Virus record (IMG/VR): IMGVR_UViG_3300005327_000274
Coordinates: 1 to 41,869 of that record
Strand: one strand, 5' to 3'
From: a virus
DNA length: 41,869 nt
The position numbers and the translations under genes were made by a program. Below the pieces are notes generated by a model. It was not told the DNA's origin, searched no databases, and was given only the letters and a program-made list of their open reading frames with translations. Shown in pieces: positions 1-41,869 of the stretch. Within the stretch, counting starts at the first letter, position 1. Every line of letters starts with the position of its first letter.

Positions 1-201
1 ATGACAGGAACAATCTCCCAAATCCTCGGGCGGAAGGCGAGTTTTTGCCTGATACGAGCTTCGGACGGATCGGAAGTGTTCGCCCATCGCCTGGACTTCG
101 TGAATCCGCAGGACATGACACAGGGCAAGCCGGTGGAGTTCCGTCTAAAGCTGGCAACGACTGGAAAGCGCCCAGCGGCCACCGACGTGATTGCGGCATA
201 G
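1..201 (+). CDS. Cold-shock-domain-like protein
   Basis: A 66-residue protein with the spacing of a cold-shock domain: an N-terminal GTISQIL strand where CspA has GTVKWF, a degenerate RNP1 (KASFCLI instead of KGFGFI), an RNP2-like EVFAHR around residues 25-30, and a C-terminal GKPVEFRL...KRPAATDVIA that matches GxxVxFxxxxxxKGPxAxNV. Such proteins bind single-stranded nucleic acid and often act as RNA chaperones. The aromatic residues of RNP1 are mostly lost, so binding may be altered. The ATG is the first base of the window, so an upstream start or ribosome site cannot be judged. It is the first gene of the early operon. Confidence 0.65.
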   Translation: MTGTISQILGRKASFCLIRASDGSEVFAHRLDFVNPQDMTQGKPVEFRLKLATTGKRPAATDVIAA

Positions 202-236
202 TCAGGCACCACAACCTCCACCTAATAGCTGCCACA

Positions 237-314
237 GTGGCCTTTGCCTTGTTTGGGGCAGTGGCCTTCCTTGCGATCATCATTGACTGCGTTCTGAAGA
301 TGGGGGGGCGGTAA
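237..314 (+). CDS. Possible 25-residue one-helix membrane peptide (GTG start)
   Basis: The 112-base gap between the cold-shock gene and the DUF2786 gene has an open frame whose only sensible start is GTG at 237. It encodes a hydrophobic stretch (AFALFGAVAFLAIIIDCVL) and a short basic end. The stop TAA overlaps the next ATG by one base, as elsewhere in this operon. No clear ribosome-binding site is visible, and the frame extends upstream across the cold-shock gene, so the start is uncertain. Small one-helix peptides of this kind recur in this phage (2302, 13663). Confidence 0.3.
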   Translation: MAFALFGAVAFLAIIIDCVLKMGGR

Positions 315-1069
315 TGAGTGCATCTCCAATCATTGAGAAGCTGCGGAAACTGATTGAACACGAGAAGTCGGCTCGTTCGCTTGGAAGTTTGGCTGAAGCA
401 GAAGCATTCACCGCAAAGATTCAGGAACTTCTTATGGCCTACAACCTTGAGCTTTGCCATATCACGCCAGAGGAGGAGGCCGAGGAAGGCGTTATTGAAA
501 GTGAATGGGTAAAAGGCGATGCGTTCGGCGCTGGCCATGGAAGCCGACGTGTTGATTGGTTAGAACATCTGGCGTCCGCAGTCGCACGTAACTGCTTTTG
601 CCGCTCCCTGATCGTCACTGGATCAAATGCCCAGGTATTCGTTGGACTCCCGCTGAACCGCGCAAGCGCAATTCAAACATTCAAATACCTGGCGTCCGCG
701 GCGCAGCAGATAGCGAAAGCTGATCTTGAAACGTTCAAGATGACGGAAGCCTACGTCTCGTCATGGGAGAAGCGTGTAGAAGCGAGACTCTGGAAGCGCA
801 GCTTTTTGGTTAGTTTCGCTTCAGCAATTAGTAGCCGCGTGAATAATACGCGGTTGAATCTTACATCGGGCACAGAAGGATCATCTGGACTCGTTCTAGT
901 TCGACGCATAGAGCAATCTCTCGATGAATGGTCTGATTCCCATATCAAGCGCAAACCCGCACCTGCGATTGGTGGCCATGTAGGAAATGGGTTCAAGAAT
1001 GGATATAGCCGAGGAAATCACATTTCCCTGAAAGCATCCGCTGGCATTTCCGCAGGCGGTGCTCAATGA
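314..1069 (+). CDS. DUF2786 domain protein
   Basis: 251 residues. The first 50 match the DUF2786 pattern: a helical IIEKLRKLIEHEKSA segment, then EAEAFTAKIQELLMAYNLEL, which resembles the family's 'EA..A..KAQ.LL..Y.L' signature. The remainder (about 75-200) is a mixed domain like the region that usually follows DUF2786 in phage and plasmid proteins, and the tail carries GNGFKNGYSRG. The biochemical role of the family is unknown, although it is common in phage early regions and mobile elements. The next gene starts inside the stop codon (ATGA). Confidence 0.7.
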   Translation: MSASPIIEKLRKLIEHEKSARSLGSLAEAEAFTAKIQELLMAYNLELCHITPEEEAEEGVIESEWVKGDAFGAGHGSRRVDWLEHLASAVARNCFCRSLIVTGSNAQVFVGLPLNRASAIQTFKYLASAAQQIAKADLETFKMTEAYVSSWEKRVEARLWKRSFLVSFASAISSRVNNTRLNLTSGTEGSSGLVLVRRIEQSLDEWSDSHIKRKPAPAIGGHVGNGFKNGYSRGNHISLKASAGISAGGAQ

Positions 1070-1212
1070 AAACCCTTCTCGCCTCCAGCAATCAGGTATC
1101 GAGGCACGGCTATTCAGTTGCTTACTCCATCAATGGAACCTCTCCGAACACCCTAATTTTTAGGGTGCATGAATGCCCGCGTCCTCTGCGGAAGAACTGG
1201 GGGATCAAATGA
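1066..1212 (+). CDS. Small hypothetical protein, 48 aa
   Basis: A 48-residue ORF that begins in the ATGA overlap with the DUF2786 gene and ends in an ATGA overlap with the gene at 1209, so it exactly bridges the two. It starts MKTLLASSNQVSRHGYSVAY and ends in a basic RPLRKNWGIK. I recognise no domain. The perfect four-base overlaps on both sides are the main reason to call it. Confidence 0.55.
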   Translation: MKTLLASSNQVSRHGYSVAYSINGTSPNTLIFRVHECPRPLRKNWGIK

Positions 1213-1412
1213 CTCCAAATTCATTCAGCCGATGGGGAGCATTTCGCCCCTATGACGAGATCACTCCGTCTACGCCATACGAAGCTTGTGTGTTTATCGA
1301 CAATGCGATCCTTCATCTCCGGAATCGCTACGGAATAATCGCGCAGGATGCATTCGAAATTCTCAATGGTGCGCACAACGCGATTAATGATTCTTTGTGG
1401 GAGGTCGCATGA
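1209..1412 (+). CDS. Hypothetical protein, 67 aa
   Basis: The chosen ATG at 1209 overlaps the preceding stop as ATGA. An in-frame ATG at 1173 would overlap the previous gene by 40 bases and is less likely. The 67-residue product is predicted helical in its second half (EACVFIDNAILHLRNRYGI followed by AFEILNGAHNAINDSLWEVA). No family is recognised. It ends with another ATGA overlap, so it is part of the same translationally coupled run. Confidence 0.55.
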   Translation: MTPNSFSRWGAFRPYDEITPSTPYEACVFIDNAILHLRNRYGIIAQDAFEILNGAHNAINDSLWEVA

Positions 1413-1636
1413 TTACCCTCCCCCGCAACTACGACTCTCAGTTCATCCCTTCGTTTGAAGACTTTGATGATGAGCCGTGCGAGTGCTTTTTCTGCCACCA
1501 GACGATAGACCCTGACTTCGAGGTAATTGTCTGGCTCAACGTAGGCCACGGACTTTCTGAGTCCTTCCATGCAGAGTGCGGCGCTGTTACATGGGCGGAA
1601 TCGCTTGATCTTCCATTTAGAAACGAGGACAAATAA
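1409..1636 (+). CDS. Small zinc-finger-like protein, 75 aa
   Basis: Starts at the ATGA overlap (1409) rather than the in-frame ATG at 1397. It contains C-E-C-F-F-C-H about residues 25-31 and a downstream FHAECGA at about 56-62, which could together bind one zinc ion (CxxC with HxxxC). The surrounding stretch is acidic (SFEDFDDEP). No family is recognised. It is one of several small Cys-rich proteins in this operon. Confidence 0.55.
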   Translation: MITLPRNYDSQFIPSFEDFDDEPCECFFCHQTIDPDFEVIVWLNVGHGLSESFHAECGAVTWAESLDLPFRNEDK

Positions 1637-2305
1637 ATGCAAACTCTCGATTTGGAAACCCTTGAACTTAAGACGGGCGCTCATGCCCCCAACGAAACTG
1701 AAATGTGCGTCATGGAGGCAGTCGCATTCATCGCTGGCGAGAAATGGTCTGATTCGCCACAATGCGCTTCTCCTGTCATCGCCGCCTTTATGAGGTCGTA
1801 CAACGATTCAGTGAACGATGAGATACGTCAGTCACTGAAGCAGTACATTCCTCGTTTGATTGGGACGCGTGGAAGCGCGGCCGTTGAAGAACGGCGTTCT
1901 TTGATGGCTGCCGATTGGCTGGCACGGGTTCACACACCGGCGTGGTTGCGGTTGGCCGGTCTGAATGTCCAGGCTGAGGCTTTGGAGACTCTGCCAGAGA
2001 TTACATCGATGGCGCAGATACCTTCGATCAAAGGACCTATCGAAGCGGCACGTGAGTCTTCGTCCGCTGCTAGGGACGCTGCTGGGGCCGCTGCTGGGGC
2101 CGCTGCTAGGGCCGCTGCTTGGGCCGGTGGTGGGGCCGCTGCTTGGGCCGCTGCTTGGGACGCTGCTTGGGCCGCTGCTAGGGACGCTGCTGGGGCCGCT
2201 GCTAGGGACGCTGCTAGGGACGCCCTCAAGCCCACAGTAGATAAGTTACAGGCAACCGTTCCAGAACTGATTGAGCGGATGCTTTCTATTACGGAGGCGA
2301 AATGA
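1637..2305 (+). CDS. Alanine-rich tetrapeptide-repeat protein
   Basis: 222 residues, starting one base after the previous stop. Residues 1-140 are ordinary (YIPRLIGTRG...RRSLMAADWLARVHTPAWLRLAGL, helical, reminiscent of other phage proteins that carry such repeats). Residues 144-195 are thirteen copies of the tetrapeptide A-A-[R/G/W]-[D/A], one copy changed to GGGA. A normal helical tail (VDKLQATVPELIERMLSI) follows. Similar Ala/Trp/Arg/Asp repeats occur in unrelated phage proteins of unknown role. The repeat probably forms a long helix with one face of Arg, Trp or Asp; this is inference. Confidence 0.65.
   Translation: MQTLDLETLELKTGAHAPNETEMCVMEAVAFIAGEKWSDSPQCASPVIAAFMRSYNDSVNDEIRQSLKQYIPRLIGTRGSAAVEERRSLMAADWLARVHTPAWLRLAGLNVQAEALETLPEITSMAQIPSIKGPIEAARESSSAARDAAGAAAGAAARAAAWAGGGAAAWAAAWDAAWAAARDAAGAAARDAARDALKPTVDKLQATVPELIERMLSITEAK
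2066..2221 (+). repeat. 13 tandem 12-bp units, in frame
   Basis: Thirteen consecutive 12-base units of the form GCTGCTNGGGNC lie in frame inside the 1637-2305 gene. Variation is almost confined to two bases: position 7 (A, G or T, giving AGG, GGG or TGG codons) and position 11 (A or C, giving GAC or GCC). The sixth unit has GGTGGT in place of GCTGCT. Because each unit is 12 bases, gain or loss of units keeps the frame. Confidence 0.9.
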
Positions 2306-2379
2306 AGGAGTCCACTTACCAAGTCTTCGACGGAATTACTTTGTTCCTCATCCTGATTGCCATATTGGTGTGCTCATGA
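2302..2379 (+). CDS. 25-residue one-helix membrane peptide
   Basis: ATG lies in the ATGA overlap with the repeat gene, preceded by GGAGG (2293-2297). The product begins MKESTYQVFDG and continues with ITLFLILIAILVC, a single strongly hydrophobic segment. The stop overlaps the next ATG (2376) in the same ATGA manner. Function is unknown. Size, Shine-Dalgarno and both overlaps make it a likely real gene although it is far below normal gene-calling limits. Confidence 0.6.
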   Translation: MKESTYQVFDGITLFLILIAILVCS

Positions 2380-2483
2380 ACTGCACTCATAAATTAGCAA
2401 TCGCAATGCGTAACGGTGTGCTTGTTGTGTACTGCAAGCGTTGCGGCTCACCTGAAGCAGAGATCAAGGGAGATTTGAAATGA
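2376..2483 (+). CDS. 35-residue zinc-ribbon-like peptide
   Basis: Begins in the ATGA overlap with the membrane peptide and ends in an ATGA overlap with the ERF gene. The sequence MNCTHKLAIAMRNG...VVYCKRCGSPEAE has C3, H5, C21 and C24, which fits a single zinc site. No named family. It is coupled upstream of the recombination genes. Confidence 0.55.
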   Translation: MNCTHKLAIAMRNGVLVVYCKRCGSPEAEIKGDLK

Positions 2484-3235
2484 GCAAACTTTTAGATGGT
2501 GCACTGGCAACAGTAAATAGGCCGGAGATGGAGCCTGTTGAGGCAGTAACTCCTATGGGCATCCTGCAAATGGCAATCTCGCAGGGTGCGGACATCGACA
2601 AACTGACGAAACTTATGGAGTTGAAGGAGCGGTGGGATGTAACAGAAGCCCGCAAAGCTTATGTGCAGGCTATGGCCGACTTCAAAAACGAGCCTATCGT
2701 CATCGCTAAAGACAAGAAGAACACTCAATACGGATCGATGTATACCTCAATCGGGGAATTAGTAAACACTGTTACCCCATTGCTTGGAAAGCATGGTCTG
2801 AGTGCCGAATGGTCCCTAGATCAGTCGGAAGGGATACGGGTGGGGTGCACGCTAACTCATGCATTGGGTCACTCTGGAGAAACAAAGTGGATGAAGGTAC
2901 CTACTGATGATTCCGGGAAAAAGAACCCTATCCAGCAGATAAAGTCTTCGGTGACTTATGCCCGAATCCTAACCTTCGAGATGGCTTGCGGTCTCGCCTC
3001 CAAAGAAGCGAACCTGGACGATGACGGGAACGGCGCTGGCGGTGGTAAAGAGTTGGACATTGCCGACTTTGACCGAATTATCAGTCTTATCGAAGCCGCC
3101 GATTCTCTTCCTATACTTCAGGTCACTTTCGTTGAAGGATATAAATCTGCACAAAAGATCAACGATGTCGCCGCAATGAAGCAATTCACAGCAGCCAAAG
3201 ATAAGCGAAAGGCGGAACTAAATGAGAACAATTAA
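2480..3235 (+). CDS. erf: ERF-family single-strand annealing protein
   Basis: 251 residues. Residues about 55-175 carry the ERF superfamily pattern: ARKAYVQAMADFKNEP, then KKNTQYGSMYTSIGELVNTVTPLLGKHGLSAEW, an antiparallel-strand region, and IKSSVTYARILTFEMACGLAS. ERF proteins anneal complementary single strands and serve phage recombination, circularisation and repair. The end overlaps the YqaJ-type exonuclease gene by 14 bases, the standard pairing of an annealase with a 5'-3' exonuclease. The C-terminal 60 residues are likely a separate partner-binding domain, as in other ERF proteins. Confidence 0.85.
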   Translation: MSKLLDGALATVNRPEMEPVEAVTPMGILQMAISQGADIDKLTKLMELKERWDVTEARKAYVQAMADFKNEPIVIAKDKKNTQYGSMYTSIGELVNTVTPLLGKHGLSAEWSLDQSEGIRVGCTLTHALGHSGETKWMKVPTDDSGKKNPIQQIKSSVTYARILTFEMACGLASKEANLDDDGNGAGGGKELDIADFDRIISLIEAADSLPILQVTFVEGYKSAQKINDVAAMKQFTAAKDKRKAELNENN

Positions 3236-3932
3236 ATGCACTCAGGGCTCCGCTGAATGGCTTGATATTCACCGTGGCAAGATCACTGCCTCCCGCATCG
3301 CCGATGTACTCGCCGTGCTCAAGAAAGGCGGCGAAGGGGCGGATAGAAGGAACTACCGCATTGAGCAGATCGCGGAGCGGCTTACAGGGCGAAGCGAAGA
3401 TCACTATGTCAGCCCTGAGATGGAGTGGGGCACAGAGTTCGAGCCTGTAGCCCGTTCCGCCTATGAGATCGCTACTAACTCGATAGTTGACACGGTCGGG
3501 TTTGTTCTCCACCCAACTTTCGACTATGCCGGGTCGTCTCCTGATGGCCTTGTAAACGAAGACGGCGGGCTGGAACTGAAGTGTCCGAAGACAACCACGC
3601 ATATCAAGTGGCTTGATGAGGGAATAGTTCCCGAAGAGCATCAGGCGCAGTGCTTATGGAACATGGCCTGCTGCGAACGGAACTGGTGGGACTTTATGAG
3701 CTTTGATCCCCGTATGCCTGCCGGTGCCCGCGTCTTCATCGTTCGCATGTTGAGGGATGATGAACGCATTGCCGCGATGGAGGCCGAAGTCCTCAAGTTC
3801 AACGGAGAAGTTGAAGCTGTGATTGAACGGCTGGGCGGGCGGCAGGAAGAGCCCCCTTTGCCTCCCGTTGATACCCGCAGTGAACTGGAGCAGTTGAACG
3901 AGATGCTCGACCGGATGGAGTTGATTCCTTGA
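3222..3932 (+). CDS. YqaJ-type (lambda-exonuclease-like) recombinase nuclease
   Basis: 236 residues with the YqaJ/lambda exonuclease fold signature: GSAEWLDIHRGKITASRI at 9-26, E68-W69-G70 followed by EFEPVARSAYE, the catalytic set D108 (SPDG) and E118-x-K120 (GLELKCPK), and H140-Q-A-Q before LWNMA. These enzymes degrade one strand from double-strand ends to give tails for the annealing protein encoded just upstream. The C-terminal helix pair (190-235) is extra. The next gene starts within the stop codon (TTGA). Confidence 0.88.
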   Translation: MRTIKCTQGSAEWLDIHRGKITASRIADVLAVLKKGGEGADRRNYRIEQIAERLTGRSEDHYVSPEMEWGTEFEPVARSAYEIATNSIVDTVGFVLHPTFDYAGSSPDGLVNEDGGLELKCPKTTTHIKWLDEGIVPEEHQAQCLWNMACCERNWWDFMSFDPRMPAGARVFIVRMLRDDERIAAMEAEVLKFNGEVEAVIERLGGRQEEPPLPPVDTRSELEQLNEMLDRMELIP

Positions 3933-4294
3933 GGCCGCACAAGTATTTCAAAGCCGAACCCGAAGCAGTGAAGACCTACGGACTCCGTGAAGTGTGTCAG
4001 GGCAGCGCTGCTGGCAAGCGTGAGTACAAAGCTCGTACCACAGAGATGTGGCTAAGGCAGGAAGGTATCTGCCCCATCTGCAATCTATGGGTGGATCAGA
4101 ACGAAGCCACATTTGAGCACCAGGAACCTCGCAGGATGGGCGGCGGATTCACTGACGATCGCACGATCATAGACGGCGAATGGCATAACGCCGCCGCACA
4201 TGGTCACTGCAATACAGAGAAGGGTTCTAAACGCTATCAGTGGGTAGATGGAAAATACGTATCGGTTCTATCGAGAGAAAGAGAGGTTGCATGA
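3929..4294 (+). CDS. HNH-endonuclease-like protein
   Basis: 121 residues from a TTG that overlaps the preceding TGA. Residues 48-51 are C-P-I-C, then TFEHQEPRRMGGG with H64, N87 and HGHC at 91-94, ending in NTEKGS. This spacing (CxxC, DH/EH, N, HxxCN) is that of small phage HNH nucleases or their relatives. The usual D before the first H is E63 here, so activity is not certain. It sits in the recombination cluster, where such enzymes may cut branched or nicked DNA; that role is inferred. Confidence 0.6.
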   Translation: MRPHKYFKAEPEAVKTYGLREVCQGSAAGKREYKARTTEMWLRQEGICPICNLWVDQNEATFEHQEPRRMGGGFTDDRTIIDGEWHNAAAHGHCNTEKGSKRYQWVDGKYVSVLSREREVA

Positions 4295-4617
4295 GCATCG
4301 AAGCATATCCGCTGTGCTGGCCGGAAGGATGGAAACGAACTTCCTGCCAAGAGCATTCACGATTCAAGACAGGCTTCGGAGCCGCCCGAGTTTACCTGTC
4401 GGCAGAGATTGCGCGGATGGGCGGGACTAAGGTCATCATCTCAAGCGATGTGCCACTCCGTAATGACGGGATGCCCCGCGCCAGCGCCGCCGAGCCGAAG
4501 GATTCAGGCGTTGCCGTCTACTTCCGTTACGGCGGAAAGGATACGCCTACACAACTTACGAGGTCGCCGGTTTTATTGAAATCAGCATCGGCCGGCGGAT
4601 ATCAGAGTCGGCGGTGA
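4291..4617 (+). CDS. J-domain-like phage protein, 3' part out of frame
   Basis: From the ATGA start, the first 85 residues follow a common phage protein often labelled J-domain-containing: YPLCWPEGWKRT at the start, then VYLSAEIARMGGTKVIISSDVPLRNDGMPRASAAEPKDSGVAVYFRYGGK. Family members continue with about 40 more residues ending in a helical 'AFTGF' region. Here the frame instead runs into 24 unrelated residues (TPTQLTRSP...GGYQSRR). The other frame continues as a winged-helix-like sequence to 4743. This looks like a deletion or frameshift joining two genes; see the next entry. Confidence 0.5.
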   Translation: MSIEAYPLCWPEGWKRTSCQEHSRFKTGFGAARVYLSAEIARMGGTKVIISSDVPLRNDGMPRASAAEPKDSGVAVYFRYGGKDTPTQLTRSPVLLKSASAGGYQSRR

Positions 4618-4743
4618 GTGCAAGGATTCGGGATCTTCGCAAGCCTCAGTACGGCGGATACACCGTGAATTCAAGACCTCGGCATGGATGCAGTGCTTAC
4701 GAGTACCAGATTTTGGATAACCAACAGGACAAGGAAGCAGTAT
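4533..4743 (+). pseudogene. Winged-helix-like remnant without its own start
   Basis: In the frame -1 to the J-domain-like gene, bases from about 4533 to the TAG at 4743 read GYAYTTYEVAGFIEISIG, then ISESAVSARIRDLRKPQYGGYTV, then AYEYQIL. The second part is a typical helix-turn-helix plus wing of small phage wHTH proteins that sit beside the J-domain-like gene. No ATG, GTG or TTG precedes the helices in this frame (the frame is closed at 4464). A GTG at 4614 overlaps the upstream stop (GTGA) but would give only 43 residues and lose the helices. Translation would need a ribosomal shift near 4533, or this is a dead fusion. Confidence 0.5.
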
Positions 4744-4745
4744 AG

Positions 4746-5735
4746 ATGGCAAATAGCTGGTTGCGTCTGTATCACGACATGCCGAACGACCCGAAGTGGC
4801 GAACGATCGCTCGGGCGGCAAAGCAGACTATCCCTGTAGTTCTGGCAGTGTATGTGCATTTGCTCACAATCGCCTCTAGTGCCGTCGAGCGGGGCACGTT
4901 GGTGAATGTCAACAGTGAAGACCTTGCAAGCGCCCTGGACATTGATTCTGAGGCTGTGGATGCGGTTCTAGTTGCCATGCAGGGCCGGGTACTCGACGGC
5001 GAGAAGCTTTCAGGATGGGATAAGCGTCAAGTCAATCGCGAGGATAGCTCCACGGAGCGCATGAAGCGATTCCGTAATAAGAAAGTGACGCAGTGTGACG
5101 CAGTGAAACGCAATGTTACGCAGAGTGACGCATCTGTGACGCAATGTGACGGCAGAGTAGATAAGAAGAGAGAAGAAGAGATAAAGAAAGTACAAAAACC
5201 TTCTCGCGACAAGCGCGAGGCCAACCCTACGCATGCGGTTTTCAAGGGCTTAGTCCAAGACGCCTGGAAGGAATGGGGCAACCCGCTGGAAATGCCGTGG
5301 GACGGAGCGGAAGGCAAGCAGCTTGGGATGCTCATCGGAGCAAACCCTAAGCTAGGACCGGATGGCATGAGGCGGCTGTTGCAGTACCGGGCGAGGTCGA
5401 ACGGCGTGAACCTTGCAGAGCGTCCGAGCAAGTGGCTTAGGAGCCTCACCGACTACGCGAGAGGCCCACTCAACGAATTCAAGCAACCGCAGGAGACGAG
5501 CAATGGAAACAGGAATCAGAGCAAGACAGGCGGAAACCTCAATGCAGCGGCACAAGCCATCGCCTTCCTTGAACAGGAAGAAAGAAATCGTGGACTTGCT
5601 GACGATCTTGAGTTTGCGGAGACAGGCAGCGGTGAATCCGGAGACGCTGGCACTGTTTGCGTCGGATCTGGAGCATCTGGAACTGGTGGACTTGGACACG
5701 GCGCTGAAGGTGTTGTCATCGAGGCCGCGCGCTGA
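4746..5735 (+). CDS. O-like replication initiator protein
   Basis: 329 residues. The first 45 (MANSWLRLYHDMPNDPKWRTIARAA...VVLAVYVHLLTIAS) and the following SEDLASALDIDSEAVDAVLVAM form a winged-helix N-terminal domain like phage replication O/DnaD-type initiators. Residues about 113-150 are a repetitive hydrophilic linker with three VTQ[C/S]D motifs, then an Asp/Lys/Glu-rich run. Residues 160-245 are a helical C-terminal domain (MRRLLQYRARSNGVNLAERPSKWLRSLTDYARG). In lambda the origin lies in the linker part of gene O, and the same seems true here. The 3' third overlaps the next gene in another frame, and its last 40 residues are low-complexity Gly/Ala, so the true ancestral end may have been earlier. 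Confidence 0.7.
   Translation: MANSWLRLYHDMPNDPKWRTIARAAKQTIPVVLAVYVHLLTIASSAVERGTLVNVNSEDLASALDIDSEAVDAVLVAMQGRVLDGEKLSGWDKRQVNREDSSTERMKRFRNKKVTQCDAVKRNVTQSDASVTQCDGRVDKKREEEIKKVQKPSRDKREANPTHAVFKGLVQDAWKEWGNPLEMPWDGAEGKQLGMLIGANPKLGPDGMRRLLQYRARSNGVNLAERPSKWLRSLTDYARGPLNEFKQPQETSNGNRNQSKTGGNLNAAAQAIAFLEQEERNRGLADDLEFAETGSGESGDAGTVCVGSGASGTGGLGHGAEGVVIEAAR
5085..5205 (+). other. Candidate phage replication origin: phased iterons plus A-rich purine tract
   Basis: Inside the initiator gene, GTGACGCA occurs exactly at 5085, 5095, 5125 and 5136, with variants at 5104 (GTGAAACGCA), 5115 (GTTACGCA) and 5146 (GTGACGGCA). Seven units thus repeat every 9-11 bases, one turn of the helix. They are followed at 5156-5205 by an almost pure A/G tract rich in GATAAG and GAAGAG. 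Iterons next to an easily melted A-rich strand within the initiator gene is the layout of the lambda origin. The position and architecture are seen directly; the function is inferred. Confidence 0.6.
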
Positions 5736-6132
5736 AGGGGAAACAGCCTTCCCAGAGATAGCACGGATCATCGAAGAGGTTGAATCTGCTGGGCGAAGTC
5801 GGAGGACGGCAGAGGCCCGCGAACGGCGTATGGCGGATGAGGCGGCAGAACGTCGGCGCAGAGAACAGCACCCAGAGGATTACGCTTCAATCGGGCCGGC
5901 CGACCTGAAGGCCTTTTCCGAAAGACTCCCCAGCTTCAGCTTCGATATGCCGAAGGAGCGAGTCATTCCTGAGCCTGTGATGGTGACCTGCCCGCATTGC
6001 TCGGAGGAACTTCCTGTTCCCCAGAACATCCGCTTCTGGGATCCGGAAGAACTTAGAGCCCAGGCTGACAGGATCGAAGAGCTGCGAAGAATCGCCGCGG
6101 CCAACCGTGCAATCAAGCAGGAGGTTGCATGA
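5503..6132 (+). CDS. Candidate helicase-loader protein (G39P-like)
   Basis: 209 residues from ATG 5503, which has AGGAG seven bases upstream; an in-frame start at 5413 has no site. The first 95 residues (KKEIVDLLTILSLRRQAAVNPETLALFASDLEHLELVDLDTALKVLSS...AFPEIARIIEEVE) follow the pattern of the phage SPP1 G39P loader/inhibitor family: helix, 'L.LFA.DLE.LEL', paired helices, then FPxIAxI. Residues 110-140 are charged, and CPHC at 173-176 may be half of a metal site. Position right after the initiator fits an O/P-type pair that brings host DnaB to the origin. Its first 233 bases overlap the initiator gene. Confidence 0.45.
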   Translation: METGIRARQAETSMQRHKPSPSLNRKKEIVDLLTILSLRRQAAVNPETLALFASDLEHLELVDLDTALKVLSSRPRAEGETAFPEIARIIEEVESAGRSRRTAEARERRMADEAAERRRREQHPEDYASIGPADLKAFSERLPSFSFDMPKERVIPEPVMVTCPHCSEELPVPQNIRFWDPEELRAQADRIEELRRIAAANRAIKQEVA

Positions 6133-6506
6133 AAGGCCGCACGAATCCACGTCAATTGCTCCGCATCAAGTTCGGCATCTGCCCAGACTGCGGAGGAGAC
6201 GAGTCGGCTCCTGGTGGCTTACGTTGCGCCAAGTGCCGGGACGAGCAGAATGCACGCCACCGAAAGGTCTATGCAATGCAACGGGCGAATGGAAAACCAC
6301 GAAGGACGCCTGAGAAATACAAAGAGCTTGCCGAAGAGGCGCGGGCCAAGAGAAATGATCGGACGAGCCGAGGTCAGTGTATCCAATGTCCTAATCCGGT
6401 AACTCGATACAGGAGATGTTTGCGGTGCAGGAAAGCGGATGCAGAGTGCAAGCGGCAGTACCGGAATCGGCAGAAGCGAAAAGCGGAATTGAAGGTGGCG
6501 GCATGA
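6129..6506 (+). CDS. Double Cys-rich (zinc-binding) protein
   Basis: 125 residues, coupled by ATGA on both sides. It holds two copies of a small module: CPDCGG...RCAKCRDEQNARHRKVY near residues 18-48 and CIQCPNPVTRYRRCLRCRKADAECKRQY near 84-112. Each has CxxC, 9-12 residues, CxxC and then a basic helix ending in RxxY or RQY, consistent with a zinc ribbon that binds nucleic acid. The gene at 6925 has one more copy. The function is unknown; the neighbours are replication and RusA genes. Confidence 0.6.
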   Translation: MKGRTNPRQLLRIKFGICPDCGGDESAPGGLRCAKCRDEQNARHRKVYAMQRANGKPRRTPEKYKELAEEARAKRNDRTSRGQCIQCPNPVTRYRRCLRCRKADAECKRQYRNRQKRKAELKVAA

Positions 6507-6928
6507 AGACTCTGCAATTTTCAGTTGCGATGCGAGCGGAGCCCCAGGGATCAAGCAAGGCGTTCGTTATCCCAGGAACTAACCGCGCGATCGTGACGAG
6601 TGCGAACACGAAGATGAAGCCTTTCAGGTCGGAAGTTACACGAATGGCGATGGCGACTCTCTCAGATATGAAATGCGATGAGCCAATGTTGGGAAAGCAC
6701 ATTCCCGTATTTGTGGAAGTTATTTTCCACTTCTCTAAGCCTGACAGTATTCCAAAGAATCGCGTTCACCCGGTAGTGAAGCCGGACATCGACAAGCTCT
6801 TGCGGGCCGTCCTTGACTCACTAACAGGCGTTGCCTTTAAGGACGATGCTCAGGTAGTGCAGACGCGCACGGCGAAGCGTTACAGCCATAGAGATTACGT
6901 AGACATAACAGTTTCGGAGGTTGCATGA
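6503..6928 (+). CDS. rusA: RusA-type Holliday-junction resolvase
   Basis: 141 residues from the ATGA overlap at 6503; the frame is open from 6416 but those codons overlap the previous gene. The RusA signature is complete: KPDIDKLLRAVLDSLTG with D95, D97 and D105, and FKDDAQV with D114 and D115. The enzyme is a homodimer that cuts four-way junctions with metal bound by the Asp residues. In lambdoid phages it resolves recombination or packaging branches. The N-terminal QGSSKAFVIPGTNRAIVTS stretch is also seen in family members. Confidence 0.9.
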   Translation: MKTLQFSVAMRAEPQGSSKAFVIPGTNRAIVTSANTKMKPFRSEVTRMAMATLSDMKCDEPMLGKHIPVFVEVIFHFSKPDSIPKNRVHPVVKPDIDKLLRAVLDSLTGVAFKDDAQVVQTRTAKRYSHRDYVDITVSEVA

Positions 6929-7284
6929 GCGACTACAAGAACTTCGAGAAGTACCTAGCTGGCGAGTGGTACCCCGGCTGCCCAGTTGGTAAATCAGAAT
7001 GGCGGCAGAACTTTGATGCGTACATGGCTAGTAAGACGGTTGTGCCTGTAACCAAGCCAGCCGAACCTGTAAAAAATAAACGATGCCGAGCTAAGCCTTT
7101 TGTGAAGCAGCAGTACAACAAGAGCTACATGAAGCAGCGCCGCGCTGATGCCATCAAGAACGGCGACTGCGCTGACTGCTACCACACAAAGGCGCGGAAG
7201 GGTAAAACGACCTGCCAGGGTTGCCAGGATAAGCGTACGGCGCGTGAGATGAAGCGGCACTATGCGAAGAAGGTGGCTGCATGA
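6925..7284 (+). CDS. Cys-rich (zinc-binding) protein, 119 aa
   Basis: ATGA-coupled to rusA. The N-terminal half has YPGCPVGKSEW and a Trp/Tyr-rich start. The C-terminal half repeats the module of the gene at 6129: GDCADCYHTKARKGKTTCQGCQDKRTAREMKRHY, with CxxC at about 90-93 and 106-109 and a basic helix after it. It ends in KKVAA, close to the KVAA end of the 6129 product, which suggests gene duplication. A nucleic-acid role is likely but not shown. Confidence 0.6.
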   Translation: MSDYKNFEKYLAGEWYPGCPVGKSEWRQNFDAYMASKTVVPVTKPAEPVKNKRCRAKPFVKQQYNKSYMKQRRADAIKNGDCADCYHTKARKGKTTCQGCQDKRTAREMKRHYAKKVAA

Positions 7285-7448
7285 CGCGAGAGAAGATGCA
7301 GGCGCAGTTAGACCGTTGCTGCGGAGCTGCCCCGAAGCCATATGTGAAACCAAAGCCTCTATCTGGTTTGGAAAAGGAATTCCGATTGCAGCAGGTAAAG
7401 CAGGTTGCATCGTGGAAATTGCAGCAAAGAGAGGAAGTGAAGGCATGA
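7281..7448 (+). CDS. Hypothetical basic protein, 55 aa
   Basis: ATGA overlaps on both sides (7281 and 7445) define this 55-residue gene. The product has DRCCGAA, then a Pro/Lys run (PKPYVKPKPLSGLEKEFRLQQ) and a basic amphipathic helix at the end (VKQVASWKLQQREEVKA). No family is recognised. The alternative long frame that starts at 7262 covers the same bases but lacks a coupled start. Confidence 0.55.
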   Translation: MTREKMQAQLDRCCGAAPKPYVKPKPLSGLEKEFRLQQVKQVASWKLQQREEVKA

Positions 7449-8098
7449 GCAGACGCAATAATCAGCCAAACGAAGAGAGTTTCTTGAAGGATGTATCGAA
7501 GCATGAGATGACCGTGAAGTTGGACAACGGCGTCTATCGTCATCTTCGATTTGGGCAGCCCAACAGTAGCAATATGTGGTTCGACATTGTGACTTGGCCC
7601 GGATTCCTTGCCTATACAGGGGATATGGGGAGCTTCGTATTCACCCGCTCGTCCGATATGTTCGAGTTCTTCCGCACGGACTCTAAGAAAGGTGGACTCG
7701 GAATCAACCTCAACTATTGGTCAGAAAAGCTGGAAGCTGTTGACCGTGATGGCCGCTCGGGAAGCTATAAGGACTTCTCCCCAGAGAGAATGCGTGTTCA
7801 CGTCGAGGAGCACGTTGCGCAATGGATAGAGGAGTGCGAGCTATCTGAAGATGCCGCCGCCGAACTGAAGGAGGCTGTCGAGGAGGAGGTCTATCGCTAC
7901 CTCGACGACAGCGAGCACGAGGCGCGAACAGCTGTGCGTGACTTCTCCGTGGAAATCGACGGTCACAAGTACGAGTTCTACAACACGTGGGAGTGGAATT
8001 GTGATGAGTACACCTTCCGCTTCGTCTGGTGCTGCTACGCCATCGCATGGGCAATCAAGCAGTACGACAGCCGCGAATCAACCGAAGCGGCTGCTTAG
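7445..8098 (+). CDS. Conserved phage protein of unknown function, 217 aa
   Basis: The start at 7445 uses the ATGA overlap. The sequence FLKDVSKHEMTVKLDNGVYRHLRFGQPNSSNMWFDIVTWPGFLAYTGDMGSFVFTRSSDMFEFFR is a strongly conserved motif of a family found in early regions of many enteric, Pseudomonas and Burkholderia lambdoid phages. The rest has a coiled acidic segment (DAAAELKEAVEEEVYRYLDD) and an aromatic end (YEFYNTWEWNCDEYTFRFVWCCYAIAWAIKQY). The family's function is not known to me. Confidence 0.75.
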   Translation: MSRRNNQPNEESFLKDVSKHEMTVKLDNGVYRHLRFGQPNSSNMWFDIVTWPGFLAYTGDMGSFVFTRSSDMFEFFRTDSKKGGLGINLNYWSEKLEAVDRDGRSGSYKDFSPERMRVHVEEHVAQWIEECELSEDAAAELKEAVEEEVYRYLDDSEHEARTAVRDFSVEIDGHKYEFYNTWEWNCDEYTFRFVWCCYAIAWAIKQYDSRESTEAAA

Positions 8099-8111
8099 AC
8101 GCACCGTAGTA

Positions 8112-8270
8112 GTGCTGAAGGGGAGCCAATGGTGGATTCCCGGCGGGAGTCTCATCTATGCGGGAACGCCTAAGACCCGTATCGAATGGATAAGGCTTAC
8201 TTGGCGGGGGTACTTGGCATGGTGGCAGTTGATGTTCTTGGTCGCATATTTAGTGCTGAAGGGAGAGTAG
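8112..8270 (+). CDS. Possible 52-residue membrane-associated protein
   Basis: The 176-base gap after 8098 holds a frame reading SQWWIPGGSLIYAGTPKTRIEWIRLTWRGYLAWWQLMFLVAYLVL, rich in aromatic residues and ending in a hydrophobic segment. This looks like a genuine small membrane protein. The only usable start in the gap is GTG 8112, with no clear ribosome-binding site. The frame extends further upstream across the previous gene, so the true start is unsure. A competing frame at 8186-8485 looks like noise. Confidence 0.4.
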   Translation: MLKGSQWWIPGGSLIYAGTPKTRIEWIRLTWRGYLAWWQLMFLVAYLVLKGE

Positions 8271-8274
8271 AAGA

Positions 8275-8481
8275 ATGGATGCGAAGAACGAACTTTTGCA
8301 GGATTTTCCGACAGCTATTGCCGTGCATGAACCGAGTGGCTGGTACATCTATGGCGGCATCGAGAATCAGATGGAAATGGATACCCTGCTGGCCGCTGAT
8401 AAGGAATCCGAAGAGGAAGCGTGGGAAGAGGCCCTTGCCTACTACAAAGACATGTGTTCCCAATCTGGAGGTGCGGAGTGA
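8275..8481 (+). CDS. Small acidic phage protein, 68 aa
   Basis: Starts at ATG 8275 after GGGAGAG. The sequence is acidic: FPTAIAVHEPSGWYIYGGIENQMEMDTLLAADKESEEEAWEEALAYYKDMC. The final helical pattern EAWEEALAYY is typical of small phage early proteins often found in these gene runs. No function is known. It ends in a GTGA overlap with a possible start of the next gene. Confidence 0.55.
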   Translation: MDAKNELLQDFPTAIAVHEPSGWYIYGGIENQMEMDTLLAADKESEEEAWEEALAYYKDMCSQSGGAE

Positions 8482-8507
8482 ATAGCGCAGAAGGAACGGA
8501 GAGAACA

Positions 8508-8834
8508 ATGGATGATGAAGTGAAGATTCTGGCTGTTCCCATCGGAACAGAAATCAGCGAAAGCGTCGCCAATATCTTGGCACAAAAGGGCGTCGTAATT
8601 ATCCGATCCGAAAGCCCTGAGTTGGTTCGCCTTGTAACCAAAGTCCCGGACTTGGATGTACTCCCTGCGAATGAATTCATGTGGGCAGCCATCGACGCCC
8701 TCGCGATGACCGAGGAAAAGTACTCCCAGCCCGATGCAGACAAATTACGTCGTAGATTCGTGGGAAATCTCGCGGAAGTGACGAGGAAGCAGCGGCGTAA
8801 GTTGATTGGGTGGTCGGCTGAGACTAAATCATGA
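8508..8834 (+). CDS. Hypothetical protein, 108 aa
   Basis: Two starts compete. ATG 8508 has GGAGAG six bases upstream. GTG 8478 overlaps the previous stop (GTGA) and would add ten residues. I prefer 8508 for its ribosome site. The product begins MDDEVKILAVPIGTEISESVANILAQKGVVIIRSESPELVRLVTKVPDLDVL, an alpha/beta-looking segment, and ends in a basic helix (KLRRRFVGNLAEVTRKQRRKLIGW). No family is recognised. Confidence 0.55.
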   Translation: MDDEVKILAVPIGTEISESVANILAQKGVVIIRSESPELVRLVTKVPDLDVLPANEFMWAAIDALAMTEEKYSQPDADKLRRRFVGNLAEVTRKQRRKLIGWSAETKS

Positions 8835-8862
8835 CTAAAGAGCAGGCAGGAGGATCGGAACA

Positions 8863-9141
8863 GTGAGCATAGCCATAGAGCGAAAAGAAAAACTCCGAAG
8901 CCCTCGCGGTAATTGGCTTGTCGTCAGCTATCACGATGGGCAGATTTGGTTCTGTAGGTGGGTGGAAACCTGGGCCGGAGTCCAAATGTCGAAGCGAAAT
9001 GCCGAGAAGTATATCCGCACCGGGCCAGATGGTACCAAGAAAGGCCGCGTAATCGTCATGGACATTGAGCGGATGGCCGACTTCGCTGTAACTGAGGCAG
9101 CTAATGAAATCCACGATCTATACAAACTTTTTGAAAAGTAA
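8863..9141 (+). CDS. Hypothetical protein, 92 aa (GTG start)
   Basis: GTG 8863 is preceded by AGGAGGA at good distance (8849-8855). The product is beta-rich at first (RGNWLVVSYHDGQIWFCRWVETWAGVQMSKRNAEKYI) and ends in a helix (MADFAVTEAANEIHDLYKLF). A tiny 11-codon ORF (8831-8866) starts in an ATGA overlap with the preceding gene and carries this gene's ribosome site inside it, so it may serve only to keep ribosomes moving into this gene. No family is recognised. Confidence 0.55.
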   Translation: MSIAIERKEKLRSPRGNWLVVSYHDGQIWFCRWVETWAGVQMSKRNAEKYIRTGPDGTKKGRVIVMDIERMADFAVTEAANEIHDLYKLFEK

Positions 9142-9160
9142 ATCAATTGGAGGATCGGGT

Positions 9161-10441
9161 ATGACGGATAAAGAGACGTTTTACGAAAGATTAGACCGCA
9201 TTGAGCGAGAGAACAGGATCAAGCGGCTATTCGCGGATCGCCCTGATAACCTGCACGACTACCAGGGATGCGCGAAGGACGCTGCGAAAGAGAAGGTGTT
9301 GAAGGTTTGGCCGAATGCGACTGCAAAGGTATTTCGTTCCGGGCGTTGGCTAATATATGACCCGCGTGAGCGGGGAAACTTTAGATTGTCTTCTTTTTGC
9401 GAAACCGAAGAAGCCGCATGGCAAAACGCGGCCGAATCTCTTCCAGCCCAACCGAAATTCAAGTGTGGGACTTGTGGTGAGCCTGTTTCTATCTATGGGA
9501 ACATATGGCTGCACGAAAAAGCCTCACAGAATCATAATGTCGTGCCCGTCCCGGTTGAATCTCTTCTAGCCCAACCGGGGCAGGAGCACCCGCGAGCAGA
9601 CTGTGAAGGCTGTAACAAGCTTGACTGCCCATGTAATTCCGAGTGCGGTGGTGGCGAGCCGTGCTGGCGCAATCCAGAAACTGGATATATGGAATACTGC
9701 CCAAAACACGAGGCTATCGTTGCCGACAAAGCTATGGAGGTTGATGCAACCTGCAAAGCTAAGTCGGTTGAACCCGACGGCATAGGGTGGTGCTCATCAT
9801 GCGACAGCATTCACGAGATAAAGCGCCCAACTTGCTCCAATTGCGGGGATTGGTTGATATTCGCATCCGATGACCTACGTGAAGATAAATGTATCGGTTT
9901 TCCTAAGTGCGGGGTTGGTGATAAATCAACTTCCGCGCACGAGAAACATTGTCCTGCATATGTTTCCTCGGTTGAATCTATTCCCGTAGAGGCCAAAGAG
10001 AAGGAACAGTGCGTGAACTGCGGCCTTGATATTGAGCAACGGCTATGGGGGTCAACGATTGCATGGATACACGTACATAACAACCGTAAGTGGTGCGAGG
10101 CGGATAGATGTGCCGAGCCGAAGCCCACTCCATCTACTCCAGCCGATTCGATTTTGCCCAAGGAAACTCTTGAGGTAATTCTGGCAGCACAAAATGTTAT
10201 ATCTATGTTCACAAGCGGTCTTCACCCCACTGAAGCGCAGTTGCATAGGCTCGAAGGTGCCATTTATGCCGCTCAGAATCATCCCCAGCCTGACTCATCC
10301 TCTATCAGCACAGATCAGACGTTTGAGGAGTGGTGGAATGAAGGTATTCACCTAGCTAAAATTTACATCGCAAACGGGGACTATTGGCAGATAAAGGGAA
10401 TCGCAGAACAGAGCTGGAATGCCTCTAAAGAGACGGAATGA
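9161..10441 (+). CDS. Multi zinc-ribbon protein, 426 aa
   Basis: ATG 9161 has GGAGG at 9150-9154; the in-frame ATG 9104 would overlap the previous gene. This is the largest unexplained early protein. It has four or more Cys/His clusters: C102/C105 with H118/H125; C148-C169 (ten residues with seven Cys); C211/C214 with C225/C228; and C284/C287 with H304/H306, C312 and C317. Short spacers alike in sequence (ESLPAQP, ESLLAQP, ESIPVEA) separate them. The N-terminus is charged helical and the last 100 residues are Cys-free. Modular build suggests assembly from small zinc units, as in other phage mosaic proteins. Role unknown. Confidence 0.6.
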   Translation: MTDKETFYERLDRIERENRIKRLFADRPDNLHDYQGCAKDAAKEKVLKVWPNATAKVFRSGRWLIYDPRERGNFRLSSFCETEEAAWQNAAESLPAQPKFKCGTCGEPVSIYGNIWLHEKASQNHNVVPVPVESLLAQPGQEHPRADCEGCNKLDCPCNSECGGGEPCWRNPETGYMEYCPKHEAIVADKAMEVDATCKAKSVEPDGIGWCSSCDSIHEIKRPTCSNCGDWLIFASDDLREDKCIGFPKCGVGDKSTSAHEKHCPAYVSSVESIPVEAKEKEQCVNCGLDIEQRLWGSTIAWIHVHNNRKWCEADRCAEPKPTPSTPADSILPKETLEVILAAQNVISMFTSGLHPTEAQLHRLEGAIYAAQNHPQPDSSSISTDQTFEEWWNEGIHLAKIYIANGDYWQIKGIAEQSWNASKETE

Positions 10442-10665
10442 CAAAGGTAAAACGTTGGAAGTGGATGAACGATGAAAACGGAGACTTCTACATGGAACGC
10501 TGGGGGTCTGGCGATTGGGTGAAGCATGAAGATTACGCCAAGCTCGAATCCCTCCACCGCGAGATCATAGAGAAGGGCCGCAAAGTCCTCAACTCAACAT
10601 TAGACGAGGGCATGAGCAACACTGAGTATATCGAGTGGGTGATGGAGAGGTTGGAGGGGAAATGA
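10438..10665 (+). CDS. Small phage protein with W/DYAKLE motif, 75 aa
   Basis: ATGA-coupled. It begins KVKRWKWMNDENGDFYMERWGSGDWVKHEDYAKLESLHREI, a short beta region followed by a helix. The D-x-V-x-x-E-D-Y-A-K-L-E string is shared with the gene at 12532 and, more loosely, with the leftward gene ending at 39611. Such N-terminal motifs are frequent in small phage proteins and usually precede a coiled coil. Function unknown. Confidence 0.55.
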   Translation: MTKVKRWKWMNDENGDFYMERWGSGDWVKHEDYAKLESLHREIIEKGRKVLNSTLDEGMSNTEYIEWVMERLEGK

Positions 10666-10925
10666 GTGTCTACGTCGATGACATGGCTGCGGCGTTCGGC
10701 AGGATGGTCATGTACCACATGATCGCCGACACGTCCGAAGAACTACTGGAAATGGTGGACAAGATAGGAGTTGCTCGGAAGTGGATTCAACACCCGCATA
10801 CCTACAAGGAACACTTCGATATCTGCGCAGCGAAACGTAAGCTGGCCGTGAACGCCGGAGCGATTGAAATAACTTGGCGAAACTATGCCGAGAGAGTTAG
10901 AGCACGAATTGGAGGCAAAGGATGA
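10662..10925 (+). CDS. DUF4031 protein, 87 aa
   Basis: The start at 10662 uses the ATGA overlap. The whole length matches DUF4031: MSVYVDDMAAAFGRMVMYHMIADTSEELLEMVDKIGVARKWIQ, then HFDICAAKRKLAVNAGAIEITWRNY. Conserved points are the VYVDD start, HMIADT, ELLEMVDKIG, the His/Asp of H-F-D-I and GAIEIT. The family is frequent in phages and some bacteria, and its activity is unknown to me. It is ATGA-coupled downstream as well. Confidence 0.8.
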   Translation: MSVYVDDMAAAFGRMVMYHMIADTSEELLEMVDKIGVARKWIQHPHTYKEHFDICAAKRKLAVNAGAIEITWRNYAERVRARIGGKG

Positions 10926-11161
10926 GCGAACCAACCCCGATGTCGGATAGGCCGTCAGTGCAGAAAATCTGCTACATAAGCCCAGAAGGAAATCCGAGCG
11001 AGTTCATCTTGGGGCGCGGAGGGGTAACGGATATTCGTGAAACGGAAGAAAACGGTGAATACTCCACAATTCCTTGGTTAGAAGTTTGGGCAGGTGAAAA
11101 CCTTCTTGCCCGATTCAACCAGCACAAGTTAGAGCACATCATTTACAAGGAGAGCCGATGA
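10922..11161 (+). CDS. Hypothetical protein, 79 aa
   Basis: ATGA overlaps join it to both neighbours. The product is probably a small beta-sheet protein (QKICYISPEGNPSEFILGRGGVTDI...PWLEVWAGENLLARFNQHKLEHIIY). It shares the MSEP start with the next gene, which may reflect duplication of the translation start region. No family is recognised. Confidence 0.55.
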   Translation: MSEPTPMSDRPSVQKICYISPEGNPSEFILGRGGVTDIRETEENGEYSTIPWLEVWAGENLLARFNQHKLEHIIYKESR

Positions 11162-11799
11162 GCGAACCAAACGATACGCGGGAAGAGGTAGAAGCGCGGC
11201 AGGCTATATCTGATGCACAGGATGCCATCGGAGCAGAACCAGCATTGAGGGAATGGAGTCGATGCTCTGTAGGAGACTTTCCCTTTCAGATCAGGGAACT
11301 TCTTAGCTACTACCGAGGCTCAATCCGAACTATCAATGTTCTTGACGAAGCTAAAAAGCAACTGGAGGCAGCCACTAGAGAGAAGGATGCCGAGATTGAG
11401 CGGTTGAAGCGGGTTGAAGAATTCGTGGAACTTACCGGTAGAGCTAGGGCTGTGATGGATCGAGCACAGTTCGCCGAAGCCGAACTGCACGATACAAAGG
11501 AGAATTATCAAACGCTGCTCGATGATGCTGTCGAGATGCGGGAACAGCTTGCCTCCCTCCGTGCAGCTCTAGGTGGGGAGAAGTGGATTGAAGTCAAAGA
11601 GGGCTGCGCTGTCCCTGAATACGGAGAGATGGTCCACGCGGTATGCACGTCGGGTGATATGGAGCCGTGGCAGGAAATCTTCGAGGCCACTTTCACGATG
11701 GGATGGAAAGCGATGCGAGCTTGCGGTGTGCCCTACTGGAAACCTCTCAATTGGCCTGAACCCCTCGCCGCAGCAATCAAGAAAGCAGAGACCCGATGA
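11158..11799 (+). CDS. Coiled-coil protein with C-terminal DUF551 domain
   Basis: 213 residues. Positions 60-135 are coiled coil (EAKKQLEAATREKDAEIERLKRVEEFVEL and following). The C-terminal 70 residues match DUF551: EKWIEVKEGCAVPEYGEMVHAVCTSGD at the front and VPYWKPLNWPEPLAA at the end, equivalent to 'W..v...P..g..V' and 'thW.PLPepP'. DUF551 occurs in many enteric and soil phages in the early region; its function is unknown. Both ends are ATGA-coupled. Confidence 0.7.
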   Translation: MSEPNDTREEVEARQAISDAQDAIGAEPALREWSRCSVGDFPFQIRELLSYYRGSIRTINVLDEAKKQLEAATREKDAEIERLKRVEEFVELTGRARAVMDRAQFAEAELHDTKENYQTLLDDAVEMREQLASLRAALGGEKWIEVKEGCAVPEYGEMVHAVCTSGDMEPWQEIFEATFTMGWKAMRACGVPYWKPLNWPEPLAAAIKKAETR

Positions 11800-11960
11800 C
11801 AACTAACGACTACAGATTATTGGCCAGCGGAGTATTTTGCTTGTGGGCAGTGGCGGCGGTAATGCTCTATGCCCCGGCACCGTGGGTTCTTTGGTTCAGC
11901 CCGATCTGCTCGGTAATGGCTGTGATATGTGCGCTGTGGGCAAGAAAGGCTACCCGATGA
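11796..11960 (+). CDS. Two-helix membrane protein, 54 aa
   Basis: An ATGA-to-ATGA gene too short for usual callers. It begins MTTNDYRLLASG and has two hydrophobic segments (VFCLWAVAAVMLY and VLWFSPICSVMAVICALW) split by APAP, ending in a basic RKATR. The basic end suggests both termini lie on the cytoplasmic side. It may be a small inner-membrane protein, for instance a superinfection or host-physiology factor; nothing in the sequence decides this. Confidence 0.6.
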   Translation: MTTNDYRLLASGVFCLWAVAAVMLYAPAPWVLWFSPICSVMAVICALWARKATR

Positions 11961-12532
11961 CAACCAAACCGAGCGCAGAGAGTGAAGTAGAACTGCCGCC
12001 AATAACGGATGACGTATTCGACAACGGTAATGGCAACAACGGGGCTGCCTCGATCCACGAAGATCGCGCCAGTCTCAAGTTCGACAGTATGTGGGAGTCT
12101 CAACGTCTTTTAGGATGGTGGTTAGAACAACGGGAGCGCCAACTGAAGGCCGCCTTACGCGACAAGAGAGCCGCCGAGCAGGAACGGGATGAACTGTCAG
12201 GCCAGGTAGATGTTTTGGAAGGGCAACTGGCATCCACTGATTATGGCGGGTATCAATCGCGCATAGCCATACTGGAAGCCGCCCTTGCTGCCGCCGAACG
12301 CGACCTCCTGATTGCCAAGGAGGGAGCAGACAGAGCGGTGGAAATTGGCCTAGAACTAGTCAAACGTGAGGCCGCCGCGAATCAGAGAGCAGATGAAGAC
12401 TTCAAAATTGCTGATGCAGCTCGCGCAGTACGAGAGCACGGATCGGATTACAAGAATGGAACCCATGCTGAAAGTCTATGGAAGCTGGTAGACAGTTCTC
12501 TCAAGCGCCCCACGGGAAAGGCTGGTGAGTGA
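11957..12532 (+). CDS. Coiled-coil protein, 191 aa
   Basis: The start at 11957 is the ATGA overlap; the longer frame from 11837 overlaps the membrane gene. Residues 1-35 are acidic and disordered (SESEVELPPITDDVFDNGNGNN). Residues 50-165 are a nearly continuous coiled coil (LEQRERQLKAALRDKRAAEQERDELSGQVDVLEGQLAS and onward, rich in Ala/Glu/Arg). Such proteins are common and highly variable in phage early regions. Role unknown. Confidence 0.55.
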   Translation: MTTKPSAESEVELPPITDDVFDNGNGNNGAASIHEDRASLKFDSMWESQRLLGWWLEQRERQLKAALRDKRAAEQERDELSGQVDVLEGQLASTDYGGYQSRIAILEAALAAAERDLLIAKEGADRAVEIGLELVKREAAANQRADEDFKIADAARAVREHGSDYKNGTHAESLWKLVDSSLKRPTGKAGE

Positions 12533-12990
12533 TGGCAGACGATAAGGTGCAGCGGTACGACTGCGATTATGGGGAAGACCATTATAGGGCCTACGGGCTG
12601 ATGCGAAGGGAAACTGACGGCGACTACGTGAACTATGAAGACTACGCCAAGCTCGAAACCGAACTCCAGGATACAAAGAGGGCGCTGCAGATTTGTGCAG
12701 AGCGTCACGGCACCTCCGCTATCGCATGGATGATACAGGTCTGTTTGGGACAGGCCCGCAAGGAAAGGCTACGTACACCAGTTGAGACAGGGGAGAGGAG
12801 TAGCTATGCCCTACATGGATCGCTGCGTGTTGCTGTGCCGGAGCCGTTCTGGATTCGGGGATGGAGAACGCTGTTTTTCTGGAGACCTGCTTGCTATGCC
12901 TGCCGAGTTACTTATTCAGCCCGAGAGGAATATCAAGATCACTTCATCTCAGCCCATGCATACGAAAGCGGGGATATAGATGGAAACTGA
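12532..12990 (+). CDS. Phage protein with EDYAKLE motif and C2H2-like tail
   Basis: ATG 12532 shares one base with the upstream stop; GTG 12529 would add one codon with a GTGA overlap. The front (VQRYDCDYGEDHYRAYGLMRRETDGDYVNYEDYAKLETELQDTKRAL) matches the motif of the 10438 gene. The back half is different: an aromatic segment PFWIRGWRTLFFWRP followed by CYACRVTYSAREEYQDHFISAH, where C-x2-C and two His spaced as H-x4-H could bind zinc. It may be a fusion of two short genes. Function unknown. Confidence 0.5.
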   Translation: MADDKVQRYDCDYGEDHYRAYGLMRRETDGDYVNYEDYAKLETELQDTKRALQICAERHGTSAIAWMIQVCLGQARKERLRTPVETGERSSYALHGSLRVAVPEPFWIRGWRTLFFWRPACYACRVTYSAREEYQDHFISAHAYESGDIDGN

Positions 12991-13240
12991 AATCAACGAC
13001 GAAATGAAGCGCGGCCGGCGGTCAGTGAGCGATAAGATCGGACGCCGAAAGAGGACATATCTCGATTTGACCCGGCTGCATGTAGAGATCGAAACCGATT
13101 GCTATGATTATGTAAAGGCGGCGGCCGCCTTCAAGGGTAGGCCAATGGGCGAGTACGTGAATGGGATCATCAAACATAGGATGGAGCGGGCGATGAAGCG
13201 ATCCGCGTCTTCTGTGCAAGAAAAAGAAAATCCTTGTTAA
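12980..13240 (+). CDS. Ribbon-helix-helix-like DNA-binding candidate, 86 aa
   Basis: Starts 11 bases inside the previous gene. The N-terminus is basic (KRGRRSVSDKIGRRKRTYLDLTRLHVEIETDCYDYVKAAAAFKGRPMGEYVNGIIKHRMERAM). A short strand followed by two helices with the turn at KGRPMG resembles ribbon-helix-helix proteins of the Arc/CopG type. If so, it may bind an operator as a dimer. It is the last gene of the tightly coupled run, and a 114-base gap follows. Confidence 0.45.
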   Translation: METEINDEMKRGRRSVSDKIGRRKRTYLDLTRLHVEIETDCYDYVKAAAAFKGRPMGEYVNGIIKHRMERAMKRSASSVQEKENPC

Positions 13241-13354
13241 TCACTATTGATGGTGGCATAGTAAAGCCGTAGCCCTCCCGCAGCAACGCTGATGCCTGAC
13301 ACAGCATAACGTCGGGCCTACCTGTAACAACCCCAGACCGAGGACCCTCTAAAA
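13241..13354. other. Gap with no supported gene
   Basis: 114 bases between the RHH-like gene and the next ORF. I see no convincing promoter, terminator or ORF with a ribosome site. The only secondary structure of note is a weak GCAGC/GCTG hairpin near 13280-13292. Confidence 0.3.
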
Positions 13355-13666
13355 ATGGCACACACAAGGGTGCTGCATGTGCAGCGCGGATTTCGTATGT
13401 CTAAAAGCTACGCGGAGCAGGTAATGCGCGACCATTGCACAATCACTTGGATTAGCCGCGATGAATTGACGATCCGCGATACCACCGATGAGGAGCGTCT
13501 TGCGCTAAGGGCTGAGCAGGCACAGAAGGCTAGCCTCAGTGAGCCACTGGCGTTTGCGGAGATTCATGGCCTCAAGTTCGAACCTCCGTTTTCCGGTATA
13601 TCTGCAAAGCGCCGCGAGAATAGATTGGTGTGGGAAGCTCACCAGTTCGCAATGAAGGCTGCGTGA
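13355..13666 (+). CDS. Hypothetical protein, up to 103 aa
   Basis: ATG 13355 lacks a good ribosome site; ATG 13397 would give 89 residues beginning MSKSYAEQVMRDHC. The middle has WISRDELTIRDTTDEERLALRAEQAQKASLSE, a strand and a charged helix, and the end is basic (SAKRRENRLVWEAHQFAMKAA). No family is recognised. It ends in a GTGA overlap with the tiny gene that follows, which supports this frame. Confidence 0.45.
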   Translation: MAHTRVLHVQRGFRMSKSYAEQVMRDHCTITWISRDELTIRDTTDEERLALRAEQAQKASLSEPLAFAEIHGLKFEPPFSGISAKRRENRLVWEAHQFAMKAA

Positions 13667-13734
13667 CCTTCCTCGCCCTAATCCTTGTGGCTTGTGCCGT
13701 CATTCTAGTGCTTGACTGGTGGTTTGACCGATAG
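13663..13734 (+). CDS. 23-residue one-helix membrane peptide (GTG start)
   Basis: GTG 13663 overlaps the upstream stop as GTGA. The product is almost entirely hydrophobic (TFLALILVACAVILVLDWWFD) and ends in Arg. Its size and arrangement match the 25-residue peptide at 2302. It lies directly before the DUF2829 gene. A membrane role is likely; nothing more can be said. Confidence 0.5.
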   Translation: MTFLALILVACAVILVLDWWFDR

Positions 13735-13751
13735 AGTTTTGGAGGAAACAC

Positions 13752-14000
13752 ATGGAATCGCAAGGGATTGGCTGGGCAATAAAGCAAATGCGCAATGGCA
13801 GTTCGGTGCGCCGCTCTGGATGGAATGGCAAGGGGATGTGGTTGTCTATGCAAATTCCAGATGCGAATAGCAAGATGACATTGCCATATGTCTACATCGA
13901 ATATCCAGTGGGACACCCCGCCTATCCTCAAGGGTCACGCGTACCGTGGCTCGCCTCTCAGACGGACCTACTCTCTGACGATTGGGAGATCGCTGGCTAA
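13752..14000 (+). CDS. tad2: DUF2829 protein, Tad2-type Thoeris anti-defence
   Basis: 82 residues after a strong TGGAGGA site (13740-13746). The full family signature is present: AIKQMRNGSSVRRSGWNGKGMWL, then IPDANSKMTLPYVYI, a PWLASQTD motif and a DDWEI end. DUF2829 is the fold of Tad2, which forms a tetramer and sequesters the cyclic-ADP-ribose-type signal of Thoeris immunity; some Tad2 relatives also bind other cyclic nucleotides. Family membership is clear from the sequence; the exact ligand here is unknown. The neighbours 13355 and 13663 are unrecognised and could be co-travelling accessory genes. Confidence 0.85.
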   Translation: MESQGIGWAIKQMRNGSSVRRSGWNGKGMWLSMQIPDANSKMTLPYVYIEYPVGHPAYPQGSRVPWLASQTDLLSDDWEIAG

Positions 14001-14230
14001 CCTTCTTCGGCCCCGCACCTGATTCCCGATTTGATAACTGGCTGCACTGGGTAGGAGGAGGTGATCACTCATCTCTGCGGCCAAGACATTTAGTTTGCGG
14101 CGGCGTAGCTGCGGTTTGACTTCGGTTGCGCTTTGGCCATGACCGCCGCTGCAATTCGGTGGGGCACGAAATCCGCTGGTCATCGCCTACGGCAGACCTA
14201 AACCTAGACGCGCAACCTTTGGAGGCATAT
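14001..14230 (+). other. 230-base gap; weak 45-codon ORF and GC-rich inverted repeats
   Basis: No firm gene. From TTG 13982 a frame runs to TGA 14119 reading RWLTFFGPAPDSRFDNWLHW and onward, but it lacks a ribosome site. GCGGCGG near 14098 and CCGCCGC near 14143 can pair, as can GGCCAA near 14080 and TTGGCC near 14133, so the RNA may be folded. This is where an early-to-late boundary would be expected, but I see no promoter I would defend. Confidence 0.3.
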
Positions 14231-14341
14231 ATGCGAACAGCCAAGAACCCGAAACCGCCCGAACCGCCTAAAATCCCCTGGTACTCGAGACTTGCCAAGC
14301 AGGTTGGTGAGGCTATCGGCAACGCGAAGTGGGGCAGCTGA
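14231..14341 (+). CDS. 36-residue Pro-rich basic peptide
   Basis: ATG 14231 follows TTTGGAGG at 14218-14225. The product is RTAKNPKPPEPPKIPWYSRLAKQ and a short helical end (VGEAIGNAKWGS). The Shine-Dalgarno and the one-base TGATG overlap with the next gene support it. Function unknown; it heads the lysis-like gene group. Confidence 0.55.
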   Translation: MRTAKNPKPPEPPKIPWYSRLAKQVGEAIGNAKWGS

Positions 14342-14607
14342 TGAACCACTTCGCACAGACACTTTACGAGCACCGATTCACCATCGGCGCGGGCGCTTGG
14401 TATATCTTTTCCGGCCTGATCGTCACGATGCCGGGGAAAGACGAGCCGTTCCAGTTGTGGCCCTGGTTCTACGACTTCACGCATCTTCTGCTTAATCTCA
14501 AGCCCGTACCGGCGTTCAAGCAGACCGAACAGCTACACCAGACATCAGATCCGTCCGGCGTTACCAAGGCGGATGCCGCAAAGACTACCGAAGGAGTAAC
14601 CCAATGA
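14341..14607 (+). CDS. Small membrane protein, 88 aa (holin candidate)
   Basis: TGATG overlap with the gene before. Residues 1-13 are polar, 14-31 hydrophobic (FTIGAGAWYIFSGLIVTM), then an aromatic amphipathic part (FQLWPWFYDFTHLLLNL) and a polar Gln/Thr/Lys tail. One sure and one doubtful membrane segment would fit a small holin or antiholin, but other roles are possible. It is ATGA-coupled to the lipoprotein that follows. Confidence 0.5.
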   Translation: MNHFAQTLYEHRFTIGAGAWYIFSGLIVTMPGKDEPFQLWPWFYDFTHLLLNLKPVPAFKQTEQLHQTSDPSGVTKADAAKTTEGVTQ

Positions 14608-14957
14608 AGAAATTTCTCGCATTCGCCGTGCTCGCCTTGTGCGTCACAGGCTGTACGTCGTTTGAACGTCAGGCCTTCCAGACGCTATCGACCTCCAAGG
14701 CCGTCATTGACACGGCGCAGACCGACTACGAAGCCCGCACCCTCCCGCACAATGCCTGTGCCTACACGATCATCAACGATGCCAAGGCTGCGCAAACTGC
14801 TGGTGTCAATGCCATGGTGGTCTACGAGGAAGAGAAGGCGGCCAAGGCTGACCTGACCGCGCAGACTGCGGTGGTGACCTCAACTCTGGTCCAGCTTCCC
14901 GCGCTGATTGTGAAGGTCAAATCTCTTTACTCGAACCCGAATTGTGGAGGCAAATAG
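14604..14957 (+). CDS. Lipoprotein, 117 aa
   Basis: The signal peptide MKKFLAFAVLALCVTGC ends in a clear lipobox with Cys17 as the lipidated residue. The mature part is Ala/Thr-rich and helical, with two further Cys (C52 and C115) that might form a disulphide. In the lysis region of a Gram-negative phage, a small lipoprotein suggests an outer-membrane spanin subunit, but it is longer and less Pro-rich than typical Rz1, so this is only a guess. Coupled on both sides. Confidence 0.6.
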   Translation: MKKFLAFAVLALCVTGCTSFERQAFQTLSTSKAVIDTAQTDYEARTLPHNACAYTIINDAKAAQTAGVNAMVVYEEEKAAKADLTAQTAVVTSTLVQLPALIVKVKSLYSNPNCGGK

Positions 14958-15217
14958 TGAATACTACGCAGATTACAACGGCGGTGAGTGAAGGACAGGC
15001 CATCGGCGATACGATCCTGAATACAATTAGGGCTGTCGATCCCGGGGTGGAGTTGCCGGTCGCATCTGCCCAGATCATCCTCGACTTGCTGGCAAAGTTG
15101 GTGGTAACCGGGCTCACAGCGTGGAGCAACGCCTCGGGCACGCCGATTACGGTTGAGAGCATCCAAGCCCTGCTCCCGAACCAGACGCCTCTCACGGCTC
15201 CCGACCCGGCGGCGTAA
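14957..15217 (+). CDS. Hypothetical protein, 86 aa (GTG start)
   Basis: GTG 14957 shares a base with the lipoprotein stop TAG, and GGAGG lies just upstream (14946-14950). The product has a Val/Ile/Leu-rich helix (ASAQIILDLLAKLVVTGLTAW) that may be buried or membrane associated, and a Pro/Thr/Ala end. No family is recognised. Its place between the lipoprotein and the XhlA-like gene suggests lysis or morphogenesis. Confidence 0.5.
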   Translation: MNTTQITTAVSEGQAIGDTILNTIRAVDPGVELPVASAQIILDLLAKLVVTGLTAWSNASGTPITVESIQALLPNQTPLTAPDPAA

Positions 15218-15496
15218 GTGCCGGAAGATGCATACCTCACTAAAGATGGCGTGCTGTTGATGATTCAGAGTGCCATCGACATCTACGATGTCAAAGTCAA
15301 TGCTCCCCGTCATGCAGATAACCAGCGCGAGATGCAGAAGTTGACAGAGCGGATTGGTGAGGTCTGCACAATCCTCAACAAGATCGAAGGGGCAGCAACG
15401 GCTTTCAAATGGATTGGCGGGTTGGCGAGCTTCACTTGGGCGCTGACTGAAATTGCCCATACGATCCTGACGACGATACAGGCGCTGCATAAATAG
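15218..15496 (+). CDS. XhlA-like holin candidate, 92 aa (GTG start)
   Basis: GTG 15218 immediately follows the previous stop. A polar N-terminus leads to a short coiled coil (QREMQKLTERIGEVCTILNKIEG, about 36-58) and one C-terminal hydrophobic segment (FKWIGGLASFTWALTEIAHTIL). This coil-then-helix plan is that of XhlA/hemolysin-type holin partners. The endolysin is far away at 39196, so the lysis genes are split. Function is inferred from architecture only. Confidence 0.5.
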   Translation: MPEDAYLTKDGVLLMIQSAIDIYDVKVNAPRHADNQREMQKLTERIGEVCTILNKIEGAATAFKWIGGLASFTWALTEIAHTILTTIQALHK

Positions 15497-15578
15497 GTTG
15501 TTCACGAGGCACTAGAAATCCATCGGTTAGACGGTCGGACTCGATTCGCCGTTTACGAATGATTGGGAGCTGATATCA

Positions 15579-15839
15579 ATGGGAAATCAAATTTCGAAGA
15601 AGGGCGGTAAGCGGGAAGGTGCGGGGCGTAAGCCTAACCAGGTCAATCTTCTGCGGAAAAGTGTCGCGCTTGGATTGCTCTCTGAAGATCAGGAGAGAAA
15701 TCAATGGCGTAAGTTCCTAAATTCCAGCGATGAAGATATTGCGTTGAAAGCCTTCCTCGCATGGAATGAACGGGCTTACGGCAAGCCTGCACAGCCGGTA
15801 GATGTTGAGGGCGAACTAACCCTCGTCATCGATATCTAG
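15579..15839 (+). CDS. terS: Terminase small-subunit candidate
   Basis: 86 residues. The N-terminus KKGGKREGAGRKPNQVNLLRKSV is the typical basic entry of phage small terminases and related DNA-binding proteins. A helical region (ALGLLSEDQERNQWRKFLNSSDEDIALKAFLAWNERAYGKPAQPV) follows; AYGKPxQ is frequent just before the end in this family. It would recognise the packaging site and regulate the large subunit encoded two bases downstream. The 82-base gap upstream (15497-15578) is a natural candidate for pac or cos, but I see no diagnostic repeat. Confidence 0.7.
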   Translation: MGNQISKKGGKREGAGRKPNQVNLLRKSVALGLLSEDQERNQWRKFLNSSDEDIALKAFLAWNERAYGKPAQPVDVEGELTLVIDI

Positions 15840-15840
15840 T

Positions 15841-17322
15841 GTGGCAAGCAAGCGGCTCTCCGAGCTAATTAATGCAACACCTCGGCAGTTAGAGTTTCTT
15901 GAGGCCGTAAAGAACTTCAAGTTCATCCTCTACGGTGGGGCCGCTGGCGGTGGTAAGAGCTATATCTTGCAGTGGTATTGCGTCCTACTGGTGCTGTGGG
16001 CCTTTGTTCGTCATGGCGTCAGGGGGGCTAAGTCGGGCTTGTTCTGCTCGACGTATACAGCCCTCAAAGACAGACATACTTCGCAATGGAGAGTGCCGCG
16101 AGCACTTGGAAAACTCTCCTACACGCAAAACGAAGGATGGGTTTTCAAACTCAAGGATAAGTTGGGCGGCGGCTTTGTTTTGCTCCGCAACCTTGACGAT
16201 CCGAACAAATATGATTCCGCCGAGTTCATCGGAATCGGCGTCGATGAGTGGACTGAGAACCGCTGGACCACTTTTGACGAGTTGCAAAAACGTCTGCGCT
16301 GGGCTGCTGTTGCGGGCGAACCGCATCTCCCCTGCGGCGGGAAGCTAAAGCAGGTTGTAGACGACGATATAGTAGAGATTGATTGCCCCATCGCATCGCA
16401 CCATACAGAGCCAGCGTGGAACTTCCCGTTCGCGATGGCGAGCAACCCTGGCAGAATCGGGCATGGTGAGACGAAGGCAGTCTTTATCGACCGGGACTTC
16501 CCGGAGAACCTAAAAGGCTCTGAGCACCTTTTTACCTACGTCAAGGCGTTAGCGAGCGACAACCCATACAACCCTCAGAGTTATATCGAGGCGCTGGACA
16601 GGCTTCCAGAAGAGCTTCGGAAAGCATATAGGGACGGCGACTGGAACATCTTCGCGGGTCAATATTTCAAGGAGTGGCGCAAAGAAGTTCATGTAGTCGA
16701 GCCGTTCGAGATCCCGTGGCATTGGAAGATTGAGCGCAGTTCGGATTGGGGGGAATCTGCTCCATGCGCCCACCTATGGACTGCTACGAGCCCTGAAGGC
16801 TACTCGTATGTGATTGGCGAGGTCTATGGGCCAGGGATGCGCGTTGAAGCGCAGGCCGCAAAGATTCTGGAGTTTGAGCGCGGTAAGAATGTGCAGAGGA
16901 TCGGCATTCTGGACGGTGCTTGTTGGGATGTGACTGGCAGGGCAGAGAGCATTGCTGCGCAGTTCCAGGGGTTCGGCGTGATGAACGCGGCCTCCGCAAA
17001 AGGACCGGGAAGCCGTGTGGCTGGATGGAACATGGTGCGGCAGGCTCTGCATTACGAAAAGGATGAGCACGGCAATGTGACCCGGCCGCCGAAACTGAGG
17101 GTCTTCTCTACCTGCACGAACGGCATCAGGACACTACCGGCGATGGTGCACGACAAATTGAAGCCGGAAGATTTGGATACTGGCGCTGAGGATCACTGGT
17201 GCGATGCGCTGCGATACAAGTTCCAAGGCCCTGCTGAGGGCTTCAAGACGCCGGACGAGGCGATGAGCGCGGAAGACGCTGCAATGCTGGCATGGGCGAG
17301 AAAGCAGGGAAAGAATGCGTAG
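15841..17322 (+). CDS. terL: Terminase large subunit
   Basis: 493 residues from GTG. The ATPase domain shows a Walker A GGAAGGGKS at 32-40 and a Walker B-type FIGIGVDEWTE with D135-E136. The C-terminal nuclease domain has RSSDWGES (D302), GILDGACWD and EDHWCDALRY near 455, fitting the metal-binding Asp residues of TerL nucleases. The protein powers DNA translocation into the prohead and cuts genome units. Its gene overlaps the next by 8 bases. Confidence 0.9.
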   Translation: MASKRLSELINATPRQLEFLEAVKNFKFILYGGAAGGGKSYILQWYCVLLVLWAFVRHGVRGAKSGLFCSTYTALKDRHTSQWRVPRALGKLSYTQNEGWVFKLKDKLGGGFVLLRNLDDPNKYDSAEFIGIGVDEWTENRWTTFDELQKRLRWAAVAGEPHLPCGGKLKQVVDDDIVEIDCPIASHHTEPAWNFPFAMASNPGRIGHGETKAVFIDRDFPENLKGSEHLFTYVKALASDNPYNPQSYIEALDRLPEELRKAYRDGDWNIFAGQYFKEWRKEVHVVEPFEIPWHWKIERSSDWGESAPCAHLWTATSPEGYSYVIGEVYGPGMRVEAQAAKILEFERGKNVQRIGILDGACWDVTGRAESIAAQFQGFGVMNAASAKGPGSRVAGWNMVRQALHYEKDEHGNVTRPPKLRVFSTCTNGIRTLPAMVHDKLKPEDLDTGAEDHWCDALRYKFQGPAEGFKTPDEAMSAEDAAMLAWARKQGKNA

Positions 17323-17722
17323 CTGCACACAATGCAATAAGCCTGATTCCCCGCGGCTGGAGTTCGACGCTAGTTGCAAAGGGATGTGCGACCCGCGAGC
17401 GACCGAAGACGCGGCAACGCATTCTGACAAGTGCCCCCGTATGTCGCATGACGTTGTGCTGTATTACAAACTCGTCAAGCAGGCTGACCTGGTGCGCACG
17501 GAGCAGAGGCCAGAAGGTCAGTTGACGCAATCGCAGATTCGGAATGGATGGAAGCTGGTACGAGACGGCAGAGATCAGTTCCGCGTGAAGATGCTGTGCC
17601 GTGACTGCATCGGCAATGAAGCGTTGAAGGAAGCATCTCGCAAAGAGTATGAGGCCAAGTGCGCTGCTCTTCTGGGGCAGAACAACAAGACTTATTCGCA
17701 GATGCTTGCGCAGGCGGTTTGA
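17315..17722 (+). CDS. Zinc-binding-like protein, 135 aa
   Basis: Starts 8 bases inside terL. It begins MRSCTQCNKPDSPRLEFDASCKGMC, with four Cys in CxxC and CxxxC pairs, and has MLCRDCIGNEA at about 92-102. A helical segment lies between. Such Cys-rich proteins next to terminase genes are seen in many phages, sometimes HNH-related, but no HNH His or Asn set is visible. Unknown function. Ends before the structured leader at 17724. Confidence 0.5.
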   Translation: MRSCTQCNKPDSPRLEFDASCKGMCDPRATEDAATHSDKCPRMSHDVVLYYKLVKQADLVRTEQRPEGQLTQSQIRNGWKLVRDGRDQFRVKMLCRDCIGNEALKEASRKEYEAKCAALLGQNNKTYSQMLAQAV

Positions 17723-17723
17723 A

Positions 17724-17839
17724 TTTGTGTGGTGGAAGCACCGCGTCCGGTGTGCCTAGATGGTGGTTCAAATCCACAACAGAGTAGCTTCTCTGGATGA
17801 CGTGACGGAAAGAATCTCGGCTACGTGACACCACACAGA
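17724..17839 (+). ncRNA. Candidate structured RNA or leader with long closing helix
   Basis: In the 134-base gap, bases 17724-17734 pair with 17829-17839 over 11 consecutive positions (one G-U). Inside are up to four hairpins: 17738-17742 with 17749-17753; 17763-17766 with 17774-17777, whose seven-base loop TTCAAAT copies a tRNA T-loop; 17780-17784 with 17791-17795; and 17800-17804 with 17822-17826. A 22-codon ORF (17760-17828) ends exactly where the closing strand begins but has no ribosome site. No tRNA can be completed. The next gene's AGGGAGA site follows at 17846-17852. Confidence 0.45.
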
Positions 17840-17856
17840 CAGTTTAGGGAGAAATC

Positions 17857-18186
17857 ATGTCAGCTATCACTATCGACGTAACGATTGCATCAACGGGCGT
17901 AGCGCAGAAGATCGCGCAGACCGGCGTCCCGAATCTGCCTACCGTGACCATGGGGGGTATTACCTCGGCGGTTGGTGGAGCAACGCAGACGCCATCGCAG
18001 ATTATTTTTCAGTCGAATGCAACCAATACCGCAGATGTTACGCTGCGTGCAGGCGTCGGAGGCGGTCTAGTGCTGGTAAAGGCTGGGGCAATCATCGACG
18101 TTCGACCTCAGGGTGGCGTGACACTGGACGACTTCTCTGTGATTGGCACGGCTGGCGATATTGTTCACGTCATGCTGGTGGGCTAA
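17857..18186 (+). CDS. Small beta-rich putative virion protein, 109 aa
   Basis: After AGGGAGAAATC. The product is rich in Val, Thr, Gly and Ala with alternating strands (ITIDVTIASTGVAQKIAQTGVPNLPTVTMGG and TADVTLRAGVGGGLVLVKAGAIIDVRPQGGVTL). The composition resembles small head-decoration or fibre-like proteins. Placement between terminase and portal genes is consistent with a virion component. No named family is recognised. Confidence 0.5.
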   Translation: MSAITIDVTIASTGVAQKIAQTGVPNLPTVTMGGITSAVGGATQTPSQIIFQSNATNTADVTLRAGVGGGLVLVKAGAIIDVRPQGGVTLDDFSVIGTAGDIVHVMLVG

Positions 18187-18368
18187 TGAGCAAGGGGATT
18201 TATGACGTTAGCAGCGCGGAAGGTAAGCAGCCGGTGAATTGCTGTGACTGTCCGCATCGTGATGAAGTGAGGCTGCCGTCTTACATTTCTGATGGCCGAC
18301 AATACCCGCCTCATCTCTGCCACAACAACTCCGAAAGAATATGCGCAGGGCCTAAAAACCATGAATAA
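18186..18368 (+). CDS. Small Cys-rich protein, 60 aa
   Basis: TAATG overlap with the gene before. It contains NCCDCPHRDE and HLCHNNSERICAGP, six Cys and several His, enough for one or two zinc sites. Polar and probably soluble. No family is recognised. It ends eight bases into the next gene. Confidence 0.45.
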   Translation: MSKGIYDVSSAEGKQPVNCCDCPHRDEVRLPSYISDGRQYPPHLCHNNSERICAGPKNHE

Positions 18369-18735
18369 GCCAGTTTGTAGCCTATGCGGTGGCCCGGTGG
18401 TGCATGGGAATCTGTACTGCTGTGCGGAGCACGATGCAGCGCTTGAGGATCAGCGCCGAACACGCGAGATTGAGTTGAAGGAAGCGGGCTTTGTGCAGGA
18501 CGCCGAAGCCTTGAATGTTTACCGCCGTGATGGCGTATCGATCACCCTGGAGCATATCGCTTATGTGGGACTGGAAAAGGTTCTTTCGCACCACGAAACC
18601 GTTACCGCAATTCGCGCCCACGCCCTTGGAGTCCGGGCATCTGAGCCGGAAGCTGCAAGCGCAGAACCAGCAACTCACGGAGCATCTGTTGGAGGCTCTG
18701 GAGACCTCGCAAGCGCTGGCGAAGCAACAGGCTGA
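18361..18735 (+). CDS. Zinc-finger-like protein, 124 aa, 3' half dual coding
   Basis: ATG 18361, overlapping the previous gene by eight bases. Front: CSLCGGPVVHGNLYCCAEHDAALEDQRRTREIELKEAGF, where CxxC and C-C-x2-H could bind zinc as in small 'C-terminal of DNA-damage' or phage zinc proteins. Residues 55-85 look genuine (ALNVYRRDGVSITLEHIAYVGLEKVLSHHETV). The last 35 residues (SEPEAASAEPATHGASVGGSGDLAS) are low complexity and share bases with the 18563 gene in another frame. Confidence 0.5.
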   Translation: MNKPVCSLCGGPVVHGNLYCCAEHDAALEDQRRTREIELKEAGFVQDAEALNVYRRDGVSITLEHIAYVGLEKVLSHHETVTAIRAHALGVRASEPEAASAEPATHGASVGGSGDLASAGEATG

Positions 18736-18904
18736 CACCTTAGACCGGATTGTGCAATCGAAGTTCGATCTTCCTCTGGTCTCCCCGGCGCGAGATATAC
18801 AGCCGAATGCCCCGATGTTCCCGCCGAGTGCTCTTTCCGGGCTATTAGACCTTGACGATGACCGCGCCTTTCTTGAGACCGCAGCGAAGCTAACCGAGCA
18901 ATAA
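18563..18904 (+). CDS. Coiled-coil putative structural protein, 113 aa
   Basis: The ATG at 18563 has CTGGAG about ten bases upstream, inside the previous gene. The sequence MWDWKRFFRTTKPLPQFAPTPLESG leads to a coiled coil (LSRKLQAQNQQLTEHLLEALETSQALAKQQADTLDRIV) and a Pro-rich end (LVSPARDIQPNAPMFPPSALSGLLDLDDD). The codon pattern and protein make-up favour this frame over the end of the 18361 frame. It lies just before the portal gene, so a minor virion or assembly role is possible. Confidence 0.5.
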   Translation: MWDWKRFFRTTKPLPQFAPTPLESGHLSRKLQAQNQQLTEHLLEALETSQALAKQQADTLDRIVQSKFDLPLVSPARDIQPNAPMFPPSALSGLLDLDDDRAFLETAAKLTEQ

Positions 18905-18916
18905 TGAGGGGATCCT

Positions 18917-21118
18917 TTGGACACTGAGCAGACGACACCACAAAACACGCCTGCTCAGGAAGCACTTGCGAAGTGGGTCAATACCAGATTCAAAGCTCTG
19001 GCTCGCGGACGCTGGGCCGAAGAGCGCGAATGGTATCAGTCGGCGATGTTCGACCAGCTTAAACAGTGGTTGGAGAACAGCAACGATGGCTCGAAACGGT
19101 TGCAGCCAATCAAGGTAAGCAAAGATTCAAAGTGGCCAATGCCGGTGTCGAATCACTTCTCGAAGGCCATCTCGACTAACTCGAACATGCTTGGGGCTGC
19201 TGTTCCTGAGATGTTTGCGCAGTCAGACAACTACGACTCTCGCAACCGGCGGGCAGCGGAGGCGGCGGAGCACGCGATCGACGCGGCCAACAAAGAAGCG
19301 GGCATGAACATCCTCGTGCCGATCCTGGCTAAGCAGACGGTCTTGTGGGGACTGGGAATAACCAAGGACACGATTGCATTTGACCATTCGACGGATGAAG
19401 TTCCGCAGATGCAGGAAGCGGAGCCGACAGTTGGGCCGGATGGCCAACCAGTCGAGCAGCCGCCGCAGGTTGTAGGCGTGGAGCAGATTCCCTCGCCCAG
19501 ACTAAAGACAGAACTTCCACCAATCTTCCAGGTGTATCTGCCGAGGGATTGTCAGGATGCGAACCTCTCGCCGGTAGTGATTGAACGGCCTCGCATGGAT
19601 TTGGGGCTTGCCCGCGAGCTTTACCCTGATTTTGCCGATGCTTTGAAGAAGGATGAAGGCGACACGACCGATTCACTGGCGCAGTTCTTTATGAACTCGC
19701 TGCGTTCGCTGGCTTATACGTCCAAGGACGAAGCAGAGGACAAACTTACGCTTACCGAGTGCTGGACGGACTGGAATCAACTGGACAAAGAGGTTCAGGA
19801 AGCCATTGAAGAGGAATGGGCTGAGCCTTCGGTACTTTATCCGAATATGAGCAAATTGGAGGCTGCCGTAGAGTTCGGTCTTTTCGTTACGCTGTGGTCT
19901 GACACCGTGCTGGAGTGGGGTGAAAACCCTTGGGACGGCGATAAACCATACACATTCTACCCCTGGCAGAAAGACGTTCTGAGTGTCTATCCGAAAGGCC
20001 TTTCGACTGAGCTTGTACCGCTTCAGAAGCAGTTGAACCGCATCGACAGCCTGACGGAACGGGCGATCATGTCGAACGCCGCGGTGAAGTTGCTGATGCC
20101 GAATACTCAGCAGAATGTTTCGCAGGTCAGTGGCGATCCGGTTGAAGTGGTGATGTGGGACCCGATTGGCGATGGCAAGGTAAAGCCTGAGTTCTTTGGC
20201 GGTAAAGCGATTGACTCGCTGGTGATGGCAAAGCGGGCGCAGATTGTTGCCGACTTTGCGGAGCTGAGTTATTCCAATTCAGCAAGCGAGGGCGAGATCC
20301 CCGGCAAAGGCACGGCGTTTCGAGCATTGGCTTTTGCTTCGGCGAAGGCTGAGGAGACGCGCAAGACGCAGCGGTATTTGTGGGAACAAGGCCACGAACT
20401 GAGGGCGCGGAAAATTCTCAAGATGGCAAAGCGCGCATGGTCTGAGCCGCGCAAGATTCAGACGGCCGGATTCAATAACAAGTATGGCGCGCAGCTCATC
20501 CAGTCGTCAGACCTCGAGGGCGAGTATGAGCTTGAAGTGATTCAGGACTCGAGCCGTCCGAAGACGCAGACAGAGAAGATGGAGACATTTCAACTACTTC
20601 TCCAAGGTGGTTTGTTGAGTCCGCAAGATCCCGGAAACCGTGAGTACATCACGGACACGCTTGGCGTAAGCGATTTGAACCTTACCGATCATCTGCAATA
20701 CGTGAAGGCTGAACGGGATTTGCAGTTGGTGAAGACGGGCCAGAAGCCGCAGGACAACCCGTTTATGAATTATGGGATTCATCTCCAGACCTTTGCTGAT
20801 TATGTGCAGACGGAAGAGTATGAGGAGCTTGATCCTAGTTTGCAGCAGGGGATTTTGATGTACTGCACCTGGTTGCAGCAGATGAATCTACCGCCCGCGC
20901 CGCCTCCAGGTGCGCCCGCTGGTCCTGTACCTCCCGCAAAGACTGGCCCAGAGCACCCGATGAGCAAAGCAATGGCTTCTAAGGGTGGCGTCGGTGGTCA
21001 ACCAGCAAGCCATGTTTTAGGGCAGATTCCCGGACAAACCGTGAGCCCACAGATGGCTTCACGCGCAGCAGAGATTGAAGGAATGCAGGTCGTACCAAAC
21101 ACTTCAGGAAGCAACTAA
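18917..21118 (+). CDS. Portal protein
   Basis: 733 residues from TTG 18917, with GAGGGGAT upstream. Length and position match P22-type portals (P22 gp1 is 725 residues). Typical pieces: WAEEREWYQSAMFDQLKQWL near the start, PVSNHFSKAISTNSNMLGA, a long acidic/aromatic centre (TFYPWQKDVLSVYPKGLSTELVPLQKQLNRIDSLTERAIMSNAAVKLL), and a helical end with a Pro-rich tail (LPPAPPPGAPAGPVPP). The dodecamer forms the DNA gate at one capsid vertex. A following 10-base gap holds the next ribosome site. Confidence 0.8.
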   Translation: MDTEQTTPQNTPAQEALAKWVNTRFKALARGRWAEEREWYQSAMFDQLKQWLENSNDGSKRLQPIKVSKDSKWPMPVSNHFSKAISTNSNMLGAAVPEMFAQSDNYDSRNRRAAEAAEHAIDAANKEAGMNILVPILAKQTVLWGLGITKDTIAFDHSTDEVPQMQEAEPTVGPDGQPVEQPPQVVGVEQIPSPRLKTELPPIFQVYLPRDCQDANLSPVVIERPRMDLGLARELYPDFADALKKDEGDTTDSLAQFFMNSLRSLAYTSKDEAEDKLTLTECWTDWNQLDKEVQEAIEEEWAEPSVLYPNMSKLEAAVEFGLFVTLWSDTVLEWGENPWDGDKPYTFYPWQKDVLSVYPKGLSTELVPLQKQLNRIDSLTERAIMSNAAVKLLMPNTQQNVSQVSGDPVEVVMWDPIGDGKVKPEFFGGKAIDSLVMAKRAQIVADFAELSYSNSASEGEIPGKGTAFRALAFASAKAEETRKTQRYLWEQGHELRARKILKMAKRAWSEPRKIQTAGFNNKYGAQLIQSSDLEGEYELEVIQDSSRPKTQTEKMETFQLLLQGGLLSPQDPGNREYITDTLGVSDLNLTDHLQYVKAERDLQLVKTGQKPQDNPFMNYGIHLQTFADYVQTEEYEELDPSLQQGILMYCTWLQQMNLPPAPPPGAPAGPVPPAKTGPEHPMSKAMASKGGVGGQPASHVLGQIPGQTVSPQMASRAAEIEGMQVVPNTSGSN

Positions 21119-21127
21119 GGAGAAATT

Positions 21128-21466
21128 ATGGACGCAACAGTAGTAACGATCAGTTCCGCAGTTCCAGGCGCGTCGGTGGAGAAACTTGTCACCGTCACGC
21201 TAGACAACTCTTACCCCAATCCCGCAGGTTATGTCTTTACCGCGGCGTCCTTTGGCCTCACCGTGCTTCGCACGGTGGTCTTCAACGCCTTCACGACTCT
21301 TTTGGGCGCGAAGAACGAGCCGGTTCTGATCCCGACCTACAACGCGGACGGGGTAACGCTGGCCAGTGTTGCTCTCCACCTGATCGTCGGTACCACCGGC
21401 AACGAAGTTGCCAACGCGGTCGATGTAAGCACGACCAGCTTCTCGCTCATCGTGGGAGGCAACTAA
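21128..21466 (+). CDS. Small beta-rich putative virion protein, 112 aa
   Basis: AAGGAGAAATT precedes ATG 21128. The product is Val/Thr/Ala-rich with many short strands (DATVVTISSAVPGASVEKLVTVTLDNSYP, LRTVVFNAFTTLLGAKNEP and TSFSLIVGGN at the end). It resembles, in composition, the 17857 product. It may be a head-associated or decoration protein. No family is recognised. Confidence 0.5.
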   Translation: MDATVVTISSAVPGASVEKLVTVTLDNSYPNPAGYVFTAASFGLTVLRTVVFNAFTTLLGAKNEPVLIPTYNADGVTLASVALHLIVGTTGNEVANAVDVSTTSFSLIVGGN

Positions 21467-21862
21467 ATGCTCTACCAGCGCAAGGCATTGACGGTTGAGG
21501 CGCGAGTCTATGACGGTCCGAAGCTGACGGTCGTGAGTGATGAGAAGGGTAGCCAGATTGCCAATTCCGGCGATTACCTCGTTGGCACCGAGCGCGGCAA
21601 GGTCACGGTCGTCAGCAAAGCGGACTTCGAGAAAGACTTCGATGTCCCTGAGTATCCGAAGACTCTTCCCGATGGCCGCGTGATTGTGACGGAGAGCGGC
21701 AAGACGCAGGATGAGCTTGACGCCGAGATTGCCGCACAAGAGAACGCGCCGCATTTCGAGACTGAAGGCGAAGCGCAAGACTACATCGCGGCGAATGTGA
21801 AGCCTGGTGAAATCTTCGAATACCCCGTGGGCACTGATGCCACGATTCAAACCACAAAATAA
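21467..21862 (+). CDS. Conserved phage head-region protein, 131 aa
   Basis: Immediately follows the previous stop. It begins MLYQRKALTVEARVYDGPKLTVVSDEKGSQIANSGDYLVGTERGKVTVVSKADFEKDF, a pattern (GDYLV...G.V.VV.KADFE..F) I know from many uncharacterised phage proteins in head gene clusters. The C-terminus is acidic. Function unknown. A hairpin and the scaffold gene follow. Confidence 0.55.
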   Translation: MLYQRKALTVEARVYDGPKLTVVSDEKGSQIANSGDYLVGTERGKVTVVSKADFEKDFDVPEYPKTLPDGRVIVTESGKTQDELDAEIAAQENAPHFETEGEAQDYIAANVKPGEIFEYPVGTDATIQTTK

Positions 21863-21872
21863 CCCTAAGTCA

Positions 21873-21892
21873 ACCGCCTCTCGATAGGCGGT
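21873..21892 (+). terminator. Hairpin before the scaffold gene (attenuator candidate)
   Basis: ACCGCCT at 21873-21879 pairs with AGGCGGT at 21886-21892 around a six-base loop. It is followed by CTCGGCTTTA, a weak T-run, and then the scaffold ribosome site AAGGAGATAT. It could end part of the transcripts or protect an RNA end. It is not a strong factor-independent terminator. Confidence 0.4.
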
Positions 21893-21911
21893 CTCGGCTT
21901 TAAGGAGATAT

Positions 21912-22838
21912 ATGGACGAGCCCATTGTTGACCCAGTTGCTCCAGAACCCGCAACCACTACTGAACCCGCCTCTACGCCTGACCCTGCTGCGACTGGGGC
22001 TGAACCAAGCGCAACTTCTACTTCTGCTGAGCCTTCGGACCTCGAAGCCTACCTCGCGGAGCAGTTGAAAGAAGAGAAGCCTGCGGACGGAGCGGTTGAC
22101 CCCAACGCAGCTCCGGTTGCTACTGAAGTCTCTGACCAGTTCAAGGAAGTTCTTGGCATCTCTGAGTATGTGAAGAGCCCCGAGCATGTCTCGACGGCCA
22201 TCCGCGCCGCGGCTGAGGTATGGGACGTGGCAGCGGGCAAGATCCCGGCAAGCCAGATGCTCGAAGGGATGCGGGCAGGAAACCCAGAGGGGTTTGAGAG
22301 GGCAGTAAACGACCTCATCCCCTACATCGAGAAACTGACCGGTCAGAAGTTTGGCGCTGCTGATCCGAACGCAGCGCCTGACCCTGTTGCAGAGTTGCGG
22401 GCAGAGATTGCCGCGCAGGAGCAGCAGAGGCAGTTGGAGCGCCAGCAACAGGCATACACCCAGACCGTCAATCAGGTTATGCCGATCTTCAAGAAGGCCA
22501 TCGCTGACACGCTGGGTAAGCAATTTGGCGATGGAGACGAGCAATACTTCATCGGTCGCATCGCGCAGATCGTTCCTGAAGCCAAGATGGTTGACGCACT
22601 GGCAAAAGGCGACATGAAGCCTCTGGAGGCTGCGATGAAACAGGTGAAGACGGAAGAGTTGACTCGCTTCAAACGGTGGAGTGATCACCTTATCAAGCAG
22701 TCCAAAGACTTTCGCAAATCGGTGCCAGCGGCGAAGGGCGGTTCTCAGCCTTCTGCCACCGGAGCACCTTTGACCTCTACAGGATGGACTCGGGAGCAGT
22801 CGGCAGAGTTTCTTCGTACCGGCGTAGCCCCCGAGTAA
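21912..22838 (+). CDS. Scaffold-like protein
   Basis: 308 residues, close to the 303 of P22 gp8. The N-terminal 70 residues are Pro/Ala/Thr/Glu-rich and disordered. Residues 75-150 are helical (QFKEVLGISEYVKSPEHVSTAIRAAAEVWD and following), 155-180 a coiled coil (VAELRAEIAAQEQQRQLERQQQAY), and a helical second half ends in a basic region (RFKRWSDHLIKQSKDFRKS) as scaffolds need for coat binding. It lies directly upstream of the coat gene. The role is inferred from composition and position. Confidence 0.65.
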   Translation: MDEPIVDPVAPEPATTTEPASTPDPAATGAEPSATSTSAEPSDLEAYLAEQLKEEKPADGAVDPNAAPVATEVSDQFKEVLGISEYVKSPEHVSTAIRAAAEVWDVAAGKIPASQMLEGMRAGNPEGFERAVNDLIPYIEKLTGQKFGAADPNAAPDPVAELRAEIAAQEQQRQLERQQQAYTQTVNQVMPIFKKAIADTLGKQFGDGDEQYFIGRIAQIVPEAKMVDALAKGDMKPLEAAMKQVKTEELTRFKRWSDHLIKQSKDFRKSVPAAKGGSQPSATGAPLTSTGWTREQSAEFLRTGVAPE

Positions 22839-22879
22839 TACAACTTTCGATCTTATCGCCCACATATTCAGGCTTCGGC

Positions 22880-22970
22880 ATGTCCGGGCTGGGGATATCT
22901 CCTGCGATGCGATCAGAACAAAAGCTGACGGATTGATCCCGGCAGCCATATCACAAGGAGATATCCCCCA
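22880..22970 (+). promoter_or_regulatory. Coat leader: SD-hiding inverted repeat plus 18-codon leader ORF
   Basis: GGGGATATCTCCT (22891-22903) is the exact reverse complement of 22956-22968, so 13 uninterrupted base pairs can form. The 3' arm contains AGGAG (22956-22960), the only good ribosome site for the coat ATG at 22971. A leader ORF of 18 codons, 22880-22936 (MSGLGISPAMRSEQKLTD), runs through the 5' arm. A ribosome on the leader would open the helix and free the coat site. The repeat and ORF are seen; the control is inference. Confidence 0.55.
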
Positions 22971-24221
22971 ATGGCAGATTCAGGAACCATCTCGCGAATC
23001 GACGGGATCATGAAGAACACTTATGGTCCAAAGATTGTTGAACAGCAGAATCTCACCGCTTTTTCCCGGAAGCGTTACGGCAAGGCAGACAACGAGTTCT
23101 TCCGCGCCCCCGGTAATCATTTCGAGTTTCCGGCACGTATCGGCGGCAACCGCGCCGGTATCGCTGGTACGGCTTCGGATGATGCAATCCTTCCCGCCTC
23201 TCGTCAGCAGGAGAAGAAGTTCTTGGTTTATGACCGTGGATATTCGGCTCCGATTGCAATGTTTGAAAAGGACATCGACAACGCGAAGGGCAAAGAACAG
23301 TCCTTCATCGCCCACCAGGAAGACGAAATGATGGGGATCACGAACGACACGCTTAAGGTCATCAACATTGATCTCGTTGCGGGTGACGGCTCGGGCGTTC
23401 TTGGAACGTGCGCGGCTGGCGCTACATCGGCAACGCAGACTCTTGCGGTCGGCACTGGGTCTTTTCAGTACGGGTCGATGTACGTTCAGCAGGGCGACGT
23501 TGTTGACTGGTACGACTCGACTCTGACGACCAGCCGAACCTCTGGCGCGGGCGTTACGGTCAATTCCATCACCCCGTCCACCGGCGGCGGCGCGGCAACG
23601 ATTGTTGTCTCGGCCTCCGTCACTACCACCACTGGCGATATCCTGACGCGCGGGCCCGGTCGCGTTAACAAGGTATACAGCGGTTTCCTGAGCGCTTTCC
23701 GTAATCAGGGAACGACCTTCCAGGGGCTGAGCACCACCACCTACCCGATTTTGTCGGCGAATCGCATCAACGCCAACGGCCAGCCCTTGACCGAAGGTTT
23801 GCTGAGGTCGGCGAAGTCTGTCGTCTCCCGGAAGTCAGGAAAGGAAATCGATGAGTTCCTGACCGGCGTCGCGCAGTTTGATGCTTACGAGGCATTGGGA
23901 TTCGCGCAGAAGCGGTTTGATTCCGTGACGCTCGACAAGGGATTCGAGAAGCTGAAGTTCGGCGGGACGGACTTCATCAAAGACGTTGACGTGCCTTCGT
24001 CCATCATCTACGGACTGCGGCGCGACACCATCAAGTTTGGTGAGGTCACGCCTCTCGGCTTCGGCGATCTGGACGGAAAGGTTCTCAAGTGGGTGCAGAA
24101 CTACATGAAGTACACCGCGTACCTGCGTGAGTTCGGCAACATGCTCTACACCAACCCCAATCAGCTTGTCATCATCGACACGCTTAACTACGCAACGTCC
24201 AACCCTGCTTACGCGCAGTAA
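22971..24221 (+). CDS. Major capsid (coat) protein
   Basis: 416 residues, near the 430 of P22 coat. The position after the scaffold gene, length, and mixed beta/alpha content with a Gly/Thr/Ser-rich inserted domain (about 150-225: ATSATQTLAVGTGSFQYGSMY, SGAGVTVNSITPSTGGGAATIVVSASVTTTTGD) fit a HK97-fold coat with an added domain. Conserved-looking parts are VYDRGYSAPIAMFEKDIDNAKGKEQSFIAHQEDEMMGITND and the end YTAYLREFGNMLYTNPNQLVIID. I call this from context and composition. The gene may be translationally regulated by the leader above. Confidence 0.7.
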   Translation: MADSGTISRIDGIMKNTYGPKIVEQQNLTAFSRKRYGKADNEFFRAPGNHFEFPARIGGNRAGIAGTASDDAILPASRQQEKKFLVYDRGYSAPIAMFEKDIDNAKGKEQSFIAHQEDEMMGITNDTLKVINIDLVAGDGSGVLGTCAAGATSATQTLAVGTGSFQYGSMYVQQGDVVDWYDSTLTTSRTSGAGVTVNSITPSTGGGAATIVVSASVTTTTGDILTRGPGRVNKVYSGFLSAFRNQGTTFQGLSTTTYPILSANRINANGQPLTEGLLRSAKSVVSRKSGKEIDEFLTGVAQFDAYEALGFAQKRFDSVTLDKGFEKLKFGGTDFIKDVDVPSSIIYGLRRDTIKFGEVTPLGFGDLDGKVLKWVQNYMKYTAYLREFGNMLYTNPNQLVIIDTLNYATSNPAYAQ

Positions 24222-24230
24222 GTAGCTCAA

Positions 24231-24252
24231 GGCGGGGGCTTCGGCCCTCGCC
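24231..24252 (+). terminator. Strong UUCG-capped hairpin after the coat gene
   Basis: GGCGGGGGC at 24231-24239 pairs with 24244-24252 around the tetraloop TTCG, nine pairs with one G-U. The TTCG cap makes it very stable. No T-run follows; instead GGAGAAC, the next ribosome site, begins at once. It is more likely a 3'-end protector or partial attenuator that raises coat mRNA relative to downstream genes. Confidence 0.55.
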
Positions 24253-24262
24253 CGGAGAACAC

Positions 24263-24721
24263 ATGGGAAATTTGATTACGCTTGGCCCGGTAACTCGGAC
24301 AGTGCCGGATTGGATTGCAAGGCAGCTTCGAGATACAGACCCCAACCTGATCGTCTACTTCAACGAGCATCGGGACCGCTGGATCATCGACCGCTGCACT
24401 CGCGACGGCGAGATGAAGTCCACGCCTCACACCCACACGAGCGCTTGCCCAAAGACGAATGTAATGATCCTGGAAGACGAGGGGGCGTACATGCCCCTTT
24501 GTGATGAGGCGATTAACAAGATACGCAGCATGGACACCTGGAAGTTTCGCAGTTATGAAAACTACCACCGGGACAATGCGAATCGAGCAGCGGCGGACGC
24601 GGAAGATCGAAAACGCAAGATCAAGGAGTCTTATCGCGAGGCTTCTCTGGATAATAAGCGGCAGTTGAATGAGGCTTATACCCTCGTCCAGCGCCATGAC
24701 ACAGCACGAATCAATCAATAG
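24263..24721 (+). CDS. Phage head-region protein, 152 aa
   Basis: ATG 24263 after GGAGAAC. A Trp/Arg-rich beta start (PNLIVYFNEHRDRWIIDRCTRDGE) is a motif I know from uncharacterised proteins in phage head clusters. Then a Cys/His part (HTHTSACPKTNVMILEDEGAYMPLCDE) and a long charged helix (NRAAADAEDRKRKIKESYREASLDNKRQLNEAYTLV). It is probably a virion or assembly protein. Function unknown. Confidence 0.5.
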   Translation: MGNLITLGPVTRTVPDWIARQLRDTDPNLIVYFNEHRDRWIIDRCTRDGEMKSTPHTHTSACPKTNVMILEDEGAYMPLCDEAINKIRSMDTWKFRSYENYHRDNANRAAADAEDRKRKIKESYREASLDNKRQLNEAYTLVQRHDTARINQ

Positions 24722-24763
24722 TTGCGCCTCTCGCCACGAGTGACCGACGCACAGGAGAAATGA

Positions 24764-25354
24764 ATGAAGCGCTTCTATAACCCCGGAACCCCAATCAAGG
24801 AATTACTCGCCTACACGAATACAACCGTCGATCCCCGCGAGGCCAACAATATCTCGCAATGGCAATTGAAGGTTGGCGAAAAGGAGTTTTTCGAGGTTCC
24901 TGAAGTGGTTACTATTTCCACCCCCGAAGGAGATGTGACTATTCCTGTCCACTTCGCCAAGGTCCTGAAGCAACAGAAGGCGGAGCAGGGCATCATTCTC
25001 ATCGAGCCCAACGCCAAGAACATTCTCGAAGGCGATAATCTCGCCGCAGATGACAAAGCGGCAAGGACCAAGGGCGATGCAATGTATCACGATTATCTGC
25101 GGGCGCGTTGCACGGAATGGTTCCGTATTGTGGCAGAAACGAAAGCTGCGGGAGCGATTCCACGCAAGGCTGAAGGGTTGTTCGCCCACGCGCTGAAGAA
25201 GATGCACATGGAAGACCCCGCCGACACTGTTGATATCATCCTGCGGGCAAAAGAGGGTCAAGTGACCAACTCTGAGGTCCAGGCGCAACTCGCGGCGCAG
25301 CAAGCACAGATCAACCAGCTTCTTGGCGCCCTGAACGCACAGAAAGGCAAATAA
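24764..25354 (+). CDS. Hypothetical virion-region protein, 196 aa
   Basis: ATG 24764 after AGGAGAAATGA. The front is beta-rich (FYNPGTPIKELLAYTN, WQLKVGEKEFFEVPEVVTISTPEGDVTIPVHFAKVLKQQ). The middle and end are helical with a final coiled coil (SEVQAQLAAQQAQINQLLGALNAQ). No known family. It ends in a TAATG overlap with the next gene, so the two are probably co-translated. Confidence 0.5.
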   Translation: MKRFYNPGTPIKELLAYTNTTVDPREANNISQWQLKVGEKEFFEVPEVVTISTPEGDVTIPVHFAKVLKQQKAEQGIILIEPNAKNILEGDNLAADDKAARTKGDAMYHDYLRARCTEWFRIVAETKAAGAIPRKAEGLFAHALKKMHMEDPADTVDIILRAKEGQVTNSEVQAQLAAQQAQINQLLGALNAQKGK

Positions 25355-26046
25355 TGAACCTCGCTGGAATGTTCGCGCTGGCCAACTCGAAGAGCAGCTA
25401 TTCGCGGCCTTCCAGTGAGATTTACTCGGCCTTGGATGAGGGCGGCTTTCTCGTCTATGCCGCCGTGCTCAAAGAGTTCTCTGGCTTCTTCCTGAAGTTC
25501 GATACGACCTCGGTAACAATGGCAGCAGGTACGACCGAATATGCTCTCCCCGCAGACTGTACGCAGCTTGTGCACGTCGGCGAGAGGCTGACGACCTCGG
25601 AGCAGTTCCGCCCTTGCTCTCCAGAGTCGGTGGGCGAAGCGCTGGAAAACGCCCGCGCCGGTGTGGGTTGGGACTCGTTTGGATGGATGTACGGCGGCAG
25701 CAGCGCGTTCAGCTATGCGGGTCCATATCTGGATTCAGCGGCCACAACGGGAACGCAGATACAGAAGATTCGGTTTAGTCCCATTCCACAGGAGACGCGG
25801 ATGGTTGAACTGGCATACACGGCGAAGTGGTTGCCGATCGTAGACAACACAAGCACGATCATGCTGCCCGTCGAAGGCACTTACGCCATGCTGAACTACG
25901 GCATAGCGGAGTTGAACCGTTCAAACAACGACACGCTCTCGCGGGAGTACGAAGCCAAGGGCGACAAGCATCTTGGCGCGTTCCTGACATGGTGCCGCAA
26001 CCGACAGATACAGCAAGGTCCACGCATCACCCCTTACCTCGGCTAG
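25354..26046 (+). CDS. Head-tail adaptor candidate
   Basis: 230 residues starting in a TAATG overlap. The pattern: a helix-rich start (EIYSALDEGGFLVYAAVLKEFSGFF), a beta turn typical of adaptors (FDTTSVTMAAGTTEYALPADCTQLVHVGERL), a Gly/Ser insert, KIRFSPIPQETRMVELAYTAKWLPIVD and a C-terminal helix pair (AMLNYGIAELNRSNNDTLSREYEAKGDKHLGAFLTW). This order of elements matches P22 gp4-like and related gp6-like connector proteins that seal the portal. The position between coat and tail hub fits. Confidence 0.6.
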   Translation: MNLAGMFALANSKSSYSRPSSEIYSALDEGGFLVYAAVLKEFSGFFLKFDTTSVTMAAGTTEYALPADCTQLVHVGERLTTSEQFRPCSPESVGEALENARAGVGWDSFGWMYGGSSAFSYAGPYLDSAATTGTQIQKIRFSPIPQETRMVELAYTAKWLPIVDNTSTIMLPVEGTYAMLNYGIAELNRSNNDTLSREYEAKGDKHLGAFLTWCRNRQIQQGPRITPYLG

Positions 26047-26053
26047 GAGCATC

Positions 26054-28012
26054 ATGACGATACGCAATCTCAAACCGGCTACGGTCACGCAGTTTCTTGG
26101 CAAAAATACGAGCCAGAACCTGTCTGACGCCGTAGCTGGGACGATGCTCTCCGCCTTCGATGTGATGGTGCTTGGCGATAATCAGGTGCGGCGCGCGCCG
26201 GGGTATGCGCTTGTAAAAGCCACGCTGGGAACTGGTGAAGTCTATGCGATTTACGACTTCCAGCGGACGGTCGATCAGGCGCAGTTCATCATCGCGCATG
26301 TCGGTTCTCAGATTTTCGCCATGCAAGCGGATGGCAGCGGTGTGCAGCTTCTTGTTTCCGGCCAGACCTCGACGCCATTCATGTTCGTTGAGAATGCTTT
26401 TGTCTGCTACGCCTCGAACGGCACTGAGGCGTATCGGTTTGTCGATAATGCCGGAACGCTGACGGCTTACAAGTGGGGCATCGATAAGCCCTCGACCGCA
26501 CCGTCGATCAGTCTTTCAGCCGGCACGCTGACGCTGACTTACGGACGCCGCTACGTCTACTGCGGAGTGTCGAAGTACACCGATTCTCTCGGCATCGAGC
26601 GCGTTTCTGTTGGGCCTCCGTCGCCCATGTCAGCTCACACCGGGCCGATGCTGAACGGCGTTGTCACGAATAGCGGGCTTTCCGTTTCGGTGGACCCGCA
26701 GGTCAATTACAAGTGGATCTTCGCAACATCTGACTCTCCCCTCAATACCAGCGCAACGTTTTATTTCGCGGCAGAGATTCCGAACTCGCAGACGAGCTGG
26801 GGCGATACTCTGCCCGATTCGGCCTTAGACGTAACGAGACTGGCCCCGTTCGATAACAACCCAGCGCCGCCGTCCGCGATCCTGACGACGTTTCAGAACC
26901 GGGTGGCGGCGATTCAGCAGAACCAGATACGGCTTTCCGGTTATGAAGAGATCACGTTGGGCATCCCTGAAGAATCATGGCCCCTCAGCCTCTTCTTCAA
27001 CATCCCCGCGGGTGACAGGACGGCGACAGCGGCGATTGCACTTCAGCAGGGCACGGTTCTTGCCGTCTGCACCTCCGAGTATTGGTACGGATACACCGGC
27101 TACGACGCAAGCACGTTTACCGAGCAGGACAGGATTGCATCGCCTGGAGCAGTGGGAAGATTTGCGGTCTGCCTGACACCGTTTGGGGTGTGCTGGCTTT
27201 CCGACTCAAAGCGGCTTTGGATATGGAAGGGGACAGGCGATCCTACCGAAATTTCTTCCGACATATCAATCTCCGCTGCGCAGACGTATGCGATGCCTGA
27301 CCTCTCAACGGTCGATCTTTCTACGGCGAGAATTCACTGGCACAGCTTCGGGCAACTCCATTTTCTTGCAGTGTTTGCGCGGACAACGGACGCGGCGGCT
27401 GCGGGGCTGAATCTGATTCAGCTCTGGTCAGTAGCGATCAAAGGATCGCAGAGCAGCGGAGAGTACACCGGAACGTCGAGCTTCTTTACCCAGATCGGGG
27501 GGCTGTATGAGACAGATAAGCTTCCCGCAGTGAACTTCACGGCATCCGGCGATGTGCATGTTGATTCGACGCCTTACATCTTCACCGGTGATGCCAATGG
27601 GAATATCTACCGCTTCCCCGATGGCTTCCAGAACCTCACGGCAGCGACGACGCCGAAGTTTTCAACCCCATGGATGCTTTGCGAAGTCGAAGGGAAGAAA
27701 CGCTTCTATTGGGTTGACCTGTTTGTGGAAGCATCTGACGTAGCGGACACGCTGACCAAGTTCAAACTCTATGCGGCGACGGCAGAGTCACCGGATCAGA
27801 CGGGGGGAACGCCGATTCCGTTGGAGATGAGCTTTGTCCCTTCCCCTGACGGGACAAGCCAGTATGCCATTCGGGGCAACATGCAGGCGCAGGGAACGAA
27901 CGTGGGGCGATACGTGAAAATCTGGGTCGAGCTTCCCGGCGACACGAACTATGACCAGGTGCTGCTCAAGATGATTATCTGGAATGCCCCGCTTTATGTG
28001 GGTGTCCCATAA
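26054..28012 (+). CDS. Tail-hub / DNA-stabilisation protein (P22 gp10-like)
   Basis: 652 residues. Repeated short blades rich in aromatics (RRAPGYALVKATLGTGEVYAIYDFQRT, FMFVENAFVCYASNGTEAYRFVD, RIHWHSFGQLHFLAVFAR, TPYIFTGDANGNIYRFPDGF) are typical of beta-propeller proteins such as P22 gp10 and similar podovirus tail hubs. The hub binds the adaptor and the tail needle or spikes. P22 gp10 is shorter (472), so extra domains are present. Position in the gene order supports this call. One-base overlap with the next gene. Confidence 0.65.
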   Translation: MTIRNLKPATVTQFLGKNTSQNLSDAVAGTMLSAFDVMVLGDNQVRRAPGYALVKATLGTGEVYAIYDFQRTVDQAQFIIAHVGSQIFAMQADGSGVQLLVSGQTSTPFMFVENAFVCYASNGTEAYRFVDNAGTLTAYKWGIDKPSTAPSISLSAGTLTLTYGRRYVYCGVSKYTDSLGIERVSVGPPSPMSAHTGPMLNGVVTNSGLSVSVDPQVNYKWIFATSDSPLNTSATFYFAAEIPNSQTSWGDTLPDSALDVTRLAPFDNNPAPPSAILTTFQNRVAAIQQNQIRLSGYEEITLGIPEESWPLSLFFNIPAGDRTATAAIALQQGTVLAVCTSEYWYGYTGYDASTFTEQDRIASPGAVGRFAVCLTPFGVCWLSDSKRLWIWKGTGDPTEISSDISISAAQTYAMPDLSTVDLSTARIHWHSFGQLHFLAVFARTTDAAAAGLNLIQLWSVAIKGSQSSGEYTGTSSFFTQIGGLYETDKLPAVNFTASGDVHVDSTPYIFTGDANGNIYRFPDGFQNLTAATTPKFSTPWMLCEVEGKKRFYWVDLFVEASDVADTLTKFKLYAATAESPDQTGGTPIPLEMSFVPSPDGTSQYAIRGNMQAQGTNVGRYVKIWVELPGDTNYDQVLLKMIIWNAPLYVGVP

Positions 28013-30321
28013 TGGATACGCAGAACAACAGCAGTATCCTCAATCAGCAGCTTCAGGGGCTGCTTTCTTCCCCCGCCATCTCTGCCAATGCGGTTTCGAG
28101 CTTTCAAGGCAACGCGAATGCCATTACCAAGGGCGTCGATATCAGCTTTACGATGGTTGATATTACCGGGGTAGCATCGATCACGCTGCGTCGAAATTAC
28201 CTGAACGATATGGCGACGGCGACGGTGTTGCAGACATGGAATGCGCTGAATGCGCCTTACACATGGTCTGACACGGACGCGGCTTTGCAGACCAGCAGCG
28301 CGGCTTATTACTGGCTCGTCCTTGCCCCTACCGGTACAACTGGAAAAGCGGTCAACATCGGTCCTCAGCAAGTGATTTTGAATCCACAGACCACGGCCCC
28401 AACCGAGGCGACAAGCATCTCGGCGAGCCACGGCGCGGCGACCAATGGTTCAGTGATGGTCACGGTGAACGTCAATGGCGTTCCCGCATCGGGAAGCATC
28501 AAGATTTATGTGACTGGGTATCAGGGCAATTCAAATCCTGTTGCAGTCGCACAGCAGACCTCCAGCCCGTTACAGTTTCCTCTTTTACAGACAGGCGAAA
28601 CGATCACCCTTACGGCAATTGGCGTTTCGGCAGGAGGTACCGAGGCGGCGAGCGGCCCCTCTACGACTCTGGTGTTGAACGGCACAGCAACTGTGCCGGC
28701 AAAGCCGCAGGGAGTTACCGTCGCGCAGTTGCCAGGGGGGAATCAGATCAGCTTCCCTGCCAGTCTCGATAATGTAACCAGCTATCAGATTTGGCGAGCG
28801 AACCAAGGCGATCCATTCTCTTCGGCAACATTGCTGCATACAATCACGCCGACGAATGTAGGGCTCATCGAATACCTCGACACCGGAGGATATGCAGGGA
28901 GTTACGAGTATTTTGTGGTTGCAGTGAATGGTGCGGGCTCAAGTCTTCCCTCTGATCCCGCTTCGGCACAGTTCATCCCAGCAAGCAGCGTGCTCTATAT
29001 CGACGGGCAAGCAGTTCAGGCACTTCAGCCCGCCGCGCAGGGAGCGGATGTTACCGCAGAGCAGCCGATTGTTTATACGGCGGTAGGGGCGAATCTGGTT
29101 CCGAATAACAACTTTCTTCTCGGCAATATTAAAGGCTGGATCACGATCCAGGGGACTCCAGCTACTTATTTTTCACCCCACTCGATGATATTGCTTGCAG
29201 GAACCGGTGTATGCTCGCAAACATTCAACACGACACCAGGGCAGAAATACAGGTTTATCTATCAGGCGTGGACCGGGGCGACGACGCAGTGTACCTATTT
29301 CAGAATTCAGGGACAAGCTACCTATGAGGCCAATATCTGGGCGAATCAGACGTATATGAATGACTTCATGGGATGCGGTTCAATCGGAGGAACTCCTCCG
29401 GGGAATTTATATACATATGATTGGACCTGTCCTGCCGGGATTTATTTTGTCTCGATGCAGGTCTTCAACCTGGGCAATAATGCGCTCGCTCTCACCAGCG
29501 TCTCAGCTCAGGACTATGTTGCCTCTGCACAATGGGGAGCCGATGTAACCGGGTCGAACACGGCGAACAATACAAGTAACGTTGGCTCGCTCACGGTAAG
29601 CGGCGGGCTGCATGGATCGAATGGTTCTGCGATCGATTCTTCGGGCAATGTCACCCTGAAGAATATCGGCACGAATAGCGGCACAACAGGCACGCTGACG
29701 AGCACCTTCGCCAATCTTCCGAGCATGGGGGGCATGTCCTACTCGCTGAAAGGTAATCCGGTACTTGTCGCCGTCAGCCTTGCATTTCAAGCAACGAGTT
29801 CGGGCGGAGCTGTTACCGGCACAGGATTTTCTCCAACCACTGCGATCAATAATGGGGCGGGCAGCGGTCCTCCGGTCGTAACAATCACAATAAGTGGGGA
29901 TGGCAGCGGCGCGAACGCTTCGGTGACATGGGTGGGTTCCGGGGGGCCTACCGTGACCTACACTCCGACTGTGAACCTCAATGGCGGCGCGGGTTATAGT
30001 GCCGCCACTGCATACGTCAACGTGCATGTTCCATCGGGCACTATCTATAGCGGCCCTGGGTCCGGTACTTATAGCTGTTCAGTGGCGGCACCAGTCCCAC
30101 AGTCGGGCGTATCGCTCAGCGCACAGGTTCTGATGGATGGCGCGGTGTTATTTGATCCGACGCAGAGTTATACCGATGGGAACGGGCGGGCAAAGTTCAA
30201 CGAGCTTCAGGTCTTCAGCCTTGCGGCTGGATCTCACACCTTTGCTGTTCAGGCGAAGCATGACGGCGCTACAGTAGCGACATTTATTGGCGGACTATTC
30301 AACGTTGTGGAGCTAGGCTAA
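28012..30321 (+). CDS. Tail protein with Fn3-like domains
   Basis: 769 residues starting in the stop of the hub gene. The first 125 residues are helical/beta (SSFQGNANAITKGVDISFTMVDITGV). Residues about 130-225 and 228-325 look like two fibronectin type III domains (KPQGVTVAQLPGGNQISFPASLDNVTSYQIWRANQG...YEYFVVAVNGAGSSLPSDPASAQF). A jelly-roll-like part follows (QTFNTTPGQKYRFIYQAWTGATTQCTYF), then a Gly/Ser/Thr-rich end. This is likely a tail or tail-fibre protein that meets the cell surface. No receptor can be named. Confidence 0.65.
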   Translation: MDTQNNSSILNQQLQGLLSSPAISANAVSSFQGNANAITKGVDISFTMVDITGVASITLRRNYLNDMATATVLQTWNALNAPYTWSDTDAALQTSSAAYYWLVLAPTGTTGKAVNIGPQQVILNPQTTAPTEATSISASHGAATNGSVMVTVNVNGVPASGSIKIYVTGYQGNSNPVAVAQQTSSPLQFPLLQTGETITLTAIGVSAGGTEAASGPSTTLVLNGTATVPAKPQGVTVAQLPGGNQISFPASLDNVTSYQIWRANQGDPFSSATLLHTITPTNVGLIEYLDTGGYAGSYEYFVVAVNGAGSSLPSDPASAQFIPASSVLYIDGQAVQALQPAAQGADVTAEQPIVYTAVGANLVPNNNFLLGNIKGWITIQGTPATYFSPHSMILLAGTGVCSQTFNTTPGQKYRFIYQAWTGATTQCTYFRIQGQATYEANIWANQTYMNDFMGCGSIGGTPPGNLYTYDWTCPAGIYFVSMQVFNLGNNALALTSVSAQDYVASAQWGADVTGSNTANNTSNVGSLTVSGGLHGSNGSAIDSSGNVTLKNIGTNSGTTGTLTSTFANLPSMGGMSYSLKGNPVLVAVSLAFQATSSGGAVTGTGFSPTTAINNGAGSGPPVVTITISGDGSGANASVTWVGSGGPTVTYTPTVNLNGGAGYSAATAYVNVHVPSGTIYSGPGSGTYSCSVAAPVPQSGVSLSAQVLMDGAVLFDPTQSYTDGNGRAKFNELQVFSLAAGSHTFAVQAKHDGATVATFIGGLFNVVELG

Positions 30322-30866
30322 TGGACTATAAGCAGACAATCTCGTATCTCTTCCCAAGCGCAATTTATGCGACGGATTACACGCTCTATTTTGCATTCGG
30401 CTCAAGCGTCCCGGAAATAAAGAACTGGGATGCAACCAAGTTGGGAACGCAACCTACCGTGGAGACGCTGCAACAGGCGTGGGATTCGGTACTCGTGCAA
30501 CAGGCGCGGATAGTGCAGATCGCACTTATTGCCGCCGCGAGCACTGCCGCGCAGACGACAGGCTTCTCCAGTTCCGCTCTTGGCAGCGAGTACACCTACC
30601 CTTCGGGGATACAGGATCAGGCGAACCTCAATGCAGTTGCTACCTCTTCCACCTTCCCGATTCAGCCGAGTGGCGCAACGTTCCTGTTCTGGTGTACGAG
30701 CGCAAGTGGCGTAAGTGGTTTCGTTGCTCATACCGCAGCCCAAATTCAGAAGGTCGGCATGGATGGCCTCGCGGCGATCATGGCGCAGAAGTCAAAGCAG
30801 TGGGCACTTACGCAGCAGATTCAAGCGGCTACGACAGTCGCAGAGGTTCAGGCAATTGTCTGGTAA
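30321..30866 (+). CDS. DUF4376-like tail-associated protein
   Basis: 181 residues, starting in the TAATG overlap with the tail gene. The second half (SALGSEYTYPSGIQDQANLNAVATSS, then FLFWCTSASGVSGFVAHTAAQIQKVGMDGLAAI) follows the DUF4376 pattern of 'Y....DQ.NL' and a W/F-rich strand before a helix pair. DUF4376 is found in tail-fibre or fibre-assembly proteins. The first half is of mixed type. Function inferred from family and place. Confidence 0.5.
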   Translation: MDYKQTISYLFPSAIYATDYTLYFAFGSSVPEIKNWDATKLGTQPTVETLQQAWDSVLVQQARIVQIALIAAASTAAQTTGFSSSALGSEYTYPSGIQDQANLNAVATSSTFPIQPSGATFLFWCTSASGVSGFVAHTAAQIQKVGMDGLAAIMAQKSKQWALTQQIQAATTVAEVQAIVW

Positions 30867-31251
30867 AGTCACTTTCCGCGAAGCGCTGGAGGATGAAAAG
30901 CCTTACCTGAAACAAAGACTTTCCGAGACCGATCATGAGCAGGTCTCGCTCGGTCATTGCTGGATTGCAGAGCAGGATGGGAAGCTGTTGGGGATGCTCC
31001 CGATTCGGTTGGTTTGGCAGGCCGAGCCGCTGATCGTGTTTTCAGAGGTCACGAATCCAATGACGCGGCGGCGGGCGATGTTGGGGCTTTATATCGCCAT
31101 GGAAACATGGGTTGCCGATCGATTAAGAAACACAACAGGGGTTCACTGGTACTTCGCGGTGATGTATTCGCGGACGGTGCAGGGGTGGGCTCAAAGATTG
31201 GGATTGTGGCGGATTTACAAGGGCGCGTCGACTTTCGTGAAACATCTCTAG
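30856..31251 (+). CDS. GNAT-acetyltransferase-like phage protein (TTG start)
   Basis: 131 residues from TTG 30856, overlapping the previous gene by 11 bases. The arrangement FREALEDEKPYLKQRL, then GHCWIAEQDGKLLGMLPIRLVWQAEPLIVFSEV, a helix, and WYFAVMYSRTVQGWAQRLGLWRIYKGASTFVK is like short GNAT-fold proteins in tail gene clusters, with the final 'R.YG.W' type beta strands. The acetyl-CoA loop R/Q-x-x-G-x-G/A is not clear, so activity is doubtful. In P22, gp14 occupies a similar place. Confidence 0.45.
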   Translation: MSGKVTFREALEDEKPYLKQRLSETDHEQVSLGHCWIAEQDGKLLGMLPIRLVWQAEPLIVFSEVTNPMTRRRAMLGLYIAMETWVADRLRNTTGVHWYFAVMYSRTVQGWAQRLGLWRIYKGASTFVKHL

Positions 31252-31258
31252 GAGAAAT

Positions 31259-31912
31259 ATGGGATCTCATTCGGTAGACAAAACGACGCAGGATTCTTCT
31301 TCGGCGGCAGCACAGCAAGCTTCGGCAACGCAGGCACGCAATGCGGCTACGGCGCAGACGAATGCCAACAACATGAACACTTCACTCTATGGGACGTATG
31401 ACCCGAAGACGAATTCCTATTCGGGCGGCTCGGAGAGTGGCTTTCTCGACCCTTCTAAACTGAATCAGACGGGTTTGAGCGGGACGTACTTGCAACAGTA
31501 CAACAACGCCGCCAATCAGGTGGCGAACAATACCAATAATGCGGTGGGTTCGACCTTCCGCGACATGGCGTCGCGGGGCATGGGAGCCACGCCAGCGGGC
31601 TTCGGCGCGGATCAGGAGCGCAAGGCTTACCAGACCGAAGCGGGACAGCTTGGGACCTTGTACGGCGGCGAGACCGACCAGCAGCTTACCGATGCAACGA
31701 ATAACTACTGGAATGCCACGAACAACCTCAACAACTCGGCCAACACGAATCAGGCCTCGGCAACGGCAAACAATGCGGGCGCGGCAGGGACGAATACCAG
31801 CCTGTACAACACCGCTTCGCAACAAGTTGCTTCGCCATGGGCTACGGCTCTTGGTGATGTCGCTCAACTCGGCGGCGCGGGCGCATCGGCTTTTAAGACC
31901 TATAAGGGGTAA
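31259..31912 (+). CDS. Ejection-type virion protein, 217 aa (P22 gp7 position)
   Basis: ATG 31259 after CTAGGAGAAAT. Low-complexity composition rich in Ala, Asn, Gln, Ser, Thr and Gly (AAAQQASATQARNAATAQTNANNMN, NNYWNATNNLNNSANTNQASATANNAG), with a core GSTFRDMASRGMGATPAGFGADQERKAYQTEAGQLGTLYGG. Length is close to P22 gp7 (229). Internal virion proteins that leave the capsid with the DNA often look like this. Inference from place and composition; three such genes follow one another as in P22 (7, 20, 16). Confidence 0.5.
   Translation: MGSHSVDKTTQDSSSAAAQQASATQARNAATAQTNANNMNTSLYGTYDPKTNSYSGGSESGFLDPSKLNQTGLSGTYLQQYNNAANQVANNTNNAVGSTFRDMASRGMGATPAGFGADQERKAYQTEAGQLGTLYGGETDQQLTDATNNYWNATNNLNNSANTNQASATANNAGAAGTNTSLYNTASQQVASPWATALGDVAQLGGAGASAFKTYKG
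31663..31685 (+). repeat. 23-bp repeat, copy 1 (in the ejection-type gene)
   Basis: Bases 31663-31685 are identical to 36154-36176. Here they encode part of LYGGETDQQL. The match ends sharply on both sides. A 23-base exact match in 42 kb is not expected by chance (about 1 in 10^5 for random sequence). Confidence 0.85.
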
Positions 31913-31915
31913 GCA

Positions 31916-33667
31916 ATGGCAAAGATCAATATCAATGCATCTCCAGATGAGATTCAGCAGGTTGTCAGCAGCGTCATGCCTCCGCAGATCCCTTCGGTGC
32001 CGTTGCCTGCTCCTCCACCGATGCCTACCCCGGCGGGGGCGGGTTACCGGGCGTTTGCTTCCGATCCACTGAACCAGTCTGCCGTCTCGAAGCACATCAC
32101 GCCGCCGAATACTTCGATTCTGCCGCCCCCTCCTGCATCTCCCATCGCGCAACCATGGAGCCCTTCGGCATATTCCTCATCGTCAACCATTCTCCCTCCG
32201 GGCATGACTCCTCCTTCTCAGATGGCATCCGTAAATCCGCCTAAGCCGCAGATGGCCTCTGCCAACCCTCCGCAGATCACGCCACCTGCGCCGCCCTCTA
32301 TCTATGGATCTGCTGCGCCACCGTCGCCAGTGGCGCAGATGCTTCCCTCCTACCAGAGGAAATTGGTTGCAGACCAGAACGAACTCCAGAGGCAGCAGAC
32401 GACAGGGAGCGGCGTTTCGCAGATCAAGAATCCTTGGCTGCGCGGGTTGGCGCGCGTGGGAGACATCGCCGGGTCGATTGTTGCTCCGAACATTGCAGCC
32501 GCGGTTCCGGGAACGACCTATCACCATGATGTGCTGATGGGCCAGCAGGCGAATCGGGTAGCGGGCGATCAAACCAATATTCAGGATTTAGCGAAGGACC
32601 AGCAAGCGGCAGCGCAACTCGCACAGACGCAAGCGAGTACGACGCATACGCAAGCGCAAACAGGTGACATTGGAGCCAAGCGCCAGCAGGAATATGCCAA
32701 ACTCGGGCTCAAGGAAACTACAAACCCGGATGGCACGAGTGCACTTACTGTCGATCCCGATTCGCCTGTAACAAAAGCAAACGCCGATAAAGATATGAAG
32801 CTCCAAATACAAGCGCAGCTTCTCTCTGCCCAAATCGAAAACACGAAGGCGCAGAAAGAGCTACGCGATGCGCAGACCGCCTACAATCAGGCGAAGACTG
32901 ATCCAAACAGCCCTCTCTTCAAGCAGACATCGCAACGTCTCGCTATAGCGCAGCAGAACGCAAATGCGGCGGGAGAAAGAGCGAAAGCCTATTGGGGAAA
33001 CTATCTCCAGCACTCTCAGAATCTTGGACTGGATGGCCAAGTCCTTCCGGGCGCTCCACTCATCTCTGATGATGCAGGTAATCAAACTGCTGTGGGAAGT
33101 ACGAACGCAGCGCAGGCCGTGAAAGGCCAATCCAACGCTGCACGGTTCAACGATGTAGGTGGTTCTCTTGATGCATTGGACTCAGCACTTCAGGCCTTGC
33201 ATAAGACTGGTGGCCATCTCAATAGCCCCGCCGTTCTTCAGGCCTTGCAGGACAACCAGACGCCGGTTGCGCAGTGGATTCAATCGAAGGCTGCGCAGAC
33301 ATTGACCCCACAGGAGCGCGATGCCGTAGTGAAGGTGAAGAACGCCAGAGAACAGGTCATGGCCCTCCGTGCTTCAGTCGGGGGCGGCGTTAGCGATTCT
33401 CAGGTCAACCGCCTCGTCAGCCAGGTGCCGGATGGTACTTCACCTGATTACGACTACTCGAAGCGCCAGATTGATACCCTGCGGCAGTCGATTGCGCGGC
33501 TCACTCCCGGCGTGACTACGGCCAACAAGGGCCTCACGGTGCATGGCGACGGAAAGCCGAACAACATGGTTCCCCCAACGCAGAAGGGGCCAGCCGAAGG
33601 AACCGTCAAAACTAATTCGAGCGGCGACAAGATTGTATTTCGCGGCGGCAAATGGGGGCCAGCATAA
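31916..33667 (+). CDS. Ejection-type virion protein, 583 aa
   Basis: N-terminal 140 residues are Pro/Ala/Ser-rich and disordered (VPLPAPPPMPTPAGAG). Residues 165-210 hold QIKNPWLRGLARVGDIAGSIVAPNIAAAVPGT, a hydrophobic/amphipathic segment. Residues 210-345 are coiled coil (LAKDQQAAAQLAQTQASTTHTQAQ, then AQIENTKAQKELRDAQTAYNQAKTD). The rest is helical (LDALDSALQALHKTGGHLNS, MALRASVGGGVSDSQVNRLVSQVPDG). Large Ala/Gln coiled-coil proteins at this place in P22-like clusters are DNA-ejection proteins that build a channel across the envelope. Inferred. Confidence 0.5.
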   Translation: MAKININASPDEIQQVVSSVMPPQIPSVPLPAPPPMPTPAGAGYRAFASDPLNQSAVSKHITPPNTSILPPPPASPIAQPWSPSAYSSSSTILPPGMTPPSQMASVNPPKPQMASANPPQITPPAPPSIYGSAAPPSPVAQMLPSYQRKLVADQNELQRQQTTGSGVSQIKNPWLRGLARVGDIAGSIVAPNIAAAVPGTTYHHDVLMGQQANRVAGDQTNIQDLAKDQQAAAQLAQTQASTTHTQAQTGDIGAKRQQEYAKLGLKETTNPDGTSALTVDPDSPVTKANADKDMKLQIQAQLLSAQIENTKAQKELRDAQTAYNQAKTDPNSPLFKQTSQRLAIAQQNANAAGERAKAYWGNYLQHSQNLGLDGQVLPGAPLISDDAGNQTAVGSTNAAQAVKGQSNAARFNDVGGSLDALDSALQALHKTGGHLNSPAVLQALQDNQTPVAQWIQSKAAQTLTPQERDAVVKVKNAREQVMALRASVGGGVSDSQVNRLVSQVPDGTSPDYDYSKRQIDTLRQSIARLTPGVTTANKGLTVHGDGKPNNMVPPTQKGPAEGTVKTNSSGDKIVFRGGKWGPA

Positions 33668-35082
33668 TGGCAATACAGATTGATCCAAATACGGGGGAAC
33701 GCGTCGTAAGCGCCCCGCAGATTGATCCGCTGACGGGCGAGCGGGTAAATCCTTCGCCTGTTCCAGGCGCTGGGACGGTTGACGGTGTGCAGCTCCCCGG
33801 CTTCCCGGCTGCCCCCGCGCCGAATATGCAGCCCTCGATTCTTGGCCGAGACCCGAACCCCGGACCAGTGGCGAACTTCGTCAAAGGTGCCGTCAAGAGC
33901 ATTCCCGGAACGCTGGCGGGCATTGCAAAACTTGTTCCCGGCGCATCGGACGCATGGCAGCCACTAGAGCAGGCAGCGCAGACGCATGGAACGGCGCAGG
34001 CCATCGGAAAAGGTTTCGGCAATGCGGCGCAATTCCTCATCCCCGGCGCTGGCGAAGAGAAGTTGGGGCTTTACGGAGCATCAAAGTTGCCACTCCTCGG
34101 AGAATATGCGGCTCCCATAGCGAGGATGGGAGCAAGCGCTCTCGGAGCTGGAACTGTGAACAAGTTGCAAGGTGGCTCGTTTAGCGCGGGAGCGGCCGGC
34201 GGCGCGGCAGGCAATCTTATCGGCCAAGGCGTGAGGAAACTCGCTCCTGCTATCGCCGAAGGTGCGATGGGGATTCGCGGGGCAGATAGGGCTTACGGGA
34301 GAACTCCCGGACAAGTGATCTTGGATGAAACTACAGGGAGGGGACCGGGGGCGATTGCTAAACAAGCATCCGGAAAGGTATCGCTCTACTCAAACCAGTT
34401 GGACAATGCGGCCCGACAATCTAACATCCCCGTCAATCTTCAGCCAGCCAGAGACACCGCAAATTCGTTCCTTGCGACGGCAGCCGAGAGAAACAACGAT
34501 GCTACAAAGAAAGCGGTCGGCACAATTGGGCAGCAACTCACGATGCGCGGCACGCAGCCGATCCCTCAGTATGTTTCTGCGGGCGAGGGATTATCACTGA
34601 AGCGCGGCGTTGGAGATCTGAAAACATCATGGAATCCTGCGACCGCGACAGACTTCAGCAACAACGCTGTTGATGCAACACAACATGCGATGCATCCTGA
34701 ACTCGAGCAGTCAATTCCAGGCTATCGAGACCTGAATTCAAAAATTTCCAATCTGATCCCAGTAGCAAAGCGAGCTGGCGCGAAGGATTTGAATGCCGGA
34801 TTTGTTCAGCGGTCAATTGGCAGGTTCGGGGCGCATACCGGCGCGCTCGTCTCTGGAGTAGGCGGAGGGGTTTATGGATATAAGGAAGGAGGAGTGCCGG
34901 GTGCTTTGGCGGGAATGACGTTAGGTGTCGCTGGCCCTGAAGTGATTGCAAGCCCTGAAGCTCAGATGCTTGCTGCGCGCTCACTCTATTCCCCCGCAAT
35001 GGGCAGCGCTATTATGCCGACAGCAAACGGAGCAATTCAACAGGGAATCAGTTTGTACGGAAAGAAAAACCGAACTAATTGA
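33667..35082 (+). CDS. Ejection-type virion protein, 471 aa
   Basis: ATG 33667 (TAATG overlap). The length equals P22 gp20 (471). It begins with a tandem motif IDPNTGERVVSAP, IDPLTGERVNPSP. Residues 70-150 and 380-430 are Gly/Ala-rich with membrane-like glycine zippers (GTLAGIAKLVPGASD, AGAAGGAAGNLIGQG, GALVSGVGGGVYGYKEGGVPGALAGMTLGVAG), as in proteins that insert into the host membrane during ejection. The centre is polar helical. The end overlaps the leftward gene at 35075 by eight bases. Confidence 0.5.
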   Translation: MAIQIDPNTGERVVSAPQIDPLTGERVNPSPVPGAGTVDGVQLPGFPAAPAPNMQPSILGRDPNPGPVANFVKGAVKSIPGTLAGIAKLVPGASDAWQPLEQAAQTHGTAQAIGKGFGNAAQFLIPGAGEEKLGLYGASKLPLLGEYAAPIARMGASALGAGTVNKLQGGSFSAGAAGGAAGNLIGQGVRKLAPAIAEGAMGIRGADRAYGRTPGQVILDETTGRGPGAIAKQASGKVSLYSNQLDNAARQSNIPVNLQPARDTANSFLATAAERNNDATKKAVGTIGQQLTMRGTQPIPQYVSAGEGLSLKRGVGDLKTSWNPATATDFSNNAVDATQHAMHPELEQSIPGYRDLNSKISNLIPVAKRAGAKDLNAGFVQRSIGRFGAHTGALVSGVGGGVYGYKEGGVPGALAGMTLGVAGPEVIASPEAQMLAARSLYSPAMGSAIMPTANGAIQQGISLYGKKNRTN

Positions 35083-35236
35083 AGTCCGAAGCAGACCAAT
35101 AGTGCCTGTTTCCTTCAGCATCCTCTGAGAACCCGGAACGCGGCTTGTCAGTATTGTCTTCCGCATTTTCTTGAGTTTGTGCAACCAGTATGAGGATGAT
35201 TGCTAATAGGAATATAGCGGACAAAGGGATGAACAT
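35075..35236 (-). CDS. Small membrane protein, 53 aa (moron)
   Basis: Leftward ATG at 35236 with GAGG five to six bases upstream; longer in-frame starts at 35275 and 35317 have no site. The product MFIPLSAIFLLAIILILVAQTQENAEDN has one strong membrane segment and then a polar tail (KPRSGFSEDAEGNRHYWSASDFN). It reads against the late genes, next to a divergent lipoprotein gene. Its opposite strand and own start region suggest expression in the lysogen. Role unknown; a superinfection or envelope function is possible. Confidence 0.55.
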   Translation of the reverse strand: MFIPLSAIFLLAIILILVAQTQENAEDNTDKPRSGFSEDAEGNRHYWSASDFN

Positions 35237-35273
35237 AAGAACCTCGGAGGACAAGTGTACTACTATTATCGCC

Positions 35274-35558
35274 ATGGACAGAAGAAGTTTTTCTCTAGGC
35301 GCTGCATTTATTGGCATTGCGGCTTTTACGGGCTGTGAGCCAGATCAGAAACCGTCCGCAACTGCTTCTTTCACCAATAACGATAAAATCACAAGCGCAA
35401 TGTCCACCATTGACTCGATTACCGGTGATCTGGAGACAGATTCCGACAATTTCGGTGGGGAGAACTGGCGCGATGTCGTTCCTGAAGTACAAGAACATAT
35501 TGCACAGTTGCGCGGGGCGATAGATGATTTGCGCGCAGCACTCGAATATCCGAGGTAG
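35274..35558 (+). CDS. Lipoprotein, 94 aa (moron)
   Basis: Start ATG 35274, within a CCATGG that also holds the opposite-strand ATG. MDRRSFSLGAAFIGIAAFTGC is a signal peptide with an RR pair and a lipobox at Cys21. The mature part is acidic and helical (TNNDKITSAMSTIDSITGDLETDSDNF, VPEVQEHIAQLRGAIDDLRAALEYP). The ribosome site is weak (GGAGG lies 24 bases upstream). Likely an envelope protein made by the prophage. A terminator lies right after the stop. Confidence 0.5.
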   Translation: MDRRSFSLGAAFIGIAAFTGCEPDQKPSATASFTNNDKITSAMSTIDSITGDLETDSDNFGGENWRDVVPEVQEHIAQLRGAIDDLRAALEYPR

Positions 35559-35559
35559 A

Positions 35560-35587
35560 AAAGCCCCAACCTCTCAGACGGGGCTTT
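35560..35587. terminator. Bidirectional terminator between convergent lipoprotein genes
   Basis: AAAGCCCC at 35560-35567 pairs with GGGGCTTT at 35580-35587 with a 12-base loop. The A-run on one side and T-run on the other serve both strands. It lies between the stops at 35558 (plus) and 35594 (minus). This is the clearest factor-independent terminator in the window. Confidence 0.8.
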
Positions 35588-35593
35588 CCCGGT

Positions 35594-36082
35594 TTACTGC
35601 CTCAGCGCCGTTCCTGTGGCGATGACGTTAGGATCATTCTCTGTAATAAGGAGCGCCTGACCTTGCTGCGCAACCTGGGTAACAAGATGGAGTGAACCAG
35701 TGACAGTGCATCCGTTCGTCCCTGAAGGCGCTGTTGTCACGCTCACAGTTCCGCTGGCATCGGATTGCACGGTATACGTTCCGGTTAGGGATTCGGTACA
35801 TGCAGCCGTTCCCGCGCGTTCGGTGAGTGCCCCAGACGTGATATTTCCATTACCGTCTGCAACGAATGTCCCAATGATAGTGACGAGACTTGTACTGGTG
35901 GTTCCGAATGCGGCTTGCGTGAAATTGACAGCATAGGTGCCGGTGATACTGGCATTGGAATAGGTTGCAGCCTGTACAGGTGGTGGAGAGATGATTGAGC
36001 CGCCTCCAGATGATCCCGCACCGGAACATCCTGTTAGGGCCAAGGCGGTAGAGAGAAAGAGCGAGCAGGTTAGTTTTCTCAT
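35594..36082 (-). CDS. Acidobacterial-type beta-rich lipoprotein
   Basis: 162 residues, leftward. MRKLTCSLFLSTALALTGC is a lipoprotein signal with Cys19. The mature part is Gly/Thr/Ser-rich beta structure: ASITGTYAVNFTQAAFG, TIIGTFVADGNGNITSGALTERAG, CTESLTGTYTVQSDASGTVSVTTAPSGTNGC. The motif 'G.Y...F.G...G.F..DG.GNITSG..D..G....GTY.V..DG.G...' is widespread in acidobacterial surface lipoproteins. It probably sits in the outer membrane. This host-like gene within late phage genes is the main evidence for a moron and for the host phylum. Confidence 0.65.
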   Translation of the reverse strand: MRKLTCSLFLSTALALTGCSGAGSSGGGSIISPPPVQAATYSNASITGTYAVNFTQAAFGTTSTSLVTIIGTFVADGNGNITSGALTERAGTAACTESLTGTYTVQSDASGTVSVTTAPSGTNGCTVTGSLHLVTQVAQQGQALLITENDPNVIATGTALRQ

Positions 36083-36100
36083 TTGGCCGGAAGTGTACCA

Positions 36101-36199
36101 CTACCGATTCTTGCCGTAACTGACACGAAAGCACCATCTGTAAATCCACCGAGCGGCGGCGAGACCGACCAGCAGCGCCAGAACTTGAAGGGCCAACAT
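36101..36199 (-). CDS. 32-residue membrane peptide
   Basis: Leftward ATG at 36199. The product MLALQVLALLVGLAAARW then IYRWCFRVSYGKNR has one hydrophobic segment and a basic tail, like small phage membrane peptides. A strong AGGAGGAG lies 16 bases upstream, further than usual, so the start is uncertain. It would be the first gene of a leftward pair with the lipoprotein. It includes the second 23-bp repeat. Confidence 0.4.
   Translation of the reverse strand: MLALQVLALLVGLAAARWIYRWCFRVSYGKNR
36154..36176 (+). repeat. 23-bp repeat, copy 2 (moron right end)
   Basis: Exact copy of 31663-31685. Here it lies within the small leftward gene (encoding part of ALLVGLAAA on the minus strand) near the right boundary of the mixed-strand insert. 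Different coding use of the same bases argues that the identity is not driven by protein function. Confidence 0.85.
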
Positions 36200-36255
36200 G
36201 GCCAGAAGTTTACTACTCCTCCTACAACTTTCGGGGGATTTTTACTGGAGAAAAC

Positions 36256-36453
36256 ATGAAACTGACGCCTCAAGCACGCGCCCACATCAAGCCGTCGAAC
36301 TTCGCCGTTCCAGGCGGCCACTATCCAGTCGAAGACCCGAGCCATGCCAAGGCAGCCCTGTTTGACGTGGCCAAGTATGGCACACCAGAGCAGAAGGCTC
36401 AGGTCCGGGCAAAGGTCGCATCGAAATTCCCCAGTCTCTACGGCAACAAATAA
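36256..36453 (+). CDS. Small conserved protein with FAVPG..YP..D..HA motif
   Basis: 65 residues. The sequence IKPSNFAVPGGHYPVEDPSHAKAALFDVAKYGTPEQKAQVRAKVASKFPSL follows a motif seen in many phage and bacterial proteins ('FA.P....YP..D..HA..AL.......G' and 'v...V..kfP'), sometimes labelled DUF6582 or as part of phage capsid/protease fusions. Function unknown. It restarts rightward transcription after the moron. Confidence 0.6.
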   Translation: MKLTPQARAHIKPSNFAVPGGHYPVEDPSHAKAALFDVAKYGTPEQKAQVRAKVASKFPSLYGNK

Positions 36454-36465
36454 CAGGAGAACACC

Positions 36466-38307
36466 ATGAAGAAGTATCTTATCGGCCTTGTGCTGATCGC
36501 ATCATCTTGCGCCTATGGGCAGAACACTAATCAGTTTGGCTCTCCTGTTGGAACCTACTGCGCCGGTGGGCCGCAGACGATCACTGATATCTCGGCCACA
36601 CCCGCTCAACAGTATGTGTGTGCGGGGAGCGACGGGCATACATGGACTGCGGTGGGCGGGGGAAATCCTACAAGTGGACAGGTATTGCTCAGCCAGATCC
36701 CCACCTCTGGACTGATAGGGCTCTACACTCACTCGGATTGCACCAATCCTTACAAGGACTATTCAGGGAATGGTAATGACGGCGCGGCGATCTCAGGGGT
36801 GACGCAACCGACATGCCTTGCAAATGGTGAGAACTTTGCCCCAATCAATACCTCGACCAAGGTCGCGTGGGCGCTTCCTGCCGCCGTATCGTCTGCTGGC
36901 GTAACCTACGCCTTCAGTATTCTGCCTATCATCTCGAATACGAATTCAGCCTCCAACGGTGCTGGTTTTCAGTCGGTGATGAGTTCGGATTCTTCCAGCG
37001 GCGGGATTCTTGGACTCTATGGCAATACTTCGGCGCCACTGGGGGACGCATGGCAGATGGCGATGGGCACGCAGGCTGCTTTTACAAAGACATCCTCGCT
37101 TGCGTTTACGCCGGCCGGTTCAGTGGTCAGCTATTACATCGGGTCTGGCGCCGGGGATTTGGATCAGCTCTTCGTCAATGGCACCGAGGAACCCTATACG
37201 ACGCGGGGATTCACAACCCTGACTTCGTTCGGTGTCGGAAACCTAGACGTGGGTGGCGGCGCGTCCAGTGGGGCCAATGCGTTCTACGGCGTGCAATCCG
37301 TTATCGCGGTATATAACCGTAAACTCACGGTTTCGGAGCAGGTACAGCTTTCATCGGCGCTGCAAAGTTTTACTCAGCATCGCACCTCTCTGATGTTCCC
37401 CTTCCCGCTGGCGACCGATACAGTGAGCAAGGTAGTTTGCAATGGCGACTCGATTACCTTCGGGCAGGGTGTTGCGAACTCATGGTGCACCTTGGCGCTG
37501 TTCAGTCCGGGAGAAACAGTAAGTATCGCAAAGCCAGCGGCAACGCAGGGTAAATACCTTATGGCGATGGCTTCGCGTGGTGCGCAAGAAATGATTCCGT
37601 ACTACTCCGTCAATGCGCCCCGTAATACGGGCTACATCTTTGGCGGGACGAACGATATGAATCTCACATCAGGTCCCAAACAGTCTGCCGTAACTACGTG
37701 GAACGCTGGAATAAGGGCTATTCGCAACAGCCGATGGGGTAATGCCAAAATTGTCTTTCTGCCGATGCTGTCGCTGAGCGGTGCGGGAAATGATGCTTTG
37801 AAGGACACCTTCGATGGCCTCATCAACTCACAGTGTCAGCTTTATGCAGATTACTGTGTTGCTCCAGATGACCCGCTCTTGTATGCCGATGGAGCGTATG
37901 CCAATGCGACCTACTTTCAGGGAGACGGCATCCACCCGACGACAGCGGGGCAGACTCTGATTGCAACTTATGCGGCGAATGCCTACAAGCAACTCTACGG
38001 CTCGACGCTGGCAGCACCGACGCAGGTAAGCACCTCAACGTATACCGTGTTGGCTTCGGACAACTACATCACAGTGACCGCTAATAGCGCTATCACGCTC
38101 TACAACTGTCTTGGATATTCTCGATTTGTGCATATCAAAGTGCTGCCGGGTTTGACGGTTACGGTGCTCAACGCGACCGCAGCGCAGACGATTGACGGGG
38201 TGGACCATTCCTCGTCGGCCTTAGCTCTGACCGCTGGCAACAATTACACCTTTCAGGTTGTTCCGGGAGCACCATCAACGGGCGGCTGCACCTGGATCAT
38301 CAACTAA
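36466..38307 (+). CDS. Tailspike-like protein: signal peptide, LamG and SGNH esterase
   Basis: 613 residues. Residues 1-18 are a signal peptide (MKKYLIGLVLIASSCAYG) with a cleavage site after Gly18. About 78-300 is a LamG/concanavalin-like domain (GLIGLYTHSDCTNPYKDYSGNGNDG; LFVNGTEEPYTTRG; FYGVQSVIAVYNRKLTVSEQVQLSSAL). About 320-510 is an SGNH hydrolase with GDSITFG (Ser329), GGTND (393-397) and DGIHPT (D487, H490), the catalytic triad of esterases such as sugar deacetylases. The C-terminal 90 residues match a fold common at phage tail-protein ends. A tail enzyme is likely, but the signal peptide is odd. Confidence 0.7.
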   Translation: MKKYLIGLVLIASSCAYGQNTNQFGSPVGTYCAGGPQTITDISATPAQQYVCAGSDGHTWTAVGGGNPTSGQVLLSQIPTSGLIGLYTHSDCTNPYKDYSGNGNDGAAISGVTQPTCLANGENFAPINTSTKVAWALPAAVSSAGVTYAFSILPIISNTNSASNGAGFQSVMSSDSSSGGILGLYGNTSAPLGDAWQMAMGTQAAFTKTSSLAFTPAGSVVSYYIGSGAGDLDQLFVNGTEEPYTTRGFTTLTSFGVGNLDVGGGASSGANAFYGVQSVIAVYNRKLTVSEQVQLSSALQSFTQHRTSLMFPFPLATDTVSKVVCNGDSITFGQGVANSWCTLALFSPGETVSIAKPAATQGKYLMAMASRGAQEMIPYYSVNAPRNTGYIFGGTNDMNLTSGPKQSAVTTWNAGIRAIRNSRWGNAKIVFLPMLSLSGAGNDALKDTFDGLINSQCQLYADYCVAPDDPLLYADGAYANATYFQGDGIHPTTAGQTLIATYAANAYKQLYGSTLAAPTQVSTSTYTVLASDNYITVTANSAITLYNCLGYSRFVHIKVLPGLTVTVLNATAAQTIDGVDHSSSALALTAGNNYTFQVVPGAPSTGGCTWIIN

Positions 38308-38810
38308 TGAAAAATCTGCTCATATTCCTTCTCTCTGCTGGGGCGCTTGCACAGGCCCCAGTTGCGCCGAAGCCTCCCGTCCCGCAGATGGCAAATGCGT
38401 TCTTCATTTGCACGGAAGGCTGCACGATTACCGCGATGCCAATTGGCACGGTCTACCAATTCGGGACGCGGGGGAAGTTCACGCCTCCCGTCACAACAAC
38501 GGCCTCGACAGCCCTGCCGCTCTATGCCTACTACACCGTCCTTGGAGATCCCGCAGAGGGGTTAGTGAAGGAGTTCGACGTACAGCAGACGACGGTGCCA
38601 CAGACCATCGTTTACACGGCTCAGGGCTCAACCACGCCGGTAACAGTGGTGGTTCCGGCTTTGGCTCCAGTCAATAAGCCGGGAGCGACGGTTAGCACTG
38701 TTTTCACCGGAAATCCCCTCACCTGTTTCGAGCAGAAATCGACGGCAAAGAATCCCGATGGAACTGATGGGAAAACATACCTCATCATCAGTTGTGGGCC
38801 TCTCGATTGA
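38307..38810 (+). CDS. Exported protein, 167 aa
   Basis: TAATG overlap with the tailspike gene. MKNLLIFLLSAGALAQAP is a signal peptide with cleavage after ALA. The mature part is Pro/Val/Thr-rich beta structure (GCTITAMPIGTVYQFGTRGKFTPPVTTTASTALPLYAYYTVLGDP; FDVQQTTVPQTIVYTAQGS) with Cys pairs (FFICTEGC, and C147/C164). It may be a chaperone or partner of the tailspike. No family recognised. It ends in a TTGA overlap with the LuxR-type gene. Confidence 0.55.
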   Translation: MKNLLIFLLSAGALAQAPVAPKPPVPQMANAFFICTEGCTITAMPIGTVYQFGTRGKFTPPVTTTASTALPLYAYYTVLGDPAEGLVKEFDVQQTTVPQTIVYTAQGSTTPVTVVVPALAPVNKPGATVSTVFTGNPLTCFEQKSTAKNPDGTDGKTYLIISCGPLD

Positions 38811-39202
38811 GTCACCGCGAACATAAACCCAATGGACAGCCGTTCGGCCTGACGCGGCAGGAGCTGATTATCATTCGGCTCCTGTGTGAGGGCCTGACGA
38901 ATGTGGAGATCGGAGCGCGGCTGAAAATCTCCTATGAGACGGTAAGGAGTCATATCACAAACCTGTCCCATAAATTAGGTGTCAGCTCGCGGATGGAGGT
39001 CGCAGTGCTGGCAGTCTCGCAGAATCTCGTTACCACTGATGCGAACCCGGAGGTACCGGGAAGAGCGGATTTACTTGCCGAACTCGAAGTCGTTCACGGC
39101 AAGATCGAGAAGTACGTTCGTCGTTCGAGACTTTTGGTGCAGCAACTCGCCGGGGTTCCTAAGCCGGATGCCGAGCCGAAGGTCTGGGAGCTGGAATGCT
39201 GA
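38807..39202 (+). CDS. LuxR-type HTH transcription regulator
   Basis: 131 residues from TTG 38807 (TTGA overlap). Residues 18-65 form a GerE/LuxR domain: LTRQELIIIRLLCEGLTNVEIGARLKISYETVRSHITNLSHKLGVSSRMEVAVLA, with the recognition helix SYETVRSHITNL. There is no receiver or sensor domain; the C-terminal 55 residues are a helix pair (DLLAELEVVHGKIEKYVRRSRLLVQQLAG). A small DNA-binding regulator of late or host genes is likely. It overlaps the endolysin gene by seven bases. Confidence 0.8.
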   Translation: MSHREHKPNGQPFGLTRQELIIIRLLCEGLTNVEIGARLKISYETVRSHITNLSHKLGVSSRMEVAVLAVSQNLVTTDANPEVPGRADLLAELEVVHGKIEKYVRRSRLLVQQLAGVPKPDAEPKVWELEC

Positions 39203-39675
39203 CGGCAAGCCTCGTGAGGCGACACGAAGGACTGCGTCTTACGGCCTACCGCGACTCCGTTGGCAAGCTGACAATAGGATACGGCTTCAATCTGGATGCA
39301 GGGGCAGCAAGGGCCATTTGCGCCTCACTGAAGCTGGGTTATGAAGCCATCAGGAACGGCTCGCCGATCACAGAAGCACAGGCCGACGCTATTCTTGACC
39401 TGCAATTAGGGATGGTGAATGCACAGGCAAAGACACTGTTCCCGAACTTCAGCCAGATGCCCGCGGACGTTCAAAGCGTTGTGCAGGATCTCATCTTCAA
39501 TATGGGATTGGCAAAGTTCAGCAGCTTTGATGAGACCGTACCCGCGCTTCAGCAAGGGAAATACGCCGAGGCTGCGGATTTACTTGAAAAAACCCTTTGG
39601 TACAAGGAGACTAAATCGCGGGCGGTTGAGGATGTCGCCCTGCTGCGGGGGGATGCGAAGCTGGAAGTGGTTTAG
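39196..39675 (+). CDS. GH24 endolysin (T4-type lysozyme)
   Basis: 159 residues. The catalytic pattern is complete: HEGLRLTAYRDSVGKLTIGYGFNLD with E11, D20 and T26. The rest is helical (SPITEAQADAILDLQLGMVN, VQSVVQDLIFNMGLAKFSSFDETVPALQQGKYAEAADLLEKTLWYKETKSRA). The enzyme hydrolyses the peptidoglycan glycan strand. No signal peptide or SAR helix is present, so it needs a holin. The stop lies 65 bases inside the leftward gene. Confidence 0.88.
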   Translation: MLTASLVRRHEGLRLTAYRDSVGKLTIGYGFNLDAGAARAICASLKLGYEAIRNGSPITEAQADAILDLQLGMVNAQAKTLFPNFSQMPADVQSVVQDLIFNMGLAKFSSFDETVPALQQGKYAEAADLLEKTLWYKETKSRAVEDVALLRGDAKLEVV

Positions 39676-40051
39676 GCGGAAACGGAGGGTTCACTGCTTC
39701 TTCTATAGTTGTGACGCCATAGAAGTGACAGATTTCCCACTCCAATGAGGGCAGATCGTCGAACCCAGTCACAGCGTCAAGCCAACCGCGTTGAATCATG
39801 GCTGCTATCGGATGCGTTGCAAGTATTTCGTCAAAGGCAGCGTTTCCGGTTGGTGGCATTCCGTTGGCTAAGAGTGCCTTCAGTCCATGCGCGGATCTTA
39901 GTTCGCGCTCCAATTCCCGGTAAAGCTCTAGGAGTCGGTCGTAATCTTCAGCGCGAACAACGTCGTAATCCCAATAGCGCCGCAAGCCGTCATCATCCGT
40001 AAAATTGGCGTTCGCTGTGACGCGCTCCACCTTCTCAGGATCAAACATCAT
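39611..40051 (-). CDS. Leftward phage protein with DYD-helix motif, 146 aa
   Basis: MMFDPEKVERVTANANFTDDDGLRRYWDYDVVRAEDYDRLLELYRELERELRS has the W/Y-DYD then V..EDYD.L pattern shared with the early genes at 10438 and 12532. The middle includes PTGNAAFDEILATHPIAAMIQRGWLDAVTGFDDLPSLEWEICHFYGV. The last 25 residues are Pro-rich and overlap the endolysin end. It starts in the ATGA overlap of the upstream RHH-like gene, so both form one leftward operon. Role unknown. Confidence 0.5.
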   Translation of the reverse strand: MMFDPEKVERVTANANFTDDDGLRRYWDYDVVRAEDYDRLLELYRELERELRSAHGLKALLANGMPPTGNAAFDEILATHPIAAMIQRGWLDAVTGFDDLPSLEWEICHFYGVTTIEEAVNPPFPPKPLPASHPPAAGRHPQPPAI

Positions 40052-40227
40052 CTCTTCCTCCTGGCCGTGCCTTCGGGTACGGCCATTTTGCGTTCTGGAA
40101 CCGTAATATCCTCAGATCGCGCCAGTTTCAAAAGTGCCATCCTCATTACTCCCGCGTGATCAATGCCTAAATGATGCGCTAAGGCATCTCTCAGTTCTAC
40201 TTCTTCAAGCGACAGCCGGATAGACAT
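40048..40227 (-). CDS. Ribbon-helix-helix protein, 59 aa
   Basis: Start chosen at 40227, where GAG lies six bases upstream and the RHH strand begins at once (MSIRLSLEEVELRDALAHHLGIDHAGVMRMALLKLARS). ATG 40254 would add nine residues. The strand-helix-helix plan with the turn at HHLGIDHAG is that of Arc/CopG-type dimeric repressors or antitoxins. The tail is basic (KMAVPEGTARRKR). A short palindrome ACCCT/AGGGT (40271-40285) upstream may be its operator. Confidence 0.6.
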   Translation of the reverse strand: MSIRLSLEEVELRDALAHHLGIDHAGVMRMALLKLARSEDITVPERKMAVPEGTARRKR

Positions 40228-40270
40228 TTTCTCAGAACGCTCAATAGGGGGCATGTTATTGATTATGCAC

Positions 40271-40285
40271 ACCCTTTTCGAGGGT
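40271..40285. promoter_or_regulatory. Short inverted repeat upstream of the RHH gene
   Basis: ACCCT at 40271-40275 and AGGGT at 40281-40285 are exact inverted repeats with a five-base centre. On the leftward strand a CATAAT resembling a -10 box follows. This could be an operator or promoter of the leftward pair. Weak evidence. Confidence 0.3.
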
Positions 40286-40376
40286 ACTCTTGTCCGCCTA
40301 AGTCCGCTATAGACCATTTGTTGTATGGCTAACGACGGATTCCAGACACATAGTGTAACTCTCTGACCGTCACGAC

Positions 40377-40550
40377 TTACCTATCCTTTGAGGGAATATA
40401 CCCCAATTCCTCTGCTGCTTTTTCCACGGCCCACTTTATCGCCGCGCTCGGCTTTCGCTTCGTTTTTTTCGACAGCCATTCCAAAATAGGAAGTTCGTCC
40501 TGATTCCAGCGCGAGCCTACATTCTTGGATGTAATTGCTTTCTTTGCCAT
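40377..40550 (-). CDS. Small RHH-like basic protein, 57 aa
   Basis: Leftward ATG at 40550. MAKKAITSKNVGSRWNQDELPILEWLSKKTKRKPSAAI then KWAVEKAAEELGYIPSKDR. A short strand followed by two helices with a turn at KRKPSA resembles ribbon-helix-helix proteins; it is basic in the right places. Lying divergent to the integrase, it could act as an excisionase or integrase repressor. The ribosome site (GGAG 13 bases upstream) is distant. It is too short for usual gene callers. Confidence 0.5.
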   Translation of the reverse strand: MAKKAITSKNVGSRWNQDELPILEWLSKKTKRKPSAAIKWAVEKAAEELGYIPSKDR

Positions 40551-40657
40551 GCATCAGACGTTACTCCAAATGTTTATCTTTGTCTAACTTTATTGTTTTA
40601 TGTACAACTTTGTAAAACATTGTGATACTGTTCTTCTGCACAAGGAGAACAGAGTAA
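40551..40657. promoter_or_regulatory. AT-rich divergent promoter region with TACAA-CT-TTGTA palindrome
   Basis: The 107 bases between the leftward small gene and the integrase are much AT-richer than the rest. TACAACTTTGTA (40603-40614) has perfect 5-base half sites. Related ACTTT/TTGT blocks lie at 40581-40600. TGTGATACT (40620-40628) could be a -10 box for the integrase, whose AAGGAG site is at 40641-40646. Likely operator and promoter; not proven. Confidence 0.45.
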
Positions 40658-41869
40658 ATGTCGATCCACGGACACGCAGATGTCTTGGTCGTTGAATATA
40701 ATCCACCTCCGCGCGATGCGTCTGGAGAAGCAAGGAACGATCAATTGGGCCCCAGTGCAGTTTTGCATTATTTCCCTGCCGTAAATAATTCAGGCCATAC
40801 GCCGGGTCATCCTCCAGGTTGCCCCGGATGCCGTAACCGAAGTCTGATCCGCTGCGATGAAAAGCTGGCGGAGATGAAATTCCCCGCTGCGTTTGAGAAA
40901 TGGCTGCAGGCGCGTCTAACTGGCGATCGCCAAGAAACCAGCATCCGGTATATCAAGGAAAGCAGCGAGGAGACCTATCGTGAATATGCGTGGGCACTGG
41001 AAAAGCGCTTTAGGAATTACACGCTGAATGAAATCCATGATGGTCATCTAAGGCAATATCAGGATGACCGCGCCAATAACCGTGACGAATTGTGGAAGAA
41101 GAAATGTGGACAGAACCGCATTCACAAGGAAGTTGGATTGCTTCTAAGGATACTTCGCGCAGCTCATCTCTGGAGTGACGATCTCGAGGATGCCTTCGAT
41201 CAACTTCCGATGCAAGAGAGCGAACTCCAGAGAGCATTGAGTCCTTCAGAGCAAACGCACTGGCTGGATAACTGCCTCAAAGAGCCAGAGTGGCAGTGGG
41301 TTCATCAGTGGTCGGTTCTATCGCTCGGCACATGCGCCTCGACATTTGAAGTACGCATGGGGAGATTGGTGGATCTGAATACTCGCCTCTGGACATTCCG
41401 CGTCGGGCCTGAAGCCTCGAAGAACAAGTTCAGGAACCGGACCATTCCTTTAGAGGGGGATGAGGTCAGAGCAGCCGCGGAAGGGCTGTTGCGCCGCGCC
41501 ATCGCCTTCGGCGCCAGAAGGCCGGAAGACTACCTACTTCCGTTCGGCGCCGGATCCAGGCGCGGCGACCTGGACGTGAGCCGTCCCATGACGAAATTCG
41601 GCTTGAAGGATACCTGGAACAAGATTCGCGCCAGATCTGGGTTCACCTGGTTCAGACCTTATGACATGCGCCACACAGCCATCACACGGATGGCTGAGAG
41701 AGGCGTCCCTATGGCCGTCATCATGGCGTTTGCCGGCCAGGTGAGCCCGCGGATGCAGCAGCACTACACGACCATCAGTATGCAGGTGAAGCGCGAAACA
41801 GCGCAGGAAATGATGCTACGGAAGCCTCCAATGCCGGTGCATTTCATGCCCTATTACCAGTCTGCATAA
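40658..41869 (+). CDS. int: Tyrosine recombinase (integrase) with altered catalytic set
   Basis: 403 residues to the end of the window. A 50-residue N-terminal extension with HTPGHPPGCPGC may bind metal. Residues 75-190 are the core-binding helices. The catalytic domain has K in SKNKFRNRTIPL, R338 in YDMRHTAIT and nucleophile Y370 in QQHYTTIS. The first Arg is replaced by Ser228 (CASTFE), the H of HxxR by Y335 and the H of GH(x)S by Gln361. The same DMRHTAIT...MQQHYTTIS run occurs in acidobacterial integrases as I recall them. It would insert the prophage; no att core is visible. Confidence 0.8.
   Translation: MSIHGHADVLVVEYNPPPRDASGEARNDQLGPSAVLHYFPAVNNSGHTPGHPPGCPGCRNRSLIRCDEKLAEMKFPAAFEKWLQARLTGDRQETSIRYIKESSEETYREYAWALEKRFRNYTLNEIHDGHLRQYQDDRANNRDELWKKKCGQNRIHKEVGLLLRILRAAHLWSDDLEDAFDQLPMQESELQRALSPSEQTHWLDNCLKEPEWQWVHQWSVLSLGTCASTFEVRMGRLVDLNTRLWTFRVGPEASKNKFRNRTIPLEGDEVRAAAEGLLRRAIAFGARRPEDYLLPFGAGSRRGDLDVSRPMTKFGLKDTWNKIRARSGFTWFRPYDMRHTAITRMAERGVPMAVIMAFAGQVSPRMQQHYTTISMQVKRETAQEMMLRKPPMPVHFMPYYQSA

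Follow-up and report, generated by a model that had tools for sequence, protein, structure and literature searches.

Lambda O is a winged-helix initiator, and the lambda iterons are about 19 bp long, with an internal dyad. The origins of lambda and of the Stx phages are composed of iterons within gene O together with an AT-rich tract on one side (PMC7466680). In SPP1, the direct repeats bound by gp38 lie within gene 38 and adjoin an AT-rich DUE (PMC6316719). In the geminiviruses, short iterons and the cognate Rep proteins are reported to differ together between related viruses (PMC12548392).

An origin inside an initiator gene is of an already known kind. The window analyzed here is a whole stretch of DNA of 41,869 bases, an IMG/VR virus record. 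Based on sequence comparisons, its array at 5085-5153 and the adjoining tract at 5154-5199 are considered to form a replication origin that lies in the initiator gene itself, within the linker region, with a probability of roughly 0.87. The features of the locus are as follows.

4746-5735, + strand: replication initiator gene, 329 aa (PHROG 3729 match)
4791-5027, + strand: winged-helix DNA-binding domain, residues 16-94 (AlphaFold2)
4872-4916, + strand: N-domain loop, position of the second array in most relatives, degenerate or lost here
5046-5084, + strand: basic helix segment S101-K113, SSTERMKRFRNKK, candidate iteron-reading helix (residue-triplet correspondence, predicted helix)
5085, 5095, 5125, and 5136, + strand: unit GTGACGCA, four copies (direct reading)
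5105, + strand: unit GAAACGCA (direct reading)
5115, + strand: unit GTTACGCA (direct reading)
5146, + strand: unit GTGACGGC (direct reading)
5154-5199, + strand: A/G-rich tract, proposed unwinding element, directly 3' of the last unit
5226-5462, + strand: C-terminal domain, residues 161-239, proposed helicase-recruiting module

Phased 8-bp units and a purine-rich tract inside the initiator gene

The preliminary description of the window had placed seven helically phased 8-bp iterons inside the initiator gene, and this was confirmed both by direct reading and with Tandem Repeats Finder (period 10, 6.6 copies, 5085-5151). The seven GTGACGCA-type units are spaced by 10, 10, 10, 10, 11, and 10 bp and fall in codon phases 0, 1, 2, 0, 1, 0, and 1, so that all three reading frames are used; two of them, GAAACGCA and GTTACGCA, depart from GTG. 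The lag-10 self-match of the array was 38, compared with a mean of 24.0 (SD, 3.3) for synonymous recodings of its own peptide (p ~1.5e-4). Pairs of units with at most three mismatches numbered five in the window, all at the array, against 0.52 expected in shuffles. The suggestion that the DNA rather than the protein is under selection at this position thus holds under synonymous recoding.

The sole stronger array found in the window by Tandem Repeats Finder was a 12-bp coding repeat at 2064-2223. It lies within the ORF at 1637-2305, where 13 tandem copies encode an Ala-rich low-complexity stretch (AARDAAGAAAGAAARAAAW...).

No other 46-mer of the window is as rich in purines as the tract at 5154-5199 (0.87), and the A content of this tract, 25, exceeds the 18.3 obtained under synonymous recoding (p ~5e-4). 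It had been described as a 50-base A/G tract; the purine-rich tract is real, but it spans about 45 bases and, while mostly A/G, contains a few T and C.

Two other types of origin were considered and rejected. A DnaA-box origin was discarded on finding a single chance-level match in the window, far off at 40263, and an iteron-plasmid Rep of the RepA/RepE type, with 17-22-bp iterons outside the gene and dnaA boxes, does not fit units of 8 bp inside the gene. Cumulative GC skew rose steadily, with no minimum at 5.1 kb; since nearly every gene here is on the + strand, the skew is uninformative as an origin test.

The initiator and its neighborhood

The initiator matched PHROG 3729, "replication initiation protein," over residues 1-144 (E=5.7e-39) and PHROG 10469, "DnaD-like helicase loader" (E=4.7e-7), and its homologues are annotated as replication protein O or primosomal protein I. 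No Pfam match was obtained at E<=0.1, including lambda O and PF09681, and a sequence search of solved structures likewise gave no match. The protein is organized as a winged-helix N-domain, a basic helix, the array-bearing linker, and a C-terminal domain. In the AlphaFold2 model, the N-domain was predicted with pLDDT mostly 89-98 (residues 11-90) and consists of helices at 16-25, 29-45, 57-64, and 68-78 plus a strand wing, followed by a long basic helix at 101-127; the C-terminal part was poorly predicted. The best matches in a fold search of the PDB were MarR/ArsR-like and nonsignificant. Within the basic helix, residues 105-110 read RMKRFR, with M106 (codon 5061-5063) at the position here called x and F109 as the aromatic residue. 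The C-terminal domain has no Pfam family, and a scan for it found two relatives only; in L328 and L329 it is fused to unrelated N-domains.

The neighboring genes encode an Erf annealing protein (2480-3235), a YqaJ/RecE-type exonuclease (3222-3932), and a RusA resolvase (6416-6928). For the two genes that follow the initiator, family matches were sub-threshold only, such as a zinc ribbon. The next ORF (5413-6132) begins, in a different frame, before the initiator gene has ended; if read from the GTG start at 5632, its product of about 166 aa would belong to no PHROG family and match a zinc ribbon only weakly, and it could be a divergent helicase-loading partner. The earlier statement that no phage helicase is seen was borne out. 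When stop-to-stop frames of 100 codons or more were inspected for Walker A motifs, the large terminase and one antisense frame were the only ones to contain them. Because the phage has no recognizable helicase or ATPase loader, use of the host DnaB is likely.

The array is conserved as DNA among relatives

Relatives were drawn from genomes in IMG/VR and GTDB; 76 representatives were retained, of which 73 were analyzable. Their linker arrays had a mean of 4.27 phased units (best 5-mer chain), compared with 2.33 after synonymous recoding, and 98.6% of the 73 exceeded their own null mean. The units shift through all three frames with spacings of 10, 10, and 11 bp, and the unit varies by lineage (GTCACG, CGAACGCA, GTGACGCA, GTAACGCA, GTGACTCA), as does the encoded peptide. 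Comparison of the linkers, which had been proposed as a check on the origin reading, therefore gave the pattern of phased repeats retained while both the DNA and the peptide vary, with few exceptions. No clear array was detected in L087/L092 and the distant L334, in which the helix is present, or in L114. Taken together, the comparison shows that a phased array is kept beyond the needs of the protein across some 70 diverse relatives, and it strongly supports the origin reading.

L114 (Pantoea sp. BAV 3049) carries an iteron-free homologue of the initiator in which the linker is replaced by a different sequence, which may be an inserted nuclease-like domain. In L635 and L636, the initiator reading frame is interrupted close to the iteron array, and shorter ORFs are annotated in its place.

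Most relatives have a second array, located in the loop of the DNA-binding domain, with 3.53 units compared with 1.23 after recoding and values above the null in 93% of the 73. This loop array is absent from the window, L001, and L042. The loop and linker arrays lie 100-200 bp apart and have a common unit: 6-mer sharing between them was 0.234 within a phage and 0.120 between phages, and the longest common string was 13.0 and 8.1, respectively (permutation p<1e-4); a control segment gave a far smaller difference, 0.078 within and 0.063 between phages. In L015, the loop array (~3121-3168) contains two old-type GAACGC units adjoining two new-type GTGACGC units, as if it had been caught in the middle of a switch of iteron class.

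The last unit is followed in the relatives by an A-rich GATAAA/GATACA tract, typically AGATAAAGATACAGAT, always on the same side of the array. GC3 in this tract was 0.14, compared with 0.58 upstream in the gene (Wilcoxon p=4e-13). Inspection by eye gave no support for interpreting the GATAAA/GATACA tract as a DnaA-trio.

The C-terminal domain and the next gene vary among the relatives, the combinations including a DnaT-like C-domain with a DnaC-like gene (as in L331), a DnaB helicase, and a primase-helicase (downstream in L330). In several relatives, helicase or loader genes adjoin the initiator.

One residue of the basic helix tracks the iteron triplet

The array is preceded by a basic helix of the form R-x-x-x-[aromatic/Q]-R, in which residue x was found to track the triplet before the ACG of the iteron: K with GTC, A or S with CGA, V with GTA, and T or M with GTG. 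This correspondence was derived from proteobacterial phages by comparing iteron classes with N-domain columns, followed by extraction of the helix by pattern. In the iteron-blind proteobacterial data, GTC was accompanied by K in 63/64 phages, CGA by A/S in 22/23, GTA by V in 4/4, and GTG by T/M in 3/3 (permutation p<2e-4 for the association).

Two database scans were conducted in which the sequences were picked by iteron alone. Pairs of GTGACGCA, a scan that contributed to the formulation of the rule, were associated with T or M in 11/12 cases, and the twelfth (L346) is not itself recognized as an initiator. For pairs of GTAACGCA, x=V was predicted beforehand; of the 67 initiators retrieved, 53 had V and 10 had Q, while A and I were found in two each, and those of the same family had V in 12/12. 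Many initiators in this second scan were Gram-positive replisome organizers with the Pfam domain PF09681. A scan for GTTACG, tried as a further test of the code, returned mostly noncoding, 10-bp phased arrays from other phages and is silent on the code because the matches lie outside the initiator family. These GTTACG rows (L394-L473; at least 120 stretches) have exactly 10-bp spacing, are common in viral contigs outside the initiator family, and are often noncoding.

Sixteen Gram-positive phages were chosen through protein similarity, with the iterons ignored. K (with Q in the aromatic position) was accompanied by GTC in 5/5 and V by GTA in the 3/3 that were callable, and Q with an aromatic residue was found with GTA in three phages and with GTT in one. 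Listeria phage A500 (V) has a mix of GTA and GTT and was left uncalled. Exceptions included, besides the pairing of Q with GTA, an Oenococcus phage with M (with S) and a GTT/GTG mix and the gp38 gene of an SPP1-like Bacillus phage, which has a V helix and lacks the predicted GTAACG array.

These comparisons show that the sequence of the array changes together with one residue of the basic helix. We consider it reasonably probable that a short basic helix of divergent initiators reads one-turn iterons through a residue-to-triplet rule. As proposed, the helix motif would be R-x-x-x-[W/Y/F/H/Q]-R, and the triplet before ACG would be GTC for K with Q, CGA for A or S with W, GTA for V and also for Q, and GTG for T or M. 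Direct coding coupling, in which the x codon would itself be part of an iteron, is inapplicable in the window, where the codon lies upstream of the first unit.

Model of the proposed origin and alternative explanations

In the proposed mechanism, initiator monomers would occupy one face of the DNA, each taking up one helical turn, with base contacts supplied by the winged helix and by the basic helix R105-x106-x-x-F109-R110. Residue x, M in the window, would contribute to the choice of the triplet that precedes ACG. Strain from the bound row may then open the adjacent A/G tract, after which the C-terminal domain would bring in the host DnaB helicase.

An operator for autoregulation, bound by the initiator or another regulator, would likewise place sites inside the initiator's own gene, where protein-bound arrays can block transcription, and the two arrays per gene in many lineages would suit such a role. 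However, no convincing promoter or terminator was found near the array, the A-rich tract with its AT-rich codons keeps to one side of the array as expected of an unwinding element, and origin function is proven for the counterparts in lambda and SPP1. Autoregulation is also compatible with origin function, and an operator in place of an origin appears improbable. Replication slippage in a disordered linker, yielding repeats devoid of DNA function, is considerably less probable still. Slippage does happen in the A-rich tract, because the copy number of its hexamer differs between near-identical contigs (L002 versus L003 and L004), and the 12-bp coding repeat elsewhere in the window is of the slippage type. 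The 10-bp units, however, change frame with each copy and retain their 10/11 spacing despite different unit sequences, the loop and linker arrays share their unit across the distance that separates them, and the unit sequence tracks residue x. Among plasmids, the parC site can be made up of successive ~11-bp repeats on which protein assembles as a helical array, and the layout of parC in plasmid R1 is similar to that of the two 10-11-bp repeat clusters of many relatives. A partition (centromere-like) site is nevertheless hardly credible for an array that always lies within a replication initiator, here near Erf, YqaJ exonuclease, and RusA, and that is followed by an unwinding-type tract, with helicase or loader genes next to it in several relatives.

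A separate question, which concerns the code and not the origin, is whether x and the triplet are coupled merely through inheritance as a block. The helix and the array are a few to ~30 codons apart and, being neighbors in the gene, can be inherited together, and well-supported independent switches are few. On a tree of the N-domain columns, with the loop and helix left out, the GTG state needs eight changes. In well-supported independent pairs, x shifted in the same way in 4/4 for GTG, 2.7/3 for GTA, and 2.8/3 for CGA-like triplets, and never in the opposite way; the number of such pairs per triplet was 4, 3, 3, and 1, and no single tree test reached p<0.05. The case therefore rests on repetition across families, the pairs being too few for a sign test to reach significance. 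Identical combinations of residue and triplet are seen in the Gram-positive N-domains, which are only remotely related to that of the window (25% identity), and in a third N-domain type (L537) that has no Pfam match and for which no match was found in the phage collection. The remaining helix residues differ across the N-domain types (RVKAFR, RVAKHR, RVRKYR). Over the tree columns, L001 matches the window at 92% identity, yet x is M in the window and V in L001, and the iteron type differs. Such long co-maintenance of helix and array indicates functional coupling, and block inheritance as the whole explanation is judged unlikely.

Comparison with known systems

A search of open-access literature gave no description of the one-turn 8-bp iterons, of the paired loop and linker arrays, or, above all, of the residue-triplet rule; an earlier description may exist elsewhere. 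If the rule is true, the origin specificity of very many Gram-negative and Gram-positive phages could be predicted from the protein sequence, with switches of specificity arising through paired changes in helix and array. The origin could then be located from sequence alone for a large class of temperate phages, and initiator-origin pairing predicted. Since one DNA stretch must satisfy both the protein and the array, the locus would be a compact model of a DNA-binding protein and in-gene sites that change together. It would also become possible to test origin specificity in mosaic phages, a long-standing question, directly by swapping one residue against one triplet.

The likeness to the lambda origin put forward in the preliminary description, with shorter and closer iterons, is supported. 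The matched second array of the relatives, the link between residue and triplet, and the remote kinship with Gram-positive replisome organizers were absent from that description. Repeats in the middle of the gene and an A/T-rich tract on one side are common to both, whereas the window has 8-bp units, one per turn and in all three frames, instead of ~19-bp dyad iterons. The window also differs in having no Pfam match to lambda O and no recognized P-type loader, and its relatives mostly bear a second array in the coding sequence of the DNA-binding domain. The geminiviruses offer an analogy only: their short iterons vary with the cognate initiator, as here, but these are single-stranded DNA viruses with a rolling-circle Rep that has no homology to the present initiator and with iterons outside the coding region.

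The oriL/gp38 system of SPP1 is similar in placing direct repeats and an AT-rich DUE in the initiator's own gene, an arrangement also seen in most of the iteron-blind Gram-positive examples. An SPP1-like gp38 carries the PF09681 domain, a probable remote relative of the window N-domain (hhalign probability 94.6%, E=6.7e-8, 25% identity, in one comparison with a domain of this type), and the layout of helix, array, and tract is found also in staphylococcal, streptococcal, and listerial members of PF09681. The window has no recognized loader or helicase of the gp39/gp40 type. The proteobacterial prophage initiators of PHROG 3729, with the phages Tritos, Evi, pAEv1818, and phi1, have the N-domain of the window (43-62% identity) and the same layout. 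These phages mostly combine GTCAC iterons with a second array in the loop, whereas the window carries the linker array without one.
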